Assembly (NCBI GenBank): GCA_028279405.1 | Contig: JANQNU010000046.1 | Coordinates: 1 to 57,399 of the forward strand | DNA: 57,399 bases | Direction of reading: 5' to 3' | Source: Phycisphaerae bacterium | GTDB lineage: Bacteria > Planctomycetota > Phycisphaerae > UBA1845 > Fen-1342 | Notes under the pieces: generated by a model | Told to the model about the DNA's origin: nothing | The model's database searches: none | What the model saw: only the letters and a program-made list of their open reading frames with translations | Position numbers and translations under genes: made by a program | Shown here: piece by piece, positions 1 through 57,399 of the stretch | Position numbering within the stretch: the stretch's first letter is position 1 | Layout of the letters: each line of letters opens with the position of its first letter

Positions 1-822
1 GCCGCCGCGAGCGGTCGGCTTTACGTCGGCGCGGCGCAAGGAGTCTGGGAGGTGACGGCCGATGTCGGCGAAGTCGTCAACGCTTATCCCGTGCCGGACG
101 CAGCAGAGCAGCGAACCGGGTTCAACGCCGCCGCGGTCGCTGACGGTCAACTCTATGCAACGCACTCCGGTCTCGGCTGTTGGATGTGGCCCCTAGACGC
201 ACCACTGGAAGCGGTTCCGCTGCTGGAGCCGACGGACGGTCGGCCGCGGACCCTCCGCGCGGTCTTGAGCGATGGGGACAAGGGCGTGTTCTTCTCCGGC
301 GATAATCGCGTGTATTGCGTCGATCCGGCGGGAGAGTGCGGAACGCTCCTCGAGCCGCTCGGTGACGTCATCCACGCGCTCGCAACGCTCGATCGGCGGC
401 TGTACGCCGGCTTGGGCGATGGGACGGTCGTAGCGTGCGATCTTGACGCGCCACGGGCATGGGAAACAGTGCATCGCGGCGTTCAGCCGATTGAATCGCT
501 GCAGGTTCGGCGTTGGGGCGACCTTGTGGAGTTGGTGCTCCCCGAGGCCGACCACGGCGTGCGCGGAATCTACGCGCAGGAGAGCATCTCGACGACGCTG
601 CTTGCGGGTGGCGCCGCGATCCGCCGGGCGTGGTGCTGTGACGACCTGGTGCTGGGATTGAGCGCACACCGCGATCGGCTGTTTATTCTGTCGGTGCGTG
701 GCGCGGAGCAGTTCCCGCAGGAAGTGCCACTGGCGCGAATGCTCGGCCGCTCGATTCAGGACGCGTGCCTGGTGGAGGAATACACCGGTCCGCAATTGGT
801 GGATGGCGCGCCAACGGCTTAA
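1..822 (+). CDS. Beta-propeller-like protein, 5' end cut by window
   Basis: The reading frame is open from the first base and stops with TAA at 820-822, so only the last 273 residues are seen and the true start lies upstream. The protein is made of repeating short beta-rich units with phrases such as RLYVGAAQGVWEV, QLYATHSGLGCW and RLYAGLGDGTVVACDL, spaced about 40-60 residues apart, which is the look of a WD40/PQQ-like propeller reading out stored values. No catalytic motif or membrane segment is visible in this part. It converges on the next gene, with a GC-rich hairpin between the two stops. The function is unknown. Confidence 0.7.
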   Translation, partial: AAASGRLYVGAAQGVWEVTADVGEVVNAYPVPDAAEQRTGFNAAAVADGQLYATHSGLGCWMWPLDAPLEAVPLLEPTDGRPRTLRAVLSDGDKGVFFSGDNRVYCVDPAGECGTLLEPLGDVIHALATLDRRLYAGLGDGTVVACDLDAPRAWETVHRGVQPIESLQVRRWGDLVELVLPEADHGVRGIYAQESISTTLLAGGAAIRRAWCCDDLVLGLSAHRDRLFILSVRGAEQFPQEVPLARMLGRSIQDACLVEEYTGPQLVDGAPTA

Positions 823-828
823 AGCGAA

Positions 829-852
829 GCGGGCCACCCGAGGGCGGCCCGC
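829..852. terminator. GC-rich hairpin between convergent genes
   Basis: A 7-bp stem, GCGGGCC (829-835) with GGCCCGC (846-852), has a partly paired interior. It sits just after the stop at 822 and just before the end of the minus-strand gene at 865. A GTTT follows on the plus strand but there is no long T tract, so it is a weak bidirectional terminator candidate. Confidence 0.45.
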
Positions 853-864
853 CGTGTTTGGACG

Positions 865-3800
865 CTACGGGCAAGCAGCGCTATACCAGGTACTGTTTTG
901 CGTGTCGTAAATTGCGATCCGTGACTCGGGGGCGGTCAGTGTCGAGCCGCCAAAGTCGAATTGCTGCGCCGGAAGAGTTGCGTAGTCGTAGTGATCCACG
1001 ACCAGCAGGCTATCTCCGTTCTTATCCAGGAAGCGGCGAACGGTAATCCCGGATGATACGTTCGATATCCCCCAGTCGTGCTGGTAGAGCGGATCGCGCG
1101 ACCACCAGCTTACACATTCACGGAGGTCGATGGCTAACTTCGCAAGTTCATGAATGATGTACTCTTCGGCCGTTCCGTCGTAGTTGATTCGGAACAGATT
1201 GTACTTGTGACCAAGGTTGAACGTTTGGCGCGGGCCCCAGTACTCCGGATTGGCTCCCGGGTCAGCGCTGGCACTCAAAGGAAGAGCCGTATTGCCCCAG
1301 GATAGGCCTTGACTGTTGGTTTGCCCATTGAAGTGGATGCGGTCGTTGAGTAGATAGGTGCCGAACTCCGGATACAGAATGGTTGCTTCGATGTTTCCGG
1401 CGAGTAGGTTGTCGAGCGTAGCTTCACAATCGTTCTCGTCTCGCGCGCCTCGGAATGTGTCACTATCGCGGTAGATCGAGCCATCATTGAGATACGCTGC
1501 AGGGTATATATCGACCGCACCCTCGATCAATCCGTCATTGGCCAAGTCGCCCATCAACGTCTTGCTGAACAGTTCGGCAACGAACAACGGACGTCCGAAG
1601 TCCTTGGCTCCGATTACATCGTAGTAGTAGGCGTTCGTATCCGGAACGAACGTCTCGATCTCGGTGATCCAACCATTCAACCATTCGAGACCGGTTTCCG
1701 AGATCATCGGATCAGCCCAATAGCAGCTGGGCAGCGACGCAGTGCTGTCGAGCCCGGTTCCCATCAGTGATCCTGCCGCGATCGGTCGTGTGTAGAATCC
1801 GATGTGGGCATTGGAGGGGGCGGAAGTCACATCGCCGGCAAATGTGTCGAGATCAAAAGCCCCGGTTGGGCTGAAGCGCGAGTTTGGGACGCGCAATAGA
1901 TCGCAGCAGCCGCATGCATCTGTCGCGTCCTCCATCACAGAGTTTGTGGTGCAGTCAGCCGGACTGTTCGGTGTGCAGGATCCGCCGGCCTTTGTCATCT
2001 GGCCCCAGAATTGGACCCAGTTAAACAGATACTCGTCCTCGGCTGTGTCCCAAAGTCCCTGGATGTATTGGTGCGGTACCGGTACGTCCACGAGCGGCGG
2101 TTCCTGCATCAACTCGGTGTCACTGAACTCGCTCAAGAGCACGGCTAAAAAACCGTGAGAATCTGCCTGCCACGCTGGGAAGTCCGGGCGGAGGTCGTTA
2201 GCGGCCATCTTGTGCTTTAGCCAGCGCTGGTAGGGTTCCACTGCCTTGGTCCACGGCGTACGGTTGTCGGCACCCTTGAAGAACAACCCGTATTGGGCGT
2301 GGAACGTGTCGGAACTGTTCTGTGAAATAGCATCTTCGTATCGGATCGTTTGTCGGTGCTTCCCCGCTCCGATCCGACATATACGCGGTCCCTCCGATCC
2401 GGTGACAGTGCTCCAGTTCACTGCTGCGACGACGCGCGCCGTATCACCATCGGCCAGGATCGTAATCGGGCTGAAGGAGTTTCCAGGGTACTCGCCGCGA
2501 TGAAAGTCAGGATTCGAGTTGAAAAGCTCCCACGACCAATCAACGGTGGTCGGCGTCACCATCGGATCGTTAGGAATTCGTTTTAGCGTATTGTCAGCCT
2601 TCAGCGCCACTCCAAGGAAGTACGGAACGAGGATGAAGTCGTCACCACCCTCGCTTATCGTCGTGGCGTCTCCGTCCGGCCCGACTGCCACGCCAGCACT
2701 CGGATCGTACGGGAAGTAGACGGCCGCTAGATCGTCCGTCTTCTTGTTCGTGACGTCGAGCTTCCAGAAGCCGCCGCCGAGGTCGGTGAGCGTGGCGTCG
2801 TACTCGTTGGCGACCGTCTTGTTGATCGTCGTTGTGCCGTCGGTGTAACTGACTGTGGAGCCGGTGGAGAAATCGATCTCCGCACTGGTCGGTGTCATCG
2901 TGTCCCATTCCAGCCGCACCTCGGGCAGCGGAAGCGGTTCTTCCGCGGCCGTCCAGAATTGATCAGCGCCGATATCCCAGTCGCCGACGGCCCGTCGACG
3001 GTTCTTGAGATCGAAGCGTAGCAAGAGATCGGACTGGCTTTGGCCGACCGCGTCCAGCGCGTTCGGCGGTGGTGGCATTGTAGCCGATGCGTACTCCTTG
3101 CGCCGGTAGATGTCGTTGGCGGTATCGACGTAGTACTCGCCTGGCAGGATGCCCGTTGCCGCCAATGTTCCCGGTGCGGTCGTATCCCCGCTGACGTTGT
3201 TGTTCGCTGTAACTGTCGCGGCAATGCTGTAGTCGTTGACGAAGTCGTAGGAATCGCAGTTCCGGATCGTGACACCGCTCACGCCGGATGCCACGGAGAT
3301 GCCAGCCGAGCCCGTCGTTTCTTCGCCGAAAAAGCTACAATTGATGATATTGGCAGTGTTGATGTCGTTTGGCAGACTGACACCGATGTCGACGTTGTAG
3401 AACAGACAGTTGTCCACTGTAATGTCCATCGTCGAGATGTTGCCCGCATTGCAGTTTACGCCGCGCGTTCCCGCCGAGCCGCTGACCCACTCATGGATGA
3501 TGCATCGTGTCACGCGGAACGTACCGTTCGGCGAGCGGAGCCTGAGGCCGCTCTTGGCGGGATCATCCACAATGACCTCGAAGCCGTCGATTTCGAAGTT
3601 GACCCCCGATTGGAATACATGCAACACCTCTCCTTCGCCCGCAACCATCGACAGCAGCACCGGGTGCGGCGCCGCTTTGCCGACATCGGCTGCCTCCCAC
3701 ACATCGTTGCCGGTGGGGTCGGGATCGGCGGCAACACCATTGTGTCGCGCATCCACCATTGGTCGAAGGATTACCTTGCCGCCATTGAATGTCATGCCGC

Positions 3801-4092
3801 CGAAGAGATTCGTGTCAGTCCCATCGTGAACGGTGAATACCTCCGCCGCGCACTCACCGACGTAGGTCTGGTCAACGGCGTTGGAGGTCATGTCCCCATC
3901 TGGATCGTCAACCCAGTCCAAGAACGCGCGGATGTCCGCGAAGTCGAAGCCGTTCATCGTGCCGCCGGCCCCGATCGTGACGATGATCTCGTCTGCCGTA
4001 TAGGTCGGATACGGCTGCGCCTGCACCTCCTGACTGGCCAATTGGCTCAATATGCCCACGAAACAAATGCCAACAGAACATATCCGTCTCAT
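865..4092 (-). CDS. Large secreted beta-helix protein with DUF6259-like region
   Basis: The protein has 1075 residues. A signal peptide (charged MRR, hydrophobic core, cleavage near QEVQAQ at about 26) sends it out of the cytoplasm. Residues about 150-290 read as a right-handed parallel beta helix, with repeats of the type DITVDNCLFYN, ANIINCSFFG and VTIRNCDSYDF. From about 400 to the end the sequence resembles the large uncharacterised DUF6259 type found on putative carbohydrate-active secreted proteins; this assignment is from memory of the family and is tentative. The start ATG at 4092 has a good Shine-Dalgarno sequence (AGGGAGGT) about 7 bases upstream. Base composition looks less GC-rich than its neighbours. 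A polysaccharide-directed role is an inference; no catalytic residues could be assigned. Confidence 0.75.
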   Translation of the reverse strand: MRRICSVGICFVGILSQLASQEVQAQPYPTYTADEIIVTIGAGGTMNGFDFADIRAFLDWVDDPDGDMTSNAVDQTYVGECAAEVFTVHDGTDTNLFGGMTFNGGKVILRPMVDARHNGVAADPDPTGNDVWEAADVGKAAPHPVLLSMVAGEGEVLHVFQSGVNFEIDGFEVIVDDPAKSGLRLRSPNGTFRVTRCIIHEWVSGSAGTRGVNCNAGNISTMDITVDNCLFYNVDIGVSLPNDINTANIINCSFFGEETTGSAGISVASGVSGVTIRNCDSYDFVNDYSIAATVTANNNVSGDTTAPGTLAATGILPGEYYVDTANDIYRRKEYASATMPPPPNALDAVGQSQSDLLLRFDLKNRRRAVGDWDIGADQFWTAAEEPLPLPEVRLEWDTMTPTSAEIDFSTGSTVSYTDGTTTINKTVANEYDATLTDLGGGFWKLDVTNKKTDDLAAVYFPYDPSAGVAVGPDGDATTISEGGDDFILVPYFLGVALKADNTLKRIPNDPMVTPTTVDWSWELFNSNPDFHRGEYPGNSFSPITILADGDTARVVAAVNWSTVTGSEGPRICRIGAGKHRQTIRYEDAISQNSSDTFHAQYGLFFKGADNRTPWTKAVEPYQRWLKHKMAANDLRPDFPAWQADSHGFLAVLLSEFSDTELMQEPPLVDVPVPHQYIQGLWDTAEDEYLFNWVQFWGQMTKAGGSCTPNSPADCTTNSVMEDATDACGCCDLLRVPNSRFSPTGAFDLDTFAGDVTSAPSNAHIGFYTRPIAAGSLMGTGLDSTASLPSCYWADPMISETGLEWLNGWITEIETFVPDTNAYYYDVIGAKDFGRPLFVAELFSKTLMGDLANDGLIEGAVDIYPAAYLNDGSIYRDSDTFRGARDENDCEATLDNLLAGNIEATILYPEFGTYLLNDRIHFNGQTNSQGLSWGNTALPLSASADPGANPEYWGPRQTFNLGHKYNLFRINYDGTAEEYIIHELAKLAIDLRECVSWWSRDPLYQHDWGISNVSSGITVRRFLDKNGDSLLVVDHYDYATLPAQQFDFGGSTLTAPESRIAIYDTQNSTWYSAACP

Positions 4093-4669
4093 CTCGAAAC
4101 CTCCCTATGTTGAGAAAAAACGACGGATTCGGCGCGCGACCGACGCGCGCTGTTCGAACGCGCAGCAACACGGCCCCGGGCGTGCTGACTCGCCGCCCCT
4201 ATTTGCAGCAGTGAACCGCCTGACGGCGCAGCGCCGCCTTCAGGAACTCCCGACTTGTTCCAGCATGATCCCGCCACCGGCCGTGAAAAAACTGACGACC
4301 TCCGGCCGAATCGTAGGCAGCGCGCCGCGTTTGGAAAGCAAGAATGTGTCGCTCGATTCGCACCGCGATCACTTGCGCGCCGCGTCAACGATTGCGCTAG
4401 TCGCTCGACGCCGTCGTAACTCGTCGCTTCTTCGGAAGATACGTTTTCGGACGTTAGGGGGCGAGAAAGCGACTCGACGCGCAAGACGGCGCCACTTTTT
4501 CGGACATTTCTGACTCTTCAGAATCCAGGGCGTGACACTTGGAGTTCAAGCGGGCGCGCGGTCGCTGCACCCCGACCCGAGCGACGATAAGCACGTAGTT
4601 AGTTATAGGACGTGATATTTCGGAAATGTTCTTGAAACGTTACAGGAGAAGTGTTACGGTTGGGTGGTG
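4093..4669. other. 577-bp divergent intergenic region
   Basis: This lies between two divergent genes and must carry both promoters, but I could not place a convincing -35/-10 pair for either. A loose inverted repeat CACGT...ACGTG lies about 80 bases before the plus-strand gene. Open frames here lack start signals and conserved content. No RNA gene was recognised. Confidence 0.4.
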
Positions 4670-5920
4670 ATGACGAACATTGTGCCGTCAATAAAGGCCG
4701 GGCCGTCGGATTCGGATTCGTTTCAGCGTGAGGCGACCGAGGTGGCGGGTCGGATTCGGGAACCGTTGGCGCGGGTGATCGAGCGTGTTTGCGGGACGAG
4801 GCCGCGGCCGCATGACGTCTCGGACGGGTTCGGCGTGCATCCCAAGCTTGGGTGGCAGCTTTGGCATTTGACGTATACCGACGACCCGCTTTCCGCGATG
4901 CGGTACCTACCGGGTCGCAAGAGTTTGGACACGTGGCATACGGCGGCGATGAAACAGGGGATCGACATCGCCCAAATCGACGCCGTGCTCGACGCCTGTG
5001 CATCGTTTGAACGGCTCGTCCGGACGCATGCGCCGGACCGCGAGATGCTCGAGATGATGCTGGAGTCGAGTGCGCTGCCGATTGACGAGAAGGCCGAGCA
5101 GCGTTGGCGGAGCCAGGCGTTTCGCGGCAACACGTTCATCTTTGGCGGTCGCGCCCGGACGATGCTCGCGACAATCGTGCTGAATGTGTCGGAGCGGCCG
5201 GGCTTTTTCGACATGGTGAAGCTCAATGGACTGATCGGATTCATGCGGACGCGGCCGAACCTGCGTTGGCCGTTCGCGCAATCGGTGATCTATTCGGGAA
5301 CCGAACAGCGTGATCCATTGCGACGGCCGTTGGCGGCCCCCGTTCTGAATCGAACCGGAGTCCCGCTTCTGGAGCAGCATTGCTCGGATCCATTGCCGCC
5401 GGTCGAGCGTAGGGTGTCCGAGGCGGGAATGCTGGAGGATGACATCCTGCCGGGGCCGGTCGGGCAGACCGGCGCGGCCGATATCGTCACTGCGGAGATC
5501 GGCCGCGAGGTGGCGCCGGTCTATCGAACGCACGAGGGTGAAGAGGCACTGTTTGGCACGGGGATTCGCACGCCGAGCGAGACGCTGCTGATGGACCATA
5601 TCGTCCATCGTGATTTGTTCGGTCCGGTTCAGCGGACGCTCCGTGTCTTCAGTGAGCTGGTCAATCCGACCACGCGCGATCCGCGGGACGTGCTGGAGAT
5701 TTCGGAGAAGCTGGTGCATATCGGCTCGGGGATTCGGGGGGCGCGGACGCCTGACGTTCCCGGATACCGGTCGATGCTGGAGTTGATTTTCAGCGAGACG
5801 GGCTGGGACCCTGACCAGTTTGATATCTATCGCGTCCGGATGAGCTATCCGCCGATTCCCACGTCGGTCATGGTGCATCATGCGTTGCCGACACCACCGG
5901 ACGGGTGGCAGGGGGAGTGA
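4670..5920 (+). CDS. Uncharacterised protein, possible N-terminal helix-turn-helix
   Basis: This soluble protein has about 416 residues, with no signal peptide or membrane segment. The ATG at 4670 is preceded by two in-frame GTG codons (4664, 4667), and the nearest AGGAG (about 4643) is too far upstream to decide between them. Residues about 40-90 (a segment around DVSDGFGVHPKLGWQLWHL, then a proline-glycine turn at YLPG) look like a short helical domain in which an HTH could sit. The rest, including a PFAQ stretch and a C-terminal PPIPTSVMVHHALP, matches no family I know. It may be a planctomycete-restricted regulator; that is a guess. A PEP-CTERM gene follows 43 bases downstream. Confidence 0.6.
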   Translation: MTNIVPSIKAGPSDSDSFQREATEVAGRIREPLARVIERVCGTRPRPHDVSDGFGVHPKLGWQLWHLTYTDDPLSAMRYLPGRKSLDTWHTAAMKQGIDIAQIDAVLDACASFERLVRTHAPDREMLEMMLESSALPIDEKAEQRWRSQAFRGNTFIFGGRARTMLATIVLNVSERPGFFDMVKLNGLIGFMRTRPNLRWPFAQSVIYSGTEQRDPLRRPLAAPVLNRTGVPLLEQHCSDPLPPVERRVSEAGMLEDDILPGPVGQTGAADIVTAEIGREVAPVYRTHEGEEALFGTGIRTPSETLLMDHIVHRDLFGPVQRTLRVFSELVNPTTRDPRDVLEISEKLVHIGSGIRGARTPDVPGYRSMLELIFSETGWDPDQFDIYRVRMSYPPIPTSVMVHHALPTPPDGWQGE

Positions 5921-5963
5921 GTTTGTTTGTTTCATGTCCCAAGGTAAGCAGGAGGACGAAGGT

Positions 5964-6665
5964 ATGCGAGATCTGATGAGGGTTGCGGCCATGGTGGCCG
6001 TGCTGGCCGGCTCTACGGCGCTGGCCGATGTGTTCCACGACTATGAGGACCTCGCCGAGGGATTCTACGGCGAGACGTTCCAGCACGCGGGCGTCACATT
6101 TCGCGATGTCAATCGTGTGAGCGGCATGTGGCCCAGTGGCGATACGTTCGGGCCGGACGGCGTGGATGGGCTCGGCAACGAGAACATCATCGAGAACGCG
6201 ACGCTCTTGTATGACGACTTTCCGGATTTCGGCAGCCGGCGCAACGGGCTGACGTTCGGTCGTGCGTTCATTCCGGGTGACAATCTGTCGGTCGGCGCGC
6301 TCGCGTCGGTCTGGATGGACCTGGAGGAACTGGGCAACGCGGCCAGCCTCGAGATCGCGTACTTCGAGCGTGGTCCGTGGGGCGGTATCGAGTATCACCT
6401 CGACGCGTTGCGCAACGATACGGTCGTGGCGAGCGATTCGTTCGTGATCGCGGGCGGTGGTGGCCGTGATGCGCCGGCGGTGAACAGCCTGTCGGTGACG
6501 GCTGCGGAGTTCGACACGTTGCACCTTTACGCGACGTACAATGGCTCGTTCAGCGGCCCGCGCGGGTTGATCGACGATCTGTCCATCACGGCCGTCCCGG
6601 AGCCGGGCACTTTGGCGGGTTTGCTCGGGTTGGCGATGGTGGCTGCCGGTCGACGGCGCGGATAA
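5964..6665 (+). CDS. PEP-CTERM sorted exported protein
   Basis: The protein has 233 residues from the ATG at 5964, chosen because AGGAGG lies 8 bases upstream and because it gives a clean signal peptide (MRDLMRVAAMVAVLAGSTALA). The mature part is an acidic, aromatic-rich beta domain of about 180 residues. The C-terminus carries a PEP-CTERM signal: VPEPGT, a hydrophobic stretch, then GRRRG. Such proteins are normally processed by an exosortase and sent to the cell surface or matrix. No enzyme motif is visible. A strong terminator follows. A longer frame opens at 5880, but the extra N-terminal residues are charged and lack a ribosome binding site. Confidence 0.8.
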   Translation: MRDLMRVAAMVAVLAGSTALADVFHDYEDLAEGFYGETFQHAGVTFRDVNRVSGMWPSGDTFGPDGVDGLGNENIIENATLLYDDFPDFGSRRNGLTFGRAFIPGDNLSVGALASVWMDLEELGNAASLEIAYFERGPWGGIEYHLDALRNDTVVASDSFVIAGGGGRDAPAVNSLSVTAAEFDTLHLYATYNGSFSGPRGLIDDLSITAVPEPGTLAGLLGLAMVAAGRRRG

Positions 6666-6696
6666 TCGACGGAACGTTGTCACCTCTCCTACGAGA

Positions 6697-6739
6697 AAGA
6701 GCGGAACGGTCCGGTCGACCGCTCCGCTCTTCTTTTTTT
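6697..6739 (+). terminator. Rho-independent terminator after PEP-CTERM gene
   Basis: AAGAGCGGA (6697-6705) pairs with TCCGCTCTT (6723-6731) in a 9-bp stem whose loop holds a further CGGTC/GACCG pairing. It is followed by C and seven T. It serves the plus-strand gene ending at 6665. The A-rich 5' side could give weaker termination for the minus-strand gene ending at 6784. Confidence 0.85.
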
Positions 6740-6783
6740 CATTCCATCAGTTACTCGGCTGGGCGGCCGCTGCGCTGCGTTCG

Positions 6784-7674
6784 CTAGCGCCGACGGATCA
6801 GCGCCGCGCCACTCAGCAGGAGCAGCAGCGAAGCCGGTTCGGGAAGCGCCGAGAATCCAACGTGTTGGAAGCTGGAGCCGCCGACGGTCGTGCTGACGAC
6901 CTCACCGGTATCCGGGTCCAGTGTTCCGTAGTTCGTACCGGCGGTCCAGAACCACAAGCCGTTCTCGAGCAGCCAAAGGCCGCGGATGCCGTTCACATCG
7001 AAGAACCGCAGTTCGTTTCCGTCGGCGTCGTACTCGTAGATGCCGGCCGGGACGCTGAAGCCGCCGACGATCAGGTTGCTGTTGGGCAGTTCGACGATCT
7101 GTCGCGGGAAGTCGATCCCTGTCTGGCCATCGGAGTCGTGGATCGGTCCAAGGTCCGTGCCGTCCAGCGCGAAGCGCTCGAGCTGGTCGTCGCCGCTATC
7201 GCTGACGAGCATGTCGTTGTCACGGAACAGGATGAACCACGGGCTCTCGATTCCGGTGGCGAACGTTGATTGGTTCGAGCCGTCCATGTCGAACCGCTGG
7301 ACCGTGTCGTTGTGTACGCCGCTCGCGACCGAGACGTAGATTTGACCGTTGCGGACTGCGATGCCGCGGATGTTGTCGATTCCGGACGCGTCGTTGTCCG
7401 TCACGGTACGCACGAAGTTCCCGCTGTAGTCGTACTCCATGATCGCGTCGTTGGTCTGATCCGAAAGCAGCAGCGAGCCCGCGCCACTGTCGATGATCGT
7501 CGTGACCGTCGCCAAACGTCCGTCGTCTGGAATGAACGAGTCATTGATCAGCGAGCCGTCCACCGGGCTGAACGACCAGACGCGGTCGGTGCCGGAGTCA
7601 GGGACCAGCAGGACGCCGTCAGCCAGCGCTGCCGACGTTGTGAGCACACAGCAAACCATCAATAGAGCGCGCAT
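6784..7674 (-). CDS. PEP-CTERM protein with NHL-like propeller
   Basis: The protein has 296 residues from the ATG at 7674, supported by a GGAGGG about 8-10 bases upstream and by the signal peptide MRALLMVCCVLTTSAALADG. The body is a run of NHL/SMP-30-like blades (for example GTDRVWSFSPVDGSLI, DAIMEYDYSGNFVRTV, IYEYDADGNELRFFDVNG) that would form a beta-propeller. The end, LPEPASLLLLLSGAALIRRR, is a PEP-CTERM sorting signal, so this is the second exosortase substrate beside the one ending at 6665. A longer frame to 7761 lacks a ribosome binding site and would bury the signal peptide. The binding partner is unknown. Confidence 0.8.
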   Translation of the reverse strand: MRALLMVCCVLTTSAALADGVLLVPDSGTDRVWSFSPVDGSLINDSFIPDDGRLATVTTIIDSGAGSLLLSDQTNDAIMEYDYSGNFVRTVTDNDASGIDNIRGIAVRNGQIYVSVASGVHNDTVQRFDMDGSNQSTFATGIESPWFILFRDNDMLVSDSGDDQLERFALDGTDLGPIHDSDGQTGIDFPRQIVELPNSNLIVGGFSVPAGIYEYDADGNELRFFDVNGIRGLWLLENGLWFWTAGTNYGTLDPDTGEVVSTTVGGSSFQHVGFSALPEPASLLLLLSGAALIRRR

Positions 7675-7707
7675 CTTCCTTCCCTCCAGAGAAATAAACC
7701 CGCGGGC

Positions 7708-7737
7708 AGTATATACGTAACCGGTTCTGAAACCCAA
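7708..7737 (-). promoter_or_regulatory. Candidate sigma-70 promoter for propeller gene
   Basis: Read on the minus strand, TTGGGT (7732-7737) is followed by 18 bases and then TATACT (7708-7713). The -10 is close to consensus and the -35 is moderate. The start codon is 34 bases downstream. A palindrome TGCCAA-TT-TTGGCA lies just upstream at 7744-7757 and could be an operator. Confidence 0.4.
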
Positions 7738-7806
7738 GAAAATTGCCAATTTTGGCAGCACTGGGTCGTGAACGGCGAGGCTACGTGGTCGTTTCAGCCG
7801 GCTGCA

Positions 7807-9837
7807 TTATTCCTTGGTCCAGCGGTCGAGCCAGTCGAGCACGGTCTCGTGCCATTGGACGCTGTTGTGTGGTTTGAGAACCCAGTGGTTCTCGTCCGGG
7901 AAGTACAGGAGTCGGCTCGGGATGCCCTTGCGCTGCAGCGCGGTGAAGGTCGCGATTCCCTGCGTGTCCACAACGCGGTAGTCGAGTTGGCCGTGGATCA
8001 CGAGCATCGGCGTCTGCCATTTGTCGACATGGTTGATCGGACTGAAGCGATCGTACGCCGCCGTTCGCTGCCATTCGGGGCCGCCGTACTCCCATTCCGG
8101 GAACCACAGCTCCTCGGTATCGTAGTAGGCCATCCGCTCGTTGAAGATACCGTCGTGGTTGACGAGGCAGCGGAAACGCGTCGGCCAGTTGCCGGCGATC
8201 CAGTTGATCATGTAGCCGCCGTAGGACGCGCCGAGTGCGGCAACGTGCTCCCCGTCCATCCAGGGATAGCGTTCGAGCGCGGCTGCAAGTCCTTTTTGCA
8301 GGTCTTCCAGCGGTCTGTCGCCCCAATGACCGGAAATGGAATCGGTGAACGCTTGGCCGTATCCGGTCGAACCGTGAAAGTCGATCATGATCGCGGCGTA
8401 CCCGGCGCCGGCATAGAACTGCGGATTCCAGCGATAGTGAAAGTCGTTGCCGAATGAGCCCTGCGGGCCGCCGTGGACCAGGAACGCGATCGGATAACGA
8501 CGGTCCGGATTGAAGTCGACCGGCTTCACCACGTATGCGTAGACGGTCTCGTCGTTCCACCCCTTGAACGTGAATTGCTCAGGGGTGCCCATACGGACGG
8601 CCTCGAGCTTGGCGCGGTTGAAACGGGTGATGGGTTCCGGACGTTCGTTTGCGAGTCGATAGAGTTCGGTGGGACGTGTCAGTGACTGGAGCCCGAACAC
8701 GATTGCATCCTTAGCCGCTGCGATGCCGCGCACGGCGCCCGTTTCCACCAGAATCCGCGCATCGCCGCTCGTGGCATCGATCGCGAACATGGAGTGCTGG
8801 CCGTGATGGTCCGCGGCGCAGTAGATGGACCTCCCGTCGCGCGACCACACCAGTCCGTGCGGCGAGCGGTCCCATGGCTCGGTGAGCACGCGTGGCGTAC
8901 CGTTAGGCCAGTCCGCAACGACGATCCGGAAACGGTCCGCTTCGAAGCCGGGCCGTTTCATTGCCAGCCAGGCCAGTCGCTTGCCATCGTGCGAGAACGT
9001 CGGCGCTTTGAGGGTCGCGCTATTCTTCGGCGTCAGATTGGTCGGTGCATCGCTACCGTCGATGTTCACGCGATACAGGTCGAAATCGGTCGACCACGCC
9101 TCCTTGCGATCGGCGGTGCGGGCCGAGAAGACGACCGCCTTTCCGTCGGGCGTGAAGGTGAAATCGCTGTCACCGCCGAAGGGCTTGGACGGCACATCCG
9201 CCGGCATGCTTTTCATCAGCGCCGTCCACTTGCCGGTCTCGATCTCGTATGCGAACAGGTGTGATCGACGACCGTCCTTCCACGTATCCCAATGCCGAAC
9301 AAGTAACTGATCGTAGATCCTGCCGGTCGTAGGCGACTCCGTCTGCTCGTCCAGCAGGGTGCGCGTTTTGTCCGGATCGGATGCCTCCGGGAATACATCG
9401 AGGCTCAGGGCCAGATGCGTCCCGCGCGGTGACACGCGGAACGCGTTGATATCGAGCGGCAGGTTCGTGATCTGCTCCGCTTCGCCGCCGGCTAGGCTGA
9501 TCCGCCACACCTGCGTGGAGCCGGATCGGCGCGAAAGAAAGAAGAGCGCGTCACCGTCCGCCGACCAGTGTGGGCTGAAGCTGCTGCTCTCGTGATTGGT
9601 CAAGCGCCGAAGATCGTTGCCATCCGCGTTGCATACCCAAATGTCCGTCTGATGACCGTTCGCATCCATGTCGGTGACGCTGACCGTGAATGCGACGCGC
9701 GATCCGTCCGGCGACGCCAGTGGTCGTCCGACGCGATCCATCGCGAGCATGTCGTGAACGCCGAACGGATGCGTGTCGGCGGCTCGGGCCAGGACCGCAC
9801 ACAAAGCTACGAAGACAGGGATCGTCAGCCTGCGCAT
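7807..9837 (-). CDS. Secreted S9 family peptidase (prolyl oligopeptidase type)
   Basis: The protein has 676 residues from the ATG at 9837, chosen for GGAG 7 bases upstream and for the signal peptide MRRLTIPVFVALCAVLARA. The first ~400 residues form a TolB/WD-like propeller (SPDGSRVAF, SPHWSADGDALFF, SHDGKRLAW, WSRDGRSIY). The C-terminal alpha/beta-hydrolase domain holds the serine nucleophile in GASYGGY (about S538), the aspartate in HGQLDYRV (about D619) and the histidine in DENHW (about H651). This is the layout of dipeptidyl/acylaminoacyl peptidases that release N-terminal units from peptides, here probably outside the inner membrane. A second S9 peptidase of similar length lies at 38658-40781. 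Confidence 0.9.
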   Translation of the reverse strand: MRRLTIPVFVALCAVLARAADTHPFGVHDMLAMDRVGRPLASPDGSRVAFTVSVTDMDANGHQTDIWVCNADGNDLRRLTNHESSSFSPHWSADGDALFFLSRRSGSTQVWRISLAGGEAEQITNLPLDINAFRVSPRGTHLALSLDVFPEASDPDKTRTLLDEQTESPTTGRIYDQLLVRHWDTWKDGRRSHLFAYEIETGKWTALMKSMPADVPSKPFGGDSDFTFTPDGKAVVFSARTADRKEAWSTDFDLYRVNIDGSDAPTNLTPKNSATLKAPTFSHDGKRLAWLAMKRPGFEADRFRIVVADWPNGTPRVLTEPWDRSPHGLVWSRDGRSIYCAADHHGQHSMFAIDATSGDARILVETGAVRGIAAAKDAIVFGLQSLTRPTELYRLANERPEPITRFNRAKLEAVRMGTPEQFTFKGWNDETVYAYVVKPVDFNPDRRYPIAFLVHGGPQGSFGNDFHYRWNPQFYAGAGYAAIMIDFHGSTGYGQAFTDSISGHWGDRPLEDLQKGLAAALERYPWMDGEHVAALGASYGGYMINWIAGNWPTRFRCLVNHDGIFNERMAYYDTEELWFPEWEYGGPEWQRTAAYDRFSPINHVDKWQTPMLVIHGQLDYRVVDTQGIATFTALQRKGIPSRLLYFPDENHWVLKPHNSVQWHETVLDWLDRWTKE

Positions 9838-9926
9838 GAGACCACTCCGTATGTTGAAGTTCTTGTAAACCCGGTAGCGTAACCGGTTTGCAGAAGCGCT
9901 GCACGCGAAGGCTGATGTCTTCACGC

Positions 9927-10715
9927 TCAGGGTGCGTCTTCCGTCAATTTCCGCATCGTTTTTCCGCCGGCCTCGCGGATCTCGATCGACGGCGCCGGGC
10001 TCGCAGCGTTTACCACCACGCTCGGACCGTGTTCATCGCGGATCGCGAGCCCCTGCAACGATCCTTCGATGCCGGACCAGGGGGTGCCTTTGTTGGCATG
10101 TCCGACGAACGTTTGACGGGTGCCTTTGTCGTCCCGCACCAACATGCCGACCGAGCCATCGTCGAAGAGGAACAGATTGAGGCCCTCGCGGTTGGGGTGA
10201 TCCAAGCCGAATCCGACTGCCCGTCCGGGGAAGTGACTCCAGCCGGAGCGCTCGAAGCCTTGTTCGTCGTTGATCGCGAATCCGATCGAAGGCGCGACCC
10301 GTCGACCAACGTTCGGGTCCGGCTGCGGAACGCCGAACGAAATTCGATCGTGCCCCTTTTCGTCGAGGATGACCATCCCGGTCGGGTTGTGCTCGAGCCG
10401 CTTGTACCAATCCATGTTAGGGTAGCGGTCTCCCCACGCCTTCTTGGCCTTCGCGAAATCGGTACGGATCCGATGGTCGACTTTGGGAACCGGCGCACCG
10501 ATTAGGATTCGTTCTCGCCCTTCGGCGTCCTCCACGATCAGGCCCCTGACGCGCAGCACGGGCGGTGTCGATGTTTCGTCGTTGTGTTTGGAATGGACAA
10601 AGCCGCCGACGAACAATGCGAGTACCGTCGTGGCGAGCGCAGCCGCCTGTAGCCAGAGGCGCCGTCGAAGCTGGAGCAGCTGATCCTGAACCTGAAGACA
10701 GTTCGTGCAGCTCAT
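9927..10715 (-). CDS. Membrane-anchored protein of unknown function
   Basis: The protein has 262 residues from the ATG at 10715, with GGGAG 8 bases upstream; the longer frame to 10781 has no such signal. The N-terminus MSCTNC contains a CxxC and is followed by a short basic coiled segment and one membrane helix (about 20-42, LWLQAAALATTVLALFVGGF). The outer part is a string of beta-hairpin repeats with alternating phrases such as GMVILDEKGHDRISFG, LNLFLFDDGSVGMLV and GLAIRDEHGPSVVV. I have seen similar repeats in uncharacterised proteins of environmental bacteria but know no function. It ends 89 bases upstream of the S9 peptidase start on the same strand, so co-transcription is possible. Confidence 0.7.
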   Translation of the reverse strand: MSCTNCLQVQDQLLQLRRRLWLQAAALATTVLALFVGGFVHSKHNDETSTPPVLRVRGLIVEDAEGRERILIGAPVPKVDHRIRTDFAKAKKAWGDRYPNMDWYKRLEHNPTGMVILDEKGHDRISFGVPQPDPNVGRRVAPSIGFAINDEQGFERSGWSHFPGRAVGFGLDHPNREGLNLFLFDDGSVGMLVRDDKGTRQTFVGHANKGTPWSGIEGSLQGLAIRDEHGPSVVVNAASPAPSIEIREAGGKTMRKLTEDAP

Positions 10716-10877
10716 CGGGAATCTCCCTCGAAGGTATTGCCCGCGAACTCGTAGACTCTCAGGCGATAACGATCGTGTCAACGATTTTTCGGCGCGTCGG
10801 ATGGCCAGTTCGCAGGGATCGTGAGGGCCTTTCGGCCGATCGTTGGACGGCCGCTACGAAAGTTGCGTGGCGCCCTC

Positions 10878-10883
10878 TATAAT
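10878..10883 (+). promoter_or_regulatory. TATAAT -10 box directly before an ATG
   Basis: A perfect TATAAT ends 8 bases before the ATG at 10892. Transcription would start at or next to the start codon, and no Shine-Dalgarno is present. A matching -35 at 16-18 bases is poor (TACGAA region). This fits a leaderless mRNA. Confidence 0.45.
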
Positions 10884-10891
10884 CCGGCTCC

Positions 10892-11938
10892 ATGACAGAA
10901 GATCAAATTGGACAAATCTGCGCGCTCGGGGCGGCCATCACGTGGGCCGGCGGGCTCGTGCTGTTTAAGCGGTGTACCGAGCACATCTCGCCGATGGCGC
11001 TCAACCTGTTCAAGAACAGCTTCGCATTGCTGCTGTTCATTCCCACGATTCTGGTGCTGCCGCTGTGGACGGAGTACGCAACCACCGGCGCGCTGCGAGC
11101 CCTGACGCGATATGACCTTGCTATTCTCGCGATTAGCGGAGTGATCGGCATCGGGCTCGCGGATACGTTGTTCTTCTACGGGTTGCGGATCATCGGCGTC
11201 GGCCTGACGACCATCGTAGACTGCACCTATACGCCGTTCGTGCTGCTGTTCTCGTGGCTGTTGATCAGTGAACGACTCGAGACTGTTCACTTCGTGGGAG
11301 CTTCGCTGATCATCGTTGGATTGCTGGTTTCCAGCCGAGTACACCCGCCGGCCGGTCGGACGCGCCGGGAGCTGATCATCGGGATGTCTGCGACGGTCGG
11401 CTCGATCGGCATGATGGCGTACGGCATCGTGCTGGCGCGGCCGGTGCTGCAGGGCGCGGATCTGGTCTGGGCGACCGCGATTCGCCTTTTGGCGGGCACG
11501 CTCTTCCTCATGTTTCTGACACTGTTCATGCCCCGGGAATGGGGTGCGTGGCGCGGCTTTACACGCCGGGACATCTGGGCGTTCAGCATTCCGGGCTCGT
11601 TGCTGGGCGCGTACGTCTGCCTGCTGTTTTGGGTGGCCGGCTTCAAATACGGGGACAATAGCGGGATCGTCGCCGTGCTGAACCAGACGTCGGCGTTCTT
11701 TGCCATCATCCTCGCCGCGATCTTTCTCAAGGAGACCATGACGCGTCGCAAGCTGATGGCCATCGGCTTGGCCCTGACCGGCGTGCTGACGATTTGGAGC
11801 CCGAAACTGTTCGCGCCTTCAGCCGGCCAGGAGTTGCACGAGCAACTGCCGGCGCTGTCCGCGTCGCCGATGCTCCCAGAGGTAGACTCCCTGCCACGTT
11901 CCCAGCCCGAGCCGGCCGTCGTCGATCGGAATGGATAG
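10892..11938 (+). CDS. EamA/DMT-family membrane transporter
   Basis: The protein has 348 residues, almost wholly hydrophobic up to about residue 308, with ten predicted membrane helices in two EamA repeats (about 8-150 and 165-305). The first begins IGQICALGAAITWAGGLVLFKRC; the second carries NQTSAFFAIILAAIFLKE, a typical second-repeat signature. The family exports or imports small metabolites such as amino acids; the substrate cannot be told. The ATG at 10892 has no Shine-Dalgarno and follows a TATAAT closely, suggesting a leaderless transcript. The last ~39 residues are polar and unlike the family; that stretch is read antisense through the conserved end of the yjbQ gene (120-base overlap). 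Confidence 0.85.
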   Translation: MTEDQIGQICALGAAITWAGGLVLFKRCTEHISPMALNLFKNSFALLLFIPTILVLPLWTEYATTGALRALTRYDLAILAISGVIGIGLADTLFFYGLRIIGVGLTTIVDCTYTPFVLLFSWLLISERLETVHFVGASLIIVGLLVSSRVHPPAGRTRRELIIGMSATVGSIGMMAYGIVLARPVLQGADLVWATAIRLLAGTLFLMFLTLFMPREWGAWRGFTRRDIWAFSIPGSLLGAYVCLLFWVAGFKYGDNSGIVAVLNQTSAFFAIILAAIFLKETMTRRKLMAIGLALTGVLTIWSPKLFAPSAGQELHEQLPALSASPMLPEVDSLPRSQPEPAVVDRNG

Positions 11939-12232
11939 TGAGGTCGCCGTCAGCGCGGCCTTGATATGCGCCGGCATGTCATCCGGACCTTCGGACACAT
12001 GCGAGTATAGCGGGTCCTGTTCCGGGACGAGCCGGTCGAACCAGGCTTGCAAGTCACGTCGAGCGCTCGGGTCGGCGTTTTCCTGGATGACGAGACTCGC
12101 CGACGTGTGTCGAACGAACAAGGTACACAATCCGACAGATACGCCGGCGTCTGCAACGGTTCGTGCGACGACGTCGGTGATTTCGTGCAGCCCTTGTCCG
12201 GGGGTGTCGATGAACAGTGGGATTGTCGGCAT
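11819..12232 (-). CDS. yjbQ: YjbQ/UPF0047 family protein
   Basis: The protein has 137 residues from the ATG at 12232, picked because AAGGA lies 7-8 bases upstream and because the length equals the family norm of about 135-140; the frame opens at 12301 but the added residues are not conserved. Family marks are FVRHTSASLVIQEN with its histidine and serines, the NADP that follows, the HI..AL stretch, and the end GLGTWQGVYLWEHRRRGQ. Proteins of this fold have been linked to weak thiamine-phosphate synthase activity and bind a metal through conserved histidines; the physiological role is unsettled. The 3' 120 bases overlap the transporter gene on the other strand. Confidence 0.88.
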   Translation of the reverse strand: MPTIPLFIDTPGQGLHEITDVVARTVADAGVSVGLCTLFVRHTSASLVIQENADPSARRDLQAWFDRLVPEQDPLYSHVSEGPDDMPAHIKAALTATSLSIPIDDGRLGLGTWQGVYLWEHRRRGQRRQLLVQLLAG

Positions 12233-12380
12233 CAACCCGTCCTTGACCCCGGATGATCGATACCGAGCGGCTTCAGTTCGAAACGGCGCATCATCTCCCA
12301 CGGTCGGAATACGTGCGCCGTGTGGCTTCCATGCTGAAACCCGCGGCCGGCTGGTGGGTACAACGGTGTAGGAGGCGTCA

Positions 12381-13427
12381 ATGTCATTCGTACTCGTACT
12401 CTATGCGTTATTCTGGCAGTCGGCGACTGTCGGCGTCGGGTCGCCCGGGCCGCCGATCGTCGTCAGCGAGTGGATTGTGCATGAGCAGTTGGCCACGCAG
12501 AACGGGCGGGTTCGGCTGCTGATGTTCGTCGATCTCGACGCAGATACGCGCCACGCGGAGTGGCAGCGCATGAAGGGGCTGGCCGAATTGCTGCGCGACC
12601 GCGGCGTCGTGCTCGTGATTTGCACGGCGCCTCCCGAAGCTGCGCGGGAGTATCACCAGACGCACCAGGGGGATTGGCCGGACAACCTTGCACTGGCCCG
12701 CGACGCCGCCGACCGGACGCGCCGCGCCTATTGTGATCCGGTGGGCGTTGCCTATCTGCCGTATCTGTTTGTTGTCGATGCGCGCGGGATGCTCGCATGG
12801 CACGGGCACCCGCAGTCGCCGCCAACGGATGAGATCGTGCAGGCACTGATCGACGGACGTTACGACGCCGATCGCGCACGCGCTCTGGTTCGCGCCGAGC
12901 GCACCGCGGACCGTCTACAGGCAATGTTCGAGCAGGCGTTTGCCCTGCAACGCTGGGACGTGGCATTGCGGCTTGTCGATGAGCTGTTGACGACCGACGC
13001 GCCGAAGCCACAGTTGCTGCGCCATAAGCTCGCGCTGCTGCTTGGCCCGTTGCGTCGGGTTCAGGAGGCCGAGCGCTTGGTCACTGCCGTTCTCGACCGC
13101 TACGGCGGTGATGCCAAGCTGCTCAACACGCTGGCCTGGGATCTGCTCAACCAGCCGCAGGCCTTTCGACGATCGCCACGAGTCGCGGTCGAGCTTGCCC
13201 GTGCGGCGCTGGCGGCGGCGGCGAAGACCGACGCGCCAGTGCTCGACACGTATGCGCTGGCGATGTACCGCATTGGCGCGATCGACGAAGCGGTTGCGCG
13301 TCAACGACAAGCTGTCGAGCACGCGTCCGACACCGAGCGTCCGGCCTACGCCGACACGCTCGCGTTTTACGAACGGTGCGCGGCATTGCGCGCCGATATC
13401 CCCCGCACGACGACCCTCCCGCGCTAA
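12381..13427 (+). CDS. Thioredoxin-fold protein with helical repeat tail
   Basis: The protein has 348 residues. The ATG at 12381 follows AGGAGG at the proper distance. A hydrophobic N-terminus (MSFVLVLYALFWQSATVG) may be a signal sequence. Residues about 25-150 look like a TlpA/AhpC-type thioredoxin fold (RLLMFVDLDADTR, then DPVGVAYLPYLFVVDARGMLAWHG, with a cis-proline position at LP), but the active-site CxxC is absent, so it is unlikely to be an oxidoreductase. The rest is helical, with TPR-like segments around LLNTLAWDLLNQP and APVLDTYALAMYRIGAIDEAV. It may act as a scaffold outside the membrane; this is an inference. It converges on the next gene with 27 bases between stops. Confidence 0.7.
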   Translation: MSFVLVLYALFWQSATVGVGSPGPPIVVSEWIVHEQLATQNGRVRLLMFVDLDADTRHAEWQRMKGLAELLRDRGVVLVICTAPPEAAREYHQTHQGDWPDNLALARDAADRTRRAYCDPVGVAYLPYLFVVDARGMLAWHGHPQSPPTDEIVQALIDGRYDADRARALVRAERTADRLQAMFEQAFALQRWDVALRLVDELLTTDAPKPQLLRHKLALLLGPLRRVQEAERLVTAVLDRYGGDAKLLNTLAWDLLNQPQAFRRSPRVAVELARAALAAAAKTDAPVLDTYALAMYRIGAIDEAVARQRQAVEHASDTERPAYADTLAFYERCAALRADIPRTTTLPR

Positions 13428-13454
13428 GCGTCGCACCTGCGATCTTGTCGGGCA

Positions 13455-14837
13455 TCAGCGTGCCGGGGCCGGACCGTTCGCGGCCCGCTGCAACGCAGCG
13501 TAGTCGTGCAGGTCGACGTCCTTGTCGTCGTCGAGATCCACGCAGGGGCAGGCCCGGTCAGTCCAGAGGACGGTTACGCCGGTCAGGCAGCTGGCCATGC
13601 CTGTCAGGTCAGCAATCGTGACGTTTCCATCAAGTGTCCAGTCGCCGGTTTCGCAAGGTGGCAGGAGGACGCGAGCGACGCGCAGCCCGACGACCGGCCG
13701 AGTGCTGGCGGGACTGATATCCCCGCGATTGGCGGCGCTGACCTGTCGGATGTTGGATCGGTAGCTGCCGCCGGCGATGGCCCGGTCGGGTGCGGGGCGT
13801 ACTGAGATCTCTACACGGTCGGTGAGAAATTCCCAGACATTGCCGGACATGTCGAAGATGCCGAACCGATTGTCGTTCGGGTTGGTCGCAAACGAGCCGT
13901 CTTGGAGGCTGCCGTCGTAGTACCCCACCGGCGTCGTTGCGATGACTGCGGCGATCGGACTGTCGAAGGGGTCTCCGCTGTCACGGTAATTGGCATCCAT
14001 ATCGACCAACGGGTCGCGTCCGAAGGCGTGCAGCCAATGGTTCGGCGGTACGGTGTGTTCCTCGAAGGATCCGACGAAGAACGTCCGGGGCGTGTCGGGG
14101 GCATCCGGGTGCCACGCGGCGGCCTTGAACCACTCGTTGAACCGCCGCGGGACCGCGTTGGTCGGGCCGACGGCCGTGCCTCCCTGGTCCATGAGCAGGC
14201 GGTATCCGCGGTAGTCGCGGACGAGCGCGGCGCGCTCGAGCGGGTTGAGCGCGCGCGCGATGTTGGTTGCCGATTGGGTACCGCCCACGTCGCTGCCGAT
14301 CGTGATCGGAAACCAGTCGGTCTCCGCCGACCCTTCGGCGTAGCAGCGTTGATCGAGGCCGATCGACTCCGAAATCGTCAGCCAGTTGCAGTATTTGGCG
14401 GCGCCGATCCAGCTCATTCCGACGGCCGGATGCTCTTCCTTACCGGCCACCGGTGCATAGCGCGCTCCGACGATCGCCGCAGGATCGTACAGGATCAGAC
14501 TGCGGGATCGGTCGAAGACACCGTCGACGACGGAGCTGCCGCCGACGAGCAGTCCGACGTCGCCCGGTTCGAGCGGTGTTCGCCAACGAAGGTTGTCACC
14601 GCGCTCATTGCCGAATCCGGGATTCTGTGTTTCGTTGTGGAACTCGGCATCGTTCAGGAAGGCTACGTACTGCGCATTGGTCACCTCGAACGCGCCGACG
14701 TGAAATGTGTACACGGGACCGTCAGGCTGGCGGTCGTCGCCGGGTACGGGAACCAGCACGATCTGGCCAGTCGAGGGCCAAGCGGCACTTGCGACGACTC
14801 CTACCACCAGCGCGGCGCGGCAGCATTTCATTCGCAT
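13455..14837 (-). CDS. Secreted FGE/SUMF1-like protein with dockerin-like tail
   Basis: The protein has 460 residues. The start ATG at 14837 has AAGGAG 7 bases upstream, and the signal peptide ends near STGQ. Residues about 30-390 match the formylglycine-generating-enzyme fold: FEVTNAQYVAFLND near the start, GMSWIGAAKYCNWL, NRFGIFDMSGNVWEF, and AIAGGSYRSN...VGLRVAR at the end. Active FGEs carry a cysteine pair just after the GGSY motif; here that stretch (RSNIRQVSAANRGD) has none, so sulfatase activation is not expected and a binding role is more likely. The last ~65 residues (GDWTLDGNVTIADL, then DLDDDKDVDLHDYAALQ) form a duplicated calcium-type dockerin-like segment. The following minus-strand gene upstream (14885-16015) has the same tail type. 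Confidence 0.85.
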   Translation of the reverse strand: MRMKCCRAALVVGVVASAAWPSTGQIVLVPVPGDDRQPDGPVYTFHVGAFEVTNAQYVAFLNDAEFHNETQNPGFGNERGDNLRWRTPLEPGDVGLLVGGSSVVDGVFDRSRSLILYDPAAIVGARYAPVAGKEEHPAVGMSWIGAAKYCNWLTISESIGLDQRCYAEGSAETDWFPITIGSDVGGTQSATNIARALNPLERAALVRDYRGYRLLMDQGGTAVGPTNAVPRRFNEWFKAAAWHPDAPDTPRTFFVGSFEEHTVPPNHWLHAFGRDPLVDMDANYRDSGDPFDSPIAAVIATTPVGYYDGSLQDGSFATNPNDNRFGIFDMSGNVWEFLTDRVEISVRPAPDRAIAGGSYRSNIRQVSAANRGDISPASTRPVVGLRVARVLLPPCETGDWTLDGNVTIADLTGMASCLTGVTVLWTDRACPCVDLDDDKDVDLHDYAALQRAANGPAPAR

Positions 14838-14884
14838 TCCGGTACTCCTTCTCGCTCCGGGTAACGTTCGTTGTGGTGCTCGCG

Positions 14885-16015
14885 CTACTGCACGCGTCGC
14901 TGCATCTCGGCGAAATCGAGCAGGTCGGCATCATTGTCAAAGTCGGTATCCGAGCACGCGCAGCCCTTCTCCAGCGGGGACTCCGGGCCTCCCGAACAGC
15001 CGGCAAACTCCTCGAGATCGGCGGTCGTGATGGACCGATCGTTGTTGCAATCGCCTCCGATCGGAACGAGCCGGACATTTTCGAGGGCGCCATAACCGCG
15101 GGTGTTGTCGAGCGTTTCCAGAATGGCGCCGGCGATCGAGACGCGGAACAGCCCGCGGCCCTGGCCTACGCTGATTTCGCTGGTGACCAGGAACGTGCCG
15201 TCGGCCAACCGGTGGACGCCGTTGGGCGCGCGGAATGCGAAGCTGTCGATCAGTTCGCCGGTCGGACTGAAGATGGACACACCTGGGCCGTGGGCGACGA
15301 CGACGTCTCCGTTCGGCATCACGTCGATGTCGGTGATGTCGCCGGTGACGTTGGCCTCCGAGAACAAAGCGATGAAGGCACCGCTACCCGGGTCGAACAG
15401 CTTCAGCCGTCGTGCACCGATGTCGCCGACCAGCAGCGCGCCGTCGCCCAATACGGCCATGGCGTACGGTTGATCCAGCGCGGGCGGCGGCTGCATGCCG
15501 ACGATGAACTCTCCGTCGGGACTGGAACCGGCAGGCGTCCGATTGAGGAACCGAAATCGGTGGACGTTGTCGCCTGTCCAGTCGGATGTGAACAGGAATC
15601 CTCCGTCGGCGCTACGCGCGATACCGCGGATGTTGTTTACGATCGGGCCCTCGAGATAGTTGCCGAGAAAGTTGCCGTGGTCGTCGTATTGCGCGATTTT
15701 GTCGCCAATCGGCTGTGCGACCAGGACCGTCCGATTGGGGCCGGGTTGGATGTCCGTTGCCGGCAGTAGCATTCCGTTGTTGGGAAAGTCGCGTGGAACG
15801 AACGTCGCTTGTACGGCCCCGGTCATCGGATTGAGAATACGAATGGTTGCCGGGAGCCCGTCCGATTGCGCGATTGCGAGTAGCGCTTCGGTGTCGATGG
15901 TCGATCGCGGGGGGTCGTCAGGTCCCTGCGCGGGGCTGGACGGCGCGGTTATCGACACCATGCCCGCTAGCACAATCGACCAGGTCGCGATCTTCGTCAC
16001 GCTGCCAGTGCTCAT
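14885..16015 (-). CDS. Secreted NHL-like propeller with dockerin-like tail
   Basis: The protein has 376 residues from the ATG at 16015, chosen because GGAG lies 6-7 bases upstream and a signal peptide follows (TKIATWSIVLAGMVSITAPSSPAQG). The in-frame ATG at 16027 and the longer frame to 16174 lack these. The body is a beta-propeller with blades such as DKIAQYDDHGNFLGNY, FLFTSDWTGDNVHRF, RRLKLFDPGSGAFIALF and SIFSPTGELIDSF. The last ~57 residues (GDCNNDRSITTADLEEFAGC ... DTDFDNDADLLDFAEMQR) are a two-part dockerin-like segment with acidic calcium-loop residues. It lies 47 bases upstream of the FGE-like gene on the same strand, so the two may be co-expressed and share an attachment site. Confidence 0.78.
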   Translation of the reverse strand: MSTGSVTKIATWSIVLAGMVSITAPSSPAQGPDDPPRSTIDTEALLAIAQSDGLPATIRILNPMTGAVQATFVPRDFPNNGMLLPATDIQPGPNRTVLVAQPIGDKIAQYDDHGNFLGNYLEGPIVNNIRGIARSADGGFLFTSDWTGDNVHRFRFLNRTPAGSSPDGEFIVGMQPPPALDQPYAMAVLGDGALLVGDIGARRLKLFDPGSGAFIALFSEANVTGDITDIDVMPNGDVVVAHGPGVSIFSPTGELIDSFAFRAPNGVHRLADGTFLVTSEISVGQGRGLFRVSIAGAILETLDNTRGYGALENVRLVPIGGDCNNDRSITTADLEEFAGCSGGPESPLEKGCACSDTDFDNDADLLDFAEMQRRVQ

Positions 16016-16282
16016 CTGTTGCTCCATTGGGGTAGGCCCGGATGCGTATACCATCCACCTTGATGCCGCGCGTGGTTCTGCGGTACCTGTTCTTGCGCAG
16101 ATGCTTCGTGAGTGAACAATACGCCCGTCCACACTCTTGTGCTCAAGGCGGACCGGCCCGTGGCGTGTCGGCACGTGTGTGCCCCGTCGGCTTCTTTCCC
16201 CCCCTCCAGTTGTGAATGTAGCCGATTCGTGACGAGCGAATCAAGCAAATGCCGGCAAACGCTGCGGAGCGCGGATCTTTTC

Positions 16283-16311
16283 TTGACCGCCGGTGTGTCG
16301 GTCGATAGGAT
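16283..16311 (+). promoter_or_regulatory. Sigma-70 type promoter of methionine operon
   Basis: TTGACC (16283-16288) and TAGGAT (16306-16311) are separated by exactly 17 bases. The -35 matches consensus at 5 of 6 positions and the -10 at 4 of 6. Transcription would begin near 16318, just before the riboswitch aptamer, leaving an untranslated leader of about 209 bases ahead of the ATG at 16527. Confidence 0.6.
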
Positions 16312-16319
16312 ACTTCGAA

Positions 16320-16426
16320 CTTGCATCAAGAGTCCCGGGATGCCAATAAACGGTCCCGGGCGGCAACCGAGCGGGTGTGACCCTGCCACGGTGCCGAATC
16401 CAGCCTAGGCGTAGGTATGATGCGGG
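16320..16426 (+). promoter_or_regulatory. SAM riboswitch (SAM-I/SAM-IV clan) aptamer
   Basis: The leader folds as a SAM riboswitch. P1 is GCATCA (16323-16328) with TGATGC (16418-16423), extended outward by G-U pairs. AAGAG follows the 5' strand, as in SAM-I. P2 pairs CCCGGG (16334-16339) with CCCGGG (16355-16360). The core GGCAACC is at 16362-16368. P3 pairs GGGT (16373-16376) with ACCC (16380-16383). The second core GGTGCCGAATCC is at 16390-16401, the counterpart of the SAM-I GGTGC-AATTCC. P4 is CCTA-GGCG-TAGG (16404-16415). The P2 loop CGG (16351-16353) could pair with CCG (16394-16396) as the pseudoknot. There is no obvious kink-turn in P2, so it may be a SAM-IV or SAM-I/IV variant. Its place before methionine genes fits. 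Confidence 0.85.
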
Positions 16427-16504
16427 CGGAGCCGGTTTTCCGGATATCTGTCAAAAACAAGCAGCGATGTTCGCTGCAGCTCACGCCAGCACTGGTTGCT
16501 TTTG

Positions 16505-16528
16505 ATGCCGTGACAGGAGTTGCGGCAT
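16505..16528 (+). promoter_or_regulatory. Start-codon hairpin, likely riboswitch expression platform
   Basis: ATGCCG (16505-16510) pairs with CGGCAT (16523-16528), which includes the first two bases of the ATG at 16527; the AGGAG ribosome binding site (16515-16519) lies in the 12-base loop. Competing pairings are visible upstream: CTGTCA (16448-16453) with TGACAG (16511-16516), and TCAAAA (16451-16456) with TTTTGA (16500-16505). A stable stem-loop, GCAGCGA-TGT-TCGCTGC, lies at 16461-16477. Together they suggest control of translation initiation. Confidence 0.5.
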
Positions 16529-17750
16529 GAAAGAGCAAACGCTCACCCCCTCTGAGATCGAGTCCATCTGTTCCCGGGCCGGGCTGGGTCGTGGCGACGG
16601 CGCCGCCCTGATTGCCCCCATCGTCCAGTCGACCTCGTTCTGCCGCGAGAACATCGGCAGCGATTGCGCCCATCAGTACTCGCGCGTCTCGAATCCCACC
16701 GTCGCGGCACTCGAAGAAGCGCTGGGGCAACTGGAAGACGCTCCGCCTGCCGTTTGCTTCTCGACCGGGCTGGCGGCGGAGACGGCTCTTTTCCTGTCCG
16801 TGTTGCGGCAGGGCGATCACGTTGTGTGCAGCCGCTACGCCTACGGCGGCACGACGCGTCTGCTGCAACAGCTCTTCCCGGCCTTCGGCGTTGAAACCTC
16901 CTTCGTCGATCCGACAGATCTGGCCGCGGTCGAGCGAGCGATCCAGCCTGCGACACGACTGCTGTTCTTCGAGACGCCGGCAAATCCGACGCTCGAGGTC
17001 ACCGACTTGCGCGCGGTGTGCGAATTGGGGCGGGCGGCGAACGTCCTGGTAGCGGTGGACAACACGTTCCTGACCGCCGCCCTGCAGCAGCCGCTTGCGT
17101 TCGGGGCCGATATCTCGGTGTACTCGACGACGAAGTATATCGATGGACACTCCGCCGCCCTTGGCGGGGCGCTCGTCAGTCGCGATGCGCAGTTACTCGA
17201 GCGGATCCGTTTCATTCGCAAATCGACGGGTGGGATCCAAACGCCGTTCAACGCCTGGCTGACGCTGCAAGGGCTGAAGACGCTCCCGTTGCGCCTGGCG
17301 CGGCAATCGGAGTCCGCCGCAACCATCGCGCGCTGGTTGAGTCGTCAGTCAGCGGTGGACGCCGTCTACTATCCCGGACTCGGCAGCGCCCAGCAACGTG
17401 CACTCGCAGCGGCGCAGCACCGCGGTGCCGACGGCGCCGTCGTTTCGTTCGATATTGTCGGCGGGCTCGACGCCGGTCGGACGTTCGTGGAGGCGCTGCA
17501 GTTTTGTCGGCTCGCCGAGCACGTCGGCTCGGTCGAGACACTCGTCACCCACCCGGCAAGCATGACCCACGGCGATGTACCCGCCGACCAACGGGCCGAG
17601 ATCCGTATCACAGACGGGTTGTTACGACTTTCCGTCGGATTGGAGCCTGCTGAAGTGATCATTGCCGACCTTGAGCGAGCATTCGCGGCGTTGAGCGCCA
17701 TTGGTACGGGGTCCGGGAAGGAGGTGGTCGAATGTCCAGCAGTCGGGTGA
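16527..17750 (+). CDS. Trans-sulfuration PLP enzyme (cystathionine gamma-synthase-like)
   Basis: The protein has 407 residues of the Cys/Met metabolism PLP family. The pyridoxal lysine is K203 in YSTTKYIDGHSA, D178 in AVDNTF contacts the cofactor ring, YSRVSNPT near 51 and FETPANPT near 148 are the usual substrate and cofactor segments, and the C-terminal RLSVGLEPAEVIIADLERA is typical. Likely chemistry is replacement of the activated group of O-acyl-homoserine by cysteine or sulfide; metB, metY-like, metZ and lyase members cannot be separated by eye, so no symbol is given. AGGAG lies 7 bases before the ATG. It sits behind a SAM riboswitch and overlaps the kinase-dehydrogenase gene by 19 bases, so a role in methionine synthesis is strongly indicated. 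Confidence 0.9.
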   Translation: MKEQTLTPSEIESICSRAGLGRGDGAALIAPIVQSTSFCRENIGSDCAHQYSRVSNPTVAALEEALGQLEDAPPAVCFSTGLAAETALFLSVLRQGDHVVCSRYAYGGTTRLLQQLFPAFGVETSFVDPTDLAAVERAIQPATRLLFFETPANPTLEVTDLRAVCELGRAANVLVAVDNTFLTAALQQPLAFGADISVYSTTKYIDGHSAALGGALVSRDAQLLERIRFIRKSTGGIQTPFNAWLTLQGLKTLPLRLARQSESAATIARWLSRQSAVDAVYYPGLGSAQQRALAAAQHRGADGAVVSFDIVGGLDAGRTFVEALQFCRLAEHVGSVETLVTHPASMTHGDVPADQRAEIRITDGLLRLSVGLEPAEVIIADLERAFAALSAIGTGSGKEVVECPAVG

Positions 17751-19465
17751 TCGTGCTGAAATTCGGCGGGTCCGTGCTCGCAGATGAAACGCGGCTCAGT
17801 CAGGCCGTGCATGAGATCTATCGTTGGCGCCGCGACGGCTGGCAGGTGGTCGGAGTGGTATCGGCGCTGGCCGGCGCGACGAACGCCCGGCTTGCGACCT
17901 GCGATCGTATTCACGATCGCGCATCGCGGTCATCGACAGCCACCCTGGCAGCGCTGGGTGAACTGGAGTGTGCCGCGTTGCTCGGGCTGCACCTCGATCG
18001 CGCCGGCATCGCGGCTCGTGTTCTGACGCCCGCCGCTTGTGGATTGCGGGCGGAGGGAGACCCACTGGACGCGACTCCGATCGATGTCGACGTCAACGTG
18101 GTGCAGCGTGCCTTGCGCGAGGATGGCGTGGCGATCGTTCCGGGATTCCTCGCGGTGGATCGCGGCGGTCGTACGGTCGTTCTGGGGCGTGGTGGGTCCG
18201 ACCTGACCGCGTTCTTTCTAGCCCAAGCGCTCATCGCTGACCGCTGTCGACTCATCAAGGACGTCGACGGTGTCTACGAAAGTAATCCGGCCCACGAGCC
18301 TGCCGCGCGGAAATATGCGACGTTGGATTGGCAGGACGCCGAACGATTGGAAGGTCGTATCGTCCAGCCGAAGGCGCTGGACTACGCGCGAACATGCAAT
18401 CTCCCGTTCGAGGTAGCGCGCTTCAACGGAACCTACCCGACGCGCGTCGGTGGTGGCCGAACCACGTTTGCGGTCGGGCGCGATGCACCTGCGAGACGGC
18501 GCGTGGCGCTGCTCGGACTCGGTGTGGTCGGTCGTGGCGTGTTTGAATTGGTCAACCAACTACCGCATCTATTCGAGGTCACGGGCATCGCGGTTCGTCG
18601 ACCGGAACGGCACATCGCTGATCCACGGATCGCGCCCTTGCTCACCACGGACGCGCTCGAGCTGGCGTGCAGTGGTGCCGACATCGTCGTTGAAGCGATT
18701 GGTGGTGAGCATCCACCATACGAATGCGCAGTAGCGGCGCTCACGAATGGCGCCGATCTTGTCACTGCGAACAAGGCGCTGCTTGCTGCACATGGGCCAG
18801 CCTTGAGGGCCCTCGCGCAGGAGCGCGGATGTCGGTTGCACGCGTCGGCGGCGGTTGGCGGCGGTACGCCGATCCTGGAGCGGATCGCCGCGGTCGGCGA
18901 GCGGTTGCAGTCGGTTCGGGCGATTCTCAACGGCACGACGAACTACGTACTCGGGCGCTGCGCCACGGGGACGGCGTTTTCAGACGCGGTTCACGAAGCG
19001 CAGGAGTTGGGTTTTGCCGAGCGGGATCCGACCCGCGATCTGAGCGGCGGGGACGCTGTCGACAAGCTTCACGTCATCGCCGGGACGCTTGGCTCGTCGC
19101 TTCTGTCGGAGCGCATCGTGGTCGAGCCGTTGAGCGCTGCGGCGCTGGCGGAGCGCCGATCCGTGGGATGTCTTCGGCATGTTGCGTCCATGACGCGCGC
19201 CGGTGATACCTGGCGCGCGTCCGTGGCGCTCGAGTCGGTCCCGCTGGACGACCCGCTGAGCCGGGTCGAGGCGGAGGACAATCTCGCGTTGCTCACGCTT
19301 ATTGATGGGAGCACGGAGGTTGTCCGTGGCAAGGGCGCCGGGCGTTGGCCGACGGGCGAGGCGGTGGTGGCGGACTTGCTGACGCTCGCACGCCCCGGAC
19401 CCGGGACCTACTCTGTCGTGCCGCGAAGTGCAGCCAACTCGGTCTTGACGGCAGCGAGTTCCTGA
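17732..19465 (+). CDS. Fused aspartate kinase-homoserine dehydrogenase without ACT domains
   Basis: The protein has 577 residues. The N-terminal amino-acid-kinase domain (about 5-235) shows KFGGS at 10-14, GRGGSD at 152-157 and KDVDGVYESNP near 176. The homoserine dehydrogenase part (about 255-577) shows the NAD(P) loop GLGVVGRG at 262-269, TANK at 345-348, GTTN at 401-404 and GFAERDPTRDLSGGDAVDK ending at K445. The classical fusions ThrA and MetL are about 810-820 residues because about 200 residues of ACT regulatory domains lie between the two enzymes; here the link is only about 20 residues and no ACT follows. The enzyme makes aspartyl phosphate and reduces aspartate semialdehyde to homoserine. 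AAGGAGG precedes the ATG, which overlaps the upstream gene by 19 bases, so translation is probably coupled. Confidence 0.9.
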   Translation: MSSSRVIVLKFGGSVLADETRLSQAVHEIYRWRRDGWQVVGVVSALAGATNARLATCDRIHDRASRSSTATLAALGELECAALLGLHLDRAGIAARVLTPAACGLRAEGDPLDATPIDVDVNVVQRALREDGVAIVPGFLAVDRGGRTVVLGRGGSDLTAFFLAQALIADRCRLIKDVDGVYESNPAHEPAARKYATLDWQDAERLEGRIVQPKALDYARTCNLPFEVARFNGTYPTRVGGGRTTFAVGRDAPARRRVALLGLGVVGRGVFELVNQLPHLFEVTGIAVRRPERHIADPRIAPLLTTDALELACSGADIVVEAIGGEHPPYECAVAALTNGADLVTANKALLAAHGPALRALAQERGCRLHASAAVGGGTPILERIAAVGERLQSVRAILNGTTNYVLGRCATGTAFSDAVHEAQELGFAERDPTRDLSGGDAVDKLHVIAGTLGSSLLSERIVVEPLSAAALAERRSVGCLRHVASMTRAGDTWRASVALESVPLDDPLSRVEAEDNLALLTLIDGSTEVVRGKGAGRWPTGEAVVADLLTLARPGPGTYSVVPRSAANSVLTAASS

Positions 19466-20679
19466 CTGAGCGTTTTGTTTTGTGCGCTCAGCTCACGGAG
19501 TGCTTCGATCATGATTGCGGTTGTGCCGCGCTCGGTGACATACTTGTACCCCTCGGCGTCTTCCTCGACCCAGTCGGGGAAGACCCGTTCAACTTCCTGC
19601 GCGAGCAATCCGGTCTGCGTGCCCGGGAGCGCGAGCCGGTCGCGGATCGCGTCCTCGGTAAACTCGTACGTGTAGCCCCGGAGGGAAAGCAAGCGGTCGA
19701 GCGTGCCGGTCGGAAGCGGCTTGATGTTGCGCTTGAGCCGGGCGTCTGAGAAGCTCGACCAGGATCCGCCGCCGGGCTTGGCGGCCTGGCCGTTGACGGC
19801 CAGTGTGAAGACGCCGGGATCGGTCGTGCGGATGCCCACCTTCGTGGTGTTGTTGGCGCCGCCGAACATGACGTCGCCGCCATTGTGGTTGACGAACAGG
19901 GTTCCGACTTCGCCATTGGTTCGTGCCATGATCTCGTTGTTGTCGAAGGCGAGGTTATCAGCGATCGACGACCCGAGCTGCAAATAGCCGCCACCGCCGG
20001 GGCCGGCGTCGGTCCCGCTGTTCACGTGGAGTCGCGTGTCGGCCGAGCCGAACTGGCCGATAGCCACGTTTCCGTTTCCATTGACCGTCAACCGTCCAGG
20101 GCCGCCGTTACCGAAGCAGAAGAGCGCTAGTCGTTCGGCGCTCTGCGACCACTCCAGCGCGGCGCCAGGGCGGGTCTCGCTTTCGAACCGGACGCTCGCG
20201 TTGGCGTGCTCGGACGTGGACCGGAGTACCAGATCTGGGCTAACTTGGCTCAGGCAAAGGTCGCCGGGCATTTCTTCGTTCGAGCCAAACACGACCGTTC
20301 CGTCGCTATCCACGTGCATACCGCGCGTGGAGAGCGAATAGGGCGTCTCGCCGACGGGTTGTCGTGGCGTCAGCGTTTCGAATTCGCCGCTACCAGCCGG
20401 TGCGACGTCGATCTCCAGCCAACGGGGCTCCCCGTTCCAAGTGTTGACGTTGAAGTCCAGGTCGATCGTGAAGAGGCCGTCGGCAACCGCGACGTCGAAG
20501 CGTTCTTGCGGGAACGCGACCTGAGTTCCATCCTCCGGGGCCGAAAAGACTCGGAACCGGAGATCCACGAACCCCTGGAAGGTGCGTCCGTTCTCTTCCA
20601 AGCGACCCTGGTAGGTCTGAGCGTTTGCGGTACCCGCGATGGCCGCTATGGTGAACAATGCAAATCCGATCCGTTTCAT
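19408..20679 (-). CDS. Secreted protein with C-terminal S74 chaperone domain
   Basis: The protein has 423 residues. The ATG at 20679 has GGAGG 5 bases upstream and a signal peptide (MKRIGFALFTIAAIAGTANA) follows. The first part has a beta domain often found at the start of such proteins (QTYQGRLEENGRTFQGFVDLRF). The middle has short glycine- and asparagine-rich repeats. Residues 311-423 form a peptidase S74/intramolecular chaperone domain: SDARLKRNIKPL with the serine and lysine used for self-cleavage, TGLLAQEVERVFPDWV, and YVTERGTTAIMIEALRELS ending in a coiled coil. Known S74 domains help trimeric phage tail spikes fold and then cleave themselves off; here the carrier is a cell-exported protein. 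The last 58 bases overlap the kinase-dehydrogenase gene antisense. Confidence 0.85.
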   Translation of the reverse strand: MKRIGFALFTIAAIAGTANAQTYQGRLEENGRTFQGFVDLRFRVFSAPEDGTQVAFPQERFDVAVADGLFTIDLDFNVNTWNGEPRWLEIDVAPAGSGEFETLTPRQPVGETPYSLSTRGMHVDSDGTVVFGSNEEMPGDLCLSQVSPDLVLRSTSEHANASVRFESETRPGAALEWSQSAERLALFCFGNGGPGRLTVNGNGNVAIGQFGSADTRLHVNSGTDAGPGGGGYLQLGSSIADNLAFDNNEIMARTNGEVGTLFVNHNGGDVMFGGANNTTKVGIRTTDPGVFTLAVNGQAAKPGGGSWSSFSDARLKRNIKPLPTGTLDRLLSLRGYTYEFTEDAIRDRLALPGTQTGLLAQEVERVFPDWVEEDAEGYKYVTERGTTAIMIEALRELSAQNKTLSQELAAVKTELAALRGTTE

Positions 20680-20797
20680 GGGTCCTCCGCCGATTCGTGG
20701 TCTCTGTGTGGCGCGCCCCCGAGAGGCGTGCAGGGTTCGTCCCTTCGCAGACTGGCGACGGGCGGCGACCAGGATTCACGGAGAGTTGGGAAAGAAT

Positions 20798-20850
20798 GCG
20801 GGTTTGAAACCCGCTCACGCCTCAACGCCAGACGCGACCGCCTGGCGTTG
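20798..20850. other. Two adjacent intergenic hairpins
   Basis: GCGGGTT-TGA-AACCCGC (20798-20814) is a perfect 7-bp stem with a 3-base loop. CAACGCCAG (20823-20831) and CTGGCGTTG (20842-20850) form a perfect 9-bp stem with a 10-base loop. They lie just after the thiolase stop and upstream of the S74 gene, both on the minus strand. No T tract follows either, so they may be processing sites, rho-dependent stops or repeat remnants. Confidence 0.45.
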
Positions 20851-20883
20851 TAGCGATGGCTCGGTTGTCGGCGAACGCGACTG

Positions 20884-22062
20884 CTAGACCATCTCGACCG
20901 CGACCGCAACGGCGTTGCCGCCGCCGAGGCAGAGGGTGGCGACGCCACGTTTCACGTTGCGTGTCTCGAGAGCGAAGAGCAACGTCGTGAGAATGCGGGC
21001 GCCACTGGCACCGATCGGGTGTCCCAATGCGATCGCGCCACCGTTCACATTGACCTTGTTCAGGTCGAGCTCGAGCGCGTTCGTACACGCCAGCATTTGT
21101 GAGGAGAAAGCTTCGTTGATCTCCCACAGGTCAACGTCGTGCAGATTCCATCCGGCTTTCTCGCAGACCTTGCGGGCCGCATCGATCGGGGCGAAGAACA
21201 GCTCCTTCGGCTCGACACCTGCCGTATGCTGCGCGACCAGTCGGGCCATCGGCTTGGCGCTGATCCGGCTGAGTCCGGCTTCGCTCGCCACCAGCACCAT
21301 CGCGGCGCCATCAGAGAGCGACGACGAATTGCCGGCGGTCAGCACGCCGTCCTTCTCGAAGGCGGGCCGAAGCTTCGCGAGTTGCTCGACGCTGATGTCA
21401 GGGCGGATCGTCTCATCCGTGTTGAACGGCACGTCCGTCCGCGGCACGCTGATCGGCACGCGCGCCTTGTCGAAGAACCCCTGCTGGTCGGCGGCCGCCG
21501 CCCGTTTGTGGCTGTTGAACGCGAACTCGTCCAGCGCATCGCGCTGCAACCCCGCCTTGCGTGCGGTGTACTCCCCGAGAAGGCCCATGAGCTGCTTGTC
21601 GTAGATATTGGTCAAACCGTCGAAGATCATGCCGTCGGTTAGCTCGGTGTTGCCGAACTTGTTGCCGTTCCGCAGGTTGCGCACGTAGAACGGCGCCTGG
21701 CTCATGGATTCGATCCCGCCGGTGAGCACGAGGTCGGCGTCGCCGGCGCGGATCAGCGTGTCCGCGAACATGGCGCACTGCAGGCCGCTGCCGCAGACCT
21801 TGTTGATCGTCACGGCCGATATGGTCGGCGGAAGGCCTGCTCCCAACGCCACTTGCCGCGCGGGGTTCTGGCCGACGCCGGCTTGCAACACCTCGCCGAC
21901 CAGCACTTCGTCGATCGATCCAGGGTCGGCGCCGGTGTCGGCGAGCAGCCGTTGTGCGACCTGTGCCCCGATCTGGGGGGCCGTCAGTTTCGAGAGTCCG
22001 CCCAGGAACCCGCCGATCGGCGATCGCCGACCGGCTACCAAATACGCATTGCTCGCTGCCAT
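20884..22062 (-). CDS. Acetyl-CoA acetyltransferase (thiolase)
   Basis: The protein has 392 residues from the ATG at 22062, where GAGG lies 7 bases upstream; a longer frame to 22116 adds unconserved residues. The catalytic set is complete: C90 in NKVCGSGLQC, H348 in GHPIGASG and C378 in CLGGGNAV, the same spacing as in well-studied biosynthetic thiolases. It condenses two acetyl-CoA or cleaves acetoacetyl-CoA, in the cytoplasm. It is the last gene of a minus-strand group after two acyl-CoA dehydrogenases, which favours a part in acyl-CoA breakdown, though ketogenic or PHB-type use is not excluded. No hydratase or hydroxyacyl-CoA dehydrogenase is present in the window. Confidence 0.92.
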   Translation of the reverse strand: MAASNAYLVAGRRSPIGGFLGGLSKLTAPQIGAQVAQRLLADTGADPGSIDEVLVGEVLQAGVGQNPARQVALGAGLPPTISAVTINKVCGSGLQCAMFADTLIRAGDADLVLTGGIESMSQAPFYVRNLRNGNKFGNTELTDGMIFDGLTNIYDKQLMGLLGEYTARKAGLQRDALDEFAFNSHKRAAAADQQGFFDKARVPISVPRTDVPFNTDETIRPDISVEQLAKLRPAFEKDGVLTAGNSSSLSDGAAMVLVASEAGLSRISAKPMARLVAQHTAGVEPKELFFAPIDAARKVCEKAGWNLHDVDLWEINEAFSSQMLACTNALELDLNKVNVNGGAIALGHPIGASGARILTTLLFALETRNVKRGVATLCLGGGNAVAVAVEMV

Positions 22063-22184
22063 CGAATACCTCTTTACATTCCCTACTCTCGGGACCGCAC
22101 CAGATTGGATGCCCACACCGCCGATTGGTCACGGCGCCCACGATTCGCGAGGTCCAATAACTTTGCCGAAACTGCTCCGGCGCG

Positions 22185-23348
22185 TCAGGGCCGCGCCGCC
22201 CACGCCGGATCGGTCAGCAGTTTCCGCGCGATCACGAGCCGCTGGATCTCGCTGGTACCTTCGTACAGCTCGGTGATCTTGGCGTCGCGCATGTAACGCT
22301 CGACAGGGTAATCCTGACAGTAGCCGTAGCCACCATAAACCTGGACGGCCATCGTTGTCACGCGACTGGACATTTCGCTTGCGAACAGCTTGGCCATCGC
22401 CGCTTCGGGCCCGAACGCCCGGTTGTTTTGCTTGAGCCAGGCCCCGCGGTAGAGCAGCAGCCGGGCGGCGTCGAGGGACGTCTTGATATCCGCGAGTTTC
22501 CACTGGATCGCCTGGAAGTTCGCGATGGGGCGGTTGAACTGGACGCGCGTGTTGGCGTACGACACGCTCGCATCGAGCGCCGCCTGGCAGATACCGGTGG
22601 CTTGCGCGCTGACACCGAGACGGCCGCCGTCGAGGGTTGCCAGCGCGATGTTCAGGCCCTTGCCACGCTCGCCCAGGAGCGCCTCCTTGGGCAGCAGGGC
22701 ATCCTCGAATACCAGCTCGGTCGTGCTGCTGGCCTTGATGCCCATCTTTTTTTCGACCTTGCCGACCCGCAGGCCCGGCGTGTCGCGATCGACAATGAAC
22801 GCCGACATTCGCCGTTTGTCGTCCGGATCGGTGACGGCGAAAAGCACGATGACGCTGGCTTCGTTGCCGTTGGTCACGAAGCACTTGGTTCCGTTGACCC
22901 GCCAGCCACCGTCTTCGAGGACGGCCATGCACCGCGCCGCGCCGGCATCGCTGCCGCTGCCGGGTTCGGTGAGCGAGAAACAGCCGATCCACTCGCCGGT
23001 GGAGAGTTTCGGGAGATAGTGCTGTTTTTGCGTCTCGTTTCCGAACTTCAGGATCGGATCGACGCAGAGCGAATGATGGGCCGACACGAGAATTCCGGTC
23101 GCACCGCAGGCGCGCGACAACTCGTCGACCATCATGACGTAGGAAACGACGTCGAGTCCGGCGCCGCCGTACTGCTCGGGGACGTAGAGCCCGAAGAGCC
23201 CCATCTCGCTGAGCTTCTCGACCAGCCCCTCTTCAAAGCGACCATTCGCATCGCGGTCGGCGGCATGGGGAGCGATCTCGTTGTCACAAAAATCGCGGAG
23301 CGCCTGCTGGAGCTGTCGCTGGTCGTCGCTGAGACGGAAATCCATCAC
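22185..23348 (-). CDS. Acyl-CoA dehydrogenase, short-chain type
   Basis: The protein has 387 residues and is full length for the family. An N-terminal helical domain (LSDDQRQLQQALRDFCDNEIAPHA) is followed by the FAD-contact segment CFSLTEPGSGSDAG near 125-140, the beta domain ending in KKMGIKASSTTELVFEDALLP, and the C-terminal helices. The catalytic base is the glutamate in ELYEGTSEIQRL, about residue 363, the position used by short-chain and butyryl-CoA dehydrogenases. It oxidises acyl-CoA to enoyl-CoA and passes electrons to an electron-transfer flavoprotein, whose genes are not in this window. It lies 21 bases downstream of a second dehydrogenase, consistent with one transcript. Confidence 0.92.
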   Translation of the reverse strand: MMDFRLSDDQRQLQQALRDFCDNEIAPHAADRDANGRFEEGLVEKLSEMGLFGLYVPEQYGGAGLDVVSYVMMVDELSRACGATGILVSAHHSLCVDPILKFGNETQKQHYLPKLSTGEWIGCFSLTEPGSGSDAGAARCMAVLEDGGWRVNGTKCFVTNGNEASVIVLFAVTDPDDKRRMSAFIVDRDTPGLRVGKVEKKMGIKASSTTELVFEDALLPKEALLGERGKGLNIALATLDGGRLGVSAQATGICQAALDASVSYANTRVQFNRPIANFQAIQWKLADIKTSLDAARLLLYRGAWLKQNNRAFGPEAAMAKLFASEMSSRVTTMAVQVYGGYGYCQDYPVERYMRDAKITELYEGTSEIQRLVIARKLLTDPAWAARP

Positions 23349-23369
23349 GCACTGTTTCCTTCCGGCCGA

Positions 23370-24521
23370 TCAGGCCTCGTACGCTTTGAGCAGCTGCCGG
23401 GCGATCAGGATTCGCTGTACCTGGCTGCTGCCCTCGCCGATCTCGCACAGCTTGGCGTCGCGCATGTACCGTTCGACCGGGATGTCCTTCGTGTAACCGT
23501 AGCCGCCGTGGATCTGAATGGCGTTCATGCAGGCGCGGGTCGCGATCTCCGACGCGAACAGCTTGGCGACGCTCGAGTTCATGATTTCGCCTTCGCCGCG
23601 GTCGAGGGCCGTGGCCGCGTTCCGGACGAGCAATCGGGCGGCATCCACCTCGGTCGCCATGTCGGCAAGCATGAACTGAATGGCTTGCAGGTCACCAAGC
23701 GGCTTGCCGAACGCCTGTCGCTGCTTGACGTACGCCAGCGATTCCTCGAGGGCGCCGCGCGCCAGACCGACCGAAAGGGCGCCGATGCCGACCCGGCCGC
23801 GCTCGAGCACCTTGAGGGCGTCGACGTAGCCCATGCCCGGTTCGCCGCAAAGGGTCTCCGGACCGACGTAAGCGTTATCGAAATTGAGGGTCACGGTATC
23901 GCTACCGCGCATCCCGAGCTTGTCTTCCTTGTGACCGATCTCGAAGCCCTCTGTCTCGCGTTCGACCAGGAAAGCGGAGATACCCTTGGGGCCCTTGTCG
24001 GGATCGGTGCGAGCCATGACCACGAAGATCTTGGCGCGCAGCCCGTTGGTGATGAACTGCTTGTGCCCGCTGATCCGCCAGCCATCGCCGTCGCGGACGG
24101 CGCGCGTTTCGAGTGCGGCGGCGTCCGATCCGCACGCGGGTTCGGTGAGGCCCCATGCGCCGAGCCACTCCCCGGTTGCGAGCTTGGGGAAGTACTTCTT
24201 TTTCTGCTCCTCGTTGGCACCGACGTTCATATGGGCCACGCACAGCCCATTGTGGGCGGCCAGGAGCAGCGCCGTTGCGCCGTCCTGTCGTGCAATTTCC
24301 TCCATCACGACGCTGTTTGCGAGGTACCCGAGGTCGGAGCCGTCGTGCTCCGGGGGAATCATGAGCCCGAGCAGGCCTAATTCGCCAAGCTGTTGGACCA
24401 GGCTGTCCGGCAGAAACTGCTCGCGGTCCCATTCGCGGGCATGGGGCCGGATTTGCTCCTCCGCGAACTTCCGGACGGTGTCCTGGAGCGCGACGAGGTC
24501 ATCGGGCAGATCGAAGTTCAT
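23370..24521 (-). CDS. Acyl-CoA dehydrogenase, second paralogue
   Basis: The protein has 383 residues and is first in the minus-strand acyl-CoA group. Family segments are LQDTVRKFAEEQIRPHAREWD, WGLTEPACGSDAAALETRA for flavin and substrate contact, KEDKLGMRGSDTVTLNFDNAYV, and the catalytic glutamate in EIGEGSSQVQRI near 363. Note the GEGSSQVQ in place of the YEGTSEIQ of the neighbour, a pattern common in isovaleryl- or glutaryl-type and other branched substrates, although exact specificity cannot be read by eye. The gene pair probably arose by duplication and then diverged in substrate range. The start ATG at 24521 is followed by MNFDLPDDLV, in line with other family members. Confidence 0.9.
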   Translation of the reverse strand: MNFDLPDDLVALQDTVRKFAEEQIRPHAREWDREQFLPDSLVQQLGELGLLGLMIPPEHDGSDLGYLANSVVMEEIARQDGATALLLAAHNGLCVAHMNVGANEEQKKKYFPKLATGEWLGAWGLTEPACGSDAAALETRAVRDGDGWRISGHKQFITNGLRAKIFVVMARTDPDKGPKGISAFLVERETEGFEIGHKEDKLGMRGSDTVTLNFDNAYVGPETLCGEPGMGYVDALKVLERGRVGIGALSVGLARGALEESLAYVKQRQAFGKPLGDLQAIQFMLADMATEVDAARLLVRNAATALDRGEGEIMNSSVAKLFASEIATRACMNAIQIHGGYGYTKDIPVERYMRDAKLCEIGEGSSQVQRILIARQLLKAYEA

Positions 24522-24717
24522 AACGTCCTTTCGGAAATCGCCATCGGTGGCTTGGCAGGCGGCATTTTTTGCGCGCGTCGTTCGCGGCCGCCGTACCGTC
24601 GTGCTAGGATTCTAGGGGCAGATAGCCGATTGATAAACAGGGTACGCGGCACGGCCCATGTCAACGGGGTCGGCTATTTCGCGGCCCTGGCTGTAAGCGA
24701 CTTTATTGAAAGTAGTT

Positions 24718-25647
24718 ATGTCCCCCAGGCAAATCAAGTTGCTCGGCATCGCGGCGGGCGGCGGTGCTGGCCGGCAGGGCGCCGAAGATGGGCCCCATGC
24801 CCTGCGGGAGTTGGGGTTGATTGACGGACTCGCACGGCTCGGGTACGCCCTCGACGATCTCGGCGACATTCCCGGCGTTCACGAGACGTACTGGGCCAAC
24901 AACCCGGCCGAGAACATCAAGAACATGCCGCGGGTGCTGCAATTCAACCGGCACATCCACGATTGCATTCGCGGCGCCTGGCGCCAGCGTCAGACCGACG
25001 ATTTCCTGCTGTTCATCGGCGGCGATCACAGCCTGGCGATCGGTACTCTCGCCGGACTCTCCGATTGCTGCGAGCGGTTGGGCCTGATCTGGATCGATGC
25101 CCACGCCGACTTCAACACACCCGTTACCAGTCCTTCCGGAAACGCTCACGGGATGAGCCTGGCCGTCGCTTGCGGGCACGGCCACCTGGAACTGCGATCG
25201 ATTGCGGCTAGCGACCCGATGATCGAAGAAGCCGATGTACACGTCTTCGGCTGCCGCGATCTGGACGCGGGCGAGATCGACGCCTTGAACGATAGCGATG
25301 TTCATTTGCTGGAGATGCCGCAATGGCGGGACGCGGGCATCATCGATTCCGTGATCGCGGCGGCGCGGACACTGGCGAACACGTGTGACCACGTTCATCT
25401 GAGCTTCGACATCGACGTTCTCGATTCGCCATTCGTTCCGGGGACCGGTACGCCGGTGGTCGGCGGCCTGACGCAAACGGAGGCATCCGAGCTGTTACAG
25501 GCCCTCGGTGCCACCGGCGTGCTCTCGTCGGCCGAGTTCGTCGAGTACAACCCGCACCTGGACAACGCCGACCGCAGCACCGGTCACCTGACCCGCGACC
25601 TGATCGAAGGGCTGCTGGCCGCGATGACGAACCAAAGCCCCGGCTGA
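24718..25647 (+). CDS. rocF: Arginase
   Basis: The protein has 309 residues from the ATG at 24718; an in-frame TTG 12 bases earlier is less likely, and no clear ribosome binding site is visible for either. Motifs of the ureohydrolase family are all present: GGDHSLAIGTLAG, WIDAHADFNTPVTSPSGNAHGMSLA and SFDIDVLDSPFVPGTGTPVVGGLT. The histidine and aspartates bind the two manganese ions. TSPSGNAHGM and GTGTPVVGGLT are closer to arginase than to agmatinase. It hydrolyses L-arginine to ornithine and urea in the cytoplasm. It stands alone between the acyl-CoA group and a nucleoside transporter, so its physiological partner genes are elsewhere. Confidence 0.85.
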   Translation: MSPRQIKLLGIAAGGGAGRQGAEDGPHALRELGLIDGLARLGYALDDLGDIPGVHETYWANNPAENIKNMPRVLQFNRHIHDCIRGAWRQRQTDDFLLFIGGDHSLAIGTLAGLSDCCERLGLIWIDAHADFNTPVTSPSGNAHGMSLAVACGHGHLELRSIAASDPMIEEADVHVFGCRDLDAGEIDALNDSDVHLLEMPQWRDAGIIDSVIAAARTLANTCDHVHLSFDIDVLDSPFVPGTGTPVVGGLTQTEASELLQALGATGVLSSAEFVEYNPHLDNADRSTGHLTRDLIEGLLAAMTNQSPG

Positions 25648-25712
25648 GGAAGTCACCACTCCTTTGGCGCCCCACGACGACACCCGTCAGACCAGCGGAC
25701 ATCGCCCACAAC

Positions 25713-25737
25713 GAGCCGCGAGCGCGAGCGAGCGGTC
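25713..25737. repeat. Repeat family A copy (GAGC-rich), copy 1
   Basis: GAGCCGCGAGCGCGAGCGAG followed by CGGTC lies in the 180-base gap between two convergent genes. Its reverse complement differs at one base from the copy at 53566-53591. Related copies are at 28105, 53615, 53664 and 56377. No protein is predicted in this gap. Confidence 0.65.
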
Positions 25738-25827
25738 AAATTTGCGCGAGGCGCCGCGCTGGCGTCGTGATGCTACGAAGGGAGTCGTCCTGTGTGTGTT
25801 CCGCTTCGAGGAACGCACTATCTCGGA

Positions 25828-27111
25828 TCAGGCGCCGGTCAGTGTGCCGGCGATGCAGCCGGTCATCCAGCAGGCCATCGCGCCCGCTAGCATCGCCCGC
25901 GGTCCGAGCCGGGCGAGGTCGGCCCGACGATCGGGCGCGATCGCGCCGATTCCGCCGATCTGGATCGCGATCGAGCTGAAGTTGGCGAAACCACAGATCG
26001 AGTATGTCGCCAACCGGATTGTCCGTTCGGACACGGCTTGTTCCGCCGCCTGTCCGGCGAGTGCCGTGTAGGCAACCATCTCGTTCGTGGCCATCGCCGT
26101 CCCCAGTAAGCTGCCGAACAGCCGGGCCTCCGTCCAATCGACGCCGATCAGCCACGCGATCGGGGAGAACAGCATCCCGAGCAACGAGGCCAGGTCCAGT
26201 TGCTCGAATCCGAGGCCTGCGACGACCGGCTCCATGAAGCTGCGCTCGCCGAGCACAACCAGTAACTTGTCGATAATCTTGATCAGTGCGACGAAGGCGA
26301 TCAGCATAGCGGCCACGTTCAGGGCGAGTTTCATACCGTCGGACGCTCCGTTCGCTGCCGCGTGGACGATGTTCCGCGTCTGCTTCTCGACCGTCATCCG
26401 CACCGTGCCGATTGTCTGCGGCTTCTCGGTCTCGGGGACCATGATCTTGGCCAGCACGAAACTACCGGGAGCGGACATCAGGCTCGCGGTGAGGAAGTGG
26501 CTGGTGATCTGCACCTGCCGTGCCTCGTCACCGCCGGCGAGGATCGCGACATACGCGGCCATGACGCCGCTGGCGATCGTCGCGAAACCACCGACCATCA
26601 GGGCCATCAGTTCCGACTGCGTCATCTTGGGGATGTAGGGTCGCACCAGTAGCGGTGCCTCAGTCTGGCCGAGGAAGACGTTGCCGGCCGCCGAGAGCCC
26701 TTCGGCACCGCTGACACCCATCAACCGTACCATGACAGCAGCCATCATCTGCACGATCCGCTGCAACACGCCCAGGTGATATCCGATCGCGGAGAGCGAC
26801 GAGAACACGATGATCGGCGGAAGAGCGACCGCCGCGAAGACAAACCCCCATTGGTCGTTTGCCACGACGAGTTCGCCGAACATGAAACGCGCGCCCTCGG
26901 TCGTCGCCGACAGAACGAGCGCGACCACACTGCCGACGGCGTTCAGGGCGTCGCGTCCGACCGCCGTTCGCAATATGAACATGGCGAGAACGACCTGCAA
27001 GGCCATTCCGCCGGCAACGGTCTTGAGCGGGAATCGGCGACGGTCGCTGGAGAGGGCCCACGCGACCAACAACAGCACAGCAATTCCGAGCAGTCCGCGA
27101 TAGGCGAGCAT
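25828..27111 (-). CDS. Concentrative nucleoside transporter (NupC/CNT family)
   Basis: The protein has about 427 residues from the ATG at 27111 (GTG at 27117 and TTG at 27120 are alternatives; no strong ribosome binding site separates them). It is a polytopic membrane protein with the CNT order: N-terminal helices, a domain around FVFAAVALPPIIVFSSLSAIGYHLGVLQ, a GQTEAPLLVRPYI segment with the EAPLL motif of the nucleoside site, TSHFLTASLMSAPGSFVLAKIMVPE, and TNEMVAYTAL...ICGFANFSSIAIQIGG near the end. It moves nucleosides inward with sodium or protons. It lies 69 bases after a TetR regulator gene on the same strand, so local control is possible. Confidence 0.9.
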   Translation of the reverse strand: MLAYRGLLGIAVLLLVAWALSSDRRRFPLKTVAGGMALQVVLAMFILRTAVGRDALNAVGSVVALVLSATTEGARFMFGELVVANDQWGFVFAAVALPPIIVFSSLSAIGYHLGVLQRIVQMMAAVMVRLMGVSGAEGLSAAGNVFLGQTEAPLLVRPYIPKMTQSELMALMVGGFATIASGVMAAYVAILAGGDEARQVQITSHFLTASLMSAPGSFVLAKIMVPETEKPQTIGTVRMTVEKQTRNIVHAAANGASDGMKLALNVAAMLIAFVALIKIIDKLLVVLGERSFMEPVVAGLGFEQLDLASLLGMLFSPIAWLIGVDWTEARLFGSLLGTAMATNEMVAYTALAGQAAEQAVSERTIRLATYSICGFANFSSIAIQIGGIGAIAPDRRADLARLGPRAMLAGAMACWMTGCIAGTLTGA

Positions 27112-27180
27112 CGGCACCAAGCTGGGCGGGCCGGACCGCCGACCCAGTACGTGTGTGGGCGGGGAGTGTTGCCCGCGGGG

Positions 27181-27804
27181 CTATTCTGGCGTTCTGGGCC
27201 GGGACCACTCGGTCCCTTGTGCGACGAGCAGGTCGAAGTATTCGCGCAGCTGCGCGACAGCCGTGTCGAACGGATCGATCTTGCGATAGGCCCGCGACAG
27301 CATGACCGCGCCCTCCATCGTCGTCAACACGAACTGGGCCAGATCGTACGCGTCGGCCGACTCCGGCAGACGATCGGCCGCGTCCACGATGCACTGCTCG
27401 ATGGCCGCAGTCCAGCCGCTGAAGTTCTGTGCGATCAGCTTGCGGGCCTGCGGGTGGGAGCCGCTCAACTCGAGGGCCAGGTTGCCGATCGGACAGCCGA
27501 TGGTGCACTTGGTCATCCGTAGCATTTGCCGGTAGCCGTCCAGCACGCCGAAGATCCGTTCGAGCGGGTCGTCGATCCGATCGAAGACCGGCTGGATGAC
27601 CAAGGGCCAAAGCAGGTCGCGGTAGTCCTCGAGCACTGCCAGCAGCAGGTCTTCCTTGGTGGGAAAGAAATAGTAGAGACTGCCGCTACGGGCGCCGGCT
27701 TTCTTCAGGATCTGCGCCACGCCGGTCGCGGCGTAGCCCTGCTCGAGAAACAGCTCCCGAGCTGCTCCGATCAGTCGCTTCCGCGTGTCAGGACGATTGG
27801 ACAT
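27181..27804 (-). CDS. TetR/AcrR family transcriptional regulator
   Basis: The protein has 207 residues. The N-terminal DNA-binding helix-turn-helix is clear (residues about 7-55: TRKRLIGAARELFLEQGYAA, TGVAQILKKAGARSGSLYYF). The C-terminal domain resembles the TetR_C type with a cysteine in CTIGCPIGNLALELS, a motif of regulators that sense quinone- or aldehyde-like compounds. It probably represses a nearby gene, either the nucleoside transporter just downstream or genes to the right across the repeat-bearing gap; no operator could be recognised. It was read from the ATG at 27804. Confidence 0.9.
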   Translation of the reverse strand: MSNRPDTRKRLIGAARELFLEQGYAATGVAQILKKAGARSGSLYYFFPTKEDLLLAVLEDYRDLLWPLVIQPVFDRIDDPLERIFGVLDGYRQMLRMTKCTIGCPIGNLALELSGSHPQARKLIAQNFSGWTAAIEQCIVDAADRLPESADAYDLAQFVLTTMEGAVMLSRAYRKIDPFDTAVAQLREYFDLLVAQGTEWSRPRTPE

Positions 27805-27903
27805 GGGTTTGCTGCGCGACCTCTCCGTGCTTTATTACCTTTCCGTGCCCTTTGGCTATTCCGTGCTCTTTTGCTGTAGGGTGCCGCTTCAAGGAACGCG
27901 CCA

Positions 27904-28129
27904 CAAGGGTGGGGCGTGCGTCTCGCCCGCCGCCGATGCACTGCCGGGGTGCCGCACAGGCTGCCGGGTGGCACTGGCGGCTTGTCCGCTAGTGTATCGG
28001 TCGCTCAAGAGGCTTCCGCCACGCCCCGGGCTCGCGGCGGGCGGTTCTCAACTCGACACGCCGAGCGCTGCGCGTCGGTGCGGCACCCGTGCTCCGTCTT
28101 CTTCACCGCTCGCTCGCGCTAATGGCTCG
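27904..28129. repeat. Intergenic mosaic of repeat families
   Basis: The 378-base gap 27805-28182 holds no supportable gene. It contains, in order, CAAGGGTGGGGCG (27904, also at 53532), the hairpin repeat GGGTGGCACTGGCGGCTTG-(27966-27995, also at 53696), and ACCGCTCGCTCGCGCT...GGCTCG (28105-28129, family A). The hairpin stem reads CACTGGCGG with CCGCTAGTG, containing one G-U pair, while the 53.7-kb copy is fully paired. These look like degraded interspersed repeats rather than promoters. Confidence 0.6.
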
Positions 28130-28182
28130 TGGCTTGCGTTCCTGGTTGGAAGTGTTACGTCCAACGAACGCGGCGCGGCCGG

Positions 28183-29979
28183 TCACACCTGGAACACACC
28201 CGTTTTGAGTTCCGGCACGTGCGGGTTATGCGCCACGGCTTCGAGTGCCAGCGCGAGCACGTCGCGCGTCTGCTCCGGGAAGATGACCGCATCGACCCAG
28301 CCGCGGGCGGCGGCGTAGCGAATGTCCATCTGGTGCTCGTACGTATCCGTGATTCGCCGCTCCAGATCGCGCAACTCCGCTTCGTCCGGTTCGTGTCCCT
28401 TGCGTTTCAAGGCCGCCAGCTCGACGCCCAGCAACGTCTTGGCTGCGCTGCCGCCGGACATGACGGCGTATTTCGCGGTGGGCCACGCGAAGATGAACCG
28501 CGGGTCATAGGCCTTTCCGCACAGCGCATAATTGCCGGCACCGAAGCTGCCGCCGGTGATCAGCGTGATCTTGGGGACGACGCTGTTGCTGACCGCGTTC
28601 ACGACCTTCGCGCCGCTACGAATGATTCCTGCCTGCTCGCTGTCGCGGCCGACCATGAACCCGCTGACGTCCTGCAGGAAGATCAGCGGCACTTTCATCT
28701 GGTTGCAGTCGAGGATGAACCGCGCCATCTTGTCCGCGGAATCGGTGTAGATCACGCCCGGAAACTGGATCGGTCCGCGGGCCGGCTTTACCTGCTGTCG
28801 CTGATTCGCCACGATCCCCACCGACCAGCCGTCGATTCGCGCCAGGCCACAAACGAGCGACTGGCCATATTCCGCCTTGAACTCCTCGAACGAGTCGGCG
28901 TCGACGACATGCTCCAGCAGCGTGCGTACGTCGTACATCTTCGCGCTCGGCTCCGGAACCCGATCGATTTCGTCGTGGCTCACGCCGGTGGAGGAGGCCG
29001 TACCGTCGCTCTTCGGCTTCGCCTTGCTCGCTGAAAACACGAGTGCCGGGATTTCGGTCGGCGATCGCCGGGGTGCTTTGGCTTCGATCCGGTTGAAGAC
29101 CGGGTCGTGTGGTTTGCCGAGCGCTCCCACCAGTCGGCGGAGCCGTTCGAGGCAGATCTCGTCGTTCGGCTCGCGGTAGTCGATCGTCCCTGAAATCGCC
29201 GCGTGCATCTCCGCGCCGCCGAGTTCTTCACTGCTGGATTCCTGCCCGATCGCAGCTTTGACCAGTGCCGGACCTGCAAGGTAGAGACCTGAGCCCTCGG
29301 TCATCAGCAGCGTGTCACACATCACCGGCAGGTAGCCGCCGCCTGCGACGCAATTGCCCATGATCGCGGCGAATTGCGGAATGCCGTTCGCGCTGATGAC
29401 TGCGTTGTTGCGGAAGATGCGGCCGAAGTCGTCCTCGTCCGGGAAGATCTCGTCTTGCATCGGCAGGTAGACGCCCGCCGAATCGACAAGGTAGAGGATC
29501 GGCAAGTGGTTCTCGAACGCGAACCGTTGGGCCCGCAGCACTTTCTTGCACGTCATCGGAAAGAACGCGCCGGCCTTGACCGTGGCATCGTTGGCAACGA
29601 TCACGCACAGGCGCCCGCGGACGCGTCCCAGTCCGACAACGACCCCTGCGGCCGGTACACTTCCAACGTCCGGATAGAGTTCGTATGCGGCCCATAGCCC
29701 CAGCTCGAAAAAGCGGCGCGGATTAATTGCCGCCGCCCCCTTGGCGACTGCCGATTTCGGCTCTTTGGCGCGGATCGGCCCGTCCGGCTGATCGCACAGC
29801 AGGTCGATCCGCTCGCGGGCCGTGAGGCGGCCGTGGCGGTGTTGGCGCTCGCTGCCGCGGGTGCCGCCGCCTTCGCGGAGCGTCGCCTCGGCATCGCCGA
29901 ACGCCGATCGCAGCGCGGAGAGTGCGTCTTTTAGTGTAGAATCCCGGCGTGTCTTCTGTTTCGTCATCGTTGTACTCAT
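28183..29979 (-). CDS. Acyl-CoA carboxylase, carboxyltransferase (beta) subunit
   Basis: The protein has 598 residues from the ATG at 29979 (another ATG lies four codons on; the frame opens at 30039 without a start signal). It is a crotonase-fold carboxyltransferase with the order seen in methylcrotonyl- and related acyl-CoA carboxylases: RERIDLLCDQ, GVVVGLGRVRGRLCVIVANDATVKAGAFFP, YLVDSAGVYLPMQDEIFPDEDDFGRIFRNNA in the N half, and LIFLQDVSGFMVGRDSEQAGIIRSGAKVV with ITGGSFGAGNYALCGKAYDPRF in the C half. It moves CO2 from carboxybiotin to an acyl-CoA. No biotin carboxylase or carrier gene is in the window. About 35 residues in the middle, rich in KPKSDGTASSTG, look like a linker insertion. Confidence 0.9.
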   Translation of the reverse strand: MSTTMTKQKTRRDSTLKDALSALRSAFGDAEATLREGGGTRGSERQHRHGRLTARERIDLLCDQPDGPIRAKEPKSAVAKGAAAINPRRFFELGLWAAYELYPDVGSVPAAGVVVGLGRVRGRLCVIVANDATVKAGAFFPMTCKKVLRAQRFAFENHLPILYLVDSAGVYLPMQDEIFPDEDDFGRIFRNNAVISANGIPQFAAIMGNCVAGGGYLPVMCDTLLMTEGSGLYLAGPALVKAAIGQESSSEELGGAEMHAAISGTIDYREPNDEICLERLRRLVGALGKPHDPVFNRIEAKAPRRSPTEIPALVFSASKAKPKSDGTASSTGVSHDEIDRVPEPSAKMYDVRTLLEHVVDADSFEEFKAEYGQSLVCGLARIDGWSVGIVANQRQQVKPARGPIQFPGVIYTDSADKMARFILDCNQMKVPLIFLQDVSGFMVGRDSEQAGIIRSGAKVVNAVSNSVVPKITLITGGSFGAGNYALCGKAYDPRFIFAWPTAKYAVMSGGSAAKTLLGVELAALKRKGHEPDEAELRDLERRITDTYEHQMDIRYAAARGWVDAVIFPEQTRDVLALALEAVAHNPHVPELKTGVFQV

Positions 29980-30158
29980 TGTGCGACCATTATCACGAGC
30001 ATAGCGCCAAACGGCAAATTCGCCGCTGCCCCAGCACAAGCCCCGGTCCGAACGCGGGTTTCCGGCACCGTGCGAGCTGAATTGCGATGGGTACGCGCGG
30101 GTGCTAAACTCAGTGAGTTACGGGGTGGGGATTCAGCACTGAGGTCTGTGCAGCGAAG

Positions 30159-31631
30159 ATGGCGAACAACGATACCAACGACAACTGGAACGATGGGACG
30201 CAACTGCCCGTTCTCGGGCAGGCCGACCGATCGCCGCAATCGGCTGCGATGCCAGCGGCCGTGGCCGGGCCGGTGCCGACGGTCTCATTCGTGTCGCTGG
30301 GGTGTGCCAAGAATCTCGTGGACTCGGAGCGGATGCTCGGCCAGCTGGCCGAGGCCGGCACGCTCATCAGTGGCGACGAGCAACTTGCGGATACGATCGT
30401 CGTCAATACCTGTGGATTCCTCGAATCGTCGCGGACTGAAGCCCTCGACATTCTGGAGGAACTGGCCGAGCGCAAACGCGCGGGCGGACTGAAGCGGATC
30501 GTCGTCGCCGGTTGCCTGGTGCAGCGCGACGGCGAGAAGTTGCGCGAGTGCGTTCCCGAGATCGACGCGCTGGTCGGCGTGAACAACCGCGATGATGTGG
30601 TGCGGGCGGTCTGGCGCATGGATCGGGACGCTCAAACGGAGCTATTCCTGGGGGAGTACCACGGGCAACCGTGGCACGACCAGGGTCGGTTGCGATTGAC
30701 GCCGAACCATTATGCGTATCTCCGGATCAGCGAGGGCTGCAACCAGAAGTGCACGTTCTGCACCATCCCATCGATTCGTGGGCCGATGCACAGCAAGTCG
30801 GCGGACGCGATTGTTGCCGAAGCGCGTGAGCTGACTGCGGACGGTGCGCGGGAGATCATCCTGATCGGCCAGGATACGACCAGCTACGGCTTCGACCTGG
30901 TTGGCGCCGACGGGGCGATTCCGCGGGAGGGGGCGTTTCCGCTGGCGGACTTGCTGCGCCGACTTGATCGCGACGTGATCGACGCGCGCTGGATTCGCTT
31001 GATGTACGTCTATCCGTCGATTCTGTCGGACGAGATCATCGATGCCTTGGCGGCGTCCGAGCGGATCGTGAAGTACATCGACATCCCCTTGCAGCACATC
31101 AACGATCGGATGCTCAAGCGCATGGCCCGCAGGGTCACTCGTCGGCAGACCGAGGAGTTGCTGGAGAAACTCCGTAAGCGGATTCCGGATGTCGCGATTC
31201 GGACGACGTTCATCGTCGGTTTTCCCGGCGAGACGGAGGCGGAGTTTGATGAACTACTCTCGTTCGTAAGCGAATTTGGTTTCGAGGCTGCCGGTGCGTT
31301 TCAGTACTCCCTCGAGCCGGAAACGCCTGCGGGACGAATGGTGGAGCAGGTCGATCCCGTCGTTCGTCAGGAACGGTACGATCGTTTTATGCTGGCACAA
31401 CAGCAGGTTGCGTTCGCAGCCGCCGAGCGCTACGTTGGCCGTGAGTTCGAGGTACTGATCGAGGGCCCTGCGGAAGGCGGGCAGGTTGCGCGCCATGCGG
31501 GCCAGGCGCCGGAAGTCGATGCGGTCTGTCTGCTGCCCGATGCGGAGTTCCCGGTTGGCACGTTCGTGCCGGTACGTTGCGTCGCGACGCAGGACTACGA
31601 TCTGGTTTGCACGCCCACCCCTTCAGCGTAG
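30159..31631 (+). CDS. rimO: Ribosomal protein S12 methylthiotransferase RimO
   Basis: The protein has 490 residues. After a low-complexity leader of about 40 residues come the methylthiotransferase domain with the three cluster cysteines C49 (SLGCAKNLVDSE), C85 (NTCGF) and C119 (AGCL), then the radical SAM motif CNQKCTFC (C194, C198, C201), and at the end a TRAM domain. SLGCAKNLVDSE and GCNQKCTFCTIPS are diagnostic of RimO rather than MiaB. It adds a methylthio group to an aspartate of ribosomal protein S12, consuming SAM. Compared with the usual ~440 residues it has a longer N-terminus, and no Shine-Dalgarno is clear at the ATG, so a start further in at M31 is possible. Confidence 0.93.
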   Translation: MANNDTNDNWNDGTQLPVLGQADRSPQSAAMPAAVAGPVPTVSFVSLGCAKNLVDSERMLGQLAEAGTLISGDEQLADTIVVNTCGFLESSRTEALDILEELAERKRAGGLKRIVVAGCLVQRDGEKLRECVPEIDALVGVNNRDDVVRAVWRMDRDAQTELFLGEYHGQPWHDQGRLRLTPNHYAYLRISEGCNQKCTFCTIPSIRGPMHSKSADAIVAEARELTADGAREIILIGQDTTSYGFDLVGADGAIPREGAFPLADLLRRLDRDVIDARWIRLMYVYPSILSDEIIDALAASERIVKYIDIPLQHINDRMLKRMARRVTRRQTEELLEKLRKRIPDVAIRTTFIVGFPGETEAEFDELLSFVSEFGFEAAGAFQYSLEPETPAGRMVEQVDPVVRQERYDRFMLAQQQVAFAAAERYVGREFEVLIEGPAEGGQVARHAGQAPEVDAVCLLPDAEFPVGTFVPVRCVATQDYDLVCTPTPSA

Positions 31632-31683
31632 CGCCGTCCACGACGCCGACGCGAGTTTCGGTTCACACGTCAGGAGATTGCCG

Positions 31684-32181
31684 ATGAGTCAGGCCGGTGA
31701 GCCGTTCGAGCAAACGGACGTCCCGGAGGTCAGTCACGTCGCGCGCCGCGCGATCCAGGCGCCCGTCGTCGTCACGTTGATCAAGGCCTATGCGGAGGAG
31801 CTTGGCTTTGAGAAAGCGATCGAGGTCGCTCGGCGGGCGATCGAGCAGGACGCGCGTGCCGATGCCGAGGCGGCCGGTCGAAAGTATGGTCGCGATCTCG
31901 AGGGCCTGGCGCGGGTCATCCGGGAAGTATGGTGTCAGGGCGCCGGGATGGAGATCGAATTCACCGAGGAGAGCCCGCGTGCGTTGTCGTTCAACGTGCT
32001 GCAATGCGGCTACGCGGCAATGTACGACAAGCTCGGACTCAAGGAGTTCGGAAGCTGTCTTTCGTGCAGTCGCGATGCGGTCTTCGCCGAGGCGTTCGCT
32101 CCGGATATTCGATTGACGCGAACGAAGACGATCATGGAGGGCGCGACGCACTGCGATTTCCGCTATACCCGCGACGGGTAG
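31684..32181 (+). CDS. L-2-amino-thiazoline-4-carboxylate hydrolase-like protein
   Basis: The protein has 165 residues from the ATG at 31684, with AGGAG 7 bases upstream; a longer frame from 31486 runs inside rimO and is not used. The sequence shows the pattern of the ATC hydrolase family: ALSFNVLQCGYAAMYDKLGL, EFGSCLSCSRDAVFAEAF, RLTRTKTIMEGATHCDFRY. Conserved cysteines are in the LQCGY, SCLSC and HCDF motifs. The founding enzyme opens the ring of an amino-thiazoline acid to give S-carbamoyl-cysteine, but many relatives are only similar, so the substrate here is uncertain. It follows rimO by 52 bases and may share its transcript. Confidence 0.78.
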   Translation: MSQAGEPFEQTDVPEVSHVARRAIQAPVVVTLIKAYAEELGFEKAIEVARRAIEQDARADAEAAGRKYGRDLEGLARVIREVWCQGAGMEIEFTEESPRALSFNVLQCGYAAMYDKLGLKEFGSCLSCSRDAVFAEAFAPDIRLTRTKTIMEGATHCDFRYTRDG

Positions 32182-32243
32182 GCTCGCCGTGCGCGGACGG
32201 CAGCGCTTCTGGGGTGGCCGTGCTGTTCGGGCACGGGCGTCAT

Positions 32244-32271
32244 AAAAAAGCCCCGGTGTCGCCACCGGGGC
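32244..32271 (-). terminator. Rho-independent terminator of FAS1 gene
   Basis: On the minus strand GCCCCGGTG (32263-32271) pairs with CACCGGGGC (32250-32258) around a 4-base loop, followed by six T (32244-32249). The minus-strand gene ends 45 bases before it. Confidence 0.88.
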
Positions 32272-32316
32272 AGGTGCGCCCGTCACCGGGCATTCGGAGG
32301 GGACCATCAACGTTGC

Positions 32317-33504
32317 CTACATCTCGGCGTATGCCGCATCGAGCGCATCGCGCAGAATCCAGGCTTGCTCGCTCGGATCGTGGGCGCGGCTGACGTCGCG
32401 CAGCGCGCCCATTAGCCGCGAGCGAGTTCGTGTTGGGATATGGCGGTCCATTGCGAGCAGGCTGGTCGCAGCCACCTCGTAGACCGCGGTGCAGGCGGCC
32501 GGATTGCCGTCGTTAAACAAAGGGGCGCCATGGCCGATCGCGACTTCGATGACGCGCCGCGGGTTGGCGGCGCCCATTCGGGTCTTATTGCTCGGCATCA
32601 GGACCGTGTCGATCACGTGGACCACGCCGTTGGATGCGTCGATATCGGTCTTGACGATCATGGCATCGTTGGCGCGCGGCTTACCATTGACGATCCGCAC
32701 GCGTACCGTTCCGCCCTGCAGGGTCTTGATCTCTTCCGTCTTCAGCGCGTCGGCGGCGAACGCGCGCCCGCTCGCGACGTGATACTTCAGAATCGAGACG
32801 AGCTTGTCACGGTTCTCCGGTCGCAGCAGCGAGTCGACCGTACCCGCTGGGAGCTTCGCGAAGGCCTCGTCGGTCGGCGCGAAGACGGTGAAAGGACCGT
32901 CGCTTTGCAGGGCGCCGGTGAGTTCGGCAGTGCTAATGGCCGCGAGCAGCGTTTTGAACATCCCGGCGCCGTTCGCGGTGGCGATGATGTCCTTATCGCT
33001 CGGAAGCATGACACTGTCGATCACGTGAATCACGCCGTTGGTGCAGTTGATGTCGGTTTTGACGACGCGGGCCTTGTCGACGTTCAGCGTCTTGCCGCTC
33101 AGCATGAGATCGAGTTGTTGTCCGTTGAGTGTCTTGGCGTTGGAGAGCTTGACCGCCTGCGACGCCGGCACGCGCCCGGGCACCACGTGGTAGGTCAGGA
33201 TCGCGGTGAGTTGCGCCTTGTTCTCGGGGCGCAGCAGGCTGTCGAGCGTTCGCTTGGGGAGTTTTGCGAATGCCTCGTCGGTCGGTGCGAAGACGGTAAA
33301 GGGGCCCTTTTGCTTGAGGGCACCTACCAAGTCAGCTTTCGTTAGAGCCGTCGCGAGCGTCTTGAAAGAGCCGGCGCCGACCGCAGTATCGACAATGTCT
33401 TTCTGACCGCTGCCAGTGGCACAGCCGATCGCCAGCGCCGGCGTGACCATCCAGCAAAGCAAAACACCAAAGCTCAGTTTTCCACGCATCAAGGTCGTTT
33501 GCAT
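32317..33504 (-). CDS. Secreted protein with two fasciclin (FAS1) domains
   Basis: The protein has 395 residues. The start is at ATG 33504, with AGGGAAG just upstream. The N-terminus ([26 protein letters not shown]) ends in a possible lipobox cysteine, so it may be a lipoprotein. Two FAS1 domains follow, about 33-170 and 172-305, each with the family marks [28 protein letters not shown] or [13 protein letters not shown], and [13 protein letters not shown] or [16 protein letters not shown]1 domains mediate adhesion or matrix contact. A C-terminal tail of about 85 residues ([21 protein letters not shown]) does not match FAS1. It is divergent from the sigma factor gene. Confidence 0.9.
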
Positions 33505-33884
33505 ATCTTCCCTTTCTTCAGAGTTTCATTGGTTTTGACTGAAACCGGTCCCTGTCTGCAGCTATGGGAGGGTTCGTGGTTCCGTCCGATCTGGATTCAC
33601 AATTCTCGTCAGCATTCGTTGCACTGCACCGTCCCGCGGGTGCAAGTTCGCATTTCAGGTGCGATCCCGGTACCGCCGACAAAAAAATATGGTTAGTTGC
33701 GAATCCGATGTCGGTGTTGTCACGAAGATCAAGATGTGGCTGTTGCGTTCGACTGTTCCCCCGCACGATCGTAGGCGGGGCTGCGCCGGAGTATACTGAT
33801 CCGGGCGCGGAGATCGGTCCGCGCTGCTGCTGGTGAGGGTGGCCCGGAAACGCCGGGCGGATTCGATCGTGGTCCGAATGCGAG
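33505..33884. other. 380-bp divergent intergenic region
   Basis: This lies between the FAS1 gene and the ECF sigma gene. The plus strand contains a TATACT at 33792-33797 with no matching -35. An ECF-type GGAAC...CGT pair was looked for on both strands and not found. A poly-A stretch (AAAAAAATATGG) lies near 33681. No gene was seen. Confidence 0.4.
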
Positions 33885-34460
33885 ATGCGCGTGCCGTCGT
33901 CGCTACTCCAACGTGTCGCTGCCGGTGATCCTGCTGCCGTCGGCGAATGCATCGATCGGTATGGAGGGTTGGTCTGGTCGCTGGCCCGTCGCATGTTTGG
34001 CGTTGCTGCCGAGGCGGAGGACGCGGTACAGGAGATCTTCATTGAGCTATGGAAGTCCGCCGACCGCTACAACCCGGAGCTTGCAGCCGAGTCCACGTTC
34101 GTGGCGATGGTCGCTCGGCGGCGCCTGATCGATCAGCGTCGGCGAGTCGAGCGTCGCGTAGCGCAGGCGCCGACCACGCCGGTGGAGGATATCGACTTGC
34201 CGGCTGACGTCCCGCAAAACGACCCGCTCGTTGTTGCCGACGAGGTCTCCCGCGCGACGGAGGCGATCCGGACACTTCCGCCGGACCAGCAGCGCGTTCT
34301 ACGCCTGGCGGTGTGTGACGGCTGGCCGCATCAACAAATCGCCGACTATCTCAAGATCCCCCTTGGAACGGTCAAGACGCACGTCCGCCGTGGGCTGATC
34401 CGCGTGCGTGATCGGCTTCAGGCGTCCCTTGCCGTCCGTGATGCGGAGGTGCGGTCATGA
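33885..34460 (+). CDS. ECF RNA polymerase sigma factor
   Basis: The protein has 191 residues. Region 2 is around residues 24-90 (YGGLVWSLARRMFGVAAEAEDAVQEIFIELWKSADRYNPE) and region 4 around 130-185 (TLPPDQQRVLRLAVCDGWPHQQIADYLKIPLGTVKTHVRRGLIRVRDRL). The length and the RskA-type partner just downstream place it near the SigK-like ECF group. It directs RNA polymerase to promoters when released from its anti-sigma factor. The stop overlaps the next start as ATGA, so translation of the two is coupled. No other in-frame start is supported by a ribosome binding site. Confidence 0.92.
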   Translation: MRVPSSLLQRVAAGDPAAVGECIDRYGGLVWSLARRMFGVAAEAEDAVQEIFIELWKSADRYNPELAAESTFVAMVARRRLIDQRRRVERRVAQAPTTPVEDIDLPADVPQNDPLVVADEVSRATEAIRTLPPDQQRVLRLAVCDGWPHQQIADYLKIPLGTVKTHVRRGLIRVRDRLQASLAVRDAEVRS

Positions 34461-35227
34461 GCGACGCGCAACGCGATCACGAACGGCTCGAGCAGTTGCT
34501 GGCAGACCGTGCGACCGAGGGATTGTCGGGCGCCGACCAGGCCGAGCTTGATCGGCTCCTGTCGGATAATCCCGCTGTGGATCCGTTGGCGTTGGAATTG
34601 GCGGCAGCGGCAGCAGCACTGGCGCTCAGCGAAGGACCGGCTCAGGAACTCCCGGCGCATTTGCGAGAGAAAGTGCGTGTCGACGCTGCGCGCATTCGGC
34701 CAACGGACGCTTCGATGATCGTGGCCGCTGCGGCGCCGACCTTGAAATTGGCCTATGCAGGCTGGTGGGCGGCGGCAGCCGGGTTTGCCGTGGCGGCGGT
34801 CGGCTGGTGGTGGGCGATCGCGCCCGGTACAAGCGGATCGATCCAGAGCCGGTACGATCGGTTCGTGGAACAGACGCCCGATCTTCTGCGAGCCGAGTGG
34901 GCCGCGAACGTCGAGGACTATGCCGGCGTCACTGGCGAGGTCGTGTGGAGCGATACGCGCCAGGCTGGGTTCATGGTCTTCAAGGGCCTGCCTGCCAACG
35001 GGCAAACGCAGCAATACCAGCTCTGGATCGTCGATCCGCAGCGCGACAGGAACCCGGTCGACGGCGGCGTGTTCGATATCGTCGCGCAAAACGGAAAGGT
35101 CATCGTTGAGGTCGATCCGAAGCTCGTCGTCTCGAATCCGCAAGCGTTCGCGATCACGCTCGAACAGCCAGGCGGCGTAGTCGTTTCCGACGGCCCACTG
35201 CTGATCGTCGCCGCCCCCGAGAGCTAA
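34457..35227 (+). CDS. Anti-sigma factor, RskA type
   Basis: The protein has 256 residues, starting at ATGA within the sigma factor stop. The cytoplasmic N-terminus (residues 1-80, helical, with LLADRATEGLSGADQAELDRLL) would hold the sigma factor. One membrane helix follows (about 95-117, WWAAAAGFAVAAVGWWWAI). The outside part has the RskA domain with the hallmark GFMVFKGLPANGQTQQYQLWIVDPQRDRN. In the model family this domain responds to a surface signal and cleavage frees the sigma factor. The 314-base gap that follows contains an AT-rich stretch. Confidence 0.9.
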   Translation: MSDAQRDHERLEQLLADRATEGLSGADQAELDRLLSDNPAVDPLALELAAAAAALALSEGPAQELPAHLREKVRVDAARIRPTDASMIVAAAAPTLKLAYAGWWAAAAGFAVAAVGWWWAIAPGTSGSIQSRYDRFVEQTPDLLRAEWAANVEDYAGVTGEVVWSDTRQAGFMVFKGLPANGQTQQYQLWIVDPQRDRNPVDGGVFDIVAQNGKVIVEVDPKLVVSNPQAFAITLEQPGGVVVSDGPLLIVAAPES

Positions 35228-35541
35228 GCTCGTCGCGCGACGCCTCTCAGGACGGGCTCGTCACCCCACCATCCAAAGCCAACGGACGCATGGCCCGGCG
35301 ATGTTCAGTCGCAGGCGCAACGGCGTTCGCTCTTGCCCGGCCATTCACCAGCTCGGTGACGATTGAACCGAGTCGGTCAATCGTGTTGCGCCCGACAAAA
35401 TACAGAACCTATCGGCGATCGCGCCACAGGAGTGAAGAAAGTGCCCGCTTTCATTTATTCAGATGTTTTCATTTTACCGATAACTTCTTTAGAGACAGTA
35501 TGGATTTTGGCCGGATTGGTTCTTTGTCGGGGAGTGCGATC
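35228..35541. other. Gap with AT-rich leader before BLUF genes
   Basis: No gene was found. Bases about 35450-35515 are unusually AT-rich for this window (TTTATTCAGATG, TTTTCATTTTACC). They probably hold the promoter of the first BLUF gene, but no clean -35/-10 pair could be fixed. Confidence 0.4.
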
Positions 35542-35985
35542 ATGGCCGTTACGCAACTGGTCTACACCAGCCGATCGATGTGTGCAGTGGATGACACCGT
35601 CCTTGCGGCAATTCAAGAGGTGGCAATCCGTCACAACCGGGAGCACGACATCACGGGAATCCTGATGTACGGCGGCGGTCGCTTCATCCAGCTGCTCGAA
35701 GGCCCGCTGGATGATGTCAACGCGCTGTACGAGTGTATCGAGCGGGACGAAAGACACACGGACCTCAGCATCGTGTACCGCACGGTCGCGACAGAGCGAT
35801 ACTTCCCTGATTGGAGCATGGGCGTCGTCAACATGGCGCACGATAGCCTCGAGTTCAGCGTGCGTGAGTTGTGGAAAGAGCTGGATGTCGACAGGCTCGT
35901 GGATGCCGCCGATCATTCGGACCTGCTGATCGAGCTCTTCCGCGCCTTCCAGCGCCACGTTGCCACGATGCCGTTACTTGTCTGA
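35542..35985 (+). CDS. Short BLUF-domain blue-light photoreceptor, copy 1
   Basis: The protein has 147 residues from the ATG at 35542, with GGGGAG 7 bases upstream. It is almost wholly a BLUF (FAD-binding) domain: LVYTSR with Y8, HNREHDITGILMYGGGRFIQLLEG with N32 and Q50, and WSMGVV with W91 and M93, the residues that set the flavin hydrogen-bond switch; positions match the short cyanobacterial sensor PixD. A C-terminal helical tail of about 45 residues likely gives oligomer contacts. There is no output domain, so it must signal through a partner protein. A longer upstream frame from 35290 lacks support. A paralogue starts 198 bases after its stop. Confidence 0.92.
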   Translation: MAVTQLVYTSRSMCAVDDTVLAAIQEVAIRHNREHDITGILMYGGGRFIQLLEGPLDDVNALYECIERDERHTDLSIVYRTVATERYFPDWSMGVVNMAHDSLEFSVRELWKELDVDRLVDAADHSDLLIELFRAFQRHVATMPLLV

Positions 35986-36001
35986 GCCACCGTTGCCGAA
36001 A

Positions 36002-36059
36002 CGGCCGGCGTCGCACGGTGCCGGCAGGTGCGGCCGGCGTCGCACGGTGCCGGCAGGTG
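36002..36059. repeat. Perfect 29-bp tandem duplication between BLUF genes
   Basis: CGGCCGGCGTCGCACGGTGC with the next 9 bases forms a unit at 36002-36030, repeated exactly at 36031-36059, and a 4-base remnant CGGC follows. Each unit holds GCCGGC twice, so it can form a stem. Confidence 0.8.
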
Positions 36060-36182
36060 CGGCAGATGCCCCATTTTTCCTCATGGAGGAACTTCGCGTA
36101 TCCGATGTCCCACTGTCGGCGGGGGCGTGAGCGATTTGAACGTTTGCGAGCGGTAGTTCTTGCGCCTCAGGAGTATGTCGCG

Positions 36183-36620
36183 ATGGCCATTACGCAGTTG
36201 GTGTACACGAGCCGTGCCGCGTGCGAAATCAACGACCCGATTCTCGCCGCGATCCAGGACTCGGCTTGTCGTCATAATGAGCCGCACGGTATCACGGGGG
36301 TGTTGCTCTACGGCAGCGGCCTTTTCATCCAACTGCTTGAAGGTCCGTTAGAGGACGTAGATGCGATCTACCAGCGCATCGCGAAGGATCCCCGGCACAA
36401 CGACGTTCAGATCATTTATCGCACCTTCGCCAGCGAACGCCGATTCCCGTCCTGGAGCATGGGTGTGGTCAATATGGAGAGCACACGCGTCGAGCTCAAC
36501 GTCCGTGATTTGTGGGACGAGATCGATCTCGACGCGATCACCAATGATCAGGACTCGAACCTCTTGTTCAGGCTGTTCGACGCGTTTCAGAAGCACGTTG
36601 AAATGCCCACGCCCAACTGA
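36183..36620 (+). CDS. Short BLUF-domain blue-light photoreceptor, copy 2
   Basis: The protein has 145 residues from the ATG at 36183, with AGGAG 9 bases upstream. It keeps every BLUF key residue at the same position as its neighbour (Y8, N32, Q50, W91, M93), for example in LVYTSR, HNEPHGITGVLLYGSGLFIQ and WSMGVVNM. The two proteins are aligned without gaps over the core and diverge in the tail (EIDLDAITNDQDSNLLFRLF here). They are tandem duplicates in the same orientation. A shorter tail end (EMPTPN) suggests distinct partner binding. The light response and the partner are unknown; the ECF sigma/anti-sigma pair lies just upstream. Confidence 0.92.
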   Translation: MAITQLVYTSRAACEINDPILAAIQDSACRHNEPHGITGVLLYGSGLFIQLLEGPLEDVDAIYQRIAKDPRHNDVQIIYRTFASERRFPSWSMGVVNMESTRVELNVRDLWDEIDLDAITNDQDSNLLFRLFDAFQKHVEMPTPN

Positions 36621-36836
36621 TTGCGCTAGATTCTGCACCAGCCGGCCTTTTGCCTGCGACCGCTCGACGTGGACCGCTGCGGGAAGCGAGCGACGTTCGT
36701 CGAGGCGCATTGCCGCTCATCTCCGCTTCGGATACAACAAGCGCGTGGAACACCGCTAGACCGAGACGTCGACGGGCATGTGGGGCCTGGCCGGCGCACC
36801 CCGGCGAGATGCGATCAGCAGGAAGGAGCGTCACTC

Positions 36837-37754
36837 ATGATGTCGGACCGCGTAAAGCAGATTCTGGGCTGGTACGAGGCGGACAATCCGGGAACGCTCG
36901 CCAACATTCGCCGACTACTCGGTTCGGGCGCGCTGGCGGATACCGGATCGCTCGTGATTCTTCCCGTCGACCAGGGCTTCGAGCACGGTCCGGCCCGCAG
37001 CTTCGCCCCGAACGCACCAGGCTACAACCCGCATTATCATTTCGAGCTGGCGCTGGAAGCCGGCTGCAATGCATACGCGGCACCGCTGGGCTTCATCGAG
37101 GCCGGTGCGCGGACTTTCGCCGGCGAACTGCCGTTGATTCTCAAGGTCAACAACAACGAGTCGCTCTTCAGCGACAAGAATCCAAACCAGGCGGTCACTG
37201 CGTCGGTCGATCATGCGCTGCGGCTCGGCTGCGCCGCGATCGGCTTCACGATCTATCCCGGCTCGGCCAACGCGCAGAGCCAATACGAACAGATCAACGC
37301 GATGGCCGAGGAAGCCAAGTCGGCCGGTCTGGCCGTCGTGATGTGGAGCTACCCGCGGGGCGAGCAAATCAGCAAGGAAGGCGAGACCGCAATCGACGTC
37401 GCATGCTACGCGGCCCAGATCGCGGCCCAACTCGGGGCGCACCTGATCAAAGTGAAGCTCCCCGGCGAGAACATCGAGCAGGCCGCAGCCAAGAAAGTCT
37501 ATGAAGCGCAGCAGATTCCGATCGCGACCCAGGCCGACCGCGTCCGGCATGTGGTGCAGAGCTGCTTCGACGGGCGACGGATCGTCATCTTCTCCGGCGG
37601 TGCCAAGAAAGGCGACGACGCGGTGTACGAGGACGCTCAGGCGATCCGTGACGGCGGCGGATTCGGCTCCATCATCGGTCGCAACGCGTTCCAACGTCCG
37701 CGCGCCGAAGCCGTCAAGATGCTCCGCAAGATCATGGACATCTACAAGGCGTAG
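36837..37754 (+). CDS. Class I fructose-bisphosphate aldolase (DhnA/FbaB type)
   Basis: The protein has 305 residues from the ATG at 36837, with AAGGAG upstream (another ATG follows directly). It is a TIM-barrel aldolase of the archaeal-type class I family: ILPVDQGFEHGP near the start, AAPLGFIEAGAR, SKNPNQ-like SDKNPNQAVTASVDHALRLG, the Schiff-base lysine in HLIKVKLPGE (about K205), and IFSGGAKKGDD with GSIIGRNAFQRP for phosphate binding. It cleaves fructose 1,6-bisphosphate to the two triose phosphates. The longer frame from 36669 is unsupported. It is not obviously part of an operon. Confidence 0.93.
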   Translation: MMSDRVKQILGWYEADNPGTLANIRRLLGSGALADTGSLVILPVDQGFEHGPARSFAPNAPGYNPHYHFELALEAGCNAYAAPLGFIEAGARTFAGELPLILKVNNNESLFSDKNPNQAVTASVDHALRLGCAAIGFTIYPGSANAQSQYEQINAMAEEAKSAGLAVVMWSYPRGEQISKEGETAIDVACYAAQIAAQLGAHLIKVKLPGENIEQAAAKKVYEAQQIPIATQADRVRHVVQSCFDGRRIVIFSGGAKKGDDAVYEDAQAIRDGGGFGSIIGRNAFQRPRAEAVKMLRKIMDIYKA

Positions 37755-37795
37755 TAGCGTAACCACTGCGAATCGGCAGCCTGATTGAAAACAGC

Positions 37796-37823
37796 GGGTG
37801 CGTTCCCGTGCGGGAACACACCC
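37796..37823. terminator. Hairpin between convergent aldolase and VOC genes
   Basis: GGGTG-c-GTTCCC (37796-37807) pairs with GGGAAC-a-CACCC (37812-37823), an 11-bp stem with one mismatch and a 4-base loop. It is placed between two converging genes, but there is no T tract on either side, so termination is a suggestion. Confidence 0.5.
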
Positions 37824-37859
37824 ACTGGTCGAGTGCGCAGTGTCGAGCCGGTACCAGCC

Positions 37860-38333
37860 CTACTGGCAGTGGTCGGGGTTGTTCCCGAACGCGGCCGCCA
37901 TCCGCTCGCCGATCTGCTCGGGCGTCAAGTCTTCCTTGTGCGTCGCAATCGACCAACGTTGCCCGAAGGGGTCTTCGACAATGCCGTAGCGGTCACCCCA
38001 GAACTGGTCCGCAACCGGCATGACAACCTTCGCGCCCGCTGACGCGGCCTGCTCGAAGGCCTTGTCGACGTCCTCGACGTACAGGTGGACCGTTGCGTGG
38101 CAGCCCCCGAGATCCGTCGGCGACTTCCCCATGTCGCCCATCGCTTCCGAGAGCATCACGATCGAGTCGCCGATCCGGACTTCAGCGTACATGATCGCGC
38201 CGCCGGGGCCTGGCATTCGGCAGGTTTCCTCAGCGTTGAACGCCTGCTTGTAGAACTCGATCGCCTCTCCGGTCTTGGTCAGCGACAAGTGCGGCGTGAC
38301 CGAACGAAATCCATCGGGAGTCGGCTTGGCCAT
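37860..38333 (-). CDS. VOC-superfamily (PhnB/glyoxalase-like) protein
   Basis: The protein has 157 residues from the ATG at 38333, chosen for GGAGGAG just upstream (the frame opens at 38351). The fold marks are GFRSVTPHLSLTKTGEAIEFYKQAFNAEE, the strand VRIGDSIVMLSEAMGD, HLYVEDVDKAFEQAASAGAKVVMP and WGDRYGIVEDPFGQRWSIATHKEDL. This is the PhnB-like vicinal oxygen chelate group, whose metal site is often incomplete; here H93 region and E128-like residues are present but the catalytic set cannot be assured. The reaction is unknown. It is divergent from the S9 peptidase gene at 38658. Confidence 0.85.
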   Translation of the reverse strand: MAKPTPDGFRSVTPHLSLTKTGEAIEFYKQAFNAEETCRMPGPGGAIMYAEVRIGDSIVMLSEAMGDMGKSPTDLGGCHATVHLYVEDVDKAFEQAASAGAKVVMPVADQFWGDRYGIVEDPFGQRWSIATHKEDLTPEQIGERMAAAFGNNPDHCQ

Positions 38334-38433
38334 CAGAATCTCCTCCGTCAATCTCTCGTAATTGCTTAGAAAGGCCGCCGACCCATGCCGACCGGCCTCG
38401 AAATCCCCGCCGGCAAATCATACCGCATTCGTG

Positions 38434-38445
38434 TTGATCGATCAA
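38434..38445. promoter_or_regulatory. Palindrome TTGATCGATCAA in divergent region
   Basis: A perfect 12-bp palindrome sits within a longer inverted repeat, GTTGAT...ATCAAC (38433-38450), in the 324-base gap between the divergent VOC and S9 peptidase genes. It could be an operator for a dimeric regulator. The rest of the gap shows no gene. Confidence 0.35.
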
Positions 38446-38657
38446 TCAACTGGCTTGAGTCACCGGGTTCGGTGATCGATGGGCTTGCCGCGCGTAGCGC
38501 GGTTGCGGACAATTCGATGAGGCGAACGGACAGGTCTTTGCCCGCGCTCGACGGGATCGGCTCGATCGGGCTCGCAGCGGCGGCTGCAAACCGCATTGCT
38601 CGGCCGCCCGGGCACTGTCTGACAGGAACATTGACTCCACGACTCCGGAGGAGCCTT

Positions 38658-40781
38658 GTGCGAAAATACGGACCTACCAGGGTGCGCGCCGGGCGCGCTA
38701 TGAATCGAACTGTTACGAACATTACGGGGATGGCCGTGTTGCTCACGGTTGCGCTGGCCCGCGCGGAGGCGCCCCGGACGATCGTCCCGAATGATTACTT
38801 TTCACTGGCGGCGATCAACGAGTGTCGGCTTTCGCCCGATGGTCGGCACGTCGCGTATACGGAAACGCGCTGGGAACCACCGGCCGAGTTGCGGAATACG
38901 GACTTGTGGGTCATCAATTGTGAGACGCGTCACGCGCGACGGCTCACGTTCGACCGGGCCAATGACGCGCACCCGGTCTGGTCGCCGAGCGGCAAAACGA
39001 TCTACTTCAGCGCAGCGCGCGAGCTTCCGGGTTCGTCTGAACCGCCATACGACGGCACGATGCAGATCTGGTCCGTTTCGGTGGACGGTGGTTCGCCGCG
39101 CGCGGTGACGCGCGTCAAGGACGGGATCTCGGGTTTTCGGCTCGCGATGGACGGCAATTCGATCTACTACACGCGTTCCACCGAGCAGACGGACGACGAC
39201 CCCTTTGCCGGCTTGCGTTCGAAGTACGATTCGATCGACTTTGCGACCGGGTCGCGCTCGGTCCATACGCTCTGGCGACTCGATTTGCAGAGCTGGCGTG
39301 CCGAGCAGCTTGTCGATGAGAAGCGGTTCATTCGATCGTTTGCGGTCTCCCCCGACGAGCGCTGGATCGCGATGATCACCGGGCCCGACGCGCGGTTGAT
39401 CACGCACGAAGGGCGCTCGCGCGTCGACCTCTTCGACGTTGAGCAACGCACGCACCACACGTTGCCGGATCGGCTTTGGCGCGAGGAGGCGCCGTCGCCG
39501 AACGGTTGGCTGGAATCGCTTGCCTGGTCGAGCGACTCGGCTGCGTTGGCGTTCACCGTGATGTTCGACGGTTATCCGACCGAGGTGCTGGTCGCCGAAC
39601 GACTGGGCAGTTCTCCGACCGTCCAGCGGCTGACGCGCCCGGCGGGTGCCTTCGTCCAGGGCGGCCTGACCTGGCGGCCCGGCACACGCGATCTCTGCTT
39701 TGTCGCGGCCCATCAGGCACGGACGCGGGTCCTATCTGTGCGCGACGTGCGCGACGGACGGCACGGGACAAGTGACGTGCTCACGCCCGGCGATGTGGTT
39801 GTCAGCGCATACAGCTTCTCGCGTCAGAAGGAGGGTCCGGTTGCCGTCGTCCTCGCGACGCCGACCAGCCCCGGCGATCTTTACCAGATGAGCCGCGAGA
39901 CTCGCGAAATCAAGGCATCGTTTCCCTATCGACGGCTGACCGAGGTGAATCCACAGGTCGCGGAATGGAAGCTGCCGCAGATTTCCCTCATGGAATGGAA
40001 GAGTCGTGACGGGCGCACGGTACAAGGCGTGCTCGAGCTGCCGCCCGACTACAAGCCCGCCGATGGTCCATTGCCGACAGTGATCGAGTTGCACGGCGGC
40101 CCGACTTCCGCGACGACGTACAGCCTGCGGTTTTGGGTTTACGGGCGGACGCTTTTCGCGGCGCAGGGCTACGCGCTGCTCAGCCCCAACTACCGCGGTT
40201 CCACCGGCTACGGCGACCAGTTTCTGATCGACCTGATCGGGAACGAGAACGACATCGACGTCGCGGACATCCTGACCGGCGTCGACGCGTTGATCGAGCG
40301 TGGCATTGCGGACCCGCAGCGGCTCGGCGTCATGGGGTGGAGCAACGGTGGTTTCCTGACCAACTGTGTGATTACCCAGGACAGCCGCTTCAAAGCCGCC
40401 AGTAGCGGTGCCGGTGTGGTCGACCAGTTCATGCAGTGGGGCGAAGAGGACACACCCGGGCACGTCTTCAACTACATGCGGGGACTGCCGTGGGAACAGG
40501 CGGCGGCTTACATGTCGGCGTCGCCGGCGTACGCGCTGGACAAGGTCAAGGCAGCCACGCTCATCCACGTCGGCGCAAACGATCCGCGGGTGCCGGCGGT
40601 TCACGCGCGCTCGCTGCACCGCGCCCTGCGCGAGTATGTCGGCGTCCCGACCGAGCTGCTGACCTATCCTGGCCAGGGGCACAGCCTGAACACGTACACC
40701 TATCGCAAGGCCAAGATGGAGTGGGACCTGGCCTGGTTCGACCACTACTTGCGTGACAAGTCGCCCGACGACGAGCAATAG
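38658..40781 (+). CDS. Secreted S9 family peptidase, second copy
   Basis: The protein has 707 residues if begun at GTG 38658, favoured because GGAGGAG ends 4 bases upstream; ATG at 38700 has no such signal but would give the shorter signal peptide MNRTVTNITGMAVLLTVALA. The frame opens further up at 38385 without support. The N-terminal propeller (LSPDGRHVAYTET, WSPSGKTIYFSA, VSPDERWIAMI) precedes the hydrolase domain with S562 in GWSNGGFL, D642 in GANDPRVP and H675 in PGQGHSL. LPTVIELHGGPTSATTYSLRFW forms the oxyanion-side turn. It acts on peptides outside the inner membrane, probably like the copy at 7807-9837. Confidence 0.88.
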   Translation: MRKYGPTRVRAGRAMNRTVTNITGMAVLLTVALARAEAPRTIVPNDYFSLAAINECRLSPDGRHVAYTETRWEPPAELRNTDLWVINCETRHARRLTFDRANDAHPVWSPSGKTIYFSAARELPGSSEPPYDGTMQIWSVSVDGGSPRAVTRVKDGISGFRLAMDGNSIYYTRSTEQTDDDPFAGLRSKYDSIDFATGSRSVHTLWRLDLQSWRAEQLVDEKRFIRSFAVSPDERWIAMITGPDARLITHEGRSRVDLFDVEQRTHHTLPDRLWREEAPSPNGWLESLAWSSDSAALAFTVMFDGYPTEVLVAERLGSSPTVQRLTRPAGAFVQGGLTWRPGTRDLCFVAAHQARTRVLSVRDVRDGRHGTSDVLTPGDVVVSAYSFSRQKEGPVAVVLATPTSPGDLYQMSRETREIKASFPYRRLTEVNPQVAEWKLPQISLMEWKSRDGRTVQGVLELPPDYKPADGPLPTVIELHGGPTSATTYSLRFWVYGRTLFAAQGYALLSPNYRGSTGYGDQFLIDLIGNENDIDVADILTGVDALIERGIADPQRLGVMGWSNGGFLTNCVITQDSRFKAASSGAGVVDQFMQWGEEDTPGHVFNYMRGLPWEQAAAYMSASPAYALDKVKAATLIHVGANDPRVPAVHARSLHRALREYVGVPTELLTYPGQGHSLNTYTYRKAKMEWDLAWFDHYLRDKSPDDEQ

Positions 40782-40925
40782 CCGGGCCGTCTTTTAGCGG
40801 ATTCAGGTGCATTTGAATCATCCGATCGTCTGTTCTTGAACGCGATTCACGCTACCATCGGGCTAAGGTGCGGGCCTTGCAGGGCCGCGGACAATCGCTG
40901 TTCGGTGAGTAGCGTGGGGTGAATC

Positions 40926-41198
40926 GTGCGCGTCATGTGGCAATCGCCGGGACCGGTGTTCTGGCTCGGTCCCTTTCTGCTCGGGCTGTTCCTGATCGCG
41001 ATCGGCACACTAATCTTCGTTTTTCCCCGACTGCTCGAGTACGCGGTCGCCACACTCTTCATCATGAGCGGCGTGTCGCTCCTGGGGGTCGCGTGGAACT
41101 GGCGCGGCAGCGTCTCCTATCAGCGGGTCGACGAGCGCTGGGCGAATGTCGAGGCCCATGATCCGCCGGATCCGCCGGACCTGACACGGTTGGACTGA
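40926..41198 (+). CDS. Small two-helix membrane protein
   Basis: The protein has 90 residues. The start is GTG at 40926 or ATG at 40935. Two membrane helices span about 9-33 (VFWLGPFLLGLFLIAIGTLIFVF) and 37-56 (YAVATLFIMSGVSLLGVAWNW); a polar tail carries ERWANVEAHDPPDPPDLTRLD. No family is recognised. It precedes the ABC transporter gene by 82 bases in the same direction, so a role as an accessory membrane subunit is possible but unproven. The upstream 144-base gap shows no clear promoter. Confidence 0.65.
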   Translation: MRVMWQSPGPVFWLGPFLLGLFLIAIGTLIFVFPRLLEYAVATLFIMSGVSLLGVAWNWRGSVSYQRVDERWANVEAHDPPDPPDLTRLD

Positions 41199-41280
41199 GT
41201 GTGCGACGGTTCCAGCCGCACGAACCCGGTGTTTTCCGAGAGCGCTTGTGCAACGACGCCGGCTTCCGTAGCTTGGTGAT

Positions 41281-41976
41281 ATGCCGGTGCTCGAAATCGC
41301 CAATCTGATTAAACGGTACCCGAACCCCGACGGGGCATTCCGGACCATCGTCGATGTCCCGGCGTTTGCCATGGAGCCCGATCAGCAAACGGCGTTGTTC
41401 GGTCGTAGCGGGTCGGGTAAGACGACGTTCCTTCACCTGGTTTCCGGTATTCTGCGGTCGGATGGCGGCAGCGTTACGATCGACAACGAGACGATGAGCG
41501 CCGTCGCGGAGTCGCGGCGCGACCGTCTACGCGCGCGGGCTATCGGGTACGTCTTCCAAACCTTCAATCTGCTGTACGGACACTCGGCGCTTGAGAATGT
41601 GGAACTTGCGATGCGCTTCGGTCGCGGCGTTGACCGGACTCTGGCGCGGGAGCTGCTCGAGCGGGTGGGTCTGGCCGCTCACCTGCATCATCGCCCGAGT
41701 CAGCTCTCGGTCGGTCAGCAGCAGCGCGTCGCGGTGGCCCGCGCGCTGGCCAACCACCCGAAATTGGTCCTCGCGGACGAACCCACCGGCAGTCTCGACG
41801 AACAATCGGCTTCGGACGCCATCGCGCTGATTCGGACGCTTTGCCGCGAGAACGGCGCCGCGTTGCTGCTGGTCAGCCATGATCGATCCATCCTGGCGCA
41901 GTTCGACGATGTTCGGGATTTTTCGACCTTGAATCAGGCGGCGCCAGAGCTCTCCGTTGAGGCGGCTCCATCATGA
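41281..41976 (+). CDS. ABC transporter ATP-binding protein (MacB/LolD type)
   Basis: The protein has 231 residues. The ATG is at 41281. Walker A is GRSGSGKTT, the signature is LSVGQQQRVAVARAL, Walker B is LVLADEPTGSLDE, and the switch histidine is in LLVSHDRSIL. The short size and the neighbour permease of the FtsX class match MacB/LolD-like systems that extract lipids, lipoproteins or toxic peptides from the inner membrane. It works in the cytoplasm as a dimer with the next gene. Its stop overlaps the permease start as ATGA, which points to coupled translation and equal amounts. Confidence 0.92.
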   Translation: MPVLEIANLIKRYPNPDGAFRTIVDVPAFAMEPDQQTALFGRSGSGKTTFLHLVSGILRSDGGSVTIDNETMSAVAESRRDRLRARAIGYVFQTFNLLYGHSALENVELAMRFGRGVDRTLARELLERVGLAAHLHHRPSQLSVGQQQRVAVARALANHPKLVLADEPTGSLDEQSASDAIALIRTLCRENGAALLLVSHDRSILAQFDDVRDFSTLNQAAPELSVEAAPS

Positions 41977-43244
41977 GCATTGTTTCCGACTGGGGCACGC
42001 TGACGCACCTGGCGCGCCGCAGCCTGCGCCAGCACGCGCTCTCGACCATCGTGACGGTGTTGTCGGTAGCGCTTGCGAGCGGATTGGTCATGAGCGTGGT
42101 CGCGATCCAGACGCAGGCGCGCGACGCGTTTCAGAGCGGCACCGGTGGCTTCGACGCGGTGCTTGGCGCCCGGGGCAGCGCCGTGCAGCTCGTGCTCAAC
42201 ACGGTGTTCCACCTCGAGACCTCGCCGGGCAATATTCCGTGGTCGGACTACCAGCAATTGCTCGGGGATCGACGGGTCAAGGCCGCGATTCCCTACGCCG
42301 TCGGCGATCATTATCGCGGCTTTCGCATTGTGGGTACGACTGCATCCGTTTTCGAAGCGTTCACGAACGCAACCGGCGCTCCGTTGATGACGTTCGGGTC
42401 CGGCAGAGCGTTCGACCCGGGCCGGATGGAGGCGGTGGTCGGCAGCTATGTCGCGGACCGTACCGGACTGAGGGTCGGCGACACGTTTCACCCGAGCCAC
42501 GGCATCAGCGGGCACGGTCATGAGCACGAGTACGAATACGTCGTGGTTGGGGTAACGGCGCCGACCAACTCCCCGCTCGATCGAGTCGTCTGGATTCCGC
42601 TCGAGGGTGTCTTTCGCATGGACGGCCACGCGTTGCACGGCACCGGCGAGCCCTTCATTGCGGTTGCCGGCGAAGCAATTCCCGACGAACACAAGCAGGT
42701 CTCCAGCGTCCTGGTGAAGCTCGCCAGTCCCGCGTTTGGTGAGCAATTGTCGCGCGAGTTTAACCAGAAACGCTCCGATACGACCTTCGTTTGGCCGATT
42801 GCGTCGACGATGGCCTCGCTCTTCGACAAGATCGGCTGGGTCAATCGTGTCTTCGAGCTGGTGTCCTATTTGGTGATCATCGTCGCTACAGCTGCGATTC
42901 TTGCCAGCCTCTACAACACGATCAACGAGCGCCGCAGGGAGTTTGCAATTCTGCGGGCGTTGGGGGCGCGCCGTCAGACGGTGCTGGCGTCGATCGTGCT
43001 CGAATCAACGACCATCGCGTTTCTCGGTACCGTTGCCGGTCTGCTGGTCTATGCCCTGATCTTCGTCATTGCCGGTTGGGCTGTTCGTGACCGTACCGGT
43101 GTCGTCCTGACGATCTGGGCCTGGCACGACACCTATTGGCTGACTCCGACGCTGACCGTTGCGCTCGGTGCGTTGGCCGGCCTGGTCCCGGCGCTGAAGG
43201 CGTATGCGACCGATGTCGCGTCCAACCTCGAGCGGATTTCCTGA
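41973..43244 (+). CDS. ABC transporter permease (FtsX/MacB family)
   Basis: The protein has 423 residues. One N-terminal membrane helix (about 25-45, STIVTVLSVALASGLVMSVVA) is followed by a periplasmic MacB-type core domain and by the FtsX domain with three helices, including VFELVSYLVIIVATAAILASLYNTINERRREFAILRALGARR and VLESTTIAFLGTVAGLLVYALIFVIAGWAV. The ERRREFAILRALGA motif is the coupling loop that contacts the ATPase. It has no fused ATPase, so it works with the gene overlapping upstream. The 3' end overlaps the MutS-like gene by 41 bases in the same direction. Confidence 0.9.
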   Translation: MSIVSDWGTLTHLARRSLRQHALSTIVTVLSVALASGLVMSVVAIQTQARDAFQSGTGGFDAVLGARGSAVQLVLNTVFHLETSPGNIPWSDYQQLLGDRRVKAAIPYAVGDHYRGFRIVGTTASVFEAFTNATGAPLMTFGSGRAFDPGRMEAVVGSYVADRTGLRVGDTFHPSHGISGHGHEHEYEYVVVGVTAPTNSPLDRVVWIPLEGVFRMDGHALHGTGEPFIAVAGEAIPDEHKQVSSVLVKLASPAFGEQLSREFNQKRSDTTFVWPIASTMASLFDKIGWVNRVFELVSYLVIIVATAAILASLYNTINERRREFAILRALGARRQTVLASIVLESTTIAFLGTVAGLLVYALIFVIAGWAVRDRTGVVLTIWAWHDTYWLTPTLTVALGALAGLVPALKAYATDVASNLERIS

Positions 43245-45201
43245 CCAACTGACGGTGTTTGTTTGGAGGAGTGACGCGATTTCGGGTACGAAGTTGCCAG
43301 ATAGTGCGGCCCGTCGAGCGCAGCTCGAAGCGCTGCAGACGGCGCTGCGCAGCGCCCGGAGAGTGGCCCTGGGGCGCGAGGCCCGCTGGTCCTGGGCGCG
43401 ACTTGTCGTCTTCCTGTTGCCGTTTCTGATCTGGTGGCTCGTGCTCGCGAGTCAGCCATTCGCGGGATTAGGCGTCTTGCTGGTGGGGATGGTCGCATTC
43501 GCCTGGGTGGTGCGCGTTCATCTGCGAGAGAAGGCAGCGCTCGAATTCTGCACACGTGCCGCCGACCGCACGAGCGAGGCGCGGCAACGCTGCGGCGGCG
43601 CGGTCGTTTGCATTCGTGATTGGCGCCGGCCCGTGGATGACGAGATCGATGCGCATCTGTCACCTGTGCTCGCTGGTGAACGCTCGTGGCCGCTCACCGA
43701 CCAGGAGCGGGACGATCTCGATCTGTACAACCCGCCGGTCGGCGTGTTCGGCCTGCTCAATCGCACGTTCACGCCGATCGGTGCTCGTCGGCTGCGCGAC
43801 ATGCTCGATCACCCGCTGCTGTCGATCGACGCGATCCGACGGCGCCAGGGCAGCGTGCGGGCCCTGGTCGACGACGATCGCGGGCGGATCGAGTTGCTGG
43901 CCGCGACAGCCGTGCTCGAGCACGAGCACAAGCGCCTGCGGCAACTGGTCACTGCCATCGCGCAGACCGTCCCGTTGGGACAGCGCGACCTGCTGCGGGT
44001 CGCACAACTGTGGTCGCTGATCAGCTTCACACTGGTGGCGGCGGCGTTGGTTGGGGTCTCGACGTGGCAGGCGGCGCCGTTCTGGATCGGGACACTGGTT
44101 GTCGTCGCGGGCGTCAACCGCTACCTGCTCGGGTCGTTTCGGCTCGCAAGTGTGTTGCAGCCGTGGCGCGATACCGCTTGGCCGATGCGCGGCTTGAACG
44201 AGATCGTTCAACACGTGAGCGACCACGGGCGGTCCGACGCGGAGTTAGGCGAGTTGCGCGAGGCCTGTGCCGCGGTTCGCAGCGTTACCCCCCGGCTGGC
44301 CCGCTGGGTCGGCTGGACCGAGCGCGGCGGCCTCGTACATGCCCTCATGAACTACACGATGCTCTATGACCTCCACATCGCGCAGACGTTCGTGCCGGCG
44401 GCAGCCGCTGCGCGCGACGCGCTGCTTCGAGCGATCGGCGCCGTGGGCGAGTACGAAGCGTTGCTGAGCCTGGCTTGCTTTTCCGCCGAGCAGCCGATTG
44501 CGACGTTTCCGACCCTGCGGGAGACAGTCGGCGTCGACATTCGGGACGGCCGGCACCCGTTGATCGTGCCGACGGAGGTGGTGGGCAACGACGTCAACTT
44601 GGATGAGCAGTGTCGGATGTGGATCATCACCGGCTCGAACATGGCGGGTAAGAGCACGTTGTTGCGGATGGTGAGTGTCCATGTGCTGCTCGGCCAGCTC
44701 GGCTGCGCGGTGACGGCGCAATCGATGCGCTGGCGTCCCGTGCGACTGATCACGGATCTGCGCGCACGCGACGATCTCGCGGCTCACGAGAGCTACTTCC
44801 TGTCGGAAGTGCGGCACTTGAAGCGCCTGCTGTTGCCGGACGACGCCGGGGAGGCGATCCTGGGGATCATCGATGAGCCTTTCCGTGGGACCAACTCGCT
44901 CGACCAGAGTGCGGCGAGTGTGGCAGTCACGCGTCATCTCGCGACCAGCCGACATCTGGTGCTGTTGGCCACGCACGACCGTGTGCTGACCGAACTCGCG
45001 GACGGACAGTGCATCCGGAACGTGCATTTCCGCGAGAACCTGGCACCGCACGGGATGGTCTTTGATTATCGGCTGCACGAGGGGCCCGCCGTGACACGCA
45101 ACGCGCTGCGTGTGCTCGAGCAGGAGGGTTATCCCCCGACGGTTCTCGCGGCCGCCCACGACTGGCTGGAGCGCCGCGGCGAGTCGGGGGAGGGGGCCTA
45201 A
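43204..45201 (+). CDS. Membrane-anchored MutS-family ATPase
   Basis: The protein has 665 residues if begun at ATG 43204, overlapping the permease gene by 41 bases. A perfect-looking Shine-Dalgarno (TTGGAGGAG) lies 7 bases ahead of an in-frame ATT at 43279 and not near the ATG, so the start is open. Four hydrophobic stretches are seen in two pairs (about 65-104 and 275-310), so it is a membrane protein. Residues about 140-470 carry the MutS core and lever regions (FGLLNRTFTPIGARRLRDMLDHPLL). The ATPase has Walker A GSNMAGKSTLLR at 477 and Walker B ILGIIDEPFRGTNS near 553. The mismatch-binding domain I is missing, so repair of ordinary mismatches is doubtful. Similar MutS-like membrane proteins exist in other phyla; function is unknown. 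Confidence 0.8.
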   Translation: MRPMSRPTSSGFPDQLTVFVWRSDAISGTKLPDSAARRAQLEALQTALRSARRVALGREARWSWARLVVFLLPFLIWWLVLASQPFAGLGVLLVGMVAFAWVVRVHLREKAALEFCTRAADRTSEARQRCGGAVVCIRDWRRPVDDEIDAHLSPVLAGERSWPLTDQERDDLDLYNPPVGVFGLLNRTFTPIGARRLRDMLDHPLLSIDAIRRRQGSVRALVDDDRGRIELLAATAVLEHEHKRLRQLVTAIAQTVPLGQRDLLRVAQLWSLISFTLVAAALVGVSTWQAAPFWIGTLVVVAGVNRYLLGSFRLASVLQPWRDTAWPMRGLNEIVQHVSDHGRSDAELGELREACAAVRSVTPRLARWVGWTERGGLVHALMNYTMLYDLHIAQTFVPAAAAARDALLRAIGAVGEYEALLSLACFSAEQPIATFPTLRETVGVDIRDGRHPLIVPTEVVGNDVNLDEQCRMWIITGSNMAGKSTLLRMVSVHVLLGQLGCAVTAQSMRWRPVRLITDLRARDDLAAHESYFLSEVRHLKRLLLPDDAGEAILGIIDEPFRGTNSLDQSAASVAVTRHLATSRHLVLLATHDRVLTELADGQCIRNVHFRENLAPHGMVFDYRLHEGPAVTRNALRVLEQEGYPPTVLAAAHDWLERRGESGEGA

Positions 45202-45265
45202 GCGGTTTTTGCGGCCATCTGCTACAATTTCGACGATACCGATGGGGAGCGAAGGAGTTCGGAGT

Positions 45266-47296
45266 ATGAGAAACCGGAGCTGTTGGCTGCTGGCTGGAGT
45301 TTGCTGGATGACCGCTGTCGCGACGACCGATGCCTATGAGATTCCCGAAGGTTCGCCGATCGCCGCGGCGCTGAAGAAGGCCGAAGCACATGTCGCACGG
45401 ATCGTTGGCGTTCCTGAGAACGAGCGTAACTTCGCCAACACCGTCGGCGCGATAGACGATCTGCTCGCAACGCTGCGCAACGAGACCGAGTTGACGCAGT
45501 TCATGGCGTACGTATCGACGGACGAGCAGGAGCGCAACCGCGGCAAGCTCGCCGAGGAGCACGTCGGCGCCTTCTACATCGAACTCGCGACGCGCGAGGA
45601 CCTGTATCGGGCGATCAAGGCGTACTCCGACACGCAACCCGAGTTGGTAGGCGAGCAGCAGCGGTTGCTCGACCAGACCATGCGCGATTACCGGCGCGCC
45701 GGAATGGAGTTGCCGGAAGCCGAGCGTAACCGTCTGACCGACATCCAGAAGCAACTCAGCAAGTTGCAGATCACGTTTCAAGCGAACATTCGCGACGACA
45801 AGACGAAGATCCGGCTGAGTGCCGCGCAGTTGCGCGGGATGGATGAGGACTTCCTGGCCGGCCTCGAACGCGACGGAGAGTCGTACCTCGTGGGCCTCGA
45901 CTACCCGACGTACCTGCCGATCCTCGAATTCTGTGAAGTCGAGCAGGCGCGCGAAGCGCTGTGGCGTGCACGGAACAAGGTCGGCGGCAAGGACAACGTT
46001 CGCGTGCTCGAGGAGATCCTGCGGCTGCGGTCGCGGGCGGCGCGGCTGCTCGGCTACGCGCACGACGTCGACTTTCAGACCGAGATCCGCATGGCGCGCA
46101 ACGCCAAGAACGTGATTGATTTCTACAAGGAGCTGCGACCGGTGGTCCGTGAGAAGGCGGCCGGTGAATTTGCTGAGTTCCTGACTGCCAAGCGGGCGCA
46201 TACGGACAATCCCAAGGCTGTGTTGCGGCCGTGGGATCAGTCCTTCTACGAGTCTCGTTTGAAGCGCGAACGCTACGCGGTCGACAGCAAGCAGGTGCAG
46301 GAATACTTTCCGCTCGATCGCGTGATCGATGGGCTCTTCTCCACGACGCAGTCGCTGTACGGCATCGAGTACCGTGAGGTCACGACGGAAGCCGCGTCGC
46401 GCGGACTGCCCGTGTGGCATCCGGACGTGCGGCTGTACGATGTGTTCGACAAGCAGACGAGCGAGAAACTGGGCGCTTTCTACTTGGATCTCTTTCCGCG
46501 CGACAACAAGTACAATCATGCGGCGCAGTTCGGGCTGCGGCCGCGGAAGCACTGGGCATCTGGCGAGGTACAGGTGCCGCTCGTGGCGCTCGTATGCAAT
46601 TTCACCAAGCCCACGGCGGACAAGCCGTCGCTGCTGACGCACGATGAGGTCGAGACGTTCTTCCACGAGTTCGGCCACTGCCTGCATTCCATCCTGACTG
46701 CGGTGGAGCACGCGTCCTTCTCAGGAACAGCGGTCGCACGTGACTTTGTCGAAGCCCCTTCGCAGATGTTCGAGAATTGGGTCTGGGACCAGCAGGTGCT
46801 CAACACCTTCGCGCGGCACTACGAACGTGACGAACCATTGCCGGTCGAACTCCTCGAAGGCATGATCGCCGCCCGGAACTTCGGCCGCGGGTTATGGGCC
46901 GAACGGCAGATCTTCTTTGGCCTGCTCGACCTGAACTACCACCTTGACCCGGATGGCCAGGTGGCCACGACGCAGGTGGCGCAGCAAGTGTTCGATGAAT
47001 CGCTGATCTATGAGCCAATCGACGGCGTGCATCCCCAGTCGGCGTTCGGTCATTTGATGCACTACAACTCCGGGTACTACGGTTACATGTGGTCGCTGGT
47101 CTATGCGGCTGACATGTTTCAGCGCTTCCAGGAGCTGGGCATGCTCAGCCCGGAAGCGGGGCGATACTACCGAACGCACATCCTGGCACCCGGTGGCACC
47201 ATCGACGAGATGGAGATGGTCGAGAAGTACCTTGGACGGAAGCCGGACAAGAAGGCGTTTCTCGCCTACCTGGGCTTGCGCGCTTCGGGCTCGTAG
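45266..47296 (+). CDS. Secreted M3 family metallopeptidase (oligopeptidase)
   Basis: The protein has 676 residues from the ATG at 45266, with AAGGAG 8 bases upstream; the longer frame from 45110 starts inside the MutS-like gene. A signal peptide (MRNRSCWLLAGVCWMTAVATTDA) marks export. The M3 zinc site is H467-E-F-G-H471 with the third ligand glutamate in DFVEAPSQM near 495. Other family segments are KHWASGEVQVPLVALVCNF and YNSGYYGYMWSLVYAADMF. It cuts short peptides, probably in the periplasm. The size and signal sequence resemble the exported Dcp-type group. It ends 5 bases before the convergent gene. Confidence 0.9.
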   Translation: MRNRSCWLLAGVCWMTAVATTDAYEIPEGSPIAAALKKAEAHVARIVGVPENERNFANTVGAIDDLLATLRNETELTQFMAYVSTDEQERNRGKLAEEHVGAFYIELATREDLYRAIKAYSDTQPELVGEQQRLLDQTMRDYRRAGMELPEAERNRLTDIQKQLSKLQITFQANIRDDKTKIRLSAAQLRGMDEDFLAGLERDGESYLVGLDYPTYLPILEFCEVEQAREALWRARNKVGGKDNVRVLEEILRLRSRAARLLGYAHDVDFQTEIRMARNAKNVIDFYKELRPVVREKAAGEFAEFLTAKRAHTDNPKAVLRPWDQSFYESRLKRERYAVDSKQVQEYFPLDRVIDGLFSTTQSLYGIEYREVTTEAASRGLPVWHPDVRLYDVFDKQTSEKLGAFYLDLFPRDNKYNHAAQFGLRPRKHWASGEVQVPLVALVCNFTKPTADKPSLLTHDEVETFFHEFGHCLHSILTAVEHASFSGTAVARDFVEAPSQMFENWVWDQQVLNTFARHYERDEPLPVELLEGMIAARNFGRGLWAERQIFFGLLDLNYHLDPDGQVATTQVAQQVFDESLIYEPIDGVHPQSAFGHLMHYNSGYYGYMWSLVYAADMFQRFQELGMLSPEAGRYYRTHILAPGGTIDEMEMVEKYLGRKPDKKAFLAYLGLRASGS

Positions 47297-47300
47297 GCGT

Positions 47301-47894
47301 TTAGTCCGGCTGACTCAGAGGGGAGGTGCGTCCTGGTAGTCGCGCCGCCCGCACGCGTCTTGCGACTGTATAGCCGCACAGACCCAGCCCGCCCAGCGCG
47401 GCCACGCTGTACGACGTGTTGTGCATGAGCCAAGCCGTCAAGAACCGATCGTGGATCGTCGGCGGTAGTACCTGGGCCCACTCGCCGCCCAATCGGACGA
47501 CATCCGCGGCTGCCAGCAGATACGTGCCGATTCCAGCAGTGGATGCGGCGCCCGCTGTCAGGCCGACGAAGACGAGCATCGGTCGCAAGAGGTGTCGGGC
47601 GCTCAATCGTGGCTCGGGCCCGCTCCGGGCGCAGCAGGCCAGCAATGCGCCCATGATCGCACCAACCCACCACGTCGCGGCCACGCCCCAGGCGAATGCC
47701 AACGCGGTCGGCGACGTGCTTTCGATGATCTTCGGATGAGCGATCGTGAAGTACTCGATACAGATCCGTGTCGTGAACTGGTCGTGGACGATCCCGTAGG
47801 CGATCGCGAACACAATGGCGAGGCCCAAAATCGCTACGGCCTGCAGTAGATTGTCGAGACTGCGCTTAACTCGGCTCGGCGATTCGGGCATCAT
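47301..47894 (-). CDS. Polytopic membrane protein of unknown function
   Basis: The protein has about 197 residues from the ATG at 47894 (ATG at 47891 and GTG at 47912 are alternatives; GGGGA lies 7 bases before 47894). Four membrane helices are visible: about 17-38 (AVAILGLAIVFAIAYGIV), 68-90 (LAFAWGVAATWWVGAIMGALLA), 102-127 and 150-175 (SYSVAALGGLGLCGYTVA). The loop between the first two is polar (FTTRICIEYFTIAHP). I do not recognise the family. It lies 33 bases after the LABN-domain gene in the same direction, so it may be in the same operon as gcvH-gcvP. Confidence 0.65.
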   Translation of the reverse strand: MMPESPSRVKRSLDNLLQAVAILGLAIVFAIAYGIVHDQFTTRICIEYFTIAHPKIIESTSPTALAFAWGVAATWWVGAIMGALLACCARSGPEPRLSARHLLRPMLVFVGLTAGAASTAGIGTYLLAAADVVRLGGEWAQVLPPTIHDRFLTAWLMHNTSYSVAALGGLGLCGYTVARRVRAARLPGRTSPLSQPD

Positions 47895-47927
47895 CGACTG
47901 TTCCCCAGCCACGCATCCGAATCCATC

Positions 47928-48374
47928 TTATGACGGATCCCTGTTCTCCAATCCGCTGTCGAGCAAGACGGGGTCAGTGTCGGCGTCGAGCGCTCCAGCC
48001 TTCTCGCTCGATGTCACCGGAGCTGTCTGTGTGGAGGTGGTAGTGCGCCGGCTCGCGATGCGCCAGCGTCGGCGATAGATGAGAACGAGATTTCGGACAT
48101 AGATCCCCAACCCGAGCGATTGGCCCAGGATGATGACGGGGTCTTCGTCGAGGATCCCGTAGATGCCCAGCATCAACCCACCGATCACGCTGAACCACCA
48201 GAACGCGACCGGTACGTGGCTCTTGCCTTTCCGTTCCGACACCAGCCACTGCACGACGAAGCGCATCATGAAGACGAACTGACCCGCGAGCCCGAAGACG
48301 ACCAGCGGGTGCGTCAGTTTTTCGAGCGTGAGCTTCGCCAGCAGCAGCGGAAGTAGGGGGGCATTCGCGATCAC
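47928..48374 (-). CDS. LABN (lipid A biosynthesis N-terminal) domain membrane protein
   Basis: The protein has 148 residues from the GTG at 48374, which overlaps the gcvP stop as GTGA; a longer frame to 48485 lies inside gcvP and is not used. Three membrane segments are seen, with family marks [51 protein letters not shown] and [22 protein letters not shown]. The LABN domain is found alone or with glycosyl transferases and is predicted to act on lipid-linked sugars; its reaction is unsettled. Translational coupling to glycine dehydrogenase is odd and probably reflects compaction. The C-terminal 40 residues are polar and unique. Confidence 0.85.
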
Positions 48375-51274
48375 CGCTCGGCCTGCATGTCCTCGACCGA
48401 CGGGCACGTGCAGTGCAGGTGCCGGTCGCCCCAGACGTTGTCGATTCGCCCGACGGCGGGCCAGAACTTCCGCTCGCGGACCCACGGCAGAGGGTAGGCC
48501 GCTTGTTGACGCGAATACGCATGCGCCCAGTCGTCGGCGGAAACGTATTCGGCGGTGTGTGGAGCGTTGATGAGCGGGTTATCCTCGCGGCTGGCTTCGT
48601 TGCGCTCGATCGCGCGGATTTCGGCGCGGATCGCGATCATCGCGTCGCAGAAGCGATCGAGTTCCTCACGCGATTCGCTCTCGGTCGGCTCGACCATCAG
48701 CGTGTTCGTCACCGGCCAGGACATGGTTGGTGCATGGAACCCGAAGTCCATCAGCCGCTTCGCGATATCGTCCGGGCCGATGTTCAGATCCTTCTTGAAC
48801 GCTCGCAGGTCGAGGATGAACTCGTGAGCGACCCTCCCGTTTTGCCCGCTGTAGAGGATCGGATAGTGATCCGAGAGTCGACGGGCCATGTAGTTCGCGT
48901 TGAGGATTGCGATCTGCGTCGCGCGGGTAAGACCCTCTCGACCCATCGCTGCGATGTACATCCATGAGATCGGCAGAATGCTGGAACTGCCGTACGGTGC
49001 AGCGGAAACCGGTCCGATCGCGGCGCTGCCGCCGCAGTCTGCGAGCGGATGTCCGGGCAGGAACGGTGCGAGGTGCGCCGCAACCGCAATCGGCCCCATC
49101 CCCGGCCCGCCGCCGCCGTGCGGAATGCAGAATGTCTTGTGCAGGTTGAGGTGGCAGACATCGGCGCCGATCTCTCCCGGGCGGCACAAGCCGACCTGGG
49201 CATTCATGTTCGCGCCGTCCATATAGACCTGTCCGCCGTTGTCATGCACGATCTGGCACACCTGCCGGATCGACTCTTCGAAGACGCCGTGCGTGGACGG
49301 ATAGGTGACCATCAGCGCCGCAAGCTGGTCGCGGTGCTGCTCGGCCTTCGCTTGAAGATCAGCGACGTCGATGTTGCCGTGACTGTCACAGCCGACGGCC
49401 ACGACGCGCATCCCGGCCATCACCGCGCTGGCCGGATTCGTCCCATGGGCCGATACGGGAATGAGGCAGACGTCGCGTTGCGTGTCGTCGCGGCTGGCGT
49501 GGTAAGCGCGGATGGTCAGCAGGCCCGAGTATTCACCCTGTGCCCCGGCGTTCGGCTGCAACGACACAGCGGCGAATCCGGTGAGATCGGCAAGCCACTG
49601 CTCGAGCTGCTCGAACAGCTCGGCGTAACCGCGCGCCTGGTCAGCGGGCGCGAACGGATGCAACTGACCGAATTCGGGCCAGGTCACGGGTATCATCTGC
49701 GACGTCGCGTTCAGCTTCATCGTGCACGACCCGAGTGGAATCATCGACGTCGCGAGCGACAGGTCGCGCTGCTGCAGTCGATAGAGATAGCGGAGCATCT
49801 CATGCTCGGCGTGATAGCGATTGAAGACCGGATGTGCGAGATAGTCGTTCTGGCGCGAAAACGGCGCGGGATAATCGAGCTTGGCTTCCTGGATCAACAC
49901 GCTCGGATCGCCGCTCGTGCCGAAGATCGCGAGCAGGTCGCAAAAGAGTGCTTCGTCCGAAGTTTCGTCCAGCGAGATACCAATCGACCCGTCGCCGAAA
50001 TCCCGCAGGTTGATTCGGCGCTGTCGCGCCGCTGCCAACACCGATCCCGCCGTCGTTCCCGCCTTGGGCCGCACGCGGAGCGTGTCGAACACCAGACCGT
50101 CGCCGACGTCATGTCCCGCTTGGCGCAGCGCCAGTCGCAGGCACTCGGTTTGCGCGTGCACGCGTTTGGCGATTCGCCGTAAGCCCTCGGGACCGTGATA
50201 CACCGCGTACATGCCGGCGATGATCGCGAGTAGAACTTGGGCCGTGCAGATATTGCTGGTGGCCTTGTCCCGCTTGATATGCTGTTCACGCGTTTGGATC
50301 GACAGGCGGTAGGCCAGGTTGCCATGGCGGTCGCGGGAGACGCCGACGAGCCGGCCCGGTAGCTGCCGGGTGTACGCCTCGCGCGTTGACAGGAAGGCCG
50401 CATGCGGACCGCCGTAGCCGAGCGGGACGCCGAAGCGTTGTGAGGAGCCGATCGCGATGTCCGCTCCGAAATCGCCCGGCGGACGAATCAACGTCAACGC
50501 CAACAAGTCGGTTGCGACGACCAGTCGGGCGCCCGTCGCGTGCACGCGCTCGGCGAACTGCTCATAACACTCGATTCGTCCATCGGTTGTCGGATACTGG
50601 ACGAGGGCGCCGCAGATGTCCTGTACATCCGCGGGGAACGCGTCAGGCGCATCCACGACGAGCTCGATCCCGAGCGGCGTGGCGCGGGATTGCAAGACTG
50701 CGATCGTCTGCGGGTGGCAATCATCGGCGACGAAGAACCGCGGCTTCTTCCCGCGTGCGATGGTGTAACACATCCCCATCGCTTCCGCCGCCGCCGTCGC
50801 TTCGTCCAGCAACGAGGCATTTGCGACCTCGAGACCGGTCAGGTCGGCGACCATCGTCTGGAAGTTGATGAGCGCTTCCAGTCGACCTTGCGCAATCTCG
50901 GCCTGGTAAGGCGTGTATTGCGTATACCAACCGGGGTTCTCCAGGATGTTGCGCAGGATCACCGGCGGCGTCACGCAGTTCGAATAACCCAGCCCGATCA
51001 GCGATCGAAACACCTCGTTGCGGTCGGCCATCGCGCGCAGCGTGCCCAGCAACTCGTGCTCCGAACGCCCGGTCGGAATGTCCAGAGGCCGCTCCGTCCG
51101 GATCGCGCTGGGAATCGTCTCTTCCATCAGCGCGTCGAGCGACTCGGCACCTACGACCCGCAGCATTTCCGCGACATCGTGTGGCCGAGGGCCGAGATGG
51201 CGCCAGGCAAAGCGGTCTGTGTCGAAGAAGGCGCTCTCCGGGCGGAACTGAGTGGTTGCGGTTTCGTTGCTCAT
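48371..51274 (-). CDS. gcvP: Glycine dehydrogenase (decarboxylating), P protein
   Basis: The protein has 967 residues from the ATG at 51274; GTG at 51343 gives 990 residues and has an AGGGG 9 bases ahead, but the family core begins only at [14 protein letters not shown]. It is the single-chain P protein (two tandem halves). The pyridoxal lysine is in [21 protein letters not shown]; other marks are [43 protein letters not shown] and [18 protein letters not shown]. It decarboxylates glycine and passes the aminomethyl group to the H protein. It follows gcvH on the same strand; gcvT and lpd are not in the window. Its stop overlaps the LABN gene start. Confidence 0.95.
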
Positions 51275-51411
51275 CGGGCGAATCGTACCTTCATCGACGG
51301 CCTCTCCGGAGGCCGATGTTTCCAAGTCGGCAATATTCGACACGTCTGGATACCCCTATGGTTGGGCAATCGCGGAATCTCGTCATTGCTCACGACGACC
51401 GGTGCCGCGCC

Positions 51412-51792
51412 TTACTCGGCCGTCATCTGATCGTATGCAGGGCCGTCCATGAGCTTCTCGAGCGGGCTCGTATCGCTGCATTCGACCTTAATCATCCATC
51501 CGTCGTTGAACGGGTCGGTGTTGACCAGCTCGGGCTCGTCGGCCAGCCGCTCGTTACGCGCCTGGATCGTGCCGGTCACCGCGGCGTACAGATCGCTGGT
51601 CGCTTTTACCGATTCGACCTCGCCGAACAAGCTGCCGGCTTCGACCGCCGTTCCGGGTTCCGGCAGCTCGACATACGTCACATCGGTCAGTTCGTCGGCC
51701 GCGAACTGGGTAATGCCCATGGTGACGATGTTGCCGTCCACCTTGAACCACTCGTGCGTCTGGGAATACCTGCGATCATTGGGAACCGCCAT
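51412..51792 (-). CDS. gcvH: Glycine cleavage system H protein
   Basis: The protein has 126 residues. AGGAG lies about 7 bases before the ATG at 51792. The lipoyl-bearing lysine is K63 in VESVKATSDLYAAV; THEWFK near 12 and the turn ITQFAADELTDVTYVELPE are the usual H-protein segments. It shuttles the aminomethyl group between the P, T and L proteins of glycine cleavage. It is the first gene of the minus-strand unit gcvH-gcvP-LABN and has a plausible promoter 40 bases upstream. The C-terminus is slightly longer than usual (TSPLEKLMDGPAYDQMTAE). Confidence 0.95.
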   Translation of the reverse strand: MAVPNDRRYSQTHEWFKVDGNIVTMGITQFAADELTDVTYVELPEPGTAVEAGSLFGEVESVKATSDLYAAVTGTIQARNERLADEPELVNTDPFNDGWMIKVECSDTSPLEKLMDGPAYDQMTAE

Positions 51793-51831
51793 CGAAGTCT
51801 CCTCGGACTGTCGCTCCGTTTCATTTCAACT

Positions 51832-51860
51832 ATCTTAGGGGTGCCCGGGCAGCCCTACAA
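51832..51860 (-). promoter_or_regulatory. Candidate promoter of gcvH operon
   Basis: On the minus strand TTGTAG (51855-51860), 17 bases and TAAGAT (51832-51837) precede the gcvH ATG by about 40 bases. The -10 is good and the -35 weak. The leader is too short for a glycine riboswitch. Confidence 0.45.
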
Positions 51861-51918
51861 CACGGTCGACCAATGGCTTGCCGTTGCGGTGCCGGATACC
51901 AGAACTGGAGGTGGCTGG

Positions 51919-52275
51919 ATGGACTACTATACGATTTGGTGCAACCTCAAGGATTCCCGCAAGGACCTCGAATTCGCGGTGGCGTTGCGGGCCTATCTCG
52001 ATCGGCTGGTGGAGTCGGGGCGGGTGCTCGATTATCGAATCACACGCCGAAAGTTGGGCTTCGGACCGCCGGAGCTGGGCGAGTTCGGGATCGTGATCGC
52101 GGTTGCCGATCTGGCGCAGCTCGACCAGGTCTTCGGACAGGTGGCGGCCCGCGCCGGCGAGCTCGAACGGCTGCATGGCGCGGTTTATTCACTCGTCACT
52201 GATTTCCGGGCCGGGCTTTATCGAGATTTTCCGGATCCCCAGCGCACTGGCACCGGCGGTCGGGCCGACGTTTGA
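51919..52275 (+). CDS. DUF6614 family protein
   Basis: The protein has 118 residues from the ATG at 51919, with GGAGG 7 bases upstream; the longer frame from 51181 runs antisense to gcvH and is dismissed. The sequence follows the small family I know as DUF6614: MDYYTIWCNLKDSRKDLEF, then YRITRRKLGFGPPELGEFGI, LAQLDQVFGQVAARAGELE and TDFRAGLYRDFPDP. It appears to be a compact alpha/beta (ferredoxin-like) domain with no membrane part. The function is unknown. It lies divergent from gcvH and 119 bases upstream of cysK. Confidence 0.8.
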   Translation: MDYYTIWCNLKDSRKDLEFAVALRAYLDRLVESGRVLDYRITRRKLGFGPPELGEFGIVIAVADLAQLDQVFGQVAARAGELERLHGAVYSLVTDFRAGLYRDFPDPQRTGTGGRADV

Positions 52276-52394
52276 CCCGCGAGCCGCGCGGAGAAAGAAT
52301 CAGGAAACCGCAATTTTGCTGGACAGGCCCGGCCCCCTGCGCGCCAATGGTCGGGAATACAATCGAATTCTGGCGAGTTTGGGAGTGATCCGCG

Positions 52395-53339
52395 ATGGCC
52401 CGTTTGTTCAACAGTATCACCGAAACGATCGGCAACACGCCGCTCGTACGCATCAACCGCCTCTTCGACACGGATGCGGAGGTCTATGCCAAGCTGGAGT
52501 TCTTCAATCCGCTCAGCAGCGTCAAGGACCGTATCGGCACCGCAATGATCGAAGACGGGATTCGACGCGGCAAGGTCGGCGAGGATACCGTCGTCATCGA
52601 GCCGACGTCCGGCAATACCGGCATCGCGCTGGCCTTCGTCTGCGCTGCGAAAGGTTTGCGGCTGATGCTGACGATGCCCGAGAGCATGAGCCTCGAGCGT
52701 CGCGCAGTGCTTCGGGCGCTTGGCGCTGACCTGATTCTTACGCCGGCGGCGGAGGGCATGAAAGGGGCCGTCGCGAAGGCCGAAGAACTCGTGGCGGAGA
52801 CCAAGAATTCCTTCATGCCGCAGCAGTTCCGCAACCCGGCCAATATCGAGATCCATCGACGCACGACCGCGGAAGAAATCTGGAACGACACCGACGGCCG
52901 TGCAGACATCCTCATCTCCGGCGTCGGCACCGGCGGGACCATCACCGGTGTCGGCGAGGTGATCAAGCAGCGCAAGCCGGACTTCAAGTGCCTGGCGGTC
53001 GAACCGATCCACTCGCCGGTGATTCAGCAGACCCGTGCCGGCGAAGCGCTCCAGCCCGGGCCGCACAAGATTCAGGGGATCGGTGCCGGCTTCATCCCCG
53101 AGATCCTCAACCTAGACCTGATCGACGAGGTGTTGCACGTCAACAACGACGAAGCGTTCTCCTGGGCCCGCGAGGCGTCGCGCGCCGAGGGCATCCTGTG
53201 CGGCATCAGCTCCGGGGCGGCGCTCTGCGCCGCGAATCAGGTCGCGACCCGCTCGGAGAGCGCCGGCAAGATGATCATCGTCGTGCTGCCGTCCTTCGGC
53301 GAGCGTTACCTGTCGACGCCGCTGTTCGAACAGGCGTAG
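52395..53339 (+). CDS. cysK: Cysteine synthase A
   Basis: The protein has 314 residues. The PLP lysine is in [11 protein letters not shown] (about K43), TSGNTG is at 74-79, and [10 protein letters not shown], with [10 protein letters not shown] near the end, complete the fold-type II set. It makes L-cysteine from O-acetylserine and sulfide. TACAAT at 52358-52363 is a possible -10 box 31 bases ahead of the ATG, and GGGAG about 10 bases ahead may serve as ribosome binding site. Cysteine made here could feed the trans-sulfuration enzyme near 17 kb, although the two are 35 kb apart. The repeat-rich gap 53340-53763 follows. Confidence 0.95.
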
Positions 53340-53418
53340 GGGAGCAAGCTCCGTAGACGTGCGCTCCGGTATCCTACCCATACAGGAATGGGGAACCGAC
53401 GAAACGCACTGATCCGTC

Positions 53419-53445
53419 CCCCACCCCAGGATGGGGTGGGGCACC
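53419..53445. repeat. Palindromic repeat family B, copy 1
   Basis: CCCCACCCCA-GGA-TGGGGTGGGG followed by CACC is a perfect 10-bp stem with a 3-base loop. The second copy is at 56405-56431. Relative to it, one stem pair changes from C-G to T-A, so pairing is kept. Confidence 0.8.
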
Positions 53446-53531
53446 CCCCGGGCGTCTACGCCGCCGCCCAGGTAGGCTACGTCGATCAAGACCAGGGTGT
53501 GGCAGATCAGGCGACCCGTGTGTGGCAGTGT

Positions 53532-53591
53532 CAAGGGTGGGGCGGGTGTCTCGTCCACCGTCTTGGACCGCTCGCTTGCGCTCGCGGCTCG
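53532..53591. repeat. Repeat cluster: CAAGGGTGGGGCG unit and family A copy
   Basis: CAAGGGTGGGGCGG...GTCTCG (53532) repeats the sequence at 27904. GACCGCTCGCTTGCGCTCGC followed by GGCTCG (53566-53591) is a family A copy, the reverse complement of the element at 25713 with one change. The 424-base gap 53340-53763 has no supported gene. Confidence 0.65.
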
Positions 53592-53614
53592 CAACAACCA
53601 ACCCCGTCCAGTAC

Positions 53615-53686
53615 GAGCCCCGAGCGCGAGCGAGGGGATCAAGGTGCGTGAAACGAACAGGCCTGTCGCTTGCGCTCGCGGTTCGC
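53615..53686. repeat. Two more family A copies in opposite orientations
   Basis: GAGCCCCGAGCGCGAGCGAG with GGGATC (53615-53640) and TGTCGCTTGCGCTCGCGGTT (53664-53683) with CGC lie head to head within the same gap. Confidence 0.6.
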
Positions 53687-53695
53687 ATTATTGAT

Positions 53696-53725
53696 GGGTG
53701 GCACTGGCGGCTTGCCCGCCAGTGT
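53696..53725. repeat. Hairpin repeat family C, copy 2
   Basis: GGGTGGCACTGGCGGCTTGC followed by CCGCCAGTGT forms a stem, CACTGGCGG with CCGCCAGTG, around CTTGC. The copy at 27966-27995 differs at two bases, and its stem keeps a G-U pair. Confidence 0.7.
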
Positions 53726-53763
53726 TCGCTACGTACGTTGACCTGGTGTCGTTTGAGGGTTCG

Positions 53764-54372
53764 CTAGGGATTCGGAGAGTGCGTTCCGTTCGCAGCACGC
53801 ACGACCGAGCCGCATTCCGGACAGGCACCACTCGTGTTGCCGGTGAGGTCGTAGCCACAAGCGAGGCAGAGGCCGGCGCGTATCCGCGATCGGTATCGCC
53901 AACTTCGATACCAGCGGACGATGATTACGACGGCGAAAGCACCGAGCAGCGCAGTACTGTGGGATAGCCGTACGTTCCCACTAACGATATCGCTCGATGT
54001 GAACCGAATGTCGGGCGTGCCAAACTCCATCGCGTACAGATATTCCCACGTGTCCGATGGTGTCTCAAACCATTCGTCCAGCGGACCCGACCAGTAGTCC
54101 CACGATAGGGTTCCGCGTTCGATTCGGACATCGAGTTGGCTGCGCGTCCTTCCTGGAATGAAGCCGCGCGTGCCAAAAGGGAGCACCGGCTGCGCCCAGG
54201 ATTCGAGCGTGACGAACGTCCCGCCGGGGAGCCAGGTGGACCAGCTTCCGTCGAGCCTGTAGCTCAACACCCAGGCCGTAACTGAGAACAGGAACGCCAC
54301 CACGACCAGCATTGCCGGGAGTGTGATGAACACGAAGCGCACCACATGCCGAACGATCGGCCGCTTTCTCAT
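53764..54372 (-). CDS. Zinc-ribbon membrane protein, paralogue 4 of 4
   Basis: The protein has 202 residues from the ATG at 54372, which overlaps the upstream paralogue's stop as ATGA; the longer frame to 54444 is inside that paralogue. It has a short basic N-terminus (MRKRPIVRHVVRF), a membrane helix (about 13-36, FITLPAMLVVVAFLFSVTAWVL), an outer domain of about 100 residues (with SWSTWLPGGTFVTLESW), a second helix near 140-160, and a C-terminal zinc ribbon CLACGYDLTGNTSGACPECG. The outer domain differs most from the other three. The tail after the ribbon (SVVRAANGTHSPNP) is longer. The function is unknown; the set is a four-gene unit. Confidence 0.82.
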   Translation of the reverse strand: MRKRPIVRHVVRFVFITLPAMLVVVAFLFSVTAWVLSYRLDGSWSTWLPGGTFVTLESWAQPVLPFGTRGFIPGRTRSQLDVRIERGTLSWDYWSGPLDEWFETPSDTWEYLYAMEFGTPDIRFTSSDIVSGNVRLSHSTALLGAFAVVIIVRWYRSWRYRSRIRAGLCLACGYDLTGNTSGACPECGSVVRAANGTHSPNP

Positions 54373-54941
54373 ACCATGGCCCTCCCGCATTCCGGACAGG
54401 CGCCGCTGGCGTTGCCGGTGAGGTCGTAGCCGCACGCCATGCACAGGCCGGTAGGGCGTCGGAACCTACGCCGGCGGAAGTACGAGACAACGAGGATAAG
54501 CGTCGTCAGGCCGCCGAGGACGCTCGTGAGGAGTCGTAGTTCGATCGTTGCGGCCGCCAAGCCCAAGCCGCCGATCCCCGCGCACCATGCCGATTGAACC
54601 CCCCATTCGAATTTGCGCGACCAGTAGGCCGGTCCGCAGCCGGGAGTCCTGTTTGAGTAGTACCGGCGGTCAAAGTAGAGGAGATGGGCGAATCCGCGGG
54701 AGGCTTCGAGATAGATGTGCATCGGCGGGGGCGATGCCGTTACCGTTGACTTGCCTTGATCCGAAACCAAAGCGAGGCCGATCACCGTGCCATTCGGCAG
54801 CGCTTGATCCCAGCGGGCAGTCACGCGATAGCTCAGCACCCACGCGCTCGCCGACGCCAGGAAGGCGAGCACGATCAGCAGCGCTGGCAGCGTGACGAGG
54901 ACGAAGCGAAGCAGACGCCGGATGATCGACGGTCTCTTCAT
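54369..54941 (-). CDS. Zinc-ribbon membrane protein, paralogue 3 of 4
   Basis: The protein has 190 residues from the ATG at 54941 in an ATGA overlap with the upstream paralogue. The layout is the same: basic start (MKRPSIIRRLLRF), first helix about 12-38 (VLVTLPALLIVLAFLASASAWVL), outer domain with PPPMHIYLEASRG near 70-82, a second helix (VLGGLTTLILVVSYF) near 140, then FRRRRFRR and the zinc ribbon CMACGYDLTGNASGACPECG. The four zinc-binding cysteines are in CxxC and CPEC. Its ribbon coding DNA is 98/99 identical with that of paralogue 1. Confidence 0.82.
   Translation of the reverse strand: MKRPSIIRRLLRFVLVTLPALLIVLAFLASASAWVLSYRVTARWDQALPNGTVIGLALVSDQGKSTVTASPPPMHIYLEASRGFAHLLYFDRRYYSNRTPGCGPAYWSRKFEWGVQSAWCAGIGGLGLAAATIELRLLTSVLGGLTTLILVVSYFRRRRFRRPTGLCMACGYDLTGNASGACPECGRAMV
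54375..54473 (-). repeat. 99-bp zinc-ribbon coding repeat, copy in paralogue 3
   Basis: This segment differs from 55531-55629 at a single base. It codes for the linker and the ribbon of paralogue 3 and runs to its stop codon and past the next start. Related but less similar copies are at about 54945-55042 and 53810-53880. Confidence 0.85.
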
Positions 54942-55528
54942 GCCGTGGTCTTCCCGCATTCCGGACAGGCACCGCTGGCGTTTCCGGTGAGGTCGTAGCC
55001 GCACGCCATGCACAGGTCGGTGCGGCGCCGGAACCTACGCCGACCGCGATACCAGAAGATGAGAACCATCGCCGTCAGGCCGCCGAGGGCAGTAGTGCTG
55101 AACCAGAGTTGAACTCTTCCCGCGAAGATTCTGAACAAGCCGCCCTTCAACTCCAGGTCAAGAACGCCCCAATTCGATCGGTGCGACCAGTCAAAGTCAT
55201 ACGTAGGCGGATTCAGCCAGCCAGGAACACCGAGCTGTGACAGGTAGTGCCACTCGCCGAAGAAAATGAAAACGGCGGTTCCTTTGTGGGCCTCGAGATG
55301 GACGTACAACGGAGGGGGCCAGGTCGGGAGTATGGTTGAGTTGCGGTTGGCAGTGAGCCCAAGATAGATTTGCGCCCCATCCGGCTGCTTGCGGTGCCAA
55401 CTCGCAGTGACGCGGTAGCTCAGGACCCAGGCGGCTGCGGAGGCCATGAACGCCAGCACGATCAGCAGCGCCGGCAGCGTGATGAAAGCGAAGCGCATTA
55501 GACTCCGGATGATCGACCGCCTTTTCAT
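54938..55528 (-). CDS. Zinc-ribbon membrane protein, paralogue 2 of 4
   Basis: The protein has 196 residues from the ATG at 55528 in an ATGA overlap with paralogue 1. Basic start (MKRRSIIRSLMRF), first helix about 12-38 (AFITLPALLIVLAFMASAAAWVL), outer domain with WPPPLYVHLEAHKGTAVFIF near 70, second helix (ALGGLTAMVLIFWY), then a basic patch and the ribbon CMACGYDLTGNASGACPECG. A loop VPGWLNPPTYDFDW within the outer domain is unique. The cytoplasmic ribbon and outer variable part suggest a transmembrane sensor-like architecture; the ligand is unknown. Confidence 0.82.
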   Translation of the reverse strand: MKRRSIIRSLMRFAFITLPALLIVLAFMASAAAWVLSYRVTASWHRKQPDGAQIYLGLTANRNSTILPTWPPPLYVHLEAHKGTAVFIFFGEWHYLSQLGVPGWLNPPTYDFDWSHRSNWGVLDLELKGGLFRIFAGRVQLWFSTTALGGLTAMVLIFWYRGRRRFRRRTDLCMACGYDLTGNASGACPECGKTTA

Positions 55529-56145
55529 GCCATGGCCCTCCCGCATTCCGGACAGGCGCCGCTGGCGTTGCCGGTGAGGTCGTAGCCGCACGCCATGCAC
55601 AGGCCGGTACGGCGTCGGAACCTACGCCGACTGCGATACCGGAGGAGCAGAATCATCGCCGCCAGGCCGCCGAGGACAGTGGTGCTGAACCAGAGTCGGA
55701 CCTCTGTGATGACGGATCCAATCCATGTCGAACCGCCGAATTCCACCAAGACGCTTCCGAGGTTAAACCTTCGGAACCAATGGTTAGATGGTCGTTGGGG
55801 TACAGCTTCGAAGCCTTGAACCTGAACTTGGGCCCCGACGTAGCGTTCGTCGTAGTAGTAGACCGCGGCTGTTCCGTTCCTGGCTTCCAGATGGAAGTAC
55901 ATCGGAGGGGGCCACTTCATGGTTGGAGAATGAAGTTTCGAGCGGTCGGCGACCAGCGCTAGGCTGACCAGTGTCCCGTCCGGTTGCACTCGGTACCAAT
56001 TCGCCGTCAAGTGATAGCTCAGCGGCCATGCGATTGCCGAAACCAGGAACGTCAGCACGATCAGCACCGCCGGCAGCGTGACGAAGACGAAGCGCAGCAG
56101 TCGGCGTACGATCGACGGCTTCCGGTTACTGCGGCCCTCCCGCAT
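55525..56145 (-). CDS. Zinc-ribbon membrane protein, paralogue 1 of 4
   Basis: The protein has 206 residues and is the first of the four-gene unit. The ATG at 56145 has GGGG about 8 bases upstream; a GGGAGGG just inside the gene cannot be excluded as a signal for a later start. Basic start (NRKPSIVRRLLRF), first helix about 19-42 (VFVTLPAVLIVLTFLVSAIA), outer domain with MKWPPPMYFHLEARNGTAAV near 74-93, second helix (VLGGLAAMILLLRY) and the ribbon CMACGYDLTGNASGACPECG. No promoter could be fixed upstream; the 328-base gap 56146-56473 ends in repeats. Confidence 0.82.
   Translation of the reverse strand: MREGRSNRKPSIVRRLLRFVFVTLPAVLIVLTFLVSAIAWPLSYHLTANWYRVQPDGTLVSLALVADRSKLHSPTMKWPPPMYFHLEARNGTAAVYYYDERYVGAQVQVQGFEAVPQRPSNHWFRRFNLGSVLVEFGGSTWIGSVITEVRLWFSTTVLGGLAAMILLLRYRSRRRFRRRTGLCMACGYDLTGNASGACPECGRAMA
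55531..55629 (-). repeat. 99-bp zinc-ribbon coding repeat, copy in paralogue 1
   Basis: This is the partner of 54375-54473 (98 of 99 bases identical by direct reading). The outer-domain DNA between copies is much less similar, so identity is confined to the ribbon segment. Confidence 0.85.
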
Positions 56146-56376
56146 TTCGATACCCCGCTAGCGCCCGCTCGATCATGCTCGTACGCGGCGAGCGTATTCG
56201 TGCTGTGACCCGCGTAGCGTAATGTGAAATCGGAACGAGGGCGCCGATATTCCCAGACCGCCCCGCGGGTCATGGCGCGCGAGACGCCTGTCCCACCCAG
56301 AGTTCCCAGGGATCTTCCTTGCCTCGCAAAGGGACCCCCTTGGCCACAACCGAGCTTCCAGACATTGAATCGCAAC

Positions 56377-56431
56377 GAGCCCGGAGCGCCAGCGACGGGT
56401 CAATCCCCACTCCAAGATGGAGTGGGGCACC
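56377..56431. repeat. Family A and B repeats beside protease gene
   Basis: GAGCCCGGAGCGCCAGCGAC followed by GGGTC (56377-56401) is a family A copy. CCCCACTCCA-AGA-TGGAGTGGGG with CACC (56405-56431) is the second family B copy. GGCTCGCGGTTCGTATTG follows, similar to 53675. The gap 56146-56473 has no gene. Confidence 0.65.
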
Positions 56432-56473
56432 TGGCTCGCGGTTCGTATTGTGGAGCCAAGCGGCGCGCGACTC

Positions 56474-57399
56474 CTAGTTGCCGATCACGACGGGGCCGAC
56501 GGGCGCGTCGAGGACCATCACGCGGCCATCGAGACCCGCGACGAACGTATTGCCGGCCGAGGCGGGGTACTCGCCCGCGACGATCGAAATCACGCGCGTC
56601 GCGCCGGATGGCACCGCATTCACCGCGTCGGCGACGCTGGTGAACGGGCGGTGGACCGTGCCGTCCGCCAGGTTCGGATGCGCAGGATCGGCATCGGTAT
56701 ACACGACGCCGGCGTACTCCGGCCAGGAAACGACCAGCGGGTAGCGTTGAATGGCGGCTTCCAAATTGTCGTGTTCGAATCCGGTACCGGTGTTGCCGCG
56801 GTTGGGTGGCGAGCAGCCGGCGTTGGTGTGGATCCCGAGCGCGTAGTGGTCGCGCAGCTCCGCGTCCTCGGCGAGGATCGGGCTGCCGGAGTTGCCGCCG
56901 TTGGTATCGGTCGTGTATTCGAGGAAAACGTCGCTGGGGTTGCTGATGGATTCGCCGAGGTAGTTGCCGGCGTTGGTCTGGAGCGTCTGATTGTCACTGT
57001 TCCGGCCGTTGGAACAGCCCCTGGGGGTGTTGTCCACGCCGCAGCCGGTGATGCGAATGACGGGCGGGTCGGCGTCGCGGGAGGTACGCAGGAACGCACG
57101 CTGCCGATCGATCGGGCGTTCGTTCTCGTCGTTCGGCCCCGCTTCGAACACCGCCCAGTCGTCGCCGATGGCGCCGAAGCCGTCGTTGAACGAATCCGTG
57201 TATGCAATCGGAAACTGGTCGAGCGGCGGCGGATGTTGCACGGTTCCGTCACACTCGGAAGGGGGGATATTGAATTGCAGCACCTGATTGACGTTGACGC
57301 AGTGGCCGGCGGTCAGGTGGGCACCGTTCGAGATGATCCAGCCGGTGCAGCCGTTGGGCATCACGCGTCCGACGCTCGCCAGAGTGTCGGCTATGCGAT
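56474..57399 (-). CDS. Trypsin-like serine protease, 5' end cut by window
   Basis: The frame is open to the last base and only about 308 residues to the stop at 56474 are seen. It begins RIADTLASVGRVMPNGCTGW, so the N-terminal signal and propeptide are beyond the window. The chymotrypsin-fold triad is complete: histidine in LTAGHCVN, aspartate in GDDWAVFEAG, serine in TNGGNSGSPIL. GNSGSP is the typical bacterial form. After the protease comes a tail of about 90 residues (VVSWPEYAGVVYTDADPAHP and then VADAVNAVPSGATRVISIVAGEYP), which looks like the start of a right-handed beta-helix or Pkd-like binding unit. The protein is probably secreted; the substrate is unknown. Confidence 0.85.
   Translation of the reverse strand, partial: RIADTLASVGRVMPNGCTGWIISNGAHLTAGHCVNVNQVLQFNIPPSECDGTVQHPPPLDQFPIAYTDSFNDGFGAIGDDWAVFEAGPNDENERPIDRQRAFLRTSRDADPPVIRITGCGVDNTPRGCSNGRNSDNQTLQTNAGNYLGESISNPSDVFLEYTTDTNGGNSGSPILAEDAELRDHYALGIHTNAGCSPPNRGNTGTGFEHDNLEAAIQRYPLVVSWPEYAGVVYTDADPAHPNLADGTVHRPFTSVADAVNAVPSGATRVISIVAGEYPASAGNTFVAGLDGRVMVLDAPVGPVVIGN

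Follow-up and report, generated by a model that had tools for sequence, protein, structure and literature searches.

Which kind of SAM riboswitch, if any, precedes the MetB-type gene in this stretch of Phycisphaerae DNA (57,399 nucleotides, referred to here as the window), and how might it act on that gene? All features described in the following lie on the forward (+) strand. The gene in question (16527-17750) encodes a PLP-dependent enzyme of Cys/Met metabolism (PF01053, E 1.8e-122), whose exact activity is predicted as to type only, all NCBIfam equivalogs scoring below their cut-offs. It is overlapped by a gene which, according to a domain search, encodes an aspartate kinase-homoserine dehydrogenase fusion (17732-19465). 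This protein is short (577 aa), and since a domain scan detected no ACT domain in it, control by the leader may stand in for the absent allosteric control. The placement before a trans-sulfuration gene and a homoserine dehydrogenase, as claimed by an earlier note on this DNA, is thus borne out. The same holds for the -35/-10 pair which the note had seen just upstream. The promoter-like pair TTGACC-17-TAGGAT (16283-16311) was found once with 0.1 expected by chance, and a similar one (8-11 of 12 matches, 16-18 nt spacing, 4-9 nt 5' of the aligned start) is present in all 25 leaders examined, the best pair per leader being taken without a shuffle control. It is followed by P1, AAGAG, P2, GGCAACC, P3, GGTGCC, P4 and the 3' strand of P1. 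P5, with CAAAAA, lies further downstream and is succeeded by the P6 hairpin, by ACGCC and by CTTTTGATGC; last comes a hairpin that includes AGGAG together with the AUG (16527). While the element assigned to 16283-16426 is clearly present, its end was placed too early. The functional unit reaches approximately 16529, past 16426, and includes P5, P6, a helix between the P4 loop and the tail, a mimic of P1 and the Shine-Dalgarno/AUG hairpin, all of which had been missed.

The anatomy of the aptamer was derived from an alignment (A3) of 25 leaders extending from P1 to the AUG. A covariance model built from ten orthologous-operon leaders (R1) places the aptamer, P1 to P5, at 16321-16455, 71 nt before the start of the MetB-type gene, with 114.9 bits, a match obtained by construction as the window is among the ten building sequences. 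P1, P2, P3, P4 and the two core segments are present in the order given by the earlier note. The 5' strand of P1 together with J1/2 is GCATCAAGAG (16323-16332), of which 16323-16327 pair with 16419-16423 (GCATC/GATGC, with an outward extension possible); P1 is paired in 100% of the 25 leaders. The P2 hairpin CCCGGGA/TCCCGGG (16334-16360) is continuous, lacking any internal loop or kink-turn, both in the window and in its metB relatives, as had been proposed, and five of its seven pairs change on both sides. P3 (16362-16395), which comprises the conserved GGCAACC (16362-16368) and GGTGCC, is 99.6% paired and nearly invariant, the second core segment being GGTGCCGAATCC at 16390-16401. Comparison of the leaders places P4 (CCTA-GGCG-TAGG) at 16404-16415. 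P5 (GGCGGA/TCTGTC, then AAAAA; 16425-16452) resembles the SAM-I/IV model when the relatives are aligned to RF01725, and five of its six pairs covary, as do four of six in P6 (GCAGCGA-TGT-TCGCTGC, 16461-16477). Over the whole structure 96% of the cells are paired, compared to 30-41% when the structure is slid out of register, and in 29 pairs both partners change, where shuffles give 10.3. Every helix is retained in the leaders L122 and L146. The fold of the window aptamer itself beats shuffles with z -2.9. The bases GGCAACC, GGTGCC, AAGAG and AUC/GAU are essentially invariant in the 25 leaders, and the window RNA carries the complete core shared by the SAM clan (AAGAG, GGCAACC, GGUGCC and AUC/GAU in P1).

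The earlier note had looked to the Rfam models for a significant hit. No family, however, reaches its gathering level in the window. RF00162 (SAM) scores 30.7 bits (gathering 44.4; E 4.4e-5; sensitive scan) at 16320-16426 with the full model covered, and RF01725 (SAM-I-IV), the highest of the three models, 38.6 bits (gathering 41.1) at 16318-16468, while RF00634 (SAM-IV) has no hit here at E <= 10. Two further candidates from the sensitive scan, an sR60 snoRNA (20.1 of 50 bits) and Xist_exon4 (10.1 of 100 bits), lie far under their cut-offs and were discarded as chance. In our judgement the near-threshold scores, taken together with the clade-specific model and the covariation, outweigh the lack of a hit above threshold, which that note had named as a ground for refutation. 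Decisive for the reality of the feature is that many genomes carry the same RNA 5' of the orthologous gene and that its pairs covary strongly. The leader thus contains a genuine SAM-clan aptamer and is very probably a SAM riboswitch, in line with the SAM-I-family core strings initially recognised.

The assignment to a class is less straightforward. SAM-IV lacks P4 and has both PK-1 and PK-2, whereas SAM-I/IV has a single uninterrupted P2 and a P4 but no PK-1 (PMC6890682); the missing P2 internal loop is also stated in the part of PMC2864571 considered. In the sequence of the SAM-I/IV RNA 4L81 given in PMC5393176, ACGGAC of loop 3 can pair with GUCCGU of the tail, and we read this as PK-2. We evaluated such loop complementarities in 47 leaders by comparing own with swapped partners. 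Loop 3 shows no excess complementarity to the leader (z = -0.43) and PK-2 is therefore not supported; a 6-nt match of loop 3 to the tail present in the window (GTGTGA/TCACGC) is not common to the relatives. A PK-1-like helix between loop 2 and J3/4 (GCCUC/GAGGC, GUCUC/GAGAC, GCUUC/GAAGC) is, in contrast, evident in most relatives, with z = 5.1 against swapped partners, although modest in column counts. In the window itself the best run amounts to only 3 bp and PK-1 was rejected there. With SAM-I/IV (RF01725; 4L81) the RNA has in common the core sequences, the uninterrupted P2, P4, and P5 followed by CAA. It differs from it in the undetectable PK-2, in the long loop 2 with its PK-1-like helix in most relatives (the window excepted) and in the additional P6, L4-tail helix, P1 mimic and start hairpin. 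With SAM-I (S box, RF00162) it shares the core, P1 to P4 and, in relatives, the PK-1-like pairing, but not the kink-turn in P2; besides, it possesses P5 and the CAA tail, and its score stays below gathering. SAM-IV (RF00634) resembles it in the pocket, in P5 and in the PK-1-like pairing of the relatives, yet an assignment to this class was dismissed because P4 is present, PK-2 gives no signal and the model does not match at the locus. From the variant "SAM-IV or SAM-I/IV" originally suggested, the former alternative consequently falls away, while the latter stands in part, namely with respect to P2, P4 and P5 but not PK-2. Judged by its predicted parts, the combination does not fit any of the three classes described so far. 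It is a mosaic in which P4 and P5 are present and a PK-1-like helix is usual, while the kink-turn and PK-2 are missing. What appears to be new is this combination and the apparent expression platform described below, both being supported by comparison. No planctomycete SAM-I/IV RNA is described in the passages considered of PMC2864571, the one paper in the literature covered to mention both SAM riboswitches and planctomycetes; such sequences may nonetheless have been sighted earlier.

Three elements downstream of the aptamer suggest how the RNA might switch. The P4 loop together with the first 3' base of P4 (GGCGT, 16408-16412) is complementary to ACGCC in the tail (16483-16487). This helix is 93.5% paired with four of five pairs covarying (shuffles 1.5), its complementarity in the 47 leaders reaches z 5.2 versus swapped partners (control, loop 2 versus leader: z = -0.1), and it occurs in the variants GGCGU/ACGCC, GACGU/ACGUC, GGCAU/AUGCC, AACGU/ACGUU, UGCGU/ACGCA and UGCGA/UCGCA. 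Secondly, CTTTTGATGC (16499-16508) mimics P1 in that it is complementary to 16323-16332 over 10 positions with one G-U (window p 0.005; 33 of the 47 leaders reach p <= 0.05). A combined p-value, in which related leaders count as independent, carries no weight here. In these 47 leaders the best mimic site scores 8.3 on average versus 6.5 in dinucleotide shuffles; a good one is missing in some relatives (L039, L135, L172, L181, L182). Since P1 hardly varies, support for the mimic consists in conserved complementarity, not in covariation. Finally, a start hairpin (ATGCCG...CGGCAT, 16505-16528), whose stem covaries in the 25 leaders, presents the Shine-Dalgarno sequence AGGAG (16515-16519) in the loop, with the AUG forming part of the stem. 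Its 5' arm overlaps the mimic site, copies the 3' strand of P1 and can pair with the P1 5' strand.

State energies were calculated with ViennaRNA, which models neither pseudoknots nor SAM. On this basis the mimic state is lower than the P1 state by 3.7 kcal/mol on average in the 25 leaders; the AUG is more open in it in 25 of 25 (0.63 vs 0.26), partly by construction as the pairs were imposed, and the L4-tail helix, which is nested with the mimic helix, arises there without being imposed (0.84 vs 0.00). In the window, unlike most relatives, the P1 state is the lower one without ligand. Here the gap between the states is 1.6 kcal/mol when the exact 10-bp mimic is imposed and 2.9 kcal/mol under the five-pair constraint applied to every leader, and the AUG is open at 0.33-0.35 versus 0.99 across the two states.

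We therefore propose, with a probability of roughly 0.7, a mosaic SAM-I/IV-type SAM-sensing riboswitch which turns off translation of metB, and probably also of the overlapping kinase/homoserine dehydrogenase gene, at high SAM. SAM would stabilise P1 around the conserved pocket. With GCATC taken by P1, the copy of the P1 3' strand within CTTTTGATGC would be left free to enter the start hairpin, placing the Shine-Dalgarno sequence in the loop and the AUG in the stem. Without SAM, GCATCAAGAG would pair with CTTTTGATGC, and the nested helix between GGCGT of P4 and ACGCC would unzip P4, leaving the AUG free. A translational model is favoured because no terminator-like site was found on the + strand within the window leader; transcription termination was discarded on the same ground. 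The OFF direction, the strand exchange itself and the assignment of the L4-tail helix to the ligand-free state are presumed. A broader notion, put forward tentatively and at slightly less than even odds, is that these RNAs form an architectural class of their own within the SAM clan, one that recurs in Phycisphaerae. In such a class a loop-4/tail anti-P4 switching strand would have taken the place of PK-2, and the start codon would be locked or freed through a joint exchange of P1 and P4 with two downstream strands.

The RNA is not confined to the window. Orthologues of metB from Planctomycetota and Acidobacteriota (51-64% identical) are preceded by this leader or by one closely related to it. 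At E <= 0.01, R1 matches occur in 19 of 392 genomes of the phylum, in 53 of 397 of the class and in 5 of 297 of the phylum to which an acidobacterial relative belongs, these counts being lower bounds owing to the strict filters of the large scans. The 47 leaders are distinct R1 matches directly 5' of a metB more than 45% identical to that of the window. The acidobacterial orthologous operon L037 has a canonical-looking SAM-I/IV leader (2268-2380) whose loop 3 (CGGACA) is complementary to the tail (UGUCCG). In L004, from a member of the same order, an apparent tRNA gene, read by eye, stands directly upstream of a 61%-identical metB instead of the riboswitch. Eight weaker matches (L139, L142, L168, L169, L185, L187, L188, L189) display a SAM-I-like, kink-turn-like P2 (GAGGG..CTGGCCC..GA) and also carry a P5-like hairpin and a CAA/CAAT tail; these are possible intermediates between SAM-I and the mosaic group. 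Tandem aptamers in two copies are found in L164 (1501-1631, 1770-1894), L183 (501-626, 715-827) and L138 (1501-1600, 1727-1864), 5' of genes other than metB. The genome of the window contains one clear SAM-I elsewhere (C51:10016-10120, corresponding to L001 1501-1605; 90.7 bits), upstream of an ORF named from its sequence as a putative PAPS/APS reductase.

A second set of related SAM-clan RNAs stands 5' of AAA+ (MoxR-like) ATPase genes (L192, L193, L196, L197, L199), in L199 with a weakly matching vWA-like protein following. Related RNAs also precede an AAA+ ATPase gene in L164/L191, L168 and L186, with no metK seen in the DNA read. At five AAA+ ATPase loci a divergent SAM-synthetase-like ORF follows. 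The two such ORFs scanned match the S-AdoMet synthetase Pfam domains but remain below the equivalog cut-off of NCBIfam metK.

Could the leader be a plain SAM-I/IV riboswitch with an ordinary expression platform, its differences amounting to noise? The RF01725 score close to the cut-off and the alignable P5 and CAA tail would fit, but the lacking PK-2 signal, a loop 2 that measures 7-18 nt in the majority of relatives as against four in the RF01725 consensus, the PK-1-like covariation and the covarying L4-tail helix make this rather improbable. Unlikely as well, if somewhat less so, is that the same SAM riboswitch uses the L4-tail helix as a tertiary pseudoknot of the SAM-bound aptamer in the place of PK-2, and not as an anti-P4 helix. 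The five loop bases covarying with the tail could pair without opening all of P4, and SAM-I/IV and SAM-IV likewise pair a peripheral loop with the 3' tail (PMC6890682, PMC5393176). In most leaders, however, the complementarity runs on into the P4 3' strand over 7-8 pairs, with 95% of cells paired, so that the greater part of P4 could not form alongside it. The helix also nests with that of the mimic and arises unprompted in the mimic state.

A ligand related to SAM, but not SAM itself, could be thought of in view of an architecture departing from the known classes. SAM is nevertheless the ligand we infer: the pocket bases are kept, the genes under control serve to make precursors of methionine or are similar to SAM synthetase, and the presence of SAM-synthetase-like genes in related-RNA operons supports SAM as the signal, so that we regard another ligand as very unlikely. 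Decay of the riboswitch in the genome of the window, finally, would be in accordance with the missing gathering-level match, the lost PK-1-like pairing and at least 20 other genomes of the family without an R1 match. Yet all other helices, the pocket, the promoter-like pair, the mimic and the start hairpin are intact, and in a protein tree the MetB of the window is placed, on an exact branch with weak support, among riboswitch-bearing relatives and apart from same-family homologues lacking the RNA, leaving decay a most improbable explanation. This placement suggests transfer or repeated loss.

SAM-I, SAM-I/IV and SAM-IV have one common pocket while their scaffolding differs. A group which mixes their scaffold parts and adds some of its own offers a natural test of how far peripheral contacts are interchangeable and of how aptamers gain new expression platforms. 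As the alignment reveals both of the alternative states, the switching model proposed here is open to compensatory-mutation tests. Since the present Rfam models miss most of the mosaic group tested, methionine regulation in Planctomycetota is probably under-annotated.
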